A stretch of 41,817 bases of DNA, from positions 1-41,817 of IMG/VR virus record IMGVR_UViG_3300031274_000005; one strand, written 5' to 3'. The translations under genes and the position numbers were made by a program. The notes below the pieces were generated by a model. That model saw nothing but the letters and a program-made list of their open reading frames with translations. It made no database searches and was not told where the DNA came from. The DNA is from a virus. Positions 1-41,817 of this stretch are shown piece after piece (within the stretch, counting starts at the first letter, position 1; the number at the start of each line of letters is the position of its first letter).

Positions 1-60
1 GGATATCGTGACTTATTCCCTCAAAAAACCTGGACAACTTTTCCCCTCCCCGCGCCGCCG
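1..60. repeat. 60-bp direct repeat, left copy (cassette boundary)
   Basis: This stretch is identical, base for base, to 40297-40356; identity stops at base 61 (t against c). It marks the boundary where cassette A at the left end and cassette B at the right end diverge. The 60 bp may be the assembler overlap, a true conserved flank of a variable locus, or both. It lies just downstream of the terminator of cassette A. Confidence 0.95.
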
Positions 61-114
61 TCCGCGCCAGGCCCATCGGCATTATGTGTGTGCGCCGGTT
101 CATGCGCCGGGGAA

Positions 115-151
115 TCAAAAAGCGTCTGCATACACCGTACCATGCAGACGC
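115..151 (-). terminator. Intrinsic terminator ending cassette A
   Basis: On the minus strand a perfect 10-bp stem (GCGTCTGCAT with ATGCAGACGC, 122-131 and 142-151) with a 10-nt loop is followed directly by TTTTTGATT. It lies about 30 bp past the stop of the last gene of the minus-strand run, so it should end leftward transcription. Cassette B has a terminator of different sequence at the same relative position. Confidence 0.85.
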
Positions 152-182
152 GGATAACCGCGCACTACCGCGCAAAAGGCGT

Positions 183-491
183 TTAGCCGGTTAGGGCAAG
201 GCGTTCTTCTTGGACAAGGATCAGGCGTTCGGGGATTACCCAGCCCGCATAGGGACCGCCGGGCCGGGCGACTTCCCCGATATGCTCCAGGTGGGATAGC
301 TCAAGCTGAATGGTGCGGGTTGACCAGCCCACGGCAGCAGCGATGGCCGTTGAAGACGCATGGCCGTTCCGGCTGTTGAGGCAGAGATCGGGGATGACAT
401 TTAGGATGGCAAGCTGGCGCTCGGTCAGGACGATCTTATTCTCGCTGATGAAATAGCGCCGACGGCAGTACGGACAACGAACATTAGGCAT
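183..491 (-). CDS. CxxC-winged-helix regulator, cassette A allele
   Basis: A 102-residue protein with an N-terminal CPYC knuckle (residues 6-9) followed by a helix-turn-helix region around residues 45-75 (AAAVGWSTRTIQLELSHLE). It is a diverged counterpart of the protein at 40769-41056: same length class, same N-terminal CxxC, same HTH core and a shared C-terminal segment of the type PxGxxxGW. The start is ATG, directly abutting the previous gene (TAAATG), with a GGAGG ribosome site about 11 bp upstream. Last gene before the terminator of cassette A. A DNA-binding regulator is inferred; its target is unknown. Confidence 0.7.
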   Translation of the reverse strand: MPNVRCPYCRRRYFISENKIVLTERQLAILNVIPDLCLNSRNGHASSTAIAAAVGWSTRTIQLELSHLEHIGEVARPGGPYAGWVIPERLILVQEERLALTG

Positions 492-683
492 TTACCAATA
501 CCTCCAAACCACCCGCCAGCCCGCATCAGTATATATTGTGTGTTGCCACATCATATGGATGAAGTCGGCAGTGTTATCTTTCCTTGCTTTTTCTCTCTCA
601 ATCGGGTCGTGGAGGGTTGCCCCCTCCACGGTAAGCCCAAACCAGATCACAATTTTGGGCCGCTCATTCCAGCGTTGCATCAT
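492..683 (-). CDS. Small hypothetical protein, cassette A
   Basis: A 63-residue protein rich in Trp and Arg at its C-terminus. It is not recognised. Its start overlaps the stop of the preceding gene (ATGA; a second ATG follows at 680), and its stop abuts the ATG of the regulator downstream. A GGAGGTATTGGT ribosome-site sequence lies before it, and the same sequence precedes the regulator gene. No counterpart is seen in cassette B, so it is specific to this allele. Confidence 0.6.
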   Translation of the reverse strand: MMQRWNERPKIVIWFGLTVEGATLHDPIEREKARKDNTADFIHMMWQHTIYTDAGWRVVWRYW

Positions 684-892
684 TTACCAATACCTCCGCT
701 ATCCTCACCCTCTTTGTAGGCTCTTATCCGATCCTTCGGGGCAGCCCCCGGTATCGTCACCGGGATAGGCGGATCGAAGTCGCGGTTCACGCCCCGGTAA
801 TCAAACCACCACCAACCCATGCGAAACTCGCGCAATTTAACGGGTATCTCTTCTCCGGCATCGTTTGTCCAAATGGCATCGTATGCGTCCAT
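680..892 (-). CDS. Small conserved protein straddling the cassette boundary
   Basis: A 70-residue protein with an aromatic core (FRMGWWWFDYRG near residues 24-35). Its N-terminal half lies in the 105-bp repeat that is identical at the right contig end; its C-terminal half differs from the right-end copy but stays similar (both reach a GGIG motif). The ATG sits in a TGATG overlap with the gene before it; an in-frame GTG one codon earlier is possible. Function unknown. The cassette joins the core genome inside this gene. Confidence 0.75.
   Translation of the reverse strand: MDAYDAIWTNDAGEEIPVKLREFRMGWWWFDYRGVNRDFDPPIPVTIPGAAPKDRIRAYKEGEDSGGIGK
759..863. repeat. 105-bp direct repeat, left copy (cassette boundary)
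   Basis: Identical to 41713-41817, the last 105 bases of the window. Upstream of it (below 759) the two copies are only similar. With the 60-bp repeat it brackets the variable cassette on the core side. Confidence 0.95.
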
Positions 893-1164
893 CACTCACC
901 CTCCACCCACTCATCATTAACCAATTCAAACGCCGCCACCACCTCGCCTGCCCGCAAAAATCGGACATGCGTACCCTCCGGGCATCCGATTCGCCTGTCC
1001 CCATCGTCGTAAATAGCGGGGATGAGAATATAGGGACGATTGAATAGGATGGCATACGAGATGTTTTGTATCCAAAGAAGCTCGATATATGTGACCGACC
1101 AGCCGGGCAGCCAGTCAACAATTGCCCTTCCGGGCCACGGGCCGGGCCATTCATTTATCGTCAT
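892..1164 (-). CDS. Small protein with C-terminal WVE motif
   Basis: A 90-residue protein of unknown function. The C-terminal part (FELVNDEWVEGE) resembles the end of the cassette B protein at 41058-41387 (LVNGEWVEM) and a segment of 1863-2096 (FEFCGGQWVEH), so these look like members of one small family. Its start forms an ATGA overlap with the upstream gene and its end a TGATG overlap with the next, which suggests translational coupling. Confidence 0.7.
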   Translation of the reverse strand: MTINEWPGPWPGRAIVDWLPGWSVTYIELLWIQNISYAILFNRPYILIPAIYDDGDRRIGCPEGTHVRFLRAGEVVAAFELVNDEWVEGE

Positions 1165-1607
1165 CGTGCCTTGATTGCCTCGATAAATTCCTTGAGCTGT
1201 GCACCCACATGGAACACCGCGTAATATTGCCCATCCGAGTCGCGTCCGGCCTGGAAGTACTCCATATCGTAATTCTCGCTCAACTCAATCGCCCGCTCCA
1301 GCCCGTTCCGATCGTCATAGAGCACCAGATTCCAGGCGTTGCCGAAGTCATCAAGGGAGATCACCTCATAGGTCATGTGGGGTTCTTTGTCGAGCAGCGG
1401 CTTCAGGAAGAACAAGCCCGCCAACACGAATAGGCCCAGGGCGCTGAGGGTCACCGCTCCCACCAGGAAGGCCAGCGTAACCGCCCGGACTGGCACGGTC
1501 ATATAGACGCGGTAGAGCACCAGGCCGAAGATGGTGAGCACCATCAGGCCCGCGAGAACCGCATACCCCTTATCCATGATATCATGTATCAGCTTGTCCA
1601 TCGTCAT
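1161..1607 (-). CDS. Two-pass membrane protein
   Basis: A 148-residue protein with two clear hydrophobic segments (about residues 15-35 and 42-68) separated by a short positively charged turn, then a soluble C-terminal domain of about 75 residues. The topology suggests a hairpin in the membrane with both ends on one side. Not recognised as a known holin or exclusion protein. Start ATG 1607 has a GAGGGG site 4 bp upstream; ATG 1601 (10 bp) is the alternative. It overlaps the 3' end of the preceding gene. Confidence 0.7.
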   Translation of the reverse strand: MTMDKLIHDIMDKGYAVLAGLMVLTIFGLVLYRVYMTVPVRAVTLAFLVGAVTLSALGLFVLAGLFFLKPLLDKEPHMTYEVISLDDFGNAWNLVLYDDRNGLERAIELSENYDMEYFQAGRDSDGQYYAVFHVGAQLKEFIEAIKAR

Positions 1608-1860
1608 TATTCCCCTCTTTCAGCGACGCCCGGAGTTGAAACATCAATTTGTTGAGATCGGGATGATAGAAGCCGCTAGTCTCCGCAAAGTAGATGCTTT
1701 GTATTTTGTCTGCGATAGTCGCAATTTCTTCAAGTTGCTCTAGCCGCTCGAATCGCTCCCTAATTGTTGAAAGAAGTTCCCATAGCTCTGGCATGGAATG
1801 CTCCTTATCGATACTATCAAGATGAAATTTCCCCGTTGGGTCAGTCCAATGTATTGACAT
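1582..1860 (-). CDS. Small helical hypothetical protein
   Basis: A 92-residue protein with long predicted helices (LSTIRERFERLEQLEEIA region). No family recognised. ATG 1860 is preferred because GGGGGAGG lies 6 bp upstream; ATG 1866 would overlap the stop of the preceding gene as ATGA but has no spacing from that site. Part of the unbroken minus-strand run of tiny early genes. Confidence 0.65.
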   Translation of the reverse strand: MSIHWTDPTGKFHLDSIDKEHSMPELWELLSTIRERFERLEQLEEIATIADKIQSIYFAETSGFYHPDLNKLMFQLRASLKEGNNDDGQADT

Positions 1861-1862
1861 TG

Positions 1863-2096
1863 TCATCCTCCCCCAGTACCGCCCACCTGGATTATATTGA
1901 CCAGAAACGCATAGGCTTGAGTATGTTCAACCCATTGCCCGCCACAGAACTCAAATGCTAAATAGTCATCACCCTGCCGCCATGCCATTAGCGATCCCTC
2001 GGCAACATCGGGTAGAGTCGCGGCATTCCCTGGCTCCATAAAATCGGCCAGGCACAGGTTACACGCCTCGGCGTGTTCTTTCACTGATAGGATCAT
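1863..2096 (-). CDS. Small protein with CxxC and WVE motif
   Basis: A 77-residue protein with CNLC near residues 12-15 and the segment FEFCGGQWVEH, which resembles the ends of the proteins at 892-1164 and 41058-41387. Function unknown. GGAG lies 8 bp before the ATG, which overlaps the previous stop (ATGA). Confidence 0.65.
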   Translation of the reverse strand: MILSVKEHAEACNLCLADFMEPGNAATLPDVAEGSLMAWRQGDDYLAFEFCGGQWVEHTQAYAFLVNIIQVGGTGGG

Positions 2097-2326
2097 CGTT
2101 CAACTCCTCCGTTTAATCCGCCCGATTCAACCGGGACGGTTAAGCCAAGGCCACCCAGCGTCTTGTCCCAATCTATATCTCTCGCAAACAGATCGCCTAA
2201 TGCAATCACCAGACCATCAAAGGCACGGCTCATGCGATCTATCCATACAGCCGGATCGGAATGTAACTGCCATAACCAGACGGCAATTAGCGGAAGCATC
2301 AGCACACAGACGAACATGAATATCAT
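2093..2326 (-). CDS. Small single-pass membrane protein
   Basis: A 77-residue protein with one hydrophobic N-terminal segment (about residues 2-19) followed by a soluble tail. The ribosome site is strong: AGGAGG with 5 bp to the ATG. It follows the metallophosphoesterase gene by 9 bp. Function unknown. Confidence 0.7.
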   Translation of the reverse strand: MIFMFVCVLMLPLIAVWLWQLHSDPAVWIDRMSRAFDGLVIALGDLFARDIDWDKTLGGLGLTVPVESGGLNGGVER

Positions 2327-2335
2327 CTCATCCTC

Positions 2336-3304
2336 CTATGCCGCATCGGCCAGCCGCAGCGCCGGGCGGGCGGCGGCGGCGCGCTGCTCCAACTCGTCGA
2401 ATACCCGCCCCCAGTCCGTGAAGGGCGACGGCCCGTAGACATGCGGAAAGCCATCGACGAGCGCCGTAAAGCCCGTTTGCATCCCGGCCTTTTTGCTGGC
2501 GCGCATCTTGACATAGGCCATCTTATCCACATCAAACAGGCCGCCATTGTCAACCAGGATGTAATGCTTGTACCTATCGTACCCGATAGCCAGGTGGTGC
2601 TGGTGGCCCATGATGACGTGCGCCTGGTACTTCTGTGCATACCAGTTAGCCTGCCAGAGCTGGTTGACGCTGTAGTCGGTGCCATGACAGACGAACCAAC
2701 GCCCGTTGGGCGTATCAATCGTGCAATGGTCGAAGTTGCTGACCGTGAGTTTGTCCGAGGCGGCGATCAGGTTCATCAGGTGATCCATATCCATCTGGCC
2801 GGTGTGGAGCTTGAGGAACCGGTCTTCATGGTTTCCGGGAAGATAGACGATCCGGTCAAAGTAAAACAGCCAATCGGCGAGCAGCGCCGCCGCTGCCTTC
2901 AACTCCTGGCTGGCCGTCGGGAGTTGCACGAGCACCGGATAGGTGCTGGCCCAATCAAGGTTGAGTAGGTCGCCGTTGATGAGTAGCTGCCTGATGCCAT
3001 GCAGCTCGGCCACCGGCACGACGAGCCGCGCCATGTCAAGGTCGGTCGTCGGGGCCTGCACGTCCGATATGACGACCCAATCGCCGTCAAGGCTCAAGGG
3101 CTTGCCCAGGACAACCTCAAACAAGGCGGGGTGCTCTTCCGGTGCGCCCTGGAGCGTCTGCTCATACCGCCAGATACGCCCGGCGCACTGCCCATAGGTC
3201 AGGCCGAACAGCGCCCCGACCTCACGCTTGGACTTCTTGCTGCCCTTCCAAACGCCATACAGGAATTCGCCGGTCAGGTCTGGTGCTTCATTGTCGTCAT
3301 TCAA
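2336..3304 (-). CDS. Calcineurin-like metallophosphoesterase with N-terminal HTH
   Basis: A 322-residue protein. The N-terminal ~45 residues look like a homeodomain-type HTH (KREVGALFGLTYGQCAGRIW). The rest carries the metallophosphoesterase signatures in order: SDVQ (metal ligand replacing DxH), NGDLL, PGNHEDR, CHG and GHQHH. Such phage enzymes are metal-dependent phosphodiesterases or nucleases. Substrate unknown. AGAGGTGA lies a few bases before the ATG; an octamer repeat lies just upstream. Confidence 0.88.
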   Translation of the reverse strand: MNDDNEAPDLTGEFLYGVWKGSKKSKREVGALFGLTYGQCAGRIWRYEQTLQGAPEEHPALFEVVLGKPLSLDGDWVVISDVQAPTTDLDMARLVVPVAELHGIRQLLINGDLLNLDWASTYPVLVQLPTASQELKAAAALLADWLFYFDRIVYLPGNHEDRFLKLHTGQMDMDHLMNLIAASDKLTVSNFDHCTIDTPNGRWFVCHGTDYSVNQLWQANWYAQKYQAHVIMGHQHHLAIGYDRYKHYILVDNGGLFDVDKMAYVKMRASKKAGMQTGFTALVDGFPHVYGPSPFTDWGRVFDELEQRAAAARPALRLADAA

Positions 3305-3322
3305 GTATCACCTCTTTGGCCG

Positions 3323-3352
3323 TGCCGCTATGCCGCTATGCCGCTATGCCGG
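3323..3352. repeat. Tandem octanucleotide repeat
   Basis: The unit tgccgcta occurs three times in tandem (3323-3330, 3331-3338, 3339-3346) and is followed by a partial copy. It covers the stop codon of the ASCH gene and the short leader of the metallophosphoesterase gene. Confidence 0.9.
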
Positions 3353-3772
3353 TTCCGGCTCCGGGACCTGCTCGAGCTCCAAGACCCAGACGGCGGGTTT
3401 GTCTTCTACGCGGCAGCCGGGCCTATTGTTGATTTCATTCCACGCTTCAAAAAAGTGGTCTCTCGGTTCCATATAGACGCCATAACCACAAAGACCCGCG
3501 AAGCCCTCTGCGACAGCATCCGCTTCCGTGATGTCCTGAACCCGCTCCTTGCGGATCGCCGTGATCTTGATGCGCCCGACGGCGGGCTTGCCGCGTCCGG
3601 GCTGGACGGCGTAGGTGCGGCCTACCTGCCACTTGATGCGTGTTCCATAAAAAACAGTATCAATAGCCAATTCGGGGCCATCACAAAATTCCCAGTGCTC
3701 CGGCTTTACGATCCGCCGGGTCTGGGTCTTCTGCCCGGCGAGCACCTTCTCCCATGTGTACTGAAAGATCAT
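3344..3772 (-). CDS. ASCH-domain protein
   Basis: A 142-residue protein with the ASCH (PUA-like fold) signature near the N-terminus (EKVLAGQKTQTRRIVK) and further pattern residues GRTYAVQPGRGKP and GRIKITAIRKERVQDI. ASCH proteins are RNA- or modified-nucleoside-related; this short stand-alone form is frequent in phages. The ATG at 3772 follows the previous stop by one base. The stop lies in the octamer repeat. Confidence 0.85.
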   Translation of the reverse strand: MIFQYTWEKVLAGQKTQTRRIVKPEHWEFCDGPELAIDTVFYGTRIKWQVGRTYAVQPGRGKPAVGRIKITAIRKERVQDITEADAVAEGFAGLCGYGVYMEPRDHFFEAWNEINNRPGCRVEDKPAVWVLELEQVPEPEPA

Positions 3773-3773
3773 G

Positions 3774-4004
3774 TCACTCCTCGCTTTCCGCCGCCTCACG
3801 GCGCGCCTTCTCTTCGGCCAACAGCCGCTTGTGTTCTGAGTCGCTGTTATCCTCCCATCCTTCTGGGACAGCATCAAACCAGCGTATCTCAGAGCGCGCA
3901 TGAAGGACGGGGTTGTATGTTCCACCCCACGCCCGCCAGCGCTTATGCATCTTGCTGTAGTAGTAATAGGCTGGCCCATAGAATGAGATTTGAGTTTTGC
4001 TCAT
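3774..4004 (-). CDS. Small hypothetical protein
   Basis: A 76-residue protein with a Tyr-rich start (YYYYSK) and a charged helical end ending in ESEE. The upstream RusA-like protein ends similarly (ESEEQ), and the two 3' ends share the sequence tcctcgctttccgccgcc, so this junction may have arisen by short-homology joining. Start overlaps the previous stop as ATGA. No function recognised. Confidence 0.65.
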   Translation of the reverse strand: MSKTQISFYGPAYYYYSKMHKRWRAWGGTYNPVLHARSEIRWFDAVPEGWEDNSDSEHKRLLAEEKARREAAESEE

Positions 4005-4390
4005 TGTTCCTCGCTTTCCGCCGCCGCAGCGGCCTTGATGCTCACCAACACGCCGGGCTTATGCATCCGCCCGGCCTTCCGCGACCTTAGCCGCAGCTCC
4101 GCGACGTGCTGCCAGCCGTCATCCTGGAGCACGCCCGCATACACCAGCCCATCCAGGATCGCCTTGGCGAAGTTGTCCGGGTCCAGCGGGCGCACTGCCC
4201 AGGCTGTCATCGTCACCACCACCGGCCCCGGAAACGGGTCGATGGGACAGCCCAGCTTCTCCAGCACCGCGCCCCAGACCTGGGTGTGGACCTCATCAGC
4301 CAGCGCCGCCCGCTTCGACCAATGCGGCGTCGAATAGAACCGGTTCGCCGAGATGAGCGCCGACGGCGGCAGCCACAGGTCGAGGGTCAC
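4001..4390 (-). CDS. rusA: RusA-like Holliday junction resolvase
   Basis: A 129-residue protein. The C-terminal half has the RusA signature DPDNFAKAILDGL followed by GVLQDDGW, with the Asp residues that bind metal in this family, and its size matches RusA (~120). In phages such enzymes resolve branched DNA during replication or packaging. The start is GTG in a GTGA overlap with the upstream zinc protein. Confidence 0.88.
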   Translation of the reverse strand: MTLDLWLPPSALISANRFYSTPHWSKRAALADEVHTQVWGAVLEKLGCPIDPFPGPVVVTMTAWAVRPLDPDNFAKAILDGLVYAGVLQDDGWQHVAELRLRSRKAGRMHKPGVLVSIKAAAAAESEEQ

Positions 4391-4674
4391 GCCGCCTCCT
4401 CGGCCCGCTGCCGGGCCGCTATCGTCTCTTTGGTGAGGATCCGCTTCAGCAGCTCCCGATGGCTCGTCCTGCTGGGGTTCGCGTCTGTCAGCCAGACCAG
4501 GTGGCAATTCCAGCAGAGGAGCGCGGGGTGCTCCCCGTGTGCATAATCCATCAAGGGGTTGCCGCACTCCGGGCAGGTGGCGATACCCTTGTTCCCGATA
4601 TGGATCATCGCGGCCTCCGTGGGCAGCCTGTCGGCCAGCGCGAACCCCTCCGGCGGGGTGAAGTCGGGCATCAT
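4387..4674 (-). CDS. Zinc-ribbon protein
   Basis: A 95-residue protein with two knuckles, CPECG (about residue 34) and CWNC (about residue 54), forming a likely zinc ribbon, then a basic helical tail. It sits between the initiator and the RusA-like gene and overlaps both by 4 bases, so a DNA-transaction role is likely, but no specific function is recognised. Confidence 0.72.
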   Translation of the reverse strand: MMPDFTPPEGFALADRLPTEAAMIHIGNKGIATCPECGNPLMDYAHGEHPALLCWNCHLVWLTDANPSRTSHRELLKRILTKETIAARQRAEEAA

Positions 4675-5762
4675 GCGATCTGCTCCTTGGGCCGGGGCCG
4701 GTTGTGCCCGGCCGTCTGCGGCGCGGGCGTGCCCAGGCGGGCGTCCGGCTCGCCGGGCTTGCGCCGGGCGGCCCCATTGATTATCTCGAACCGTATGTCC
4801 GCCTCCTCGTCCGTTACCGCCCGCACGGCCCGCAGAATCACATCGTAAAGTCGGCCCCCCAATACTTTTTGGGCCTCGACCCGATCCACGCCCACCCGGA
4901 AATATTCGTCCTCAAGCCCCAGGAACACTGCGCTGCTCAGCCAGGAGTCATACGTCTCCTGAGGGAGTTGTGTCTTGAGAATGGCGGCGATCTCCTGCCA
5001 CTTCCCCTCGCCCTCAATCAGGACGCGCAGCGGCGGCGGTTCGGGGGCGGGTGGGTCGGCGTAGTCGGGGATGTCGTATTTTCGCGCCAACTTCTTCTCT
5101 AACGAAATCGGCGCTTTGGGTGGCTTGCCTTCCGCCTTGCACCCCTTGAGTGTCGCCTCGATGTATCGGATGTTGCGGGCGTTGCGCTCGGCGGCCACCT
5201 CGATGGCCTGGCGCGTCCATTCTTCGCCGTAGGTATCGAGCAAATCGCCCAGGTCGTCGCCGATGATTGGCGTCAAGGGGCCAATGTTCGCTTCGTAAAG
5301 GGCAAAGACGGTGGCGGATGATTCTTTTTCTTTCTTCTTAGTTTCTTTCTTTTCTTTAATGTCGTTCCCAGATTGGTTACCCTCCTCCACCGCTGGCAGT
5401 GGACTAGGGTCACCGGCTGTGGTTACCTTAGTCTCCTGATCGACGCTAGTAACCTTAGTATCCTGGTTACCTTCCTCCACTACTAGTGAGTAGACGAAAG
5501 ATTGGCCGCGTGGCTCCCGTTTTATTGTTTGGCGCTCGATCCCTTTATCGATTCCGGCCTTGATACTTTTGCGGGATAGCCCCGTCATTTTTTCGAGGTC
5601 GGTATAGCTCAATTGATGCGCGGGGCGATGCCAACCGAACGTTTCCCGGCAGATTGCAAGCGTAACCTTTAGCTCGGCTACGTTCATGTCGGCCAGATGC
5701 TCATCAAATAATACGTTGGGCATCTGTGTATAGTTCGGCCTGTCGATGGTCTTCTTGGTCAC
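4671..5762 (-). CDS. Replication initiator: RepO-like N-domain, DnaD-like domain, DnaA-N-like domain
   Basis: A 363-residue protein. Residues ~1-100 look like a phage replisome organiser N-terminal winged helix (QMPNVLFDEHLADM, LSYTDLEKMTGLSRKSI). A low-complexity linker (~100-150) follows. Then comes a DnaD/DnaB2-like segment (YGEEWTRQAIEVAAERNA, RYIEATLKG) and a C-terminal DnaA domain I-like segment (LPQETYDSWLSSAVF, RFEII). It should bind the origin and recruit the helicase or its loader. The start is GTG in a GTGA overlap, with GGGGG upstream. The linker DNA contains the candidate origin. Confidence 0.85.
   Translation of the reverse strand: MTKKTIDRPNYTQMPNVLFDEHLADMNVAELKVTLAICRETFGWHRPAHQLSYTDLEKMTGLSRKSIKAGIDKGIERQTIKREPRGQSFVYSLVVEEGNQDTKVTSVDQETKVTTAGDPSPLPAVEEGNQSGNDIKEKKETKKKEKESSATVFALYEANIGPLTPIIGDDLGDLLDTYGEEWTRQAIEVAAERNARNIRYIEATLKGCKAEGKPPKAPISLEKKLARKYDIPDYADPPAPEPPPLRVLIEGEGKWQEIAAILKTQLPQETYDSWLSSAVFLGLEDEYFRVGVDRVEAQKVLGGRLYDVILRAVRAVTDEEADIRFEIINGAARRKPGEPDARLGTPAPQTAGHNRPRPKEQIA
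5319..5480. other. Candidate replication origin inside initiator gene
   Basis: An AT-rich pyrimidine tract (5320-5360, a single G in 41 bases) lies next to a cluster of GGTTACC-type repeats: 5375-5381, 5408-5414 (GGTCACC), 5421-5427, 5449-5454 (GTAACC) and 5465-5471. Two are extended to ggttacc[ct]tcctccac and two share aaccttagt or ggttaccttagt with tcctg. Position in the linker between the two ends of an O-like initiator mirrors the lambda origin inside gene O. Inferred from layout. Confidence 0.55.
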
Positions 5763-6382
5763 GTTGCCCCCTTGCTTGAATTGCAGCGACGACAAGATAA
5801 AACGAGATTATCTAGGTTGTCACTTCCTCCCCGGTATCGAGATATGACGTGATCGACTGTCGCCATGTGATCATTCATGAAATCTATTTCGTTTCGGTTG
5901 CCTGTCCCGTTTGGCGCGATCAAGTCCCACAATGCCGACAGTGGCATTAGCCAGGTGCCACAGTAATGACAGGTCATGCCATCGCGGAGCGCGATCTGCG
6001 CTCCATAACGCTCAAAATAAGAACCTGTATCTGAATAATCTATGTCCTGATTGTGATAGCCACCCCGTATAAGCACCTTATCGATTGTTTCCTGTCGGGA
6101 CTCTTCGCTTAGGCCGCTCAAAACCCCATAGAGCGGCGCGTGGTTGCCGGGTCTCCGGTATTGATAAAGATCGCCGCATTCAATCAACCTCTTTATGTTG
6201 TTAGCGACAGCTCGCGGACTCATTCCTGCCATCTCCGAAAGCCTCCAGGTCGGCAGGCAAACAGTGCCGTCTTTGTCGGTCTGCCAAGCAATAGCCAGTA
6301 ACACCAATAATGTTGTACTGTTTTCGCATAGATGGCTATCCCAGGCCCGTCGATATACAACCTCGTTGACTTCCTCACTCAT
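5759..6382 (-). CDS. Winged-helix protein with C-terminal HNH nuclease
   Basis: A 207-residue protein. Residues ~20-80 form a winged-helix replication-type domain (LPTWRLSEMAGMSPRAVANNIKRL is the HTH region). Residues ~135-207 are an HNH nuclease: CHYC, then DHVISRYRGGSDNLDN, then CRRCN as the second zinc knuckle. It is directly upstream of, and overlaps, the initiator gene (GTGA). It could be a homing-type nuclease fused to a DNA-binding domain, or a replication-associated nickase. ATG 6382 has GGAGG at 6 bp. Confidence 0.85.
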   Translation of the reverse strand: MSEEVNEVVYRRAWDSHLCENSTTLLVLLAIAWQTDKDGTVCLPTWRLSEMAGMSPRAVANNIKRLIECGDLYQYRRPGNHAPLYGVLSGLSEESRQETIDKVLIRGGYHNQDIDYSDTGSYFERYGAQIALRDGMTCHYCGTWLMPLSALWDLIAPNGTGNRNEIDFMNDHMATVDHVISRYRGGSDNLDNLVLSCRRCNSSKGAT

Positions 6383-6528
6383 CATCTGCCTCCGTTCGGA
6401 TACGCCAAAGGCCCGCATCGAAGCTGTTCGTTGCTACACAAGCAGCCGAGGGATTTTGTCCCTTCGATGCGGGCCTTTCGCCCGAACATATAAAAACCCC
6501 TCTCGCAGGCACTTGTGTAGCACCCACC
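6383..6528 (-). promoter_or_regulatory. Structured leader with two overlapping long inverted repeats
   Basis: Intergenic DNA before the HNH gene. Pair B is perfect over 17 bp (6407-6423 with 6462-6478); pair A is perfect over 11 bp (6432-6442 with 6512-6522). They interleave, so the RNA can form one or the other, or a pseudoknot. A small hairpin GGGA-TCCC and a further TGTTCG/CGAACA pair lie between. The ribosome site GGAGG is just 3' of stem B. Confidence 0.6.
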
Positions 6529-6558
6529 ATTGTACCGCGCCCGGCGCGGCGGGGCAAA
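6529..6558 (-). promoter_or_regulatory. Possible promoter for HNH-initiator genes
   Basis: On the minus strand TTTGCC, 18 bp, TACAAT. The -10 is good and the -35 poor. It would start transcription near 6521, at the first arm of the structured leader. Confidence 0.35.
6540..6557. repeat. 18-bp direct repeat, copy 1
   Basis: The 18-bp sequence beginning cccggcgcggcg is repeated exactly at 7280-7297. The two copies bracket the methyltransferase gene at 6563-7306. Confidence 0.9.
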
Positions 6559-6562
6559 CCGA

Positions 6563-7306
6563 TCACGCCGCCACCTCCGGCAGCGCGAGCTGCTGCGGCT
6601 CCAGTAGCACCATACTGATTTGTGCTGTAGTCACTCTCTGCTTGGCCGTCTGGCATTTCGCTGTATCCCATTCAAAAGCTAAATAGGGTCGTCTCATTTG
6701 ATGGCAAACAATCGGATTGGTTCCTTCCCCAGCAAATGGGTCAAACACTAATGGTAAATGCTCAAAGCCTTCCAATAAATAGCGGGTATATCGTGGGGAT
6801 TTCGCCCAATGATGATTGCCTAGTGCTGGATCATTCCTGTCTGGATAACCGTCAGCTACGTAATCGGTCAAACGCGATTGTCCTATCTTGTCCAGCCATA
6901 TCACCCGATTGCACTTTGAGATTATTTTGCCATTCATTGGCGCGACGGCGCGGATCATATGTGTTGTAAATGTGTAACGATAGGTTAATCCCGCTCTCTC
7001 TAACCAGTCCGTGTTAGTCTTATGCCACTTCCCATTGCTCCACACCAATAGTGCCCCGTCCGGCCTCAGCACCCGCTCTGCCGTCTCAGCCAGCCAGCGG
7101 TAATCGTCGATGCGGTCATACACCGGGTCGGTGAATATCAAGTCCACGCTCTCATCCGGGATGTACTTGGCGAGCTGCCTGGCGTCCCCCTGGTAGATGG
7201 CATCCAGCCGGAACGGCCCCAGCCAGTCGTCACGCCGGGGCGGCACCAGCCCGCCCGACGCCCACTCGCCGTAGTCCAGCCCGGCGCGGCGGGGCAAGTC
7301 ACTCAC
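6563..7306 (-). CDS. DNA methyltransferase (N4-cytosine/N6-adenine type), DPVY variant
   Basis: A 247-residue protein. Target-binding and catalytic motif IV reads TDPVYD, a variant of DPPY, at about residues 59-64. Motif I reads FDPFAGEGTN near residues 190-199, so order IV before I indicates a beta-class enzyme. Middle segments (VIWLDK, HWAKSP) fit the same family. It probably modifies phage DNA. The start is GTG in a GTGA overlap. The Pro to Val change in motif IV is uncommon. Confidence 0.85.
   Translation of the reverse strand: MSDLPRRAGLDYGEWASGGLVPPRRDDWLGPFRLDAIYQGDARQLAKYIPDESVDLIFTDPVYDRIDDYRWLAETAERVLRPDGALLVWSNGKWHKTNTDWLERAGLTYRYTFTTHMIRAVAPMNGKIISKCNRVIWLDKIGQSRLTDYVADGYPDRNDPALGNHHWAKSPRYTRYLLEGFEHLPLVFDPFAGEGTNPIVCHQMRRPYLAFEWDTAKCQTAKQRVTTAQISMVLLEPQQLALPEVAA
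7280..7297. repeat. 18-bp direct repeat, copy 2
   Basis: Exact copy of 6540-6557, lying within the first codons of the methyltransferase gene. Confidence 0.9.
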
Positions 7307-7575
7307 CGCGCCACCTCGTAGTGGGCATGGATCGCAAGCGCCGGATCGTCCCCCAGCATGAATAGTCCCCGGTGCATCTCTCGCAGCCCCCGCACGCGCT
7401 TCAGCCGTCGATACGACGCCTCGCTGATGTCCGCGTATTCGCGCCTGGCAGTGGTTGCTGGCGCGGATGGGCTGTCCGCCACGAAATGACTGACAATGGT
7501 CACGTCGCGCCGAAAGCCGTCATCGCCGTAGTTGATGGGGGTATTGGTCACATGGATGTAGGCGTAGTCACTCAC
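7303..7575 (-). CDS. Small hypothetical protein
   Basis: A 90-residue protein starting at a GTG that overlaps the upstream stop (GTGAGTGA). Contains a basic central segment (SYRRLKRVRGLREMHRG). No recognised family. It lies between a small acidic protein and the DPVY methyltransferase. Confidence 0.6.
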   Translation of the reverse strand: MSDYAYIHVTNTPINYGDDGFRRDVTIVSHFVADSPSAPATTARREYADISEASYRRLKRVRGLREMHRGLFMLGDDPALAIHAHYEVAR

Positions 7576-7894
7576 CGGCGACCTCCCTGACGGCGGCGAG
7601 GGCGTCATCAATTAGCCGTAGCGCCTCAATGGCTGGATCAACTGGGTATTTTTGTATCAGGACGTGCAACTCCTCGACCAGCGGGCGCAGGGCCAGGAAG
7701 TTGCGGGCCAGTTTGGGCGCGGCGCACGCCAGCCGGGCGCGGGCCTGGGTGCGCTCCAGCTTGTCCTTGACGATGCTGTGATCGCACCGAAAGACCCGCT
7801 CGTCAAACCGCTGGCCCTCCACCGATACATAGGCGGCCAGCCCGTCTTCGCCCAGCCGCCACGTCTCTTGCAGCACGCCGTTGATTTCGCTCAT
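7568..7894 (-). CDS. Small helical hypothetical protein
   Basis: A 108-residue, mostly helical protein. ATG overlaps the previous stop (ATGA). The second half (KLARNFLALRPLVEELHVLI, AIEALRLIDDALAAV) looks like an antiparallel helical pair often seen in small phage proteins. No function assigned. Confidence 0.65.
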   Translation of the reverse strand: MSEINGVLQETWRLGEDGLAAYVSVEGQRFDERVFRCDHSIVKDKLERTQARARLACAAPKLARNFLALRPLVEELHVLIQKYPVDPAIEALRLIDDALAAVREVAGE

Positions 7895-8376
7895 TCGTCC
7901 CTCCGCTTGATGGTGATGTCATAACCCGCCCGCCCCTCGATGGTGTACCGTAGGGGGCGGTGGCCGTTCTCGACCTTCAGCTTCGCCACGTACCTCTTAA
8001 ACTGCTGAGGCGTCATGGCTTGTTCAACCGCTATCATCAGCGCCTCGAAGGCCACGGTCGGATCGTCTTTGCTCAGCCCCTTCGATACCCTCAAGTGAGT
8101 CCAGCGCAGCACCGGGAACTCGGCCAACAGGTCCCGCGCCACGCTCTCGCCGGGGGCAATCTGCCGGGCAGAATGTTCCTGGAAGTACTCGACCACCCGC
8201 CGCCGCTCGGCCAGCGTCTTGTAGACCAGGTGCGTGTCGATGCTGGCTTGCTTCAGTCCCACGTCGCCGTACTCGTCGCGCAGGATGGAGGCCAGCTCAC
8301 CCATCAGCAGGCGGGTGTCATCCTCGTTATCCGCGCAGTGGCGGAGCTGGTCCACCAGGGCGTTGTAGTCACTCAT
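7891..8376 (-). CDS. Hypothetical protein
   Basis: A 161-residue protein, no recognised domain. It includes an internal helical region (TLAERRRVVEYFQEHSARQI) and a basic C-terminus. The ATG lies in an 8-base overlap (ATGAGTGA) with a 35-residue membrane peptide gene upstream. Confidence 0.65.
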   Translation of the reverse strand: MSDYNALVDQLRHCADNEDDTRLLMGELASILRDEYGDVGLKQASIDTHLVYKTLAERRRVVEYFQEHSARQIAPGESVARDLLAEFPVLRWTHLRVSKGLSKDDPTVAFEALMIAVEQAMTPQQFKRYVAKLKVENGHRPLRYTIEGRAGYDITIKRRDE

Positions 8377-8476
8377 CACTCATCGCCCTCGCAATCATGC
8401 CCACGCCCAACACCAGCGCGACGACCGCCAGCGGGATGACGATGCAGCGGATGAATTCGTAGACGGCGGCGCTCAC
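8369..8476 (-). CDS. 35-residue single-pass membrane peptide
   Basis: Reads VSAAVYEFIRC followed by a hydrophobic segment (IVIPLAVVALVLGVGMI) and a short charged tail. The start is GTG overlapping the stop of the previous tiny gene (GTGA) and its stop overlaps the next start by 8 bases, the same packing as all neighbours, which supports a real gene despite its size. Confidence 0.55.
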   Translation of the reverse strand: MSAAVYEFIRCIVIPLAVVALVLGVGMIARAMSDE

Positions 8477-8574
8477 GGCTGCACCCGCGCCCGCCAGGCG
8501 ACGGCCACCATCACCACGGCGATGACGATGACGGGCATGAAGGCCCAACAGAGAAGGTGGTAAAGGTCGGTCAT
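8473..8574 (-). CDS. 33-residue single-pass membrane peptide
   Basis: Begins MTDLYHLLCWAFMP and continues with a hydrophobic stretch (VIVIAVVMVAVAW) and a basic end (RARVQP). It is 14 bp downstream of the zinc protein at 8589-8792, with GGAGAG upstream, and overlaps the next tiny membrane gene. Paired small membrane peptides may act together. Confidence 0.55.
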   Translation of the reverse strand: MTDLYHLLCWAFMPVIVIAVVMVAVAWRARVQP

Positions 8575-8588
8575 GATTGGCGCTCTCC

Positions 8589-8792
8589 TTATTTCGGGTT
8601 TATTTCTACGCGTTCCCCACAATAGGGACAGGTCCAAACCCAAACATCGCCATCGGACACGCTCTCTTGCAGGGCGGCACGATCATTGTGATATGTCTCA
8701 TAGACTTCATCTGGATGTTCGGATAATTCCTCGCCACAATGGGGGCAGGTCGGCCCGACTTCAAACTGATTTTCATCTATATGGTGTGTCAT
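8589..8792 (-). CDS. Double zinc-knuckle protein
   Basis: A 67-residue protein with CPHCGEEL near the N-terminus and CPYCGERV near the C-terminus, a typical paired CPxCG zinc ribbon. ATG overlaps the upstream stop (ATGA). Likely nucleic-acid or protein binding; no specific function. Confidence 0.72.
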   Translation of the reverse strand: MTHHIDENQFEVGPTCPHCGEELSEHPDEVYETYHNDRAALQESVSDGDVWVWTCPYCGERVEINPK

Positions 8793-9028
8793 ACCTTTGG
8801 CCTTGTTTGGTGAGCGTCCATTCCGCAAAAAATACGCGCCCTTATCCACATACAATTATCTGGGTGTTTATATTTCCCATCCCGAAATGGCTCTCCACAA
8901 TATCGACAGCGGACAGGATAAAGCTCGCCCACAGCATCCATTTCTTGTGTCCAGGGATTTGATGTAGCGATCTCTTCCAGAACAAGAATACAATCTTCTA
9001 TCTCCGCTTCAGTTGGCTTGGTTTCCAT
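8789..9028 (-). CDS. Small zinc-binding protein
   Basis: A 79-residue protein with CRYCGEPF (about residues 42-49), followed by H and C residues (HPDNC) that could complete a zinc site. ATG 9028 has GAGGGT at 6-7 bp. An in-frame GTG three codons earlier is possible. It follows the second methyltransferase gene in the genome map but is transcribed before it on the minus strand's downstream side. Confidence 0.65.
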   Translation of the reverse strand: METKPTEAEIEDCILVLEEIATSNPWTQEMDAVGELYPVRCRYCGEPFRDGKYKHPDNCMWIRARIFCGMDAHQTRPKV

Positions 9029-9076
9029 TGGCAACACCCTCTCTAGTAGGTATTTATATTGGGTAATATAGTTGTT

Positions 9077-9772
9077 TTATCCCAAAAGCTGCATTCGCGA
9101 TTGCAATCCCAGACTGTCAAACATCGGCAAGCCCAACCCCAAGAGCCGGGCGCGAATGGTATCAACAGATTCTCTGTCTTCATCCATCAGCAACCAACGC
9201 CTTCCCAGCAAGCGGCAAGCGACGGCTGTCGTACCGCCGCCAGCAAACGGGTCAAGGACTACCTCGTTAGCCCTGGAGAAGCAATCAATAAAGTACCGCG
9301 CGGAACGAACATCCTGGCCCCAACGATGAAAGCGCTTGTCGGTGCCATTGCCCGACATCACATCATAAGTCACCGTGCGCGGCTCTGATCGCCCCTTAGA
9401 CCAGGCAGCAATCTGTTTCTGCCGAATAATTACCGGCTTAGATGTTCCGCGCGGGTGGACTTTGCCAGTTTCCCGCCCAACCAATGAAACATGATACATC
9501 CAATAGTAGTCGAGATGTCTTCCCATCCTACACATAATCTCGTTCAAATAAGCGCCGCCACACATGACAAGGCAGAAGCCGCCCGGCCGTAACAGGCGCT
9601 TACCCTCTTTGGCTACCCATTCGTAAAGCGGCACAAACTCTTTTGAATAGGGAGGGTCAGTAAAAATCAGATCGATTGACTCGTCCGGCAACCAGCGGCA
9701 CAGCTCGAGAGCATCTCCCTGGATGACGCCGGGCCAATTAGTTTCATCGCTGCCTAACATGTAAGGAATCAT
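9077..9772 (-). CDS. DNA methyltransferase (N4/N6), DPPY type
   Basis: A 231-residue protein with motif IV TDPPYSKE (about residues 39-46) and motif I DPFAGGGTTAVACRLLGRRW in the C-terminal half, so beta-class order. The N-terminus (IQGDALELCRWLPDESIDLIF) matches the family and parallels the other methyltransferase at 6563-7306, so the two are diverged relatives with different target regions. A second in-frame ATG at 9760 is an alternative start. Likely protects phage DNA or modifies regulatory sites. Confidence 0.9.
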   Translation of the reverse strand: MIPYMLGSDETNWPGVIQGDALELCRWLPDESIDLIFTDPPYSKEFVPLYEWVAKEGKRLLRPGGFCLVMCGGAYLNEIMCRMGRHLDYYWMYHVSLVGRETGKVHPRGTSKPVIIRQKQIAAWSKGRSEPRTVTYDVMSGNGTDKRFHRWGQDVRSARYFIDCFSRANEVVLDPFAGGGTTAVACRLLGRRWLLMDEDRESVDTIRARLLGLGLPMFDSLGLQSRMQLLG

Positions 9773-9814
9773 GGTTTGAATCCCATAAGTAATGATATGA
9801 GTAGGTATAGCGAC

Positions 9815-10120
9815 CTACTTCTCGCCGCGCAGGGCGGCCTGGCTTGCTTCCTGAGCCCGCCTCAATCGACGGGAGCACACATTATTATCGGTGTCAAGAT
9901 GAAGGTCGCCCAGGTCTTGGGCCATCTCAATTGCCCCCGATAATTCCTCCAGCGCCTTCCGCAGCCGTTTGTTCTCGTCGGCGGGTTGCAGCTCATTCGC
10001 CGCCTCGACAATCTGCTCCGGGGTAGCGGGAATCACGCCCCGGCCCTGGCAGACCGGGCAACCCGTAAAGTCACGGTATCCTGTACATTCGGGACACCAA
10101 ACCAACATCTGCTCAGCCAT
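9815..10120 (-). CDS. Zinc-ribbon and helical small protein
   Basis: A 101-residue protein. The N-terminus has CPEC and CPVCQGRG, a DnaJ-like CxxCxGxG knuckle, and the rest is helical (ENKRLRKALEELSGAI). It overlaps the preceding gene by 8 bases. Its end (AALRGE) is encoded by a 20-bp sequence repeated at the end of the preceding gene. Confidence 0.65.
   Translation of the reverse strand: MAEQMLVWCPECTGYRDFTGCPVCQGRGVIPATPEQIVEAANELQPADENKRLRKALEELSGAIEMAQDLGDLHLDTDNNVCSRRLRRAQEASQAALRGEK
9821..9840. repeat. 20-bp direct repeat, copy 1
   Basis: ctcgccgcgcagggcggcct, repeated exactly at 10131-10150. The copies lie at the 3' ends of two adjacent genes, 310 bp apart, so recombination would remove one gene cleanly. 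Confidence 0.9.
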
Positions 10121-10364
10121 CCTCGCCTCCCTCGCCGCGCAGGGCGGCCTCGATGCGCTCTAGCAAATCCGGCACCTTCTCCATGTCCAGGTAGCCGCCC
10201 TCACCCGCGCCCCACGCCATTTCGTGATAGGACTCATCGAGTAGCGCCCGCAGCACGTCGTTCTCATCCTCGAGGCGGTCGCGATCGGCTCGTAAAGCGT
10301 TTCGCTTATTGTCCTCGTGTAGAAATGCCTCATGACGATCTCGTCTCCAAAAGTTCTTGTCCAT
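10113..10364 (-). CDS. Small coiled-coil protein
   Basis: An 83-residue protein with a central heptad-like region (LRADRDRLEDENDVLRALLDESY) typical of a short coiled coil. It ends AALRGEGGEDG, the same RGE ending as the next gene. No function recognised. Confidence 0.6.
   Translation of the reverse strand: MDKNFWRRDRHEAFLHEDNKRNALRADRDRLEDENDVLRALLDESYHEMAWGAGEGGYLDMEKVPDLLERIEAALRGEGGEDG
10131..10150. repeat. 20-bp direct repeat, copy 2
   Basis: Exact copy of 9821-9840. Confidence 0.9.
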
Positions 10365-10421
10365 ATTCTTTTCTCCAAAGGGGCAGGCGGGCCGACCGGG
10401 GCCAGCCCGCCCGCTTGTCGC

Positions 10422-11249
10422 TCAGGCCGCTGGCGCTAGCCGCGCCCTCTCTTCGCTGCTCGCCCACCGAACCAACAACGGCTCATAGTTGCCCGCCTTG
10501 TTCTTGCCGGGGCCGACCATGAAGGTGATCGTGTAGCCATCCGGGAAGTTGTGATCCTGTCCATCATTCGCCATTCCCAGGTGTTCGCGCATCGCCTTGG
10601 GAGGCCACACATCGTCTCCAAATGGCACGACGTCGAGGGTCTTGGAATACTTCCCGTCCTGGTATTTGATGGTCATGCGGCTGTATTCATTGCCCGCCGC
10701 GCTGGTGGCTGTGTGCCAGTTCCAACTGATGAGGCCACACATCCACCAATCGCCCGGCTTGCGCTCTGCCGCTTTCGGAGAGAAGTTAAATCGCTCACCT
10801 ACCGGGGCAGGCAGCGGCATCTCTTCGCGCTCAGGAGAGGGCATAGGCTCAGGATCCTCAGGCGGCGCGCCGTTACCATATTCAACCTCGACAGGGTCAC
10901 CCGTCTGTGGATGGGGCGCATACCGAACTTCAGTCGGTCCATCCTGTTCGTTGACTTTGTGTCCATTATCCTTCACGGGCAGACCCATCTTCTGGCGCGT
11001 AATGCCCACCACCATGCTGTTGATCTGGGCATAGAGCTGCCGCGCCACTTCCATTGCCATCTCGCCGCTCTGCTGTTCGGGCGGGATGGTGGCGGTCATG
11101 CTGATCATCGGGGCGATGGTCTGGATGTTGCCCCGCTCGTCTTTGATGCTCATCTTGTCGCCCACCGACACGGTGACAGACGATACGAGATCGAGCGCCG
11201 TCACTTCGTTGCCGCTAGCGTCCTGATAAAGAACCGCTCTCTCGCTCAT
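10422..11249 (-). CDS. Hypothetical early protein, possible ssDNA-binding type
   Basis: A 275-residue protein. The N-terminal ~95 residues are a beta-rich unit with a helical end; a Pro/Glu-rich linker follows (~125-145); the C-terminal ~110 residues are rich in aromatic residues (DWWMCGLISWNWH). Two compact domains joined by an acidic linker, beside replication genes, would fit a ssDNA-binding or recombination accessory protein, but no diagnostic motif is seen. ATG overlaps the upstream stop as ATGA. Confidence 0.65.
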   Translation of the reverse strand: MSERAVLYQDASGNEVTALDLVSSVTVSVGDKMSIKDERGNIQTIAPMISMTATIPPEQQSGEMAMEVARQLYAQINSMVVGITRQKMGLPVKDNGHKVNEQDGPTEVRYAPHPQTGDPVEVEYGNGAPPEDPEPMPSPEREEMPLPAPVGERFNFSPKAAERKPGDWWMCGLISWNWHTATSAAGNEYSRMTIKYQDGKYSKTLDVVPFGDDVWPPKAMREHLGMANDGQDHNFPDGYTITFMVGPGKNKAGNYEPLLVRWASSEERARLAPAA

Positions 11250-12670
11250 GCTGCCGCTCCTTTGCGCTTGGCTTCCATTTCCGGTGTCTCAATCCGGGGC
11301 AGCACGTCCAGCACGAACCGCTGGATGTTGCCCTGGAATTGCATCGCCCCGATGGGCTGGTATTTGCCATCCCGGACGTTAACCACTTCGATCCCCCGGC
11401 TCATATGTCCCCAGCGCTCACCGCGTCCTGGGGGTAATGGGCAGTGGATGTCGCAGTTATAGCCGCCGGGCTTGATGTATATCCCGAAGCCCAGATCGAA
11501 GCTATCCCCCCTCCGCATAGCGTCCTGGAAGGCGGCGGTCTGGGAGATGTGCTCGATGACGTGCATCAGGTGAGAGCTGGTCAGATTGGCCGGGTCGTCT
11601 GTAAGCTGCTCCAGGCAGGGGCGGTTGTGGTCAGCCATGTCCTTTTCCCATTTCGTCTTGAGGCAGTCGGGGATTTCCGCCGCCGGGCGCATCGCCTGGC
11701 CCAGGTCTGCCGCGACCCGCTCCACCGTGGTCTCGATGAGGGTCAGCGCGGGCCGGACATCGGCAGTTTCCGCTGGCGCTTCCTTTACCAACTCCACCAG
11801 CGTTGCTACCGGCGCGGCCTGGCTGCGGCGCTCGGCCTCGTTCCATAGGCAGGCCATGCGCCCGTAGTAGGCGGCCACCGGATCGTCGCCACGGTCAGGG
11901 CGATAAAGATTGTCCAATTCGAAGGGCCAATCTTGTGCATGATAGGCGGGCAACAAGCATCGATGGCACCAATGATCTGTTTGAAGATGAATTCCTGGGC
12001 CAAATAATTCGTTGGGATGAATTACGCGCCCGCAATATGTACAATCATACGCCTCCCTGGCGCGGACGACGCGAACAGACCCACGTTGTCCCTTGATATA
12101 CATATGCTTGCCTTCAACGATGGGGATATATCCCACCAGCGCGTGCGCCTCGATGTCCGGGCCGACGCGCCACGGCTCAATCACCACGCGCCCCAACTCG
12201 GCGGGCTTGCTGGCCGGGCGGGTGTGGTGGTTGCGCTCCTCGTTCATCCGCGCGTGATTGCGGATGTTGAGGAAGTCACGCACGACCATGGTCGCATAGG
12301 TATCGCTCTCCATAAACTGCGGCCAGTCGGGGATTATGAACCCGTCCTCGCCGTTCTCGCGCAGAATGTGCTTGTCATCCACCACGCTGTAGGTGATCCC
12401 GCAGATGCGCTCTGCCGTGGCGTGGCAGGTGCGGATAGCGGTCACGAACGTTTTCACATTGATGGGTTTACGGTCGTCGCTCATGGGTAGCTCGCCTCGT
12501 GCAATCCTGCCTGCCGCGCCCTTTTCATGTGTCACATCGTAGGGGCGCGCCTCTTCGCGGCGAATGACTTTGCCGCCGTTCTCCCGATATTGGCGTAGGT
12601 GTCGCTGCGTCTGTTCCGCAACGAAAAGGTCTTCCTCTTTCGGGTTTCGTGTGTATGCTGTGCTTGCCAT
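11246..12670 (-). CDS. Large early hypothetical protein with central zinc motif
   Basis: A 474-residue protein. A central CTYC (about residue 212) and CHRC (about 235), with His residues between, suggest a zinc finger. The C-terminal part is of unknown type. No helicase, polymerase or recombinase motifs were found. ATG 12670 sits in a TGATG overlap with the first gene of the operon. A methionine near residue 64 could be an internal start. Conserved role unknown, but it is the largest early protein. Confidence 0.7.
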   Translation of the reverse strand: MASTAYTRNPKEEDLFVAEQTQRHLRQYRENGGKVIRREEARPYDVTHEKGAAGRIARGELPMSDDRKPINVKTFVTAIRTCHATAERICGITYSVVDDKHILRENGEDGFIIPDWPQFMESDTYATMVVRDFLNIRNHARMNEERNHHTRPASKPAELGRVVIEPWRVGPDIEAHALVGYIPIVEGKHMYIKGQRGSVRVVRAREAYDCTYCGRVIHPNELFGPGIHLQTDHWCHRCLLPAYHAQDWPFELDNLYRPDRGDDPVAAYYGRMACLWNEAERRSQAAPVATLVELVKEAPAETADVRPALTLIETTVERVAADLGQAMRPAAEIPDCLKTKWEKDMADHNRPCLEQLTDDPANLTSSHLMHVIEHISQTAAFQDAMRRGDSFDLGFGIYIKPGGYNCDIHCPLPPGRGERWGHMSRGIEVVNVRDGKYQPIGAMQFQGNIQRFVLDVLPRIETPEMEAKRKGAAA

Positions 12671-12888
12671 CACGACACCTCAGCCGCTATAACGGCGCGC
12701 TTGGCGATGGCCTCGATCTTGCCTCGCCGATCTTCGAGAAGTTGATAGCGGTACTCTGCGCCCTGCCAGAGTTCGCAATCCTCTTTGCCATCAACGGCAT
12801 TTTTGAGAATGTCGCGTAGCGCCTTCTCCATCATGTCAGATCGGCTAATCAATTCCTCTCGCGATAGGTGATCTAAATTCTGGTTCAT
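12670..12888 (-). CDS. First gene of the attenuated early operon
   Basis: A 72-residue helical protein, unknown function. Its AGGAGG ribosome site (7 bp from ATG) is the 3' arm of a terminator-like hairpin, so translation and read-through should both depend on that hairpin opening. It overlaps the next gene. Confidence 0.7.
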   Translation of the reverse strand: MNQNLDHLSREELISRSDMMEKALRDILKNAVDGKEDCELWQGAEYRYQLLEDRRGKIEAIAKRAVIAAEVS

Positions 12889-12890
12889 AC

Positions 12891-12919
12891 AAAAACCTCC
12901 TGGCTGTTTGCTCAGGAGG
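12891..12919 (-). terminator. Leader terminator that also sequesters the ribosome site
   Basis: On the minus strand CCTCCTG and CAGGAGG (12913-12919 and 12896-12902) pair perfectly around a 10-nt loop, then TTTTT follows and the ATG comes 2 bases later. The right arm contains the AGGAGG ribosome site of the gene at 12670-12888. It can be replaced by pairing of 12982-12992 with 12915-12925. Confidence 0.75.
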
Positions 12920-12932
12920 TGATGGCTTCTTA

Positions 12933-12962
12933 TTGACTTGCCGACTGCGCCTATGCTACAAT
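12933..12962 (+). promoter_or_regulatory. Promoter for antisense RNA
   Basis: TTGACT, 18 bp, TACAAT, close to the sigma-70 consensus, pointing right. Transcription should start near 12969, and the terminator hairpin at 13006-13028 follows within about 40 bp. Confidence 0.65.
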
Positions 12963-12968
12963 CAGGCT

Positions 12969-13031
12969 AAGCCACTCGGAGCCACTACCTCCGGTTGGTG
13001 CCGCCAGCGGGGTTCCGGCCCCGCTTTTGGC
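12969..13031 (+). ncRNA. Putative antisense attenuation RNA
   Basis: A short RNA of about 60-65 nt is bounded by the promoter upstream and a hairpin (AGCGGGG with CCCCGCT, 13006-13012 and 13019-13025) followed by TTTGGCTTTT. Its first hairpin (CGGAG with CTCCG, 12977-12981 and 12989-12993) shows the 7-nt loop CCACTAC. The opposite-strand leader forms the matching hairpin with loop GTAGTGG, so a kissing contact is possible. Ends are estimates. Confidence 0.6.
12982..12992 (-). promoter_or_regulatory. Antiterminator arm of the early leader
   Basis: In the leftward leader GGAGGTAGTGG (12992 to 12982) can pair with CCATCACCTCC (12925 to 12915): 10 of 11 positions including one G-U, which would disrupt the terminator and free the ribosome site. 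The same bases are the loop and 5' stem arm target of the antisense RNA. Confidence 0.6.
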
Positions 13032-13050
13032 TTTTCTATTGACTACTTAG

Positions 13051-13079
13051 ATTGTATCATATGCGCGACATACTGTCAA
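13051..13079 (-). promoter_or_regulatory. Strong early promoter
   Basis: TTGACA, 17 bp, TACAAT on the minus strand: a near-consensus sigma-70 promoter. Start of transcription near 13044 gives a leader of about 155 nt before the ATG at 12888. It lies just past the stop codon of the excisionase-like gene. Confidence 0.8.
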
Positions 13080-13261
13080 TCCCCGGGTACGGGTTTTCCG
13101 CGCTTCCTGTCCTTGATGGCCTCAAGATTTTCCTCGGGGATAAGCCAATCGCGCCCACGCTTATCCGCCCCGAGGCGGCCCCGCTCGATCAGTTTGCGGA
13201 CAGACCCGGGCTTGATTCCCAGGATGTCGGCGGCCTCTTGTGTAGTCAACAACTTACCCAT
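13076..13261 (-). CDS. Excisionase/MerR-like HTH protein
   Basis: A 61-residue protein with a full MerR-type HTH_17 motif (LLTTQEAADILGIKPGSVRKL) followed by a wing (GRDWLIPEENLEAI), the usual form of phage excisionases and small DNA-binding regulators. ATG 13261 is preferred; in-frame upstream starts reach 13297. Its 3' end overlaps the -35 of the early promoter by a few bases. No integrase is present to pair with it, so a regulatory role is more likely than excision. Confidence 0.82.
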   Translation of the reverse strand: MGKLLTTQEAADILGIKPGSVRKLIERGRLGADKRGRDWLIPEENLEAIKDRKRGKPVPGD

Positions 13262-13431
13262 GTGCCCATTGTAGTACATGGGGGGCCTCCTGTCCATGCT
13301 ATTCAGTTGTTAAACGCAGGGGGCTATTTGTATAGCGCCGCCCCCACCCCTGGCGCTCATTGGTTATCAAGGTGCTGGGGCCGCCGAGTTGACGGCCCCG
13401 TTACTCCTCCGCCACATGGGCGGCGAGCTGA

Positions 13432-13502
13432 AGCCCGGAGAGGACTCGAACCTCTGCTCTCCCCGCCTGGGGGCCGGGGCGCTCTCCCTGAGCTACCGGG
13501 CT
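13432..13502 (-). tRNA. tRNA-like gene, anticodon uncertain (possible Gly CCC)
   Basis: A 71-nt cloverleaf: perfect 7-bp acceptor (AGCCCGG/CCGGGCT), TA, 4-bp D stem (GCTC/GAGC) with a 5-nt loop, 5-bp anticodon stem (CCCCG/CGGGG), 5-nt variable loop and a perfect T arm (AGAGG TTCGAGT CCTCT). The anticodon loop is 9 nt (GCCCCCAGG) and lacks U33; CCC (Gly) is the best guess, CCA (Trp) an alternative. CCA is not encoded. Function uncertain because of the odd loops. Confidence 0.6.
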
Positions 13503-13624
13503 GTGCGGCGCGGGAATAGCACGCGCCAGAACCAGATCAGATCGAATGTCACTTGCAGCAGCCAGGGCGGGCGCTGGCCCAGCCAGGCCCAGGCTTCGCG
13601 CTGTTCGTCAAGGTGTCGGATCAT
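13493..13624 (-). CDS. 43-residue small protein ending in the tRNA-like gene
   Basis: A short reading frame with a hydrophobic, Trp-rich middle (PPWLLQVTFDLIWFWRVLF) and basic end. GGAG lies 7 bp before the ATG. Its stop codon TAG is made from bases of the tRNA-like acceptor/D junction. It could be a single-pass membrane peptide; evidence is the ribosome site and composition only. Confidence 0.45.
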   Translation of the reverse strand: MIRHLDEQREAWAWLGQRPPWLLQVTFDLIWFWRVLFPRRTAR

Positions 13625-13726
13625 TCTCGTTCTCCGGTGGGGAGACGGTAGGCGGCCCGCCCGCCTCCCCGAAATAGACGTTCGTTCGCAGGTTCAAAGG
13701 GTCATCGTTAGCTGCTAGTTCTACGC

Positions 13727-13956
13727 CAGAATGCCGCCCTGGCTGGACAGGAGCGTTGCTCTCCAAACGCTCCTCGCGTTTTGCTCCTGCCCACCCAGGA
13801 GGGCATTCCCCGGAGGGGCGGCGGAGCGGACGCGCCACCCCTCCCCGCAAGCACCGCTGCATCATCATGAACCGCTCTGGGGGCTTGTGCCCCCTGCCAC
13901 CCACACGACCGGCACTTTGACGATGATGAGAATCAAGTGGCCGTGCGGGTGGCGAG
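13727..13956 (-). other. Hairpin-dense non-coding region
   Basis: Between the helical gene ending at 13962 and the tRNA-like gene there is no convincing gene (an open frame 13608-13904 is low complexity here). It has a nested stem (13729-13742 with 13795-13808, enclosing the perfect 13749-13757 with 13766-13774), then 13812-13821 with 13832-13841, 13879-13883 with 13890-13894, and 13896-13907 with 13942-13953, each with at most 2 mismatches. A structured RNA or a single-strand replication signal would fit. Confidence 0.5.
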
Positions 13957-13961
13957 AGGCG

Positions 13962-14240
13962 CTAGGCTGTCTCGTCGAAGCCCTGCGTTAGGGCGTCGAT
14001 ATCCACACCCAGTTGCCGCGCCGCGATGTTGATCAGCCCCCGCGCCAGGGACAGTTCTACCTTGAGCTGTTCGATCCGCCGATTCTTCGCGGCCAGCTCC
14101 CCGGCCAGCACTAACAGCGTGCGGCTGTAATCGTTCTGGCAGGTCAGGCAGTCGGGCGGCGCGGCCTGGGGCGGCTTGCGCCCCTTGAGGATGTCGGTTG
14201 GCTCTTGCACCAAGTACTCATCGCTCGCGTGGTATCCCAT
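13962..14240 (-). CDS. Small protein with CxxC and helical C-terminus
   Basis: A 92-residue protein with CLTCQ (about residue 33) and a long helical segment (AGELAAKNRRIEQLKVELSL). A conserved small early protein type, function unknown. ATG in a TGATG overlap with the zinc protein upstream; longer in-frame starts read through that gene and are rejected. Confidence 0.65.
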   Translation of the reverse strand: MGYHASDEYLVQEPTDILKGRKPPQAAPPDCLTCQNDYSRTLLVLAGELAAKNRRIEQLKVELSLARGLINIAARQLGVDIDALTQGFDETA

Positions 14241-14470
14241 CAGGCCACCTCCACTTGCTTGTTGAATATCCAATCCCATTCGCCGGGGCGCGGCTCTTCG
14301 TTCCACTCTTCGCCCACCGTGGTGGACGCACACCCCACCGGTTTGTCGGCGCATGTCCAGAACTCCTGGACGTGCGTCATCACCTTCCCATCTATCACGA
14401 CCGGGAGGCGCTGTAGGCCATTGAATTCCGTACAGGGCTTCTTGCAGTGGGGACACTTGGGGGCTGTCAT
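14240..14470 (-). CDS. Zinc-binding small protein
   Basis: A 76-residue protein with CPHCKKPC near the N-terminus and further Cys (WTCADKPVGC), enough for a zinc site resembling phage restriction-alleviation/Lar-type zinc proteins (C-x2-C, then W..C..C and a W near the end). The Lar likeness is tentative. ATG overlaps the upstream stop as ATGA. Confidence 0.6.
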   Translation of the reverse strand: MTAPKCPHCKKPCTEFNGLQRLPVVIDGKVMTHVQEFWTCADKPVGCASTTVGEEWNEEPRPGEWDWIFNKQVEVA

Positions 14471-14688
14471 CGGCGGGCCTCGTTTTCGTTACCCGAACGA
14501 ACCTGTCCATCATCCCGAACAGTCAAATCAAAAAAAATACCATCACGATAGGTCGTGATGACTTCATGGATGTACTGCCGCAGCAGTTCGGTTTTGTTGG
14601 TTTCCTTGTCGGCGGCTACGGCACCCAACGCCCTGGCCCATGCCCTGGGGACGCGGATCGTTATTACGGTGGTGTCTTTGCTGTCCAA
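14467..14688 (-). CDS. Ribbon-helix-helix regulator, TTG start
   Basis: A 73-residue protein: beta strand TVITIRVPR, then two helices (AWARALGAVAADKE, KTELLRQYIHEVI), as in Arc/MetJ/CopG family repressors. The start is TTG, chosen because AGGAG lies exactly 7 bp upstream and no ATG fits. It is the first gene leftward from the divergent control region 14689-14815 and probably regulates it. Confidence 0.78.
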   Translation of the reverse strand: MDSKDTTVITIRVPRAWARALGAVAADKETNKTELLRQYIHEVITTYRDGIFFDLTVRDDGQVRSGNENEARR

Positions 14689-14726
14689 CTCTTTGCTCCT
14701 GAGTGTTCGGAAAACTGGACACCCTT

Positions 14727-14755
14727 ACGATACAGTATTGTGATATAATTGTCAA
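14727..14755 (-). promoter_or_regulatory. Leftward promoter of the divergent control region
   Basis: TTGACA, 17 bp, TATCGT on the minus strand, followed about 40 bp later by the ribosome site and TTG start of the RHH gene. A TATAAT box (14778-14783) on the plus strand probably serves the HTH gene, but no good -35 lies before it, which suggests activation. Confidence 0.55.
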
Positions 14756-14815
14756 TCACCATTTATGAATTTCCGGTTATAATGGCGTTAGAGCCACCCT
14801 AGCAAGGATGGATTT

Positions 14816-15181
14816 ATGCCCACAGAACTCGTCCACACGTTAGAAGAGCGCATTAAGGAGGATGGATTGCGCGCCGTGGCGCGCGGCATCAAGATCAGCC
14901 CGTCCACGCTGTACAGCATTTTAGACGGCAACGACTTCCAAGATCGAACACTCGCCAAGCTATCACGCTATCTTCATATACCCCCCACCGAGGTCTATCG
15001 TATGACGCACACCGAACACGGACATCAACCCAACGATGTCACCTATGACGCCATGCGCCTGATCGCCAGCATGATGGAGCTGCTGCCGGACGATATCAAG
15101 GCCCGCCTGATAGAACATTTTCAAAACATGATCCGAACCGAAATCCGATTTTATGAGAAATTCATGAACGACCATCAGTAA
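14816..15181 (+). CDS. HTH regulator, divergent to RHH gene
   Basis: A 121-residue protein with an N-terminal HTH of Cro/XRE-like type (GLRAVARGIKISPSTLYSIL, then LAKLSRYLHI) and a helical C-terminus for dimer contacts. AAGGA lies 7 bp before the ATG. Position and direction (opposite to all early genes) are those of a lysogeny-type repressor, though sequence alone does not show it. Confidence 0.75.
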   Translation: MPTELVHTLEERIKEDGLRAVARGIKISPSTLYSILDGNDFQDRTLAKLSRYLHIPPTEVYRMTHTEHGHQPNDVTYDAMRLIASMMELLPDDIKARLIEHFQNMIRTEIRFYEKFMNDHQ

Positions 15182-15237
15182 GTGTGTTATTATGGGTGTA
15201 CGACTTGTTGGACTTGATTAAATAGGATAGGGGAGTC

Positions 15238-15411
15238 ATGAACGAATTGATGGTACTCCTACCCTACGCCTCCCCAGACACCCTGCTCGACATCATTCAA
15301 ACCCTGAAGGGCGCGTTGGATAGGATGGGAAAGCTCGACGATTACCACCGCCAGTGGTGCAAGCGCGTCGAGGGGCGGCTCAGGTCGCAAGACCTGGCAA
15401 AAGCCGCGTAG
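15238..15411 (+). CDS. 57-residue small protein
   Basis: A short frame starting MNELMVLLPYASPDTLLDI and ending in a basic segment. GGGAG lies 3-4 bp before the ATG, and a terminator follows 10 bp after the stop. Codon use is like neighbours. No family recognised. Confidence 0.6.
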   Translation: MNELMVLLPYASPDTLLDIIQTLKGALDRMGKLDDYHRQWCKRVEGRLRSQDLAKAA

Positions 15412-15420
15412 TATCGGGCC

Positions 15421-15442
15421 GGGGCGCGCAAGCGCCCCTTTT
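15421..15442 (+). terminator. Intrinsic terminator
   Basis: GGGGCGC and GCGCCCC pair perfectly around GCAA and are followed by TTTT. It ends the HTH transcript. Confidence 0.8.
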
Positions 15443-15459
15443 CATTGTATACTGTCCTT

Positions 15460-15726
15460 ATGAAGAAAAAACAGACGCCAGACATCCCCGCCCCGCCCGT
15501 CGAGATGACACCCAACCAGGCGCTCGACTACATGGCGCGCCTCTACTACGAACAGACCCTCGCTATCCTGGATATCGCAGACGACATCGAGGACCTGGCA
15601 CGAGATCGGGACTGGTGGGCGCGCGTCCGGCGGGAATTCGATTGGCTCTTTTGGATCGTCGTTGGGCCGATCCTGCTGGGGCTGCTGTTTTTCCTGCTGA
15701 CCGGGCTGGCGCTGTTCGGCAATTGA
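15460..15726 (+). CDS. Small membrane-anchored protein
   Basis: An 88-residue protein: Lys-rich start, helical acidic middle (LAILDIADDIEDLARDRDWW), and a C-terminal hydrophobic segment of about 23 residues (WIVVGPILLGLLFFLLTGL). A tail-anchored layout. TATACT lies 6 bp before the ATG and no ribosome site is seen, so a leaderless message is possible. Confidence 0.6.
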   Translation: MKKKQTPDIPAPPVEMTPNQALDYMARLYYEQTLAILDIADDIEDLARDRDWWARVRREFDWLFWIVVGPILLGLLFFLLTGLALFGN

Positions 15727-15756
15727 CGGCGTGCGGCGTAGGCGCTGGATTGCCTC

Positions 15757-15783
15757 CCCCGGCTCCATGAGCCGGGGCTTTTT
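15757..15783 (+). terminator. Intrinsic terminator
   Basis: CCCCGGCT and AGCCGGGG pair perfectly around a 5-nt loop, followed by CTTTTT. Confidence 0.88.
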
Positions 15784-15797
15784 GTTGCCCGGACAAC

Positions 15798-15842
15798 TTG
15801 GTCAAAACTTGGTCAAGATGAAGACCGCCCCCAAGGTATAAT
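15798..15842 (+). promoter_or_regulatory. Direct repeats before a -10 box
   Basis: TTGGTCAA occurs at 15798-15805 and 15809-15816, 11 bp apart (one helix turn), and TATAAT lies at 15837-15842 without a good -35. This looks like an activator-dependent promoter just upstream of the consensus promoter at 15857-15884. Confidence 0.4.
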
Positions 15843-15856
15843 GGGGGGTTTGTTGC

Positions 15857-15884
15857 TTGACAATGTACATACAATGTGTATAAT
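15857..15884 (+). promoter_or_regulatory. Consensus promoter of the RHH-membrane-pentapeptide genes
   Basis: TTGACA, 16 bp, TATAAT, both perfect. The spacer contains the palindrome ATGTACAT, and ACAATGT is repeated across it, suggesting an operator for a small regulator such as the RHH protein it drives. The coding start is about 12 bp past the expected transcription start. Confidence 0.82.
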
Positions 15885-15902
15885 TGAGGCATGAGGTGGA
15901 AC

Positions 15903-16085
15903 ATGGAAAAGATACCGCAAAACTTCAGGCTACCCCGCGTGACCATTGAGCAGCTAGAGGAGATGGCGCGCAAGCGGGGGCTGAGCAAGACCGCCATTGT
16001 TATCTTGGCAGTAGGCGAACTGCACCTTAAGAACCGAATAGACAACCAGGAGCGGGCACCCGCCCGCTTGGAGGAAAACACATGA
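15903..16085 (+). CDS. Ribbon-helix-helix protein
   Basis: A 60-residue protein with strand FRLPRVTIEQLEEMARKRG and a second helix (SKTAIVILAVGEL), typical of CopG/RHH regulators. ATG 15903 has AGGTGG 3 bp upstream; ATG 15891 is the alternative. It overlaps the membrane protein gene (ATGA) and may repress its own promoter. Confidence 0.72.
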   Translation: MEKIPQNFRLPRVTIEQLEEMARKRGLSKTAIVILAVGELHLKNRIDNQERAPARLEENT

Positions 16086-16777
16086 AAATGGCAAAGACGC
16101 AGATTGCAAATCTGATGCTAAGCATGGCTGCGTTTGGCTTGTTCGTCGCAAACCAGATCAACGCATTCCAGGGTAAGCATCTCGACTTGCGAAGCGAATG
16201 GGGGCCGTACTTGCTTTCGGGCTTCCTCGCACTCGGCATTGCGATCCAAATCGGCAAAATCATCGAAGGACATCGCCACTGGCTCGAAGTGATCGTAACC
16301 GGCGTTCTTCTCACCGTCCATGTGGTCGCAGAAGTCACCATCTGGTACCGGGCACAGATACTTGGAGTGGGCATACCATCACAGTTGCCACTCTGGATCG
16401 TGGGCCTCTATTGGATCGTGGGCTTACTCGACGTACTGGCGCGGTTTGGGGCGCGAGAGTTACAGCTTTTCCGGGGCGAATCGGAATACGAGCGCCTACA
16501 ACGGCAGTTGCGAGAAGCCAAGCAAGAGGCCGCCCTGGCAAGGCAAGCGGCAAGTTTTATCCAGCAGCATTCGCAGGATGCAAAATCAGTGCAATCGCAC
16601 AGTGCAAAGGTATACGAAGCCGTATGCCCCGATTGTGGGCAACTGCTTACAGCCACGAGCAAACGTGGGGTTACGAACGCACTCAATGCACACAAGCGGT
16701 GGTGTCCGGCGCAGAAGCAAATCGTACAAGGAAATGGACACCAACCAGTGCCAGAACGGCACACCAACGACAACTAG
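16082..16777 (+). CDS. Membrane protein with cytoplasmic coiled coil and zinc finger
   Basis: A 231-residue protein with about four hydrophobic segments in the first ~125 residues, a coiled coil (~135-160, YERLQRQLREAKQEAALARQ) and a C2-HC finger (CPDC then HKRWC near residue 180-205). A membrane sensor or exclusion protein is possible; neither is shown. Cotranscribed with the RHH gene and followed by the pentapeptide gene. Confidence 0.7.
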   Translation: MKMAKTQIANLMLSMAAFGLFVANQINAFQGKHLDLRSEWGPYLLSGFLALGIAIQIGKIIEGHRHWLEVIVTGVLLTVHVVAEVTIWYRAQILGVGIPSQLPLWIVGLYWIVGLLDVLARFGARELQLFRGESEYERLQRQLREAKQEAALARQAASFIQQHSQDAKSVQSHSAKVYEAVCPDCGQLLTATSKRGVTNALNAHKRWCPAQKQIVQGNGHQPVPERHTNDN

Positions 16778-16819
16778 AAAGCCGGGCGGGTGCCCGCCCG
16801 CATGTAAAGGAGTGGAGCG

Positions 16820-17212
16820 ATGGAAGCATGGGAACGAGTGGGAGAATCGCCCGCCTATTGGGGCGGAGCACGATCAGAATGGACCCTGGAGCGGCAGCGG
16901 GCGCTCCATGCCAAATGGAAGATCATTCATGCCCGCCACAACTTGGATGGACACAACTTTTCGGGACAGAGCCTATGCGGGGCAGACCTGGGTTTTCTTA
17001 GCCTTGAGGGGGCGAATTTCAACGGGGCAGACCTGCGCTATGCCAACTTCGGAGCCTCATTGCTTTATGGGGCGACATTCGTAGGGGCCAAGCTATGTAA
17101 TGCAGATTTCATTGACGCCGAATTGGTGGGCACCGATTTTTCCGAATCAGACTTGACAGACGCCAGGATGCCCGACGGCAGTATCTACTCATATGGCGGT
17201 CGCTGGGGCTAG
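16820..17212 (+). CDS. Pentapeptide-repeat protein
   Basis: A 130-residue protein. Residues ~42-115 contain about 14 A(D/N)LXX-type repeats (ANFNGADLRYANFGASLL, AKLCNADFIDAEL), which fold as a right-handed quadrilateral beta helix. Some family members mimic DNA and inhibit gyrase or restriction. The N-terminus (~1-40) is not repetitive. AGGAG lies 7 bp before the ATG. Confidence 0.85.
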   Translation: MEAWERVGESPAYWGGARSEWTLERQRALHAKWKIIHARHNLDGHNFSGQSLCGADLGFLSLEGANFNGADLRYANFGASLLYGATFVGAKLCNADFIDAELVGTDFSESDLTDARMPDGSIYSYGGRWG

Positions 17213-17244
17213 CCCCCGCCAGCGCGGCGGGGCGGAGGTGAGAC

Positions 17245-17493
17245 GTGGATGAATTTCCCATAATCAAAGATGGATATATCCGTATTCAACTGAACGAGTT
17301 CTTGGGTATCTGCAAGATGCTGGGGCTAGATGCCGAAAAAACCATCACCTGGATTGCTGGAGAAAATGGGCGTACCCCGGTCTGGTTAGCCCCGCAGTGG
17401 GATATCTATCAAGCTATCGAGCGGGCGCAAGAATCGGAGCGGCTATTGGCGCAAGCCCAGGCAGGCCCGGAGCCGGGCGAGGGGGGCGAGTGA
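17245..17493 (+). CDS. Small hypothetical protein
   Basis: An 82-residue protein starting at GTG, with GGAGGTGA upstream. The nearby ATG at 17249 is out of frame. Acidic C-terminus with a Gly/Glu-rich end. No family recognised. It overlaps the next gene as TGATG. Confidence 0.6.
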   Translation: MDEFPIIKDGYIRIQLNEFLGICKMLGLDAEKTITWIAGENGRTPVWLAPQWDIYQAIERAQESERLLAQAQAGPEPGEGGE

Positions 17494-17726
17494 TGAAACT
17501 ATTTTCCCAATTATTCCCCAAACGATATTTTGTTACTCAATATGAGGACATCCCGCCTGTGGCTTATAATCGTCGTCAAGCGCGGGGCGGCTACCTTTTT
17601 AGCATTCCGCCCGAACTGCAAATACCCTACGAATTCGGGCGCGAGATGCGAAAAATCATTGGGAAGGCCGCCGCGACCACGCCCCCACCTTCCAATCCGA
17701 ACCAGGGCGATCCGCATCAAACGTGA
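17493..17726 (+). CDS. Small hypothetical protein
   Basis: A 77-residue protein with a basic start (KLFSQLFPKRY) and a Pro-rich end. It is the last plus-strand gene; the lysis-region gene converges with it 64 bp away and no clear terminator separates them. Confidence 0.6.
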   Translation: MKLFSQLFPKRYFVTQYEDIPPVAYNRRQARGGYLFSIPPELQIPYEFGREMRKIIGKAAATTPPPSNPNQGDPHQT

Positions 17727-17789
17727 GATAGCGGTGTCGCCCTGTTTCCAGGTCGGTTTCGATGATGGCCGCGCCCGCGAAGTGGGCCA

Positions 17790-18197
17790 CTAAGGGCGGG
17801 CTGCCGATGCCTTCCCGCGAGTCTTGGTGGTCAGGTTGGACGCCTTGAACAGATCATGCCACATATTGGTGAACCATTCAATCAAGCCCATCCCAGACAG
17901 CAACGCGATAAAGGCCGCGATCCAGTTGATCATATCCGCGAAGCCGGGCGTCAGCGAGTTGAGCAGCTCTTGCAGCGGCCCATCCAGCCCCAGCCCCGCC
18001 ACGGCGGCCATGATCAGGCCGACCAGCGCCGAGAACACGGTCTTCAGCTTCTCGCCATCGACCTCGACGCCGAACCATCCGAGCACCCACTGCACCAGCT
18101 CAATGATCCGTTCATTGCCCAGCGCCAGCACGACCAGCGCCACGGCAATAAGGGCGAACTGACTGAGCAGCGCCACCAGGTTATTCCAATCAAACAT
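17790..18197 (-). CDS. Possible internally started holin-like product
   Basis: In frame with the 485-residue gene. The strong site AGGAG lies exactly 7 bp before ATG 18197 and would make a 135-residue protein with the hydrophobic segments only. Two products from one gene are familiar in phage lysis genes. Evidence is the ribosome site and domain boundary; both agree. Confidence 0.5.
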   Translation of the reverse strand: MFDWNNLVALLSQFALIAVALVVLALGNERIIELVQWVLGWFGVEVDGEKLKTVFSALVGLIMAAVAGLGLDGPLQELLNSLTPGFADMINWIAAFIALLSGMGLIEWFTNMWHDLFKASNLTTKTRGKASAARP

Positions 18198-19247
18198 CTC
18201 CATACTCCTTGATTCTAAACTCTGTGGGGCGATGACGTCTTGCGCCCCACCCGATATCGGCGCGCATCGCACGCTCAGGTTGTCCACGTAAATCTCGTTG
18301 TAGTCGCCCGGCCACAGGTTGTACCACTCCACTGCAATCGTGGTCTGTGGCCCGGTCGGCACGAAATACAGCCGCATCTGGGTAAATTTCTGGGTGATAT
18401 CATAGAGACCGGCCTCATATCCATAATCCGATGACACTACCATGTTCGGATCATCCACCTGCCGGTCGAGCGGAAGCTGGTTGCCCTCTGCATCAAAGAA
18501 GTAAGGCGGCCCCCCATCCAGGAAGGCCACGAGTTGCGCGTGCCCATTCCGCCGGTCGTCTGCCGTGAGGATATCTGAGCGATAGTCTGGGTTGCCGGGC
18601 GCGTTGCTTCGCCAGCTCGCCGCGAACCAGCCCTCGACCTCTACCGTCGCCAAACAGTATGCCGCATCGGTCGTATCGACGACCTGGTACCAGCCGCCCC
18701 AGCAGTTGCGCCCCCGGCAGTGGGCACCTTGCGCCCGGTCGCCCTCAAAGACGCGGTAGGGGTCCACCCATATGGCTGCCTCTTTGCTCTCCATCGTCGC
18801 CATCGTTTCCGGTTGGTTGCATCCGGTCGTCTGCCCCGGCTCACAAATCAGCGGCACCTGGCACTTGCGCGGCGCGTATTGAAAGCCCTCGGAGTCGAGC
18901 ACCGTGTCGTTGCAGAAGTAATCGACGAGCCAGGGCGCACAGTTGCCGGATGGGCAGTCGTGGAAAAGACCCTCCATCCCGCCCACCAGCACCAGCTCCG
19001 GCGCATCCTCCGGGATGTCTCCAGGGACGATGGGGGTAGGGGTCAGAAAGCCCGTCGGCGTCGCGGATGGCTCCTGGGTGGCCGTCTCCGTGGCGCTAGG
19101 GGGGGTAGGCGAGGCGGTGGGCGATTCTGTGGGCTGGGCGGTGTCCGTCGGCTCCGGCGTCCCTGTGGGCGTTGTGGGCGGCGTGGCGCACGCCAACGCG
19201 GCCAGCAATAAAACAACCCCTGCCAGCAAAATACGATTATGCTGCAT
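17790..19247 (-). CDS. Lipoprotein-like surface domain fused to holin-like membrane domain
   Basis: A 485-residue protein. Signal-like N-terminus (RILLAGVVLLLAALAC, a weak lipobox), then a Thr/Pro-rich linker (~22-70), a Cys-containing beta-sandwich-like region (~80-335, ending DNLSVRC), then 3-4 hydrophobic segments in the last ~135 residues (LSQFALIAVALVVLALG, LVGLIMAAVAGLG, WIAAFIALLSGMGL) with a basic end. The C-terminal part looks holin-like. An internal ATG at 18197 with AGGAG at 7 bp may yield it separately. Start ATG overlaps the upstream gene by 11 bp. Confidence 0.7.
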   Translation of the reverse strand: MQHNRILLAGVVLLLAALACATPPTTPTGTPEPTDTAQPTESPTASPTPPSATETATQEPSATPTGFLTPTPIVPGDIPEDAPELVLVGGMEGLFHDCPSGNCAPWLVDYFCNDTVLDSEGFQYAPRKCQVPLICEPGQTTGCNQPETMATMESKEAAIWVDPYRVFEGDRAQGAHCRGRNCWGGWYQVVDTTDAAYCLATVEVEGWFAASWRSNAPGNPDYRSDILTADDRRNGHAQLVAFLDGGPPYFFDAEGNQLPLDRQVDDPNMVVSSDYGYEAGLYDITQKFTQMRLYFVPTGPQTTIAVEWYNLWPGDYNEIYVDNLSVRCAPISGGAQDVIAPQSLESRSMEMFDWNNLVALLSQFALIAVALVVLALGNERIIELVQWVLGWFGVEVDGEKLKTVFSALVGLIMAAVAGLGLDGPLQELLNSLTPGFADMINWIAAFIALLSGMGLIEWFTNMWHDLFKASNLTTKTRGKASAARP

Positions 19248-19887
19248 CCTTCTTTGCCTCCCCCAGCGGTCCGGTGCCGGTCTTATTCTCGACAGCCTTC
19301 AGGCGCTTCTCTAACTTCGCAACTGTCGCCTCCGCCTCTTCGCTCTTGTGGGCGGCGTCGGCGCGACTCTTTTGAACTTTCACGAGTTCATCCTGAAGAT
19401 CGCTAATCAATTTGTCTTTGTCCTTTTCCCGAATGGCGGATGCCGCATTTGCATCAGTCAGGTCTTTGATGAGGTCGGCCAATTCACTGATCCGCTTGTC
19501 GCGCTGTTGAACGGTGCGATTTAGAGTGGCAATCTCTTTTTTCTGACCTTCGACCTGCTGCCGAAGCTCATTGATTTCGTTCTCTTTGATGGTCGTATCT
19601 TGCTCCAGGTCTTCAACCCGACATGCGAGCGCCTCGTATTTCGCCCGCTCTTCTTTCAGCTTGCGCTCAGAGTGCAACTCGATATCCTCTCGGAGTCGGC
19701 GCTGGTTATCGATGATCTGCTGGTTAATCTGCTGCTGCTTATCATCTTGATGTTCATTCGATTCGATGATTTTTTGGAGGGCTTGGATAACCTGTATCAA
19801 AGCCCAGATCACCACGCCCGCAATGCCCAGCGCGATAACCAGCGGCCCCCCCTCTAAAATGGCTGATATGATTCCTGATAGATCCAT
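19237..19887 (-). CDS. Membrane-anchored coiled-coil protein (spanin-like or similar)
   Basis: A 216-residue protein with one hydrophobic segment (about residues 14-34) followed by ~150 residues of coiled coil (DDKQQQINQQIIDNQRRL, EINELRQQVEGQKKEIATL). Position beside the holin-like protein suggests a lysis role such as an i-spanin or XhlA-like protein, but no partner o-spanin was recognised. Confidence 0.6.
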   Translation of the reverse strand: MDLSGIISAILEGGPLVIALGIAGVVIWALIQVIQALQKIIESNEHQDDKQQQINQQIIDNQRRLREDIELHSERKLKEERAKYEALACRVEDLEQDTTIKENEINELRQQVEGQKKEIATLNRTVQQRDKRISELADLIKDLTDANAASAIREKDKDKLISDLQDELVKVQKSRADAAHKSEEAEATVAKLEKRLKAVENKTGTGPLGEAKKDAA

Positions 19888-19896
19888 GAGTTATTC

Positions 19897-20349
19897 CTAT
19901 TCCTCGCCCGCCTGTAGGCCGGGCCACGTCTCATTCCGCAGTTCCAACACCATTTGAATCATGTTCCATTGAGCGGTCGCCATGTTTGCCAGCACCTCAT
20001 TAGCCTCGGCCAGGTTGGCGATTGGTAGCAGGTCGCTCACGTGTTCCGCGTACCAATCGCCCGCCTCGGCGGTCGTCCACCGCGCCCAACCGGGGATATC
20101 CCTCACGTTGTCCTTGGCCCCCAGGCGGATCGCCTCCAGGACGGCGGGCGGGATAATGGGGTGGGCCACGATCCAATCGGTCCAGAACGCCTCTAGCGCC
20201 GCTGCGCTGGGCTTCGGCGTCCCGGTGTTGTTGCGATCCCAGTCCTGAATGTTGGCGTATTCGGCCAGGGAGTCGGGGTCAGCGCTATCGCCCGCCCAGC
20301 GAAAGCCAACATTCGGGAACATTGATTCTGCTGCGCCCTTATAATTCAT
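19897..20349 (-). CDS. Fibre-associated small protein
   Basis: A 150-residue protein, with sequence (WDRNNTGTPKPSAAALEAFWTD) and position after fibre genes reminiscent of XkdW/tail-fibre assembly-type proteins. This is a weak likeness. No chaperone motif is diagnostic. Confidence 0.5.
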   Translation of the reverse strand: MNYKGAAESMFPNVGFRWAGDSADPDSLAEYANIQDWDRNNTGTPKPSAAALEAFWTDWIVAHPIIPPAVLEAIRLGAKDNVRDIPGWARWTTAEAGDWYAEHVSDLLPIANLAEANEVLANMATAQWNMIQMVLELRNETWPGLQAGEE

Positions 20350-20353
20350 CGCG

Positions 20354-20974
20354 TCATCCTATCTTCAGAATTTCTACTATTGTGTAATAATTGTAATGCC
20401 CAGAGATGCTGTGACTTTGCCCAAAGCCAGAAGTGGCTTGCGTTCCCGTAGATCGGTGTCGGATTTCAAAGACCTTCGCGCCCGCGATAGTGATCGTGCC
20501 CTTACCAATTGAAAGCGCGTTATTGCCACCATAAGTGGGCGATCCCGTTATATCTTCCGTCGAATCTGTGGTGTTATACAGCCAGCTCACCGTGCCATTT
20601 ACCGCTGCATGGGCCATTGCTTGCCAGCGGACAATGTAAGTCCCCGCTTGAAGGGTGAACTGATTGCTCGATATGCTAACAATGTTGTCGGCATCAGACA
20701 GCTCGGTATTCAAATCTCGCGTGCGATCTGCCCCGGCGCTAAAATCGCCGCCACTGACGTTGTAGGCTTTTTGGTCTGCGATAATGGCATAGCTCACCAG
20801 ATCACCAAAGGTGAACTCGTCTATGGCCTCCAGCATGTCCTGGACGGTGGCCGCCACACCAAAAAGCAGATTGTCCAGGCTGCCAACGTCTACCGTGACA
20901 TCGCCTGCCGTGACAACCCCGGTCGTCACATATTGTTTGCCGTCTACATCTCGATGTTCTATGTCCCAGCCCAT
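20354..20974 (-). CDS. Tail fibre/receptor-binding protein with C1q/TNF-like end
   Basis: A 206-residue protein. The C-terminal ~125 residues show the jelly-roll pattern of phage C1q/TNF-like domains (FTLQAGTYIVRWQAMAHA, FEIRHRSTG, YYTIVEILKIG). The N-terminal part is short and probably anchors it. Starts directly at the previous stop (TAAATG). Likely a receptor contact. Confidence 0.68.
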   Translation of the reverse strand: MGWDIEHRDVDGKQYVTTGVVTAGDVTVDVGSLDNLLFGVAATVQDMLEAIDEFTFGDLVSYAIIADQKAYNVSGGDFSAGADRTRDLNTELSDADNIVSISSNQFTLQAGTYIVRWQAMAHAAVNGTVSWLYNTTDSTEDITGSPTYGGNNALSIGKGTITIAGAKVFEIRHRSTGTQATSGFGQSHSISGHYNYYTIVEILKIG

Positions 20975-21286
20975 TTAATCCTCCAGCGCCGTCAGGATGA
21001 CATTGACCGGGGTATCGGCGCTCGACGAGGCGGCGCGGATATCGTCCCCATCTCCCAAAATGCCGGAAATCGTCGTCTGATCCCCGGCTACCAGTGTCAT
21101 CGCGTCGGTAATCTGATCGGCTTCGGCGTCTCCATTCACATAAACTGTAAGCGTCGTATCATCGCCGGTTAGATTGACGAACATTACCGAAACGCCCGCC
21201 TTATTCGTCACCGATGCGGTATAAAGGGTGTCCACCGTGCCGCTGCCGGTGAGCTGGTCTTGGATTACGCTTGCCGTTGCTGCCAT
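20975..21286 (-). CDS. Small beta-rich tail protein
   Basis: A 103-residue protein rich in Thr, Val and Asp, strand-forming throughout, with no Cys. It sits between two fibre-type genes. A small fibre or tip protein is inferred from position. Confidence 0.55.
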   Translation of the reverse strand: MAATASVIQDQLTGSGTVDTLYTASVTNKAGVSVMFVNLTGDDTTLTVYVNGDAEADQITDAMTLVAGDQTTISGILGDGDDIRAASSSADTPVNVILTALED

Positions 21287-21293
21287 TCAGCCC

Positions 21294-22439
21294 TCACAAA
21301 TTCCAGAAGTCAAAGAAGTCTTCGCCATCGCCACCGCCCGCCGTGGCCCCATCCTCGACATTGATCAGCGTTCGCACTTCAGCGGCAGTCATGCCCTTGA
21401 CATCTTCGCCGGTCAGCCGCCCAACCATCCGCTGCTCGGCAATGTTGATGTCCACCATCGCCGCGCCGGTGTACGCCAGGATGTCGCCTTGAGTCAGCGC
21501 CGTTATGGTTACATCAGACAAATCATCCAATGAGGCCGCCCCGCCCCCGCTGCCGATATCATCCAGGAGCCACATATAGCAGCCCCCAGACTGGATATCA
21601 AACAGGCACAGGGCGTGCTTGACGTATTCATCGAGGGTGATATCGGCACCATTCCAGCAGTAGATGTTGCCGGTCAGATGCTTAAATACCACCGTCCGGC
21701 CATCGTCGGCGGCATGGAAAAGGATGAGTATGAATGCGTCGCTGGCCCCATCCCCATCCCAGCTGATAGTGTCCACATCGTCAGACGGGTCGTTGTCTTC
21801 TGTATCGACGGCATGATAGGATTGGGTGGCCGTAATGGCACCGCTCGAAATGGTCAGCTCCGGGGGGGCAGCCAGGATCAGCCCGTCGGGATTGAGATAA
21901 TCCTCGCCCGCCGTTCGCGCCACTGGCTCCCGACTGGCGTCCGTGCCTATCACCGTTGCCGATGCGGGCATCAAGACCTCGGCGGTCAGCGTGCCATTCG
22001 CCGCTGTGACGACGTATTTGGCATCGACCGGCGCGCCGCTGGCGATCTCGCTCAGGGTAATCGGGCCGATGTTGTCGTCCTGAAAGCTCAGGTCGGCGGC
22101 ATCGCGGGCGACAATGTTATCCACATGGATGCTGTCCGGGTAGGTGCGCTCGTTCGTCCCATCATAGCTGAAGCCCTCCGCATACCACCCCGGCTGAGAG
22201 CGCCCCTTCTTGATGCGGATACGGTCGCCCGTGTTGGGCGATGTGTACGCCATCTGCGGGACTTCGACAACCCCGCGCGGGTCGCTGCCGCTGTCCGTCT
22301 CCGGGGCGACCTGCATCATCCCGGTCTGCGAATCGTTGCCCACCACCCGCCACGGTTCCGGTTCGTGGTCCTTGATGCGGTTCTCGATATAGGTGTGCAG
22401 CTTGCGCTGCACGCGCGCTCGTAATGCCTCGTTTGCCAT
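21294..22439 (-). CDS. Tail fibre-like protein
   Basis: A 381-residue protein. N-terminal helix, then beta-rich repeats with a shared motif (DLSFQDDNIGPITLSEI; SLDDLSDVTITALTQGDIL) typical of phage fibre shafts, and a Gly-rich end (GGGDGEDFFDFWNL). ATG 22439 lies in a TGATG overlap with the hub gene; upstream in-frame starts are less likely. It probably projects from the tail tip. Confidence 0.72.
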   Translation of the reverse strand: MANEALRARVQRKLHTYIENRIKDHEPEPWRVVGNDSQTGMMQVAPETDSGSDPRGVVEVPQMAYTSPNTGDRIRIKKGRSQPGWYAEGFSYDGTNERTYPDSIHVDNIVARDAADLSFQDDNIGPITLSEIASGAPVDAKYVVTAANGTLTAEVLMPASATVIGTDASREPVARTAGEDYLNPDGLILAAPPELTISSGAITATQSYHAVDTEDNDPSDDVDTISWDGDGASDAFILILFHAADDGRTVVFKHLTGNIYCWNGADITLDEYVKHALCLFDIQSGGCYMWLLDDIGSGGGAASLDDLSDVTITALTQGDILAYTGAAMVDINIAEQRMVGRLTGEDVKGMTAAEVRTLINVEDGATAGGGDGEDFFDFWNL

Positions 22440-23995
22440 CAGCCTGTCGTAATCTGCTCCGCGTGGCAGCTCGTCAACCACTGCGGGTTAGGGGTGTTCA
22501 ACCCCGTTACCGTATGCCGTACTTCTTTGATGTAGCCGTTGTCCAGCCCGATCGTAGCCAGCCCTGCCGGGTCTGGCTCCAGGTAGACGTAAAAATCGTC
22601 GGCCACGTTTAATGCGTTGCTGCCCAGCATCGTCCAATCCAGGTCCCACTCGCGGTTAGCCTGGGCCAGCAGGTCGTAACACCATTCCAGCCCCGTGTTG
22701 TAGTCGGGGATATAGACGCCGCTTTTGACGTACTGCTGTTTGCCCGGATCGCCCTCGTCTCCATACAGGATGGTAGTGTCCACCGGCACGCCATCGTCGT
22801 TGAACTGCTGCCCGACCAGCTTAATCGAGCTGTATTTCGCCTCGTAATATTGCGCCTTCCATGCCTTGCTGTCGCCCTCATTGAAGGCGAAATCCTGAGT
22901 CAGCGGGGCGCTGCTGCCAAAGACGGGGTTGGGCGCGGCCCAATATTCGTCTGCCCGCACCACGCGGTCCGGCACGCACTGCACGCTCCCCGTGTAGTTG
23001 CAGAAAAAATAGCCCAATTGGGACGCCATCACGTCGATCAACTGCTGCCGGAAGCTGCCCATATTCACCGTGAACCGCTGGAAGCTGTTCGGGTCGTCCC
23101 AGATGGTGCAGTTGTAATACTGGGCGGGCGTATAGAGATAGCCCGCCATGATGTCCCAGGCCGCATCGCTCATTGCCAGGTCGGCGCGATAGCGGTATTC
23201 ATCGCCCCCGGTCGGGTCGCTGCTGCCCAGCCAATAGCGGAGCATCCCATGGTCTCCATCATGCTCGGACAGGGCGCTGTAATTCACCTTTCGATCCAGC
23301 TCTTCGGCAGGAGATTCGAGCGGGATGGTCACGGTCTGGGTCGCCTTTGAATAGGCGTAATCCCCCACCCGCAGCAGACACAAATTCTCGGCCCGCTTGT
23401 AGCCCCCGATGGGGCTGGCGACTCCGTTGAAATAGGGCACCATATGGAACAGGATCAGCTTCCCCGGCTCCAGCCCATCGAAATCGGCGGTGCGGTCGGT
23501 GAGGCGCAGCTCTCCAGACCAGCCGTGGGCATCATATGACCCGGCGAAATTGAAACTATCCACCGCGCCGGGATTCCAACTCCCCGTGTAAATGTAGGCA
23601 TAGCGGTCGTTAGTCTGCGAATTCGTGGCTGTTACGGTCAGCTTCACCACTACGATCTCGCCGTTGGCCCCGGTGGGCGTCACCGTACATTGCGTCCCCG
23701 CCGGGCTGAGGATGGCGCTGCCACTCTCCAGGCTCCAGGTATGACCGGATGCCGCCGTGCCGCCGCGCTCGATGCTGTCCCCGCCGTACAACGTCACTGG
23801 CACACCAACCGGCGTCCGCGAGTAGGGGGGGCTGACGAGCGCCACCGGGGATTGAAAGGTCGCCATCGCATAACCGACCGCCCCCATGCCGGTGAAGTTG
23901 GCCGGGTCGATCCGGTCGAAGAGCGCCAGGTCATGGGTAAACCCATAGCTGTAGACGTTCTTGAGGGTGTTGTATTGGGCGGCGCTCAGGGTCAC
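22439..23995 (-). CDS. Tail hub/tip protein with Ig-like insert
   Basis: A 518-residue protein. An Ig/PKD-like beta domain (~55-145, with GHTWSLESGSAILSPAGTQCTV and VVKLTVTATNSQ) precedes a long domain with hub-type features (LTRYWLGSSDPTG area, GVYIPDYNTGLEWC). Position after the distal-tail-like gene and before fibres suggests the tail hub. Start GTG with GGAG 7 bp upstream. Confidence 0.68.
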   Translation of the reverse strand: MTLSAAQYNTLKNVYSYGFTHDLALFDRIDPANFTGMGAVGYAMATFQSPVALVSPPYSRTPVGVPVTLYGGDSIERGGTAASGHTWSLESGSAILSPAGTQCTVTPTGANGEIVVVKLTVTATNSQTNDRYAYIYTGSWNPGAVDSFNFAGSYDAHGWSGELRLTDRTADFDGLEPGKLILFHMVPYFNGVASPIGGYKRAENLCLLRVGDYAYSKATQTVTIPLESPAEELDRKVNYSALSEHDGDHGMLRYWLGSSDPTGGDEYRYRADLAMSDAAWDIMAGYLYTPAQYYNCTIWDDPNSFQRFTVNMGSFRQQLIDVMASQLGYFFCNYTGSVQCVPDRVVRADEYWAAPNPVFGSSAPLTQDFAFNEGDSKAWKAQYYEAKYSSIKLVGQQFNDDGVPVDTTILYGDEGDPGKQQYVKSGVYIPDYNTGLEWCYDLLAQANREWDLDWTMLGSNALNVADDFYVYLEPDPAGLATIGLDNGYIKEVRHTVTGLNTPNPQWLTSCHAEQITTG

Positions 23996-23999
23996 GGCG

Positions 24000-24341
24000 T
24001 TACTCCGAACTCGTGCTGATGTAGGACACGGCCACGGACACGCCGGTCACGTAATTCAGGCGCTCAGAGCCGACCGGCAGGTCGAGATTGCAATAGACCG
24101 TCCGCCAGCCTGATGTCCGGCCAGGGATGGTGCAGGATTGGCGCTGGCCGTTCATCGAACTGATCCGGCTGTTGAGTTCATGAAAATCGCTTGCGCTCAT
24201 GACGTCCCAGTTGAGCGTCATCGTTTCATAGGCGTTATAGACAATCCGCGTTCCCTTGCGTCCGTATTTGGCGCGCTCCTCGAAGGTGCCCCAGGGATCG
24301 TCGATGCCTAATGTTGAGTGGTTGATGCGGAAGCTGCCCAT
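24000..24341 (-). CDS. Small tail-tip protein
   Basis: A 113-residue protein after the tape measure, where siphophages have the distal tail or a small tip protein. It is compact and beta-rich with 2 Cys. TGATG overlap with the tape measure. Assignment is positional. Confidence 0.6.
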   Translation of the reverse strand: MGSFRINHSTLGIDDPWGTFEERAKYGRKGTRIVYNAYETMTLNWDVMSASDFHELNSRISSMNGQRQSCTIPGRTSGWRTVYCNLDLPVGSERLNYVTGVSVAVSYISTSSE

Positions 24342-25645
24342 CAGCCGCCTCCTATGTCGCCCAGCAGGCCATCTAGCATATCCAGGCTAATCAATTCCAC
24401 AACCTCGCGTATCGTCTTATCAGCCCAATCTCCACTCACATTGACAGTGCCCATCCGCTCGGCTCGCGCCTGGCCCTGGGATTGTATATCGCTGCGGATG
24501 GTATCGATCAGTGGCTCCCCGCCGCGCCCCACATTAAAATTAGATTGATCTTGAAAAAATCCGACCCCGCCGATCGTGCCGGTTTCAGGATTAAAAGTCT
24601 TTTCCAGCCATTGGGCCGCCGGGCTTTCGGAAAACTCGCCAATTGCCTCGAATAAATCCGTAACCGCACTTACAACCGTTGTAATTCCTGCCGCCACGGC
24701 CTCCCAATCAATATTCTGGAGCTTGTCCACCAGCCCCTCGGCGAAAGTGTCGGCAATCGCCATTACCTCGTCTTCATGCTCATCCCACCATTCGAGGATA
24801 GATTGCAGCCCCTCAGTGATGAGCGGCAGGAACTTCTCGCCAATATCGCGGGTGGCGGCCTCAAACTCGGCCCTGATGCGCCCCCAGGAGCCAACGATTG
24901 TCTCTTCCGCGATGGCCTGCGCCGTTCCTGCCGCGCCGTAGTTCTCCAAAAAGATTCTCATATTCTCAATGCCGCCCTGTGCGGTGTCCGATAGCTTCTC
25001 GGCTTCAACCTCAACAAGACCCGTTAATCGTCCTCCCGTCTGTTCAATTTCGTCGGCGGCATCCCCCAAGCCCATCAATTTACTTACATTCACGTCTAGC
25101 AATCGGGTAAGCTGAGATAAATCGCCCTGGAGGGCGGCGGTCACACCGCGCGCCATAAGCTGAAAAGGCACATCGGGGCGAGTGGCGGATAGGTCTTCGG
25201 TCATTTGTAGGAGTTCTTCCCACAAATCAATATCGAAGTTGCCCTCGGCATCCTTGGCAGCAGCGGCAAGCTGTTGCCCGCCAGCCGCCACCTGTTCCCA
25301 ATTTTGACCCAATTCCTGTGATATTTGATCAATCCGCTCCATAACGGCGGCGGCGTTTTCCTGGCTTCCTGTTAGATGCTCCAAAACAACTTCATACCGC
25401 TGGGCCTGAACCGCCTGATCCAGGAAGATGTTATAGAGTCCCTTGCCAACCTGGATTGCCGTTTGGATGTTTTGAGTAAAGAAGAAAGCCGCCTGGTTCA
25501 GCGCATTGAATGCCGCCGCGCCCGCCGCGCCGATCCCTTTGAGATCGCTGACGAAATCGTTCACCATACCCATGGCCCGACGCAGGCCCGATTGCAGCCC
25601 TTGCGCGGCGGCGGTGATGACGATTTCGATCCGGTTCTTAGCCAC
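24341..25645 (-). CDS. Tape measure protein (short)
   Basis: A 434-residue protein with long helices and hydrophobic central segments (GIGAAGAAAFNALNQAAFFF), internal repeats of small residues and Gln-rich helices (QISQELGQNWEQVAAGGQQL), typical of tape measures. At 434 residues it is short; with about 1.5 angstrom per residue the tail would be near 65 nm. Start GTG. Confidence 0.78.
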   Translation of the reverse strand: MAKNRIEIVITAAAQGLQSGLRRAMGMVNDFVSDLKGIGAAGAAAFNALNQAAFFFTQNIQTAIQVGKGLYNIFLDQAVQAQRYEVVLEHLTGSQENAAAVMERIDQISQELGQNWEQVAAGGQQLAAAAKDAEGNFDIDLWEELLQMTEDLSATRPDVPFQLMARGVTAALQGDLSQLTRLLDVNVSKLMGLGDAADEIEQTGGRLTGLVEVEAEKLSDTAQGGIENMRIFLENYGAAGTAQAIAEETIVGSWGRIRAEFEAATRDIGEKFLPLITEGLQSILEWWDEHEDEVMAIADTFAEGLVDKLQNIDWEAVAAGITTVVSAVTDLFEAIGEFSESPAAQWLEKTFNPETGTIGGVGFFQDQSNFNVGRGGEPLIDTIRSDIQSQGQARAERMGTVNVSGDWADKTIREVVELISLDMLDGLLGDIGGG

Positions 25646-26021
25646 GGTCTATCCTGTTAAAATCGCGCCCGGCTTTCCAGATAATTTTGACGGCCAGCCA
25701 GAGCGACTTGAATGCTGCCCCGGTGTTCATTCGGATTGTTTTCATGCCCACATTCACCAGCAGCACCGCCATATCGATCCGGCTTTCCCGGAGCTGTTCC
25801 TCCAGCCAGTCATGGTCAATTTCGGCGGCTCTTGGTTCAATCCCGCGCTGCTCCAGCACCTTCTGCCGGGCAGATTGGCGCACCTCATCCATATCAACCG
25901 ACCGCAGGGCATCGGCCAGGATCGCCTGCATGCGGGGATTGCCCTCCACCTTTTCGCGGAGCGCTTCCATCCGATCCAGCAGCGCGCTGACCTCTTGCTT
26001 ATTGCCGTTGTCACTCATCAT
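25638..26021 (-). CDS. Tail assembly-type helical protein
   Basis: A 127-residue helical protein (EVSALLDRMEALREKVEG, LRESRIDMAVLLVNVGMK) between the tail tube candidates and the tape measure, the usual place of tail assembly chaperones. No slippery frameshift site was identified by eye, so the usual gpG/gpGT arrangement is not evident. Confidence 0.58.
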   Translation of the reverse strand: MMSDNGNKQEVSALLDRMEALREKVEGNPRMQAILADALRSVDMDEVRQSARQKVLEQRGIEPRAAEIDHDWLEEQLRESRIDMAVLLVNVGMKTIRMNTGAAFKSLWLAVKIIWKAGRDFNRIDRG

Positions 26022-26371
26022 CGATCCCTGTATTGATAGGCATTCTGAACAGCCTGTCCCTTGGTGTAGGCAGGCAGCTTCCAGGCATAGCAGTTGCCCA
26101 GGCTGAACGCGTCCTCCCCATCCCCCAGTACGATAGTACAGGCGGTCGGCGTGATGCCTATCGATTCCTGCCCGCTGTCGTCGGGCAGCTTTTCAGCAGT
26201 GAATGACCCCGTGAAGCCGGTGCGGATGTTATAGACCGTCACGTCGCTGTCGGTCGCCCCGGCGTGCTCGGAAAACTGCGGGCCGGGGCTGTGACGCCAT
26301 TGAATAATCCGCGCGACGGTCGTTCCGCTGATGCTCACATAGCCATCCAGGCCGACGAATACCTGAGACAT
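26018..26371 (-). CDS. Second tail tube-like protein
   Basis: A 117-residue beta-rich protein with layout similar to its neighbour at 26375-26830 (N-terminal strand, TGSFTAEKLP). It could be a minor tube protein or completion factor. Overlaps the next gene (ATGA). Confidence 0.55.
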   Translation of the reverse strand: MSQVFVGLDGYVSISGTTVARIIQWRHSPGPQFSEHAGATDSDVTVYNIRTGFTGSFTAEKLPDDSGQESIGITPTACTIVLGDGEDAFSLGNCYAWKLPAYTKGQAVQNAYQYRDR

Positions 26372-26374
26372 AGG

Positions 26375-26830
26375 CTAAGTGCTGGCCGCCGGAATGCCCT
26401 GCCAGCCCGCATCGAGTGATGCCTGGACGTGAGGATCGCCCCGCAGCGTTTGCATGGCGCGGTCGTTCTTCCCCAGCTTCGATATCTGCTGTAGATGGAA
26501 CAGGCAGTCGAGCTGGAAATAGCGGCCCTCGCCGGTTCCGTTGGGGTAGAATTTCACCCCGCGCGCCTCTTCGGCCCTATCGATCACCTGCGCGCAGACG
26601 TAGGTGTTCCCCAGCACCGAGTTGGTGTCGTCGGTTTCCATGTCCACTTCGATGAAGTAGGTGACTTGCCCATGGGCTACCGTCTTATAGGTGCTGCCCG
26701 TGAACTCGACCGACTCCGGCGTCCCGTCATCGAGCCGCACCTCCGTAATGTTGGGCAGTGTCACAAAGTTGGCGGTGCTGGTTTCCAGCTGCACAACCAT
26801 GTTGACGCCCGTGTAGCGTGTAAAGGCCAT
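26375..26830 (-). CDS. Major tail tube protein (probable)
   Basis: A 151-residue beta-rich protein (VRLDDGTPESVEFTGSTYKT, TYFIEVDMETDDTNS), whose features (a strand then TGS loop, then strands) and position before the assembly protein fit a tail tube subunit. Confidence 0.6.
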   Translation of the reverse strand: MAFTRYTGVNMVVQLETSTANFVTLPNITEVRLDDGTPESVEFTGSTYKTVAHGQVTYFIEVDMETDDTNSVLGNTYVCAQVIDRAEEARGVKFYPNGTGEGRYFQLDCLFHLQQISKLGKNDRAMQTLRGDPHVQASLDAGWQGIPAAST

Positions 26831-26834
26831 CCTG

Positions 26835-27299
26835 TTAACTCCTGTTGTCTATGATAAACAGCCATTCGTGCTCGATAGTCAGCCCAACCATAGGCGGGTC
26901 TAACTCCTCAAAAACCACCGCCGAGATCGTCACCGTCGCGTCGGCGGCCAGCGTGGCGGTGGTGTAATCGTCCGGGTCGGTGCAAAGGGTCGGGTTGCTG
27001 AACAGCGCATCGATGTAGGCATCGATCACCTGGGCCGCCTTGGGCGTGACCACGTGCCAGCCCCGCTCATCCCCGGCCCGCTGGATCAAACACTTAAACC
27101 GCGCCGTGAAGGTGTTATCCCCCACGTCAAGGCTCGCCGTTGGGCGCACCGGGCTGCTGGTGCTCTCAAATACCGGGGCGATGCAGGGCATGGTGCGCTG
27201 CGCCTCAGCCAGGCTCAGCTCGTCGTCGATGTCATACATCGTCACGCCCGACACACTCAGCGCCGCATGGGCAGCAAAAGCATCTTCAATCCGGCTCAT
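26835..27299 (-). CDS. Tail terminator/completion-like protein
   Basis: A 154-residue protein after the connector gene, where tail terminators lie. Mixed alpha/beta, with a C-terminal strand pair (GLTIEHEWLFIIDN). Positional assignment. Confidence 0.55.
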   Translation of the reverse strand: MSRIEDAFAAHAALSVSGVTMYDIDDELSLAEAQRTMPCIAPVFESTSSPVRPTASLDVGDNTFTARFKCLIQRAGDERGWHVVTPKAAQVIDAYIDALFSNPTLCTDPDDYTTATLAADATVTISAVVFEELDPPMVGLTIEHEWLFIIDNRS

Positions 27300-27919
27300 A
27301 ATGGCCCCCTCTTGTAGGGCGTTAACAATGCCCTCGCCCGCGATGAGATAGCCTGTGGCACAATCACCCCGAAGTCGGTGATGACCGTCACATCGCCAGG
27401 GCCGCTGCCGCCCGATTGTTTCATCAGGTACAGCTCCCTGACCATGATAGCAACCGCCTCCTTGACCGGCTCCGGCGTAGTGGCCGCATAGCCCCAGACC
27501 GCCGTTATCTTCACGGCCCGCCGCCCCGACGGCCAGTAGGCGAAAGTCGAGGAGCTGGGCACGATTTCCAGTAGCCGGTAGGGCGCGGCGTCATAGCGGT
27601 CGCCATCCGATTTCCAGTAGTCGGTGTCTGCCGTCATGGTCGAATAGGACGTGAACGGATATTCCGCCTGCTGCACCGTGGTGATGCTGGTGCACTCGTC
27701 GATCCACAGGTCGATCCGCCCCTCGCCGTCAAAGTAACGGGCGCTGGCGACGACATCAGCGGTGTTCAGCCAGCCCGGATCACCCATCGTCACCCGGTCC
27801 GCCCAGCGCGACAGGGCGGTGATTTCCGCCGTGATCAGCGCATCGTCTGCCGCGTCGGTGGAGTCGATGGCGTTGCGCGTCTTATATTCGGCCAGGGTTA
27901 GATAGTCGTTTGTCGCCAC
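27296..27919 (-). CDS. Head-tail connector (gp6-like)
   Basis: A 207-residue protein. The N-terminus (YLTLAEYKTRNAIDSTDAADDALI, then ALSRWADRV) is the standard signature of gp6/gp15-like head-tail connector proteins. Overlaps the next gene by 4 bases (ATGA). It should form the ring between portal and tail. Confidence 0.8.
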   Translation of the reverse strand: MATNDYLTLAEYKTRNAIDSTDAADDALITAEITALSRWADRVTMGDPGWLNTADVVASARYFDGEGRIDLWIDECTSITTVQQAEYPFTSYSTMTADTDYWKSDGDRYDAAPYRLLEIVPSSSTFAYWPSGRRAVKITAVWGYAATTPEPVKEAVAIMVRELYLMKQSGGSGPGDVTVITDFGVIVPQAISSRARALLTPYKRGPL

Positions 27920-27928
27920 ATTCGCCCC

Positions 27929-28474
27929 TTAACTGAACGCAATCGCGGCGGACACCTCGCCCGCCCCCTGCATGGGCTGAACAAATAAATACCAGGTAGC
28001 GGTGCTGGTTTCGGTCAGCGTGATATCGAGTGCCCCCCCGGCGGTGGTGATGGCAAAGCCACACAGGTCGGCAGTCACTTCTGCCAATTCTTCGCCGTTG
28101 TCGCCAATCGCCACCCCGCCCGATGGTGCACCGGCACTAATGCCGATCCCCGTTGCAACATCCGATATGTGCCACCAGACCACACAGGCTATTGCCATGT
28201 TGGTGCCCTGCTGGTCTTTGAGTTGGACGTCGATATTTCTGTCATCTCCGGCCTGGTCATTGATGGTATAGGTGATGTCCCCCACAAAATCGGTTGCCAG
28301 GGTGGTGATGCCGTCGAGCTGGTTTATCTCGGTGGCGTTGCTGGTGATGGTATCCCCGGCCAGCTTGAGCGCCCCCCCGCTGGCTATGTCGATGTCGCCC
28401 CCGCTGGCAACGTCAATCCCGCCCCCATTGTTGACACTAATCCTGGTGTCGCCTAAGTCATATCCGGTTGTCAT
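27929..28474 (-). CDS. Structural beta-rich protein
   Basis: A 181-residue protein. The start resembles fibre-type repeats (NGGGIDVASGGDIDIASGGA). Then comes a compact beta domain. It lies between the glycosyltransferase gene and connector, in the capsid module. Possible head decoration or fibre. Overlaps the preceding gene by 17 bp. Confidence 0.6.
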   Translation of the reverse strand: MTTGYDLGDTRISVNNGGGIDVASGGDIDIASGGALKLAGDTITSNATEINQLDGITTLATDFVGDITYTINDQAGDDRNIDVQLKDQQGTNMAIACVVWWHISDVATGIGISAGAPSGGVAIGDNGEELAEVTADLCGFAITTAGGALDITLTETSTATWYLFVQPMQGAGEVSAAIAFS

Positions 28475-29147
28475 ATGCTATCTCCTGTTTGTATTCGCCC
28501 AACTTCTCGACCCGCCACAACCCCGGCGCGTCGATATCCGGCCAATAGATCTCGTCCGTTATCGGCTCACAGTGTCCGCACGCCACGCCGGTATGCGTGA
28601 CCTGGGTGAAGCCCTTTTCCTTCGCATCGAAGGCCAGCCCCCAGTCCGCCGCGCCGGGGCCGTCCCGATAAAAGGCGATCTCCTCCAGAACCGGGCGGCG
28701 GATCAGCGTGCAATGGAAACCGCAGCCCAGCGTCTCGACAGGCACGCCCCACAGCTTGCGGGCGCTGTCGGGGTGCAAATCCAGGGTGTCGATATCCCCC
28801 CATTTCAAAGAGAGCGCCGCCGTCCACTGGTGGGGTGGGTTGCGCCATACCGCCAGGCCATAGGCCACGTCAGCCCCCACCGCCAGCAGGTCGTGCAGGG
28901 CCATCCGTGGGATCAGCATGTCGTCATCCAGGCTGAACAGCGCCCCATACTTCCCTTCCAGCGCCATATTCCGCGCCCGGTTCACCTTCAGGCAGTGGAT
29001 ATCGTAGCGGTGGTGGTGCCCCGGATTGGCGTTTTGGGTCCGGTCGAATACCGATGTAACCTCGTGCCCCGCCACGTCGATCTCGTGGATGGAGGTCAGG
29101 GCGGGCATGATGACGCGCGACTGGGTGACGTACATCAAGATTCGCAC
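28458..29147 (-). CDS. GT-A glycosyltransferase-like protein, copy 2
   Basis: A 229-residue protein with a GT-A-like nucleotide-sugar fold: a strand then DDDM (residues 74-77) as the DxD metal site, and a later conserved region ending IYWPDIDAPGLWRVEKLGE. Its C-terminus is very similar to that of the adjacent copy (29135-29833), so the two are paralogues. Likely adds sugars to a virion protein or to the host surface. Sits in the head operon. Confidence 0.75.
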   Translation of the reverse strand: MRILMYVTQSRVIMPALTSIHEIDVAGHEVTSVFDRTQNANPGHHHRYDIHCLKVNRARNMALEGKYGALFSLDDDMLIPRMALHDLLAVGADVAYGLAVWRNPPHQWTAALSLKWGDIDTLDLHPDSARKLWGVPVETLGCGFHCTLIRRPVLEEIAFYRDGPGAADWGLAFDAKEKGFTQVTHTGVACGHCEPITDEIYWPDIDAPGLWRVEKLGEYKQEIAYDNRI

Positions 29148-29833
29148 TCGACCGCCTCCCCCAGCTTCTCGACCCGGTAGAGGTCGTCTGTCTCCACGTC
29201 CGGCCAGTAAATCTCGCCCTTATCAGCGCCAATGTGCCCGCAGATCAACCCGAAATCGCACCGCTGCAAATAGCCCACCCGCTGGGCATCTGCCGATATG
29301 TACCAATCGTTACAGGCTTTGCCGCCCCGCCGGAAGGGCAGCTTGACCATGACGTGCCGCCGATAGGCGGTCAACCCATTGCCCACGCCGTACACGTCGC
29401 GCACTTGCCCCCACGCCAGCCGGGCAAAGTCGGGGTTCATACTATAGCTTTGCCCGCCCAACTCACTAAGCGAGGTATAGGCGCTCCATCGTTGGGACTT
29501 GTGCCGAAACACGTACAACCCATAGGCGATGTCTGCCCCCAATTGGAGCACACGCATCAAACGCGGGAAGGCGTCTTCTGGGATGATAATGTCGTCCTCC
29601 AGGCTGATGAACACATCCCAATCGCCCGCCAAAAACACCTGCTGCGCCCGGCGGTACTTGCGCACCACGTTATCGTGTCCGTCTGCCGACTCATTGTCGC
29701 CATACGCCAGGTAGTGGTCAATCGCCACGCCCGGATCGGCCTGCCGCCAGTAGGCAAGCGCCTTCTGCCAGGAGGCCATCGCCCGGTCAAGCTGGCGATA
29801 GATGGGGGTGTAGACAAACGCTCTTATACTCAC
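29135..29833 (-). CDS. GT-A glycosyltransferase-like protein, copy 1
   Basis: A 232-residue protein: residues ~1-10 first strand, then DWDVFISLEDD (DxD-like EDD at 79-81), a WSAYTSLSE segment and the shared C-terminal block GEIYWPDVETDDLYRVEKLGE. Overlaps its paralogue by 13 bp and the sulfotransferase gene by 4 bp. The three enzymes look like one modification unit. Confidence 0.75.
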   Translation of the reverse strand: MSIRAFVYTPIYRQLDRAMASWQKALAYWRQADPGVAIDHYLAYGDNESADGHDNVVRKYRRAQQVFLAGDWDVFISLEDDIIIPEDAFPRLMRVLQLGADIAYGLYVFRHKSQRWSAYTSLSELGGQSYSMNPDFARLAWGQVRDVYGVGNGLTAYRRHVMVKLPFRRGGKACNDWYISADAQRVGYLQRCDFGLICGHIGADKGEIYWPDVETDDLYRVEKLGEAVECES

Positions 29834-30666
29834 CAGTCGTTATCTTCCTCATAGCCCAGCCGGATTAGCCAATCACCCGCATGGGCCTTAAAAACCTCTT
29901 TAACTTTGGGCGTGAAGTGCTTGCGCCAACTGCCCGTCTTGCCCTTCCTAAAGGTGGGGCTGCGGTCGGTCTGCCGCCCCATTACGATAGCGTTCAGCGC
30001 CATCTGCTCGACCACGCCGGGGCTGACCACTGCCCCCCCCAGCCCCTGATTATGGACGGCCACCCCATAGAGATAACGGATGAGCAGCGTCACGGTGGGC
30101 TTTGCATTATTCACCATCTGCTCAAATGTCACCTTGAGCACCCAGTCCACGTCGAGCCAGGGCGCATAGAGCACCCACCGCTCAAAGAGCGGCGCATAAA
30201 CCCCGAAGCCCTCTATCACCGCGCAGAGTCGCGCCTCATGGTCGGGCAGTGCCCGGAAGGCGTCCTTGTCCGGCCCCTTGAATTTCGAGTCGTCGTCGGC
30301 CAGAATGTGGAACATCTGGCTGACCGCCACGTCCCGCAGGTCACGATAGATGAACACCGTCCCGATCCCCAGCTCGTATAGGGCATTGTGGATGTCGTCC
30401 GTATACCCCGTATGGCCGCGCAGGAAGTCACCCGGCCTGAGCCTCGACAGCGCCTCCCGGAACACGCCCAGGTTCACCCATTCGGTAGACCAGGCGTGCC
30501 GGGCGAATGTGCCGAGCCAGTTGGCATCGGTAGTGCCGTTCTTCCGCGTGCTGGCCGGATTCAGGAAGGATGCCACCCACAAGCCAATCAGGTGCAGCCC
30601 CGACTTCGGAAAGCCATTCAGATAGGCGATGGGCGCAACCTCGACGACGGCGGGCGCTTCCATCAT
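29830..30666 (-). CDS. Sulfotransferase
   Basis: A 278-residue protein with the family's key motifs in order: NGFPKSGLHLIG (PAPS 5'-phosphosulfate loop, residues 17-28), YRDLRDVAVSQ (3'-phosphate-binding, 107-117) and RKGKTGSWRKHF (C-terminal PAPS loop, 240-251). The family transfers sulfate from PAPS to sugars or proteins. It is uncommon in a phage genome. Overlaps both neighbours (ATGA), with the two glycosyltransferases downstream. Confidence 0.88.
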   Translation of the reverse strand: MMEAPAVVEVAPIAYLNGFPKSGLHLIGLWVASFLNPASTRKNGTTDANWLGTFARHAWSTEWVNLGVFREALSRLRPGDFLRGHTGYTDDIHNALYELGIGTVFIYRDLRDVAVSQMFHILADDDSKFKGPDKDAFRALPDHEARLCAVIEGFGVYAPLFERWVLYAPWLDVDWVLKVTFEQMVNNAKPTVTLLIRYLYGVAVHNQGLGGAVVSPGVVEQMALNAIVMGRQTDRSPTFRKGKTGSWRKHFTPKVKEVFKAHAGDWLIRLGYEEDNDW

Positions 30667-31040
30667 GGCTGGAATATTACCGCCGTCAGCGTGCCCGCTT
30701 TTGTGGCCCCGCCCGATGCGATTGTCCAGGCCAGCTTCCCGCCCACATAAGGCATATCGAAGGCGATCCGCGTGCCATCCAACGTCAGTCCCGTTCCACT
30801 ATGGTCATGCACTTGCTCTCGCGGATAATAGGTGGCATCAGCACTCACGCCAGTCAGGGTGAGTAGCGTGGTCGCCACCCCGTCCGTGCCCGTATAGGTC
30901 AGCGCAATGGTCGGGGTTGTCAGGGTGCCAATTGCCAGCCGGACGGCAAAGAGCAGACCATAGAACCGCGTCTCACCGCTGCCGCTGCCTGACTGGTCAG
31001 CAATCGTCGCCAGGGCCAGCGTTTCCTCAACCAGTTTCAT
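30663..31040 (-). CDS. Beta-rich structural protein
   Basis: A 125-residue protein with strand-rich, Thr/Gly-rich sequence (GTLTTPTIALTYTGTDGVATTL), resembling phage head decoration or tail adaptor proteins. ATG 31040 has GAGGAG 7 bp upstream. Function inferred only from position. Confidence 0.6.
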   Translation of the reverse strand: MKLVEETLALATIADQSGSGSGETRFYGLLFAVRLAIGTLTTPTIALTYTGTDGVATTLLTLTGVSADATYYPREQVHDHSGTGLTLDGTRIAFDMPYVGGKLAWTIASGGATKAGTLTAVIFQP

Positions 31041-31467
31041 CGCCGTTCTCCTCATCGGGTGCTTCCTCTTTCGGCTCTTCCTCCGGCTCTGGTTCGGGGT
31101 AGAGCAAGTCGCGGGCGGCCTGCCGTAGCTGCTCGGCCCGCTTTTCGCCCACCCCCTGCGCCCTGGTTAAAAACACCTTTGTGGCGTGCGCCAGGTCGTG
31201 GGCCGTGCGGATTTCGATCTCGTTCAGTGCATCTTCAAGCGCTGCGGCCCCCGGCACATCAGCCAGCGGCACCGTGCTAGCGGTCGAGACGGTAGGCCCT
31301 TCCTCGCTAGGTGCGGCGACTGCCGCGCCCTTTTCGGCCACTTCGGCCCACCCTAGGGCGATCAGCCGCCGGGCGTCTACTGCTGGTAGGTCTGCCGTCT
31401 TCCCGGCCTCAAAGAACCGCTCTTGGGTTTCGTATCCACGATGGTCGCGCTTAAACGTGATTCTCAT
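31027..31467 (-). CDS. Protein with helix-hairpin-helix and acidic tail
   Basis: A 146-residue protein. The N-terminal ~40 residues are a short compact domain; residues ~100-125 form a helix-hairpin-helix (FLTRAQGVGEKRAEQLRQ), and the end is highly acidic (PEPEPEEEPKEEAP). This combination is unusual for a head module; HhH binds DNA without sequence specificity. AGGAGG lies 4 bp before the ATG. Confidence 0.65.
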   Translation of the reverse strand: MRITFKRDHRGYETQERFFEAGKTADLPAVDARRLIALGWAEVAEKGAAVAAPSEEGPTVSTASTVPLADVPGAAALEDALNEIEIRTAHDLAHATKVFLTRAQGVGEKRAEQLRQAARDLLYPEPEPEEEPKEEAPDEENGDETG

Positions 31468-31482
31468 TTGTCCTCCTAAGCG

Positions 31483-31507
31483 GGGGAGGGGAATAAACCC
31501 CCTCCCC
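31483..31507. other. GC-rich hairpin after the beta-helix gene
   Basis: GGGGAGGGG and CCCCTCCCC pair perfectly around a 7-nt loop (31483-31491 with 31499-31507). No T-run follows on either strand, so it may protect or process the message rather than terminate it. Confidence 0.7.
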
Positions 31508-31518
31508 ACTTATTCGCG

Positions 31519-32457
31519 TCAGTTGTTGGTCGAGAAGGCGTTCGCCTCCGTGCAGCCGATGATCCGACCCGCTGTATCCTCCAGGTCAAACCCGGTCGTG
31601 GCCTGCAAGAAGCAGCCCGCATAGATGATATGGCCGGTCGTCGCGTCATCGTTAACTGCTATCGAGCACGTCTCGCTCAGTTGCCCGATGTAGCAGTTCT
31701 GGAAGATCGACCCCCAGCCGTTCACCACGGACGCCTCGATGTACACGCCGGTATCCCCACCGATAAAGCAGTCCTGTACCCTGCACCCATGGAAATGGGT
31801 GCCGGTAATGGTCATGCCGACGGTGAACTGATTGCCGGTTGAACTCTGGTTGTTCCACAGGCAGTCATACCAGTTGACGCCGCCCGCGATGTCGAGATCG
31901 ACGCCCGCCGCTGGCGCGCCACCGGGTATTCCATTGGTTGCAAAGCAGCAATGGACAAAGTTGCTACGGAACAGGTTCGTGCCCCGGAAGGCGTAGCAGG
32001 CCGACCCGGCCTGGAATTGGATGTTATACCAATTCACGCCGCGCATGGTGGCGGTAAAGTCGCAGCCATCGCTCGCGCCGCTGTCAGCCCCGATCCGTGC
32101 GATCCCGACCCCATTCCCGAACGGGTCAGCGCCGACGCCGATCACGTCGCAGTAGTGAAACGCTGTCGTCAGGGCGGTATAGGCAGTCGCCGTGCCCTGC
32201 ACATAGATGCGGGCGCGGACATACTGGTCATTCGTGGTCAGTCCGGCGCGGTAGGCTTCCCACAGCGCCGCCGCCGTCGAAATCTCGTCGCAGGCATTGT
32301 CCCAGTCGGAGCCGTCGAAGCCGGAGCTGCCGGATACGTTATTGACAAAGTATTCCTTGCCCGTGTAGCCCGCCCCTGGGTATCCTCCAGAGGCCGCCGC
32401 CCCATCCGCCAGATCGGCCAGCACAGAGTGACCCGCCTTCATGTTGTAAAGTCCCAT
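31519..32457 (-). CDS. Right-handed beta-helix protein
   Basis: A 312-residue protein of short strands and turns with repeated hydrophobic/Asn/Cys ladders (FRGTNLFRSNFVHCCFATNG, FHGCRVQDCFIGGDTGVYI), the pattern of pectate-lyase-like parallel beta helices. No catalytic triad is evident. It lies directly after the capsid gene with its own AAGGAG site, at high-expression position, so it may be a capsid fibre or decoration. Cys-rich for such a protein. Confidence 0.75.
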   Translation of the reverse strand: MGLYNMKAGHSVLADLADGAAASGGYPGAGYTGKEYFVNNVSGSSGFDGSDWDNACDEISTAAALWEAYRAGLTTNDQYVRARIYVQGTATAYTALTTAFHYCDVIGVGADPFGNGVGIARIGADSGASDGCDFTATMRGVNWYNIQFQAGSACYAFRGTNLFRSNFVHCCFATNGIPGGAPAAGVDLDIAGGVNWYDCLWNNQSSTGNQFTVGMTITGTHFHGCRVQDCFIGGDTGVYIEASVVNGWGSIFQNCYIGQLSETCSIAVNDDATTGHIIYAGCFLQATTGFDLEDTAGRIIGCTEANAFSTNN

Positions 32458-32535
32458 GATATTCTCCTTATGGGGTAGGGGGGCGGTCAGTCCCGCCGAA
32501 CGAGCGGCTTTTCCGCCCCTATTCCCCCTCTAAGC
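32458..32535 (-). other. Spacer with GC-rich hairpins after capsid gene
   Basis: GGGGCGG (32510-32516) can pair with CCGCCCC (32484-32490) around smaller hairpins (GCCG/CGGC and GGCGG/CCGCC) on the minus strand; no T-run follows. A strong AAGGAG site lies before the beta-helix ATG. Confidence 0.5.
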
Positions 32536-34851
32536 TCAAACGGTGACGTTGTACGAGATGGCCGCGGCTTCCGTGTCCCGGTAAACCAGGCCCACCCGCA
32601 TCATCGCCACGATTTCGGTCAGGTCAGCGCGGGCGTAGCGATCGCGCTCAAGCGTGATCCGCCGCTTGTAGCCCAGCCGCCATTGATCCCATCGAACGGC
32701 CAGGATCGCACCTTTGGTATTGTCGCTGGCGGTATCGATATCGATATATCCGGTGGCCTCCGTCTTGTATTCATAGCCGGTGTTGCCCAGCGAGGCGCGG
32801 TGCATGTTGTAGGAGGTGATGACTTCCCGCCCCCAGATTTGCGTCAGCATCCCGTTTTCAACGGTCGGGGCGCTGTATACGTCGCGCGTCTTGACTTCGG
32901 GCAGTTGCAGTGCTGTCCAGTTGACGTTCGGGTCCTGAATGAAGCTGGTCGTCTGTGGACCGCCCACATAGGCGTTCTTGCCGCCCGCCCCCATCAATTG
33001 CAGGGTCAGCAGATAGTCTTCCACGTCCAGCGCGCCAGCGCTTCGTCCGTTGGCGGTGTTGGTCACCAGGGCCAGTTTTCTGAACCCATCCATCACCACG
33101 TGCCAATCGGTCGAGCCAGCCGTCCCGGCGGCGTCGTTGATGCCAGCCGAGCTGGTGTTGGTGTCGCCGTCGATGATGGCGCTCGCCAGGTAGTTCGCGC
33201 CGGAGACGGCGATCTGCCGCTCGATCTGCGGCATCAGCGGGATAATGCTGTCTTCCTCCAACTCGCCGGAGAACGGCACTGCCGCGCCCAGCTTGGCAAC
33301 GCTCAACGTCTGGTTGGCCGTCCCTATCCGTGAGGTCGTCACGGTGCGGGCGGGGCCACCCGAAGCGGTTGCCACGGCCTCGGCCACGACATACCAGGTC
33401 GGGTCGGTGCTCTCCAGATGGAACCGGATCGTGCTGGCACCCTGCGGCACCTCGACTGCATACTGGTTCATGCGATCCAGAACGGGGTTCGCCTGGCGGA
33501 TGACCTCCCAAAGTGCATTGGAGTACATCACCGTGACCCACTCTTTACCAAAGCCGGTCGAGGTCGAGTAGTCGGCCTCGTTGGCCTTGATCGCGCTCTC
33601 GACGGCGGCCTGGTCATGATAGCCCAGCGCCTTCAGCATCACGCGCTCGTCTTCAACCTCATTCGCGATGTTCATTGGCGTCAGGGGGCGATCCTGCTCG
33701 AATGCCTTGACGGCTGCATAGTCGTAAAGCCCCTGCGGCACCGATTCCTTGTTGGCCTTCAGCAGCCCAATTGCCAGGGCCGCCTGTGGACCGCTCAGGG
33801 TTTCGTACTTCTTCAGGCCGTGGAATTCAGTCACCACGGGCGCATCATCTGCCGAGAAGGGCAGACGACGGCTCGCCTTGACTTCCTCTTCCCACTTGGC
33901 GCGCTCGGCCTTGATGGCCTCGGCCATTTCTTCCTGTCGCTTCTGCTCCGCTTCCTGCTCGGCCTTCTGTGCTTCGCGGTCAGCTTTGAGAGCGTCGGCC
34001 ACAGACTGATTGACCAGCTTTGTCACCTCTTCGGGCGACAGAGCGGTCGTTTCGTTCTCTGCCATGTTATCCTCCGCTTTGATAGTTGATTCGACCGCGC
34101 CGCTCGTTTCGCTTACGCCCGCCCCTTGCGTATCCGCCTCTGGGCTGTCCGTCTCCGCTCCGCTCACGTCGCTTATTTCCACATCAGGCCATTCGATCCC
34201 GGCCTGCTCGTACACTGCCTTGACGGCGGGAAGGGCAACGGCATAGCCGTTCACGGGCCGCTTCCTGCCATCCAACTCAACCAATGTCAATTCAATTACC
34301 GGCCACTCATCGATGTGGCCGCTGGGGCCCACTCGCCTTAGATGGTTGGCGCTGCCCGATGAGGCAAATGCAAGCCCCTTCTGGGCATAGTCCCATATAC
34401 GCTGGGCAAGGGGTTTGGCTTTGTCGAGAATGACCTTGTACCATACCCCATCCGACTTCACTTCCCGCCCGATGGTCTTCCCAATGTACTCTGGTCTTCC
34501 CATAGGCCGACCGCTCGGATCAAACCCGTGATAATATACGACCGGGGGGCGGGGGAACTTGTCCTCATGGAAGTTCGTGCGCTGGTCGAAATATTCCCCC
34601 TGAATATCCTTGCCATTCACCGGCCCATACCATGGGTTGCCCAGCACGTCTAGCGTCCACTCTTCGCCGTCGCTAACCGCCTTTACGGTCGCCTTCGCCG
34701 CCCCCGGCTCATTGGCATAGAGGGCCGCGACCTGGGCATTGGCCTCTTCCCTGGTGTCGTGGCAGCCCAGGCTATCCCCCACCGGGTTGTTGTCCGCATC
34801 ATGCTTATACACGCAGAACTCGTTATCTTGCTTAACCACCATGTAGGGCAT
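32536..34851 (-). CDS. Prohead protease, scaffold and major capsid protein fused
   Basis: A 771-residue protein. Residues ~60-215 are a U35/S78 prohead protease: HG at 108-109, AFASSGSANH (catalytic Ser region ~162-170), IELTLVEL. Residues ~270-330 are a charged coiled coil like an HK97 delta/scaffold. From ~430 on is an HK97-fold major capsid protein (GTANQTLSVAKLGAAVPFSG, AILAVRWDQWRLGYKRRITL). The N-terminal ~50 residues look like a separate small domain. ATG 34851 lies in a TGATG overlap. Confidence 0.85.
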   Translation of the reverse strand: MPYMVVKQDNEFCVYKHDADNNPVGDSLGCHDTREEANAQVAALYANEPGAAKATVKAVSDGEEWTLDVLGNPWYGPVNGKDIQGEYFDQRTNFHEDKFPRPPVVYYHGFDPSGRPMGRPEYIGKTIGREVKSDGVWYKVILDKAKPLAQRIWDYAQKGLAFASSGSANHLRRVGPSGHIDEWPVIELTLVELDGRKRPVNGYAVALPAVKAVYEQAGIEWPDVEISDVSGAETDSPEADTQGAGVSETSGAVESTIKAEDNMAENETTALSPEEVTKLVNQSVADALKADREAQKAEQEAEQKRQEEMAEAIKAERAKWEEEVKASRRLPFSADDAPVVTEFHGLKKYETLSGPQAALAIGLLKANKESVPQGLYDYAAVKAFEQDRPLTPMNIANEVEDERVMLKALGYHDQAAVESAIKANEADYSTSTGFGKEWVTVMYSNALWEVIRQANPVLDRMNQYAVEVPQGASTIRFHLESTDPTWYVVAEAVATASGGPARTVTTSRIGTANQTLSVAKLGAAVPFSGELEEDSIIPLMPQIERQIAVSGANYLASAIIDGDTNTSSAGINDAAGTAGSTDWHVVMDGFRKLALVTNTANGRSAGALDVEDYLLTLQLMGAGGKNAYVGGPQTTSFIQDPNVNWTALQLPEVKTRDVYSAPTVENGMLTQIWGREVITSYNMHRASLGNTGYEYKTEATGYIDIDTASDNTKGAILAVRWDQWRLGYKRRITLERDRYARADLTEIVAMMRVGLVYRDTEAAAISYNVTV

Positions 34852-35360
34852 CAAAACCCCCTAAAAAACGCGTTATTCAACTCTTCCTCAAAGAAGCCCC
34901 GCACCATGGCAGCCTCTTCCGCTTCGACCGTTTTGGTCGTTTTCCATTTCCGCGCCGCATGGAACCATGCCTGCTGATCGCCCTGTACATAGGGGCCATA
35001 GCTGGCGTTATTCCCGGCAACCCCGGTCAAGCCCGCGTCCTCAAACTTCACCGTCCAGCGCGTACCGAGCTTCTGGCTTGCCGAGCCGGGGCGCAATCGA
35101 TAGGCGACAGCCCCCTCGCGTGATACATTCGGCTCCATCCAGCCGCGCCCGCGCTGGTAGTAGCCCATAAGGCCGCCCCCCGGATAAACGCGCCCCGGAC
35201 GGTTGGCCTCCGTCTCTGGCGGGTACTTGGCGATTTGCGCCTTGACGTGTACGGTGCCGCGCTTGACCGCCCGCTTGACCGCCCCCATCGCCTTTTCGGG
35301 GTTGAGCAGCGCCCGGACGGTATCGGCCCCTGTGATTTTGATTTGAATTCCGTCGCTCAC
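34851..35360 (-). CDS. HK97 gp10-like protein
   Basis: A 169-residue protein with the family start (GIQIKITGADTVRALLNPEKAM, then KRAVKRGTVHVKAQI) and basic helical region common to HK97-gp10/tail completion-type proteins, though here it lies before the capsid gene. GTG start overlapping the upstream stop (GTGA). Confidence 0.7.
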   Translation of the reverse strand: MSDGIQIKITGADTVRALLNPEKAMGAVKRAVKRGTVHVKAQIAKYPPETEANRPGRVYPGGGLMGYYQRGRGWMEPNVSREGAVAYRLRPGSASQKLGTRWTVKFEDAGLTGVAGNNASYGPYVQGDQQAWFHAARKWKTTKTVEAEEAAMVRGFFEEELNNAFFRGF

Positions 35361-36016
35361 TTCTCCACCTCAAGGTTCCACCAACACCGGCAGCGCGGAT
35401 GAGCCGGTGGTAATTGGCCGTCCTCGATCCGCTTGCCATGACGGGGCGCACAGATGGGACAAACCGTCTCGTCCCGATTGGTCTGCCACACCCGATAGGT
35501 CGCTATGCCGTCCTTCCGCAGCTCATCCTCCAACCACAACTGCCCTTCCGAGGCAGCCCGCGTCGTTTCGGTAATGGCGATCATCTCGGCCCGCACTGGC
35601 CCAAACGTCCCCGATAGACTTTGCTTCAGATCGCCTATCGTGCGCCCGCTCTCCTCAAAGAAGCCGGGGATGATAGACTGGAGATTGCTGCGGGTCGTCG
35701 TGTTGATATCCTTAACCAGGCCAAACCCATACTGCCGCGCCCACTCTACCGCCCGCGCATTCACCAGCCCCCAGTCCGTGCCTATACGCTGCGTATCGAG
35801 CAGCATCTTCGCACTGTCCAGGTAGATGGCCTCTAGCACGTCCACCAGCGGCACCTGCACCTCGTCCAGGCTGTCGTACCACTCCTGGCTCACATTGTTA
35901 AGGTTCGGCGGGTCGCCCAGCTGCTCAATCAGGTCGGCCAGACGCCCCTGGAAGTATCGCCCCAACAGGCGGGCGAGTTTGCGTTCCCAATCATTGCGGC
36001 CCGGCAGGTCGGGCAT
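35357..36016 (-). CDS. Head morphogenesis protein (SPP1 gp7/Mu gpF family)
   Basis: A 219-residue protein. The C-terminal half carries the Phage_Mu_F signature: MIAITETTRAAS, then WQTNRDETVCPICAPRHGK and PPAHPRCRCW, with the conserved Cys and His. Such proteins bind portal and help assembly and DNA entry. ATG 36016 immediately follows the portal stop; longer in-frame upstream codons are shadows. Confidence 0.88.
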   Translation of the reverse strand: MPDLPGRNDWERKLARLLGRYFQGRLADLIEQLGDPPNLNNVSQEWYDSLDEVQVPLVDVLEAIYLDSAKMLLDTQRIGTDWGLVNARAVEWARQYGFGLVKDINTTTRSNLQSIIPGFFEESGRTIGDLKQSLSGTFGPVRAEMIAITETTRAASEGQLWLEDELRKDGIATYRVWQTNRDETVCPICAPRHGKRIEDGQLPPAHPRCRCWWNLEVEK

Positions 36017-36017
36017 A

Positions 36018-37901
36018 TCACGGATATCCTTCCCACCGCCGCGCATCCTCAAACACCAACCGCGCCCCCTCCGGCGTGCTGACGGCCTCCAGGCCGCCCT
36101 CAATCGCCGCTTTCAGGGCGGCGGGCACGAACTCGGCCTTGAATTCCCGCCAGGATTGCTGTCCCGCCTTGATGCGCTTCACCACGAACCGCTCCCATGT
36201 GCCCAACTCGTCGCGCACTTGCTGGGCTTTGGTGGGCGGGACCTCTTTGCGGTCGGGGGGTGGCTCCTTGGCGTCATCATCCGCCTCACCATCGTTCGGG
36301 GGCGGCTGAGTGCCGGGGAACGGCATTGGCGGGGGCTTCGGTTCTTCAATCGTGTTCGGGTCAACCCCCTCAAGCCCCACCAACTGAACGGCGGCCTTCA
36401 GCGAAAACCCGGCCAGCACGGCGGCCTGGATAACGGCCAGCTTGCTTTGCAAGGCCCGCAGACGCTCATCGTCAGAGTCGTCTCTGGCGGGCAGCCCCAA
36501 CGAGGCGCGCGTTTCGTTCTTTGTCACGACGCCCTCTGTGATGTGATAGCCGAATATCTGATCTGACTTAATCATTGAGCCATCCGAAGCCGTCGCGGCA
36601 TTGTTGTTCCCCGTCCCCGTCGCATCCTCTGGGGCCTCTTCCTGCCCACCCTCAATCTGGGCGATGCTGCCGCCGCCATTCCCGGCAGGGGCACTGCCCG
36701 CCTGGGCTACCAGCATCTTATCGCGCCCATCCCCCAGCGGCGGCAGGTCATAATAGCGCTCGCGGAACTCCTCCATCGTCATGATCTGGGATGCCCGATC
36801 CTGCTCATTCAAATCCATCTGGCGGTCGCGTACCCGGACATCCTCAAACTCGCACACCAGGTTGTCGCCATAGGCGGGCAGGATGTCATTGGTGATCTTC
36901 TCGGCGATGCTCACCAGCAGCGGCCACACCGTGTGGCTCATGTAGGTGGCTTCATTCGAGCGGGCGTTGTTGAGCGCCGAGCTGGCATTGAGCATGGCAT
37001 AGAGGCCGGGGGCGAATATCTGGTATATCTCCTCCCGATTGAACTGCCTGCCCTGAAGGAACTCCATGTCCTTCTGGCTCATGGCCGTATTAATAAAGTC
37101 CGCCGCGCCCTGCCCGGTGCCCCGCATCATCATCAACCGGCGCTTGGTGCCGCCGTATTTCTTTTCTACGTCCGCCAGCATCTTTTCCCATTGGCCGTCC
37201 TCGATGGTGTCGGCAAATTTCAGGATGCCGGATATCTTGGCGTTGTCTTTGTGGAAAAAGTTGGTATTCCATTCCGACATCGCCTTGTCGCCCAGGATGG
37301 CAACGGCCAGCGCCTCGACCGGCGACAGCCCCACATAGGGGTTATAGGGGTTGGGCGTCTTCAGATGGACGACTTCCCACGGCTCCAGGGCAATCTCCGG
37401 TTGCCAGCCCGGATTGTATAGATATCCCTTGATAGCCAGCTTGCCGTCGGGCACCGGCCTGATCCGGTCGCTGGGGATGATCCACATCTCGCTGGGCGGG
37501 GCGGCCTCGTTCAATTTGTTGAGCCAGATATAGGCATTGCCGGTCAGCGCCCGGAAGATGACCAGCGCCTCCAGGAACTCGCTCCGGCTGAGCAGCGGAT
37601 TAGGCCGCTTGAGCAGCAGCTCGAAAGGATGATTGATAATGTCTTCGGTCTTCTCGTTCTTCTCTTGCTTGACCATGAGTGGGGGCGTCGCCACATCCCG
37701 CGCCAGGATGGAGACCGCCGAATACACCCACGACGTGCGGAAAGTCCCCGTCTGGTTCCTATAGATCGACAGGTCGGGGAGGGGCGTATAGCTCTCCGCG
37801 CCCGCCGCAAACCACGGCGGGGCCGGGCCGGTCGCCTTGATAATTTGCTGCGGCCTCGGCTGCGGAGACCGCCTGATCATTACCCAAGGTTTATCCATCA
37901 T
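36018..37901 (-). CDS. Portal protein
   Basis: A 627-residue HK97-family portal. The N-terminal two thirds match (SWVYSAVSILARDVATPPL; PSDRIRPVPDG; GLSPVEALAVAILGDKAMSEWNTNFF; SNEATYMSHTVWPLLVSIAEKI). The C-terminal ~210 residues carry extra sequence with Pro-rich linkers (PPPMPFPGTQPPPN), longer than usual for the family (~400-480). ATG overlaps the terminase stop (TAATG). Confidence 0.92.
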   Translation of the reverse strand: MMDKPWVMIRRSPQPRPQQIIKATGPAPPWFAAGAESYTPLPDLSIYRNQTGTFRTSWVYSAVSILARDVATPPLMVKQEKNEKTEDIINHPFELLLKRPNPLLSRSEFLEALVIFRALTGNAYIWLNKLNEAAPPSEMWIIPSDRIRPVPDGKLAIKGYLYNPGWQPEIALEPWEVVHLKTPNPYNPYVGLSPVEALAVAILGDKAMSEWNTNFFHKDNAKISGILKFADTIEDGQWEKMLADVEKKYGGTKRRLMMMRGTGQGAADFINTAMSQKDMEFLQGRQFNREEIYQIFAPGLYAMLNASSALNNARSNEATYMSHTVWPLLVSIAEKITNDILPAYGDNLVCEFEDVRVRDRQMDLNEQDRASQIMTMEEFRERYYDLPPLGDGRDKMLVAQAGSAPAGNGGGSIAQIEGGQEEAPEDATGTGNNNAATASDGSMIKSDQIFGYHITEGVVTKNETRASLGLPARDDSDDERLRALQSKLAVIQAAVLAGFSLKAAVQLVGLEGVDPNTIEEPKPPPMPFPGTQPPPNDGEADDDAKEPPPDRKEVPPTKAQQVRDELGTWERFVVKRIKAGQQSWREFKAEFVPAALKAAIEGGLEAVSTPEGARLVFEDARRWEGYP

Positions 37902-39232
37902 TAGTCCAGGTCTATAAAGGCAATCGGGCTGCCCATAATCTTTGTGGCGGCCACGCCATAGCGCAGGGCGTCCAAAAAGTGATATGTCTCTTTGTTCTTT
38001 ATCTTTTCCGTTGGATTACCTTCGGCATCCAACACCCGCGCATAAGTCATAAACTGGTCCCGCAGCCCACTCAGGCTATCAAAAATAAACAGGCGCTTCT
38101 GCCGGAGCAGGGCAACAATCCGGTCGATGCCACTCTCAACATCATGAAATGGCGGCTCTTTGGCGAGGACGCCCGCTGCCCGCCAATCTAATCGCTGCTG
38201 TACCTCGCCTTTGGCCCCAACGGCCCACTTATGGACATTCTCGTGGTTGCGCCTGGCAATGCTCAACGCCTTCTCTGCATGTTCCGCTGTCGATAGCCCG
38301 CCCTCCAGGCTCTCTCGATAGGCATAATACACATCATGGTCGATGTCGTGCGCCAGCCACACCAGGGCCGTGTTGACCGCCCCCGGATCGATCCCCACAT
38401 AGCGCGGCCAGGTGGTCGGCAGAACAAAGGGACGAACGAGACTGCCATCATTCTCCCGATAATCATCCACGAAATCGCCATAAATCATGCCCGCCGGGCG
38501 CTCGAACAGCCCTCGATAGAACATGTTGAACTTCCACGACGGCAGGCGCTTCTGGGCATCCCTAAACTCGACCTGGCTAAAGCGCGGATTGTATGTGCTG
38601 TCGAACTGGATGACGTTGTAATCCAAGCCCCCATTCCGCCACGGGTCATATACCTGCTGCTTGAGCCATCCCAGGTTATAGGGCGTCGTCGTAATCAGCA
38701 CCGGCCCCCGCGACAGGCTCAAGCGGCGCAACACCGCCTCCCAGGCCAACAGCGAAAAATCATCATGACCGGCCTCATCAAGCCAGGCCGCTAATGCCGT
38801 CGCGCTTTCCAGCCCACCTTCTGCCGTAGCCGAGCGGAGGATGATGCGCCCCCACATCGGATCGGCGCTGTTCGTAGCCCAGAACTGGCCGGTGGCCGGG
38901 TCTTTAAGCTCGACGACTTTATCCCCGCCCCAGTAGCGGCCTACTCCGAAAAGTACCTCGAATACTGCCTTGAGTTCGGGGAGCATCTTGAGCTTAAACA
39001 TGTCATAGGTGGCCGTCACGGCGAGATAGTCCCCGCCGCCGAAGCCCTCCCAGCCCCAACCGCCATAAATCGCGCGGTAGAGCCAGAACGGCCCCCAGCT
39101 CGTCTTGCCCGATTGCGTGCCTGCTATCATCGCCGTAAAGCGGGCGGTGCTATCCCAGGCTTGGGTCTGCCCCTGGTGGAAGTTCAGCGTCAGCTTTTGT
39201 TTATGAATTTGGTAAAGTTCAGGGGGCGTCAT
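37901..39232 (-). CDS. terL: Terminase large subunit
   Basis: A 443-residue protein: Walker A GTQSGKTS, Walker B-like WLDEAG, coupling motif ITTTP, and nuclease-domain Asp residues in VGIDPGAVNTALV, HFLDALRYG. It packages DNA into the prohead. ATG 39232 or 39241 both overlap the small-subunit gene. Length is normal for the group. Confidence 0.93.
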   Translation of the reverse strand: MTPPELYQIHKQKLTLNFHQGQTQAWDSTARFTAMIAGTQSGKTSWGPFWLYRAIYGGWGWEGFGGGDYLAVTATYDMFKLKMLPELKAVFEVLFGVGRYWGGDKVVELKDPATGQFWATNSADPMWGRIILRSATAEGGLESATALAAWLDEAGHDDFSLLAWEAVLRRLSLSRGPVLITTTPYNLGWLKQQVYDPWRNGGLDYNVIQFDSTYNPRFSQVEFRDAQKRLPSWKFNMFYRGLFERPAGMIYGDFVDDYRENDGSLVRPFVLPTTWPRYVGIDPGAVNTALVWLAHDIDHDVYYAYRESLEGGLSTAEHAEKALSIARRNHENVHKWAVGAKGEVQQRLDWRAAGVLAKEPPFHDVESGIDRIVALLRQKRLFIFDSLSGLRDQFMTYARVLDAEGNPTEKIKNKETYHFLDALRYGVAATKIMGSPIAFIDLD

Positions 39233-39575
39233 CCGCCCCATAGTCCTTAACGACCTCGACAGTCGTGAATTGCACCGGCTGGCCGTCCACGCCGGTCACT
39301 TCCTGGCGCTCCACATAGCCGCGCTTCTTTAGTTGCGTCTTGGCATAGAAAATGATGGCGGTCACATTGCCATCATCAATCAATTTCATGAGTTGCGTTT
39401 CAACATAATCGTGCCGCTTTTCGCGGGCCTCTTCGACGGCCTCGGCCACGGTGCTGTATTTATCCATCAGACGATAGAAGTGCTGGCGCGTGCAACCTAT
39501 TAGATCGGCGGCTTGTGAAATAAAGCCCCGCGCCTGATATGCTGCCTCTACCGCCTGTTTTGCCGTTATTGCCAT
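39219..39575 (-). CDS. Terminase small subunit (probable)
   Basis: A 118-residue protein with a HTH near the N-terminus (GFISQAADLIGCTRQHFYRL) and helical middle and a strand-rich end, as in small terminase subunits that recognise packaging sites. ATG 39575 is preferred although the spacing to AAGAG is short; a GTG a few codons upstream (near 39593) could be used. It overlaps terL by 14 bases. Confidence 0.78.
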   Translation of the reverse strand: MAITAKQAVEAAYQARGFISQAADLIGCTRQHFYRLMDKYSTVAEAVEEAREKRHDYVETQLMKLIDDGNVTAIIFYAKTQLKKRGYVERQEVTGVDGQPVQFTTVEVVKDYGADDAP

Positions 39576-39606
39576 CTCTTTTTTATGGGGCGTCACATTC
39601 GTAACA

Positions 39607-39837
39607 TCACGCCGCCCTCGCCTCGACATCCTCGCCCACGTTATAAATCCGCAGCACCTCGCCGCGCCCCGCACACAAGCGGCACTTCTGTTTCCAGGAG
39701 CGCCCGATGTAAGACGTGGCAGGGATGGTCAGGCCGTATTCATCGTGGCCGAGGTGGTTGACCGCGCCGTACCGCTCTTCGACAGTCGCGCCGATCCCGT
39801 CGCAGAACTCACACTTGACGAGGCGGAAGACTTTCAC
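39607..39837 (-). CDS. DnaJ-like zinc-knuckle protein
   Basis: A 76-residue protein with CEFCDGIG near the start and CRLCAGRG near the end, the repeats of DnaJ zinc domains without the rest of DnaJ. Start GTG overlapping the upstream stop (GTGA). Small phage zinc proteins of this type are frequent beside terminase genes; function unknown. Confidence 0.7.
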   Translation of the reverse strand: MKVFRLVKCEFCDGIGATVEERYGAVNHLGHDEYGLTIPATSYIGRSWKQKCRLCAGRGEVLRIYNVGEDVEARAA

Positions 39838-40061
39838 GCGCCTTGATACTCCTCCGGCGGGTCATACGGATCGCAGTCGTCATACCAGGTGGTCGCGGGG
39901 CCGAGCGTTTCGGTCTGCCCGGCAGATTGGGGGAATGGCTTTGCCAATTCCCGAACCATATTGATGACATCCCAATAGGAGAACCGCGAAAACATGCTCA
40001 CCCGAATGGCGAATAATGAAAGCCCTACCTTATATGCGATATTATTAATCCATATTCCCAT
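39834..40061 (-). CDS. Small protein with SAGQTET module
   Basis: A 75-residue protein with a hydrophobic helical N-terminus. Near its C-terminal side it has QSAGQTET, and the neighbour upstream ends QSAKQTETMEV, coded by nearly identical DNA. Function unknown. Confidence 0.6.
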   Translation of the reverse strand: MGIWINNIAYKVGLSLFAIRVSMFSRFSYWDVINMVRELAKPFPQSAGQTETLGPATTWYDDCDPYDPPEEYQGA

Positions 40062-40064
40062 TGG

Positions 40065-40247
40065 TCACACTTCCATCGTCTCGGTCTGCTTGGCAGATTG
40101 GAATGAGGCAGCTTGCCGTTTTTCCCATTCTTTATAGTTGATATGGATTAGTGCCACATCAGCCTCAAATGCGTTAACCCCGGCCCAATCCCTGATTTCG
40201 GACCAGAATGCAAGCCTCAATTGATTGAACCATTTGGCGATTTTCAT
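40065..40247 (-). CDS. Small protein ending in SAKQTET module
   Basis: A 60-residue, mostly helical protein ending SFQSAKQTETMEV, which resembles the next gene's internal segment. It is the first gene of the late arm, downstream of the repeat at 40297-40356. No ribosome site is striking. Confidence 0.55.
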   Translation of the reverse strand: MKIAKWFNQLRLAFWSEIRDWAGVNAFEADVALIHINYKEWEKRQAASFQSAKQTETMEV

Positions 40248-40287
40248 GTGTTACAAAACCTTTGCAAAGCCTCGAAACGTAAATAGT

Positions 40288-40303
40288 GATATCAAGGGAT
40301 ATC
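40288..40303. promoter_or_regulatory. Paired GATATC palindromes before late genes
   Basis: GATATC occurs twice, 4 bp apart (40288-40293 and 40298-40303), about 40 bp upstream of the first late gene. Both halves are self-complementary, so the whole is a symmetrical operator-like site. No strong sigma-70 promoter is seen here; a poor TTGTCC-16-TAAGTC lies in the adjacent repeat. Confidence 0.4.
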
Positions 40304-40356
40304 GTGACTTATTCCCTCAAAAAACCTGGACAACTTTTCCCCTCCCCGCGCCGCCG
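40297..40356. repeat. 60-bp direct repeat, right copy
   Basis: Identical to bases 1-60; divergence begins at 40357. Confidence 0.95.
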
Positions 40357-40424
40357 CCAGTCGGTGCGCTATGCCTGTCGGCTACCAGCTCTTTCGCTTA
40401 TTGCACCCGGCGCTGGCGGGCAGG

Positions 40425-40460
40425 AATAGAAAAGCTCTACTTACATGATATAAGTAGAGC
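40425..40460 (-). terminator. Intrinsic terminator ending cassette B
   Basis: On the minus strand GCTCTACTTA and TAAGTAGAGC pair perfectly over 10 bp (40451-40460 with 40434-40443), 7-nt loop, followed by TTTTCTATT. It is unrelated in sequence to the terminator of cassette A but in the same place. Confidence 0.85.
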
Positions 40461-40511
40461 CGTCAAGGATGCGCAAAAAGCGCAATGAGTTATTTTATTG
40501 CGGGGTTTTAG

Positions 40512-40772
40512 TTACGACTGGATGGCTTCATCCCTCTGATATTGCGCCTCAACCTTGGCCTTTCGAATATTAGGGGCCAAAACATTAGAGACTATGACAA
40601 AGCCGCCATATATCATAACTATGGGTTTATAAGTCGGCGGCAGAGGCATCCAAATATCAGAACTCTGCTCCATCAAGGATTGTCGGTTTATAGATAAAAT
40701 GCTCCCATCCGAATCAAACCAGAACTCATAAACACCCCATCGCCGGGCCAAATCTGCTATTACCTCATTCAT
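40512..40772 (-). CDS. Cassette B small protein
   Basis: An 86-residue protein with a short hydrophobic stretch (PIVMIYGGFVIVSNVL) and charged ends. Last gene of cassette B; overlaps the regulator gene (ATGA). No counterpart in cassette A. Confidence 0.6.
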   Translation of the reverse strand: MNEVIADLARRWGVYEFWFDSDGSILSINRQSLMEQSSDIWMPLPPTYKPIVMIYGGFVIVSNVLAPNIRKAKVEAQYQRDEAIQS

Positions 40773-41056
40773 AATACCAACTCCCGCGCCAGCGTGATAA
40801 CCGGCGTCTCCTCAATCGCCCATCCCGACTTCGCCCCGTTGGGCCGGTGTATCTCATGGATGCTTTCGAGCAGCGCTAGCTCATACTGCACCGTCCGCTT
40901 GCTGACGCCCACCATATCGGCTATCTCCACCGTCCGGGCGGGCTGTTCGGTATCGCGCACGAGATCGCGCACCAGACGGCGGATTTGCTGCTGCCGCCAA
41001 GTCAGTGTCGGCTTCTGGATATCGAGATATGCTCCACAATTAGGACATCTAATCAT
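40769..41056 (-). CDS. CxxC-winged-helix regulator, cassette B allele
   Basis: A 95-residue protein: MIRCPNCGAYLDIQKPT zinc-knuckle module, then a HTH (ARTVEIADMVGVSKRTVQYELALLES) and a wing (NGAKSGWAI). It aligns with the 102-residue cassette A protein at 183-491. ATG 41056 is chosen because the same N-terminus is coded again at 41387 and GGAG lies upstream; the open frame continues upstream but the N-terminus shown is the conserved one. Confidence 0.75.
   Translation of the reverse strand: MIRCPNCGAYLDIQKPTLTWRQQQIRRLVRDLVRDTEQPARTVEIADMVGVSKRTVQYELALLESIHEIHRPNGAKSGWAIEETPVITLARELVL
40991..41056. repeat. 66-bp imperfect direct repeat, copy 1
   Basis: Matches 41322-41387 except for about 2 bases. 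It encodes the shared N-terminal zinc module of two adjacent genes. Confidence 0.9.
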
Positions 41057-41057
41057 G

Positions 41058-41387
41058 TTACATCTCCACCCATTCACCGTTAACCAACATAAACAGAACC
41101 GACCAATCCTCGAATATAAAATCAATCATGGCCCCATCCCCAAAAAATATTTCAGAAACACCAACCACAGGATAAAACCAAATTAATAAGTTTTCTTCAA
41201 TGGTTTTTTCAAAGGCGCTCACATATTTTTTGTCGGTATAATGAATTGCATAATCGCCCCCCCTCCATCGTACACATACAACCAGGGGCGGATCAATTGG
41301 CTTTTTGAATAATCTAAACTTCTGCCGCCAAGACGGTGTCGGCTTCTGGATATCGAGATATGCTCCACAATTAGGACATCTAATCAT
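41058..41387 (-). CDS. Zinc module joined to WVE-type domain
   Basis: A 109-residue protein. Its first ~20 residues match those of the next gene (MIRCPNCGAYLDIQKPT), but the rest is unlike a HTH and ends IFEDWSVLFMLVNGEWVEM, which resembles the proteins at 892-1164 and 1863-2096. ATG 41387 has GGGGG upstream. The stop lies one base before the next ATG. Confidence 0.7.
   Translation of the reverse strand: MIRCPNCGAYLDIQKPTPSWRQKFRLFKKPIDPPLVVCVRWRGGDYAIHYTDKKYVSAFEKTIEENLLIWFYPVVGVSEIFFGDGAMIDFIFEDWSVLFMLVNGEWVEM
41322..41387. repeat. 66-bp imperfect direct repeat, copy 2
   Basis: Second copy of the zinc-module coding sequence (see 40991-41056). Confidence 0.9.
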
Positions 41388-41628
41388 CTTCTTCCCCCTG
41401 AGAATAAAGCCAGATTTCGTCATGTGGTATTCTAAGCATAATGGCCCGAATGCCCCTGCCTATCCCTACTTGAGCGCCCGTCAAGTTGGCAACTCGCGTT
41501 GAAGACCATAGGCATAGATGTTCTAAGTCCTTGACTCGCTTTTGAAGCGCCTCGAATTCATCAACAAGCTCTCTGGCATCCAATTCTCGATAGACCGTGC
41601 CATCATCGTTATGAATGCGGATTTTCAT
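41380..41628 (-). CDS. Small coiled-coil protein, cassette B
   Basis: An 82-residue protein with a coiled-coil segment (LVDEFEALQKRVKDLEHL) and an acidic end. It overlaps the partial gene before it (ATGA) and the next gene by 8 bases. No counterpart in cassette A. Confidence 0.65.
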   Translation of the reverse strand: MKIRIHNDDGTVYRELDARELVDEFEALQKRVKDLEHLCLWSSTRVANLTGAQVGIGRGIRAIMLRIPHDEIWLYSQGEEDD

Positions 41629-41817
41629 AATTGCCCCTCATTATCACCAATACCTCCATCATCATCCCTCAATGGCTTAATTCGACTTTTGGGGGCAGCG
41701 CCATGAATGATAACCGGGATAGGCGGATCGAAGTCGCGGTTCACGCCCCGGTAATCAAACCACCACCAACCCATGCGAAACTCGCGCAATTTAACGGGTA
41801 TCTCTTCTCCGGCATCG
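41625..41817 (-). CDS. Right-end copy of the boundary protein (5' partial)
   Basis: The reading frame enters from the contig end and matches the 680-892 protein exactly over the 105-bp repeat, then diverges but stays similar (HGAAPKSRIKP against PGAAPKDRIRA), and extends past the shared GGIG to end NEGQL. The start codon is outside the window. It shows that the boundary gene itself is chimeric between alleles. Confidence 0.8.
   Translation of the reverse strand, partial: DAGEEIPVKLREFRMGWWWFDYRGVNRDFDPPIPVIIHGAAPKSRIKPLRDDDGGIGDNEGQL
41713..41817. repeat. 105-bp direct repeat, right copy
   Basis: Identical to 759-863; it runs to the last base of the window. Confidence 0.95.

Follow-up and report, generated by a model that had tools for sequence, protein, structure and literature searches.

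Phage early operons are usually ascribed to the control of repressor and antiterminator proteins. What governs the leftward early block of the IMG/VR record IMGVR_UViG_3300031274_000005? The window analysed here is this entire record, a virus sequence of 41.8 kb (41,817 nt). Terminase, portal and head genes are among its leftward genes, and the early block, which starts at position 12888, contains DNA methyltransferases, an HNH/O-like gene, a RepO/DnaD-like gene and a RusA-like resolvase. Between an HTH_17 gene and this early operon lie 187 nt that house every element of a predicted switch (Table 1). On the basis of sequence and computation, we assign a probability of about 0.78 to countertranscript-driven attenuation of the ~12.8-kb early operon by the logic of the plasmids pT181 and pIP501. 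This is what a sequence-only reading had proposed, and it fits because the leader has two exclusive folds, the antisense RNA lies over the 5' arm of the antiterminator and the layout recurs in unrelated phage leaders.

Table 1. Features of the predicted switch and of the operon behind it, in window coordinates
Feature	Position	Strand	Remarks
Replication initiation O-like/DnaD-like helicase loader gene	4671..5795	-	within leftward operon
Third gene, 275 aa	10422..11249	-	orphan
Second gene, 475 aa	11246..12673	-	orphan
First gene, 72 aa	12670..12888	-	without family match; product not hydrophobic
Leader, 156 nt	12889..13044	-	mutually exclusive antiterminator/terminator folds; start deduced
Intrinsic terminator	12891..12919	-	stem 12896-12919, U-run 12891-12895
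Antiterminator 3' arm AGCCAUCACCUCC	12915..12927	-	overlaps terminator 5' arm
Antisense promoter TTGACT-18-TACAAT	12933..12962	+	10/12; TGn extended -10
Predicted antisense RNA, ~63 nt	12969..13031	+	two stem-loops (loop CCACUAC; terminator hairpin); ends deduced
Antiterminator (pre-emptor) 5' arm GGAGGUAGUGGCU	12980..12992	-	inside antisense-covered segment
Antisense terminator hairpin with T-tail	13000..13031	+	core 13006-13025, T-tail to ~13031
Sense promoter TTGACA-17-TACAAT	13051..13079	-	11/12; TGn extended -10
HTH_17 (excisionase-like) gene	13076..13297	-	just upstream of leader

The leftward consensus promoter of the sequence-only reading is in place and has a TGn extended -10 in addition; the transcription start of the early operon, as deduced from it, lies at ~13044. 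A palindrome, GACAGTATGTC (13067-13078), is operator-like and overlaps the -35 element of this promoter; its near-copies elsewhere are not above chance. Compared with shuffled sequences, the leader folds with z = -5.0. Its terminator, which is found where it had been proposed, reads CCUCCUGAGC-AAACA-GCCAGGAGG (12919-12896), then UUUUU, that is, a strong GC-rich stem and a perfect U5 tract. The AGGAGG at 12896-12901 is both the Shine-Dalgarno (SD) site and the 3' arm of the terminator, and the U-run doubles as the spacer between SD and ATG of the first gene, whose start is 12888. An alternative pairing was originally described with 10 of 11 positions (12982-12992 with 12915-12925); it is real and extends further: 12992-12980 pairs with 12915-12927 at 12 of 13 positions, with one A.C mismatch. 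By holding the terminator 5' arm the antiterminator gains -11.3 kcal/mol, which was matched by 11/1000 and 2/500 shuffles.

On the + strand, a promoter and a terminator had been thought to bracket an RNA of about 60–65 nt. Both are there, and the predicted RNA of ~63 nt folds with -32.3 kcal/mol (z = -2.6). When the intergenic stretch was shuffled 20,000 times with dinucleotides preserved, such a promoter with a terminator at the right distance behind it appeared once; in the record itself, both strands considered, this unit is the only one. The segment covered by the antisense RNA takes in exactly the antiterminator 5' arm. Three characteristics of attenuators of the pT181/pIP501 type are present here: an intrinsic terminator ahead of the start codon (12919-12891), a pre-emptor that can engage the 5' arm of this terminator (p 0.99 while the leader is nascent), and an opposite-strand promoter and terminator for an RNA that would cover the pre-emptor. 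The Rfam ctRNA covariance models gave no match at the gathering threshold or at E<=5. The sequence-only reading had also pointed to the complementary loops CCACTAC of the antisense RNA and GTAGTGG of the leader. They are complementary, but this is not independent evidence, because the two RNAs are read from opposite strands of the same DNA; moreover, the leader loop exists only transiently in the predicted folding.

Folding yields the two exclusive leader forms that the attenuation reading implies. In sequential folding the hairpin with the GUAGUGG loop comes first (nascent 68–72 nt), is then lost, and is re-formed with growth (~112–120 nt). At nascent lengths of 128–140 the antiterminator is dominant (0.95–0.99), and before the terminator 3' arm exists its outer half has p 0.99 and its inner half 0.96. 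The terminator has p 0.71 in the finished leader without antisense RNA and 1.00 when the antisense-covered part is blocked. Blocking 12976-12996 alone is sufficient for this, independent of the exact start site. Thus, termination upon antisense binding is what the folding predicts when the bound segment is blocked. The folding here is static, and the switch depends on folding kinetics, because the completed leader prefers the terminator at equilibrium even without antisense RNA.

The following mechanism can be proposed. The leftward early promoter would give rise to the ~156-nt leader, in which 12992-12980 would pair with 12927-12915 while the RNA is nascent, so that the terminator (12919-12891) is blocked when its second arm emerges. 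In this antiterminator state polymerase would enter the early operon, with AGGAGG accessible. The ~63-nt RNA from the + strand promoter would bind the leader over 13031-12969 and remove the antiterminator 5' arm; the terminator/SD hairpin would form and transcription would stop before the first start codon. In escaping transcripts the ribosome site would be concealed in the hairpin, and the off state would thus also block translation, because the terminator stem contains the SD. The output of antisense RNA would scale in proportion to phage DNA copy number, placing early and replication genes under negative feedback as copies rise. We infer in this that both RNAs are made, that their binding is fast enough and that copy number is the quantity sensed.

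A single leader can control ~12.8 kb, because on the leftward strand no promoter-like site above 9/12 exists between the leader and the RepO gene, and downstream of the leader there is no strong terminator before 151-122. Judged by these signals, the early operon presumably forms one unit. Its first three genes are orphans and the RepO/DnaD-like gene is located ~7 kb downstream of the attenuator; both facts call for caution about copy-number control, which the switch may exert. AlphaFold predictions for the 275-aa and 475-aa proteins were of too poor quality (pLDDT 50 and 38) and were discarded.

With regard to the neighbourhood, the real start of the HTH_17 gene may lie downstream of 13297, and a tRNA-Gly (CCC) gene is found directly upstream of it (13430-13502, - strand). 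The + strand carries a weak Cro/CI-like HTH gene (14816-15181), a perfect TTGACA-16-TATAAT promoter with repeat-rich sequence (15857-15884) and, behind this promoter, a CopG-family ribbon-helix-helix gene of 64 aa (15891-16085), together a possible repressor region. It also encodes a pentapeptide-repeat protein (16820-17212) with distant similarity, well under the cut-offs, to several pentapeptide-repeat families. Nucleotides 1-60 of the record are found again exactly at 40297-40356, and 686-863 and 41646-41817 are 86.6% alike; the record ends in a copy, redundant or divergent, of its own beginning, from a circular/permuted genome or a strain mixture. A tyrosine integrase (PF00589), a resolvase-type recombinase (PF00239) or a ParA-type ATPase (PF13614) had no match in the window.

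The search with the portal protein led to the nearest relative, L124, which is 74–93% identical across much of the structural half and spans the start/end junction of the record. It stops in the RepO gene, at window position 4693, and the leader is outside its reach. No early-region relative was found in viral contigs with the 72-aa, 475-aa, HTH and RepO proteins or in genome contigs with the 475-aa protein, and tblastn/blastn against phage and plasmid records gave no early-gene relative. The antisense core GCCACTACCTCCGG, used as a query, returned chance matches only. Homologues of the HTH protein in Bacillus, Listeria and Lactobacillus phages (L347-L354) are often encoded ahead of replisome organizers.

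The architecture can also be searched for as such. We used a pattern of a terminator with AGGAGG as its 3' arm and a U-run serving as SD-ATG spacer; the terminator/SD letters of the leaders found in this way are not independent evidence, because the pattern fixed them. It matches once in the window, in 88 stretches of viral contigs and in at least 120 of genome contigs, and such leaders without an antisense unit are common in phages and bacteria. The count covered 33 distinct viral leaders, each followed by an ORF of at least 40 aa, and 42 chromosomal leaders; the full antisense layout was defined as an antisense promoter of at least 9/12 plus a strong antisense terminator. Five of the 33 viral leaders have the complete unit, compared to 0.27 expected from shuffles (sd 0.51), namely L144, L149, L176, L205 and L208, which represent four kinds as L205 is related to L208. 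Among the chromosomal leaders it was found in 0 of 42 (0.30 expected). Two other rounds of counting gave comparable figures. A second pattern, based on the antisense -10, recovered the five viral leaders and in addition L340, from a Bacillota genome contig. In Bacillota chromosomes matches to the pattern were not commoner than with the reversed control (2/399 genomes, both phylum searches having sampled essentially the same genomes), and L340 is the true look-alike among the two Bacillota matches.

All antisense-bearing leaders have predicted antisense RNAs of 61–71 nt. In L205, L208, L176, L149 and L340 the antisense-covered segment includes the bases that pair with the 5' arm of the terminator, and blocking them lifts the terminator p from 0.21 to 0.95 in L205, from 0.00 to 0.95 in L208, from 0.27 to 0.99 in L176, from 0.71 to 0.98 in L149, where terminator and antiterminator overlap by just 3 nt, and from 0.03 to 0.85 in L340. 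L144 has all parts, with an antiterminator that is not clearly favoured (its gain was equalled by 278/500 shuffles). The switch sequences of L205 and L208 are near-identical; by eye, the first six pairs of their antisense-terminator stems read GGACAC/GTGTCC and GAGCGT/ACGCTC, respectively, with four pairs changed on both sides. At the level of sequence, these paired changes support the stem being a selected structure.

The ORFs behind these leaders are of varied kinds and 50–329 aa long. L149 has the order ParB-like gene (phrog_12305, 2e-37), 12/12 sense promoter, attenuator, 50-aa ORF, Rad52-like SSAP and replisome organizer (PF09681, 1e-21; phrog_5968, 4e-46), and in L340 an HTH_17-like gene, the attenuator, an ORF of ~131 aa and a replication initiation O-like gene follow each other. 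Both attenuators are thus, like that of the window, ahead of replication operons. The 49.7-kb contig of L149 (G007) has three tyrosine-recombinase matches beside the ParB-like gene and no ParA-type match; it is possibly a phage-plasmid. L176 follows an HTH gene and precedes an ImmA-like peptidase, the attenuators of L205 and L208 precede an 84-aa ORF, with a ribbon-helix-helix-like gene upstream in L208, and that of L144 precedes a tyrosine recombinase-like ORF (the latter two by inspection). In Bacillus phage Silence (KT001912, 22885-23036; L342, 2830-2983) an HTH gene is followed by an intergenic antisense unit of ~93 nt with a TATAAT promoter (9/12) and a strong terminator, then by a hairpin that hides the SD but has no U-run, and by a 226-aa ORF, possibly a translational version of the switch in a cultured phage.

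Among known systems, pT181 has the RBS-containing stem-loop IV as terminator, whose 5' arm is the partner of a pre-emptor, and binding of RNAI leads to termination; pIP501 has the same working mode plus CopR (PMC5703833). The window shares with pT181 a terminator right before the start codon, a pre-emptor, an opposite-strand antisense RNA over the pre-emptor and an RBS in the terminator stem, and with pIP501 an upstream gene for a DNA-binding protein (CopR there, the HTH_17 gene here). It differs from both in being a tailed phage, in its single ~63-nt antisense RNA, in the 72-aa orphan that comes first, with the initiator-like gene ~7 kb downstream, and in a sequence matching no Rfam ctRNA family. 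Judged by this analogy, the predicted switch is mechanistically the same as that of pT181/pIP501. A small DNA-binding gene, an antisense RNA and a replication gene together make up the arrangement seen in plasmid copy control. Plasmid pMV158 has this order, copG-RNAII-repB, RNAII being short (PMC4485353); there, however, RNAII blocks translation, with no terminator switch described.

The earlier statement that such control is unusual for a tailed phage needs softening, since the CI RNA of satellite phage P4, an antisense RNA, already causes premature termination of replication operon transcription (PMC4825925). P4 and the window have in common an antisense RNA and early termination of phage replication genes. 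CI RNA, however, is processed from the transcript of its own operon, whereas the window has a separate opposite-strand promoter and terminator for the antisense RNA, and its target is an intrinsic terminator containing the SD. In the limited open-access literature we did not find a tailed-phage countertranscript that has a promoter and a terminator to itself and governs an SD-containing intrinsic terminator. Thus, antisense-dependent termination is already known in phages from P4, and the tailed-phage countertranscript form appears to be new.

Short antisense RNAs of phages include P22 sar (68/69 nt), lambda OOP (77 nt) and P1/P7 c4 (77 nt) (PMC12197685). Together with lambda aQ and P22 sas they resemble the RNA predicted here in size and in acting on phage control genes; they differ in targeting translation or mRNA fate, and none is called an attenuator (PMC12197685). 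The antisense RNA of the window might likewise be mainly translational, favouring the AGGAGG-hiding hairpin or causing cleavage of its duplex with the leader, with termination secondary. The SD is indeed the terminator 3' arm, phage Silence pairs an antisense unit with an SD-hiding hairpin that lacks a U-run, and P22 sar and P1/P7 c4 work on translation (PMC12197685). We nevertheless regard this as unlikely, since a perfect U5 after a strong GC-rich stem would be superfluous for pure SD hiding, and the RBS of pT181 is also in a stem, yet termination is the main effect (PMC5703833).

Very unlikely, in our judgement, is a simple attenuator, constitutive or controlled by a protein or by translation, with a + promoter that is fortuitous or acts by transcription interference only. 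The preference for the terminator without antisense RNA at equilibrium and the many viral and chromosomal SD-terminators lacking an antisense unit would agree with it; against it, the antisense unit lies exactly over the antiterminator arm (the 1/20,000 of the shuffles), the layout recurs in other phages, and inspection of the leader sequence revealed no plausible leader peptide. That a type I toxin-antitoxin pair is present, the antisense RNA silencing a toxic 72-aa peptide, is hardly credible: the RNA lies over the 5' end of an mRNA with a small ORF and prophages carry such pairs (PMC7430163), but the product is charged throughout and soluble-looking, not hydrophobic, it heads a long operon, and the counterpart leaders precede proteins of varied size and kind.

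Beyond countertranscript attenuation in this one phage, the chances seem about even that these leaders form a recurrent, undescribed class of tailed-phage attenuators, composed of an HTH_17 or ribbon-helix-helix gene, an antisense RNA of ~61–71 nt and an SD-terminator. The class would provide plasmid-like copy control ahead of the replication operon in several phages (lytic or unintegrated prophage) and be reused elsewhere for single cargo genes. Unintegrated prophages with RNA-based replication are described for mycobacteriophages (PMC7157519). The scarcity of natural antisense attenuators is a stated bottleneck of synthetic biology (PMC3753616), to which fresh ones would be supplied if the reading is true. 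A copy-sensing antisense attenuator would, if true, explain the self-limited replication of a phage without a recognisable integrase. It would also link phages to plasmid incompatibility, and changes in the loops would found new 'immunity' groups.
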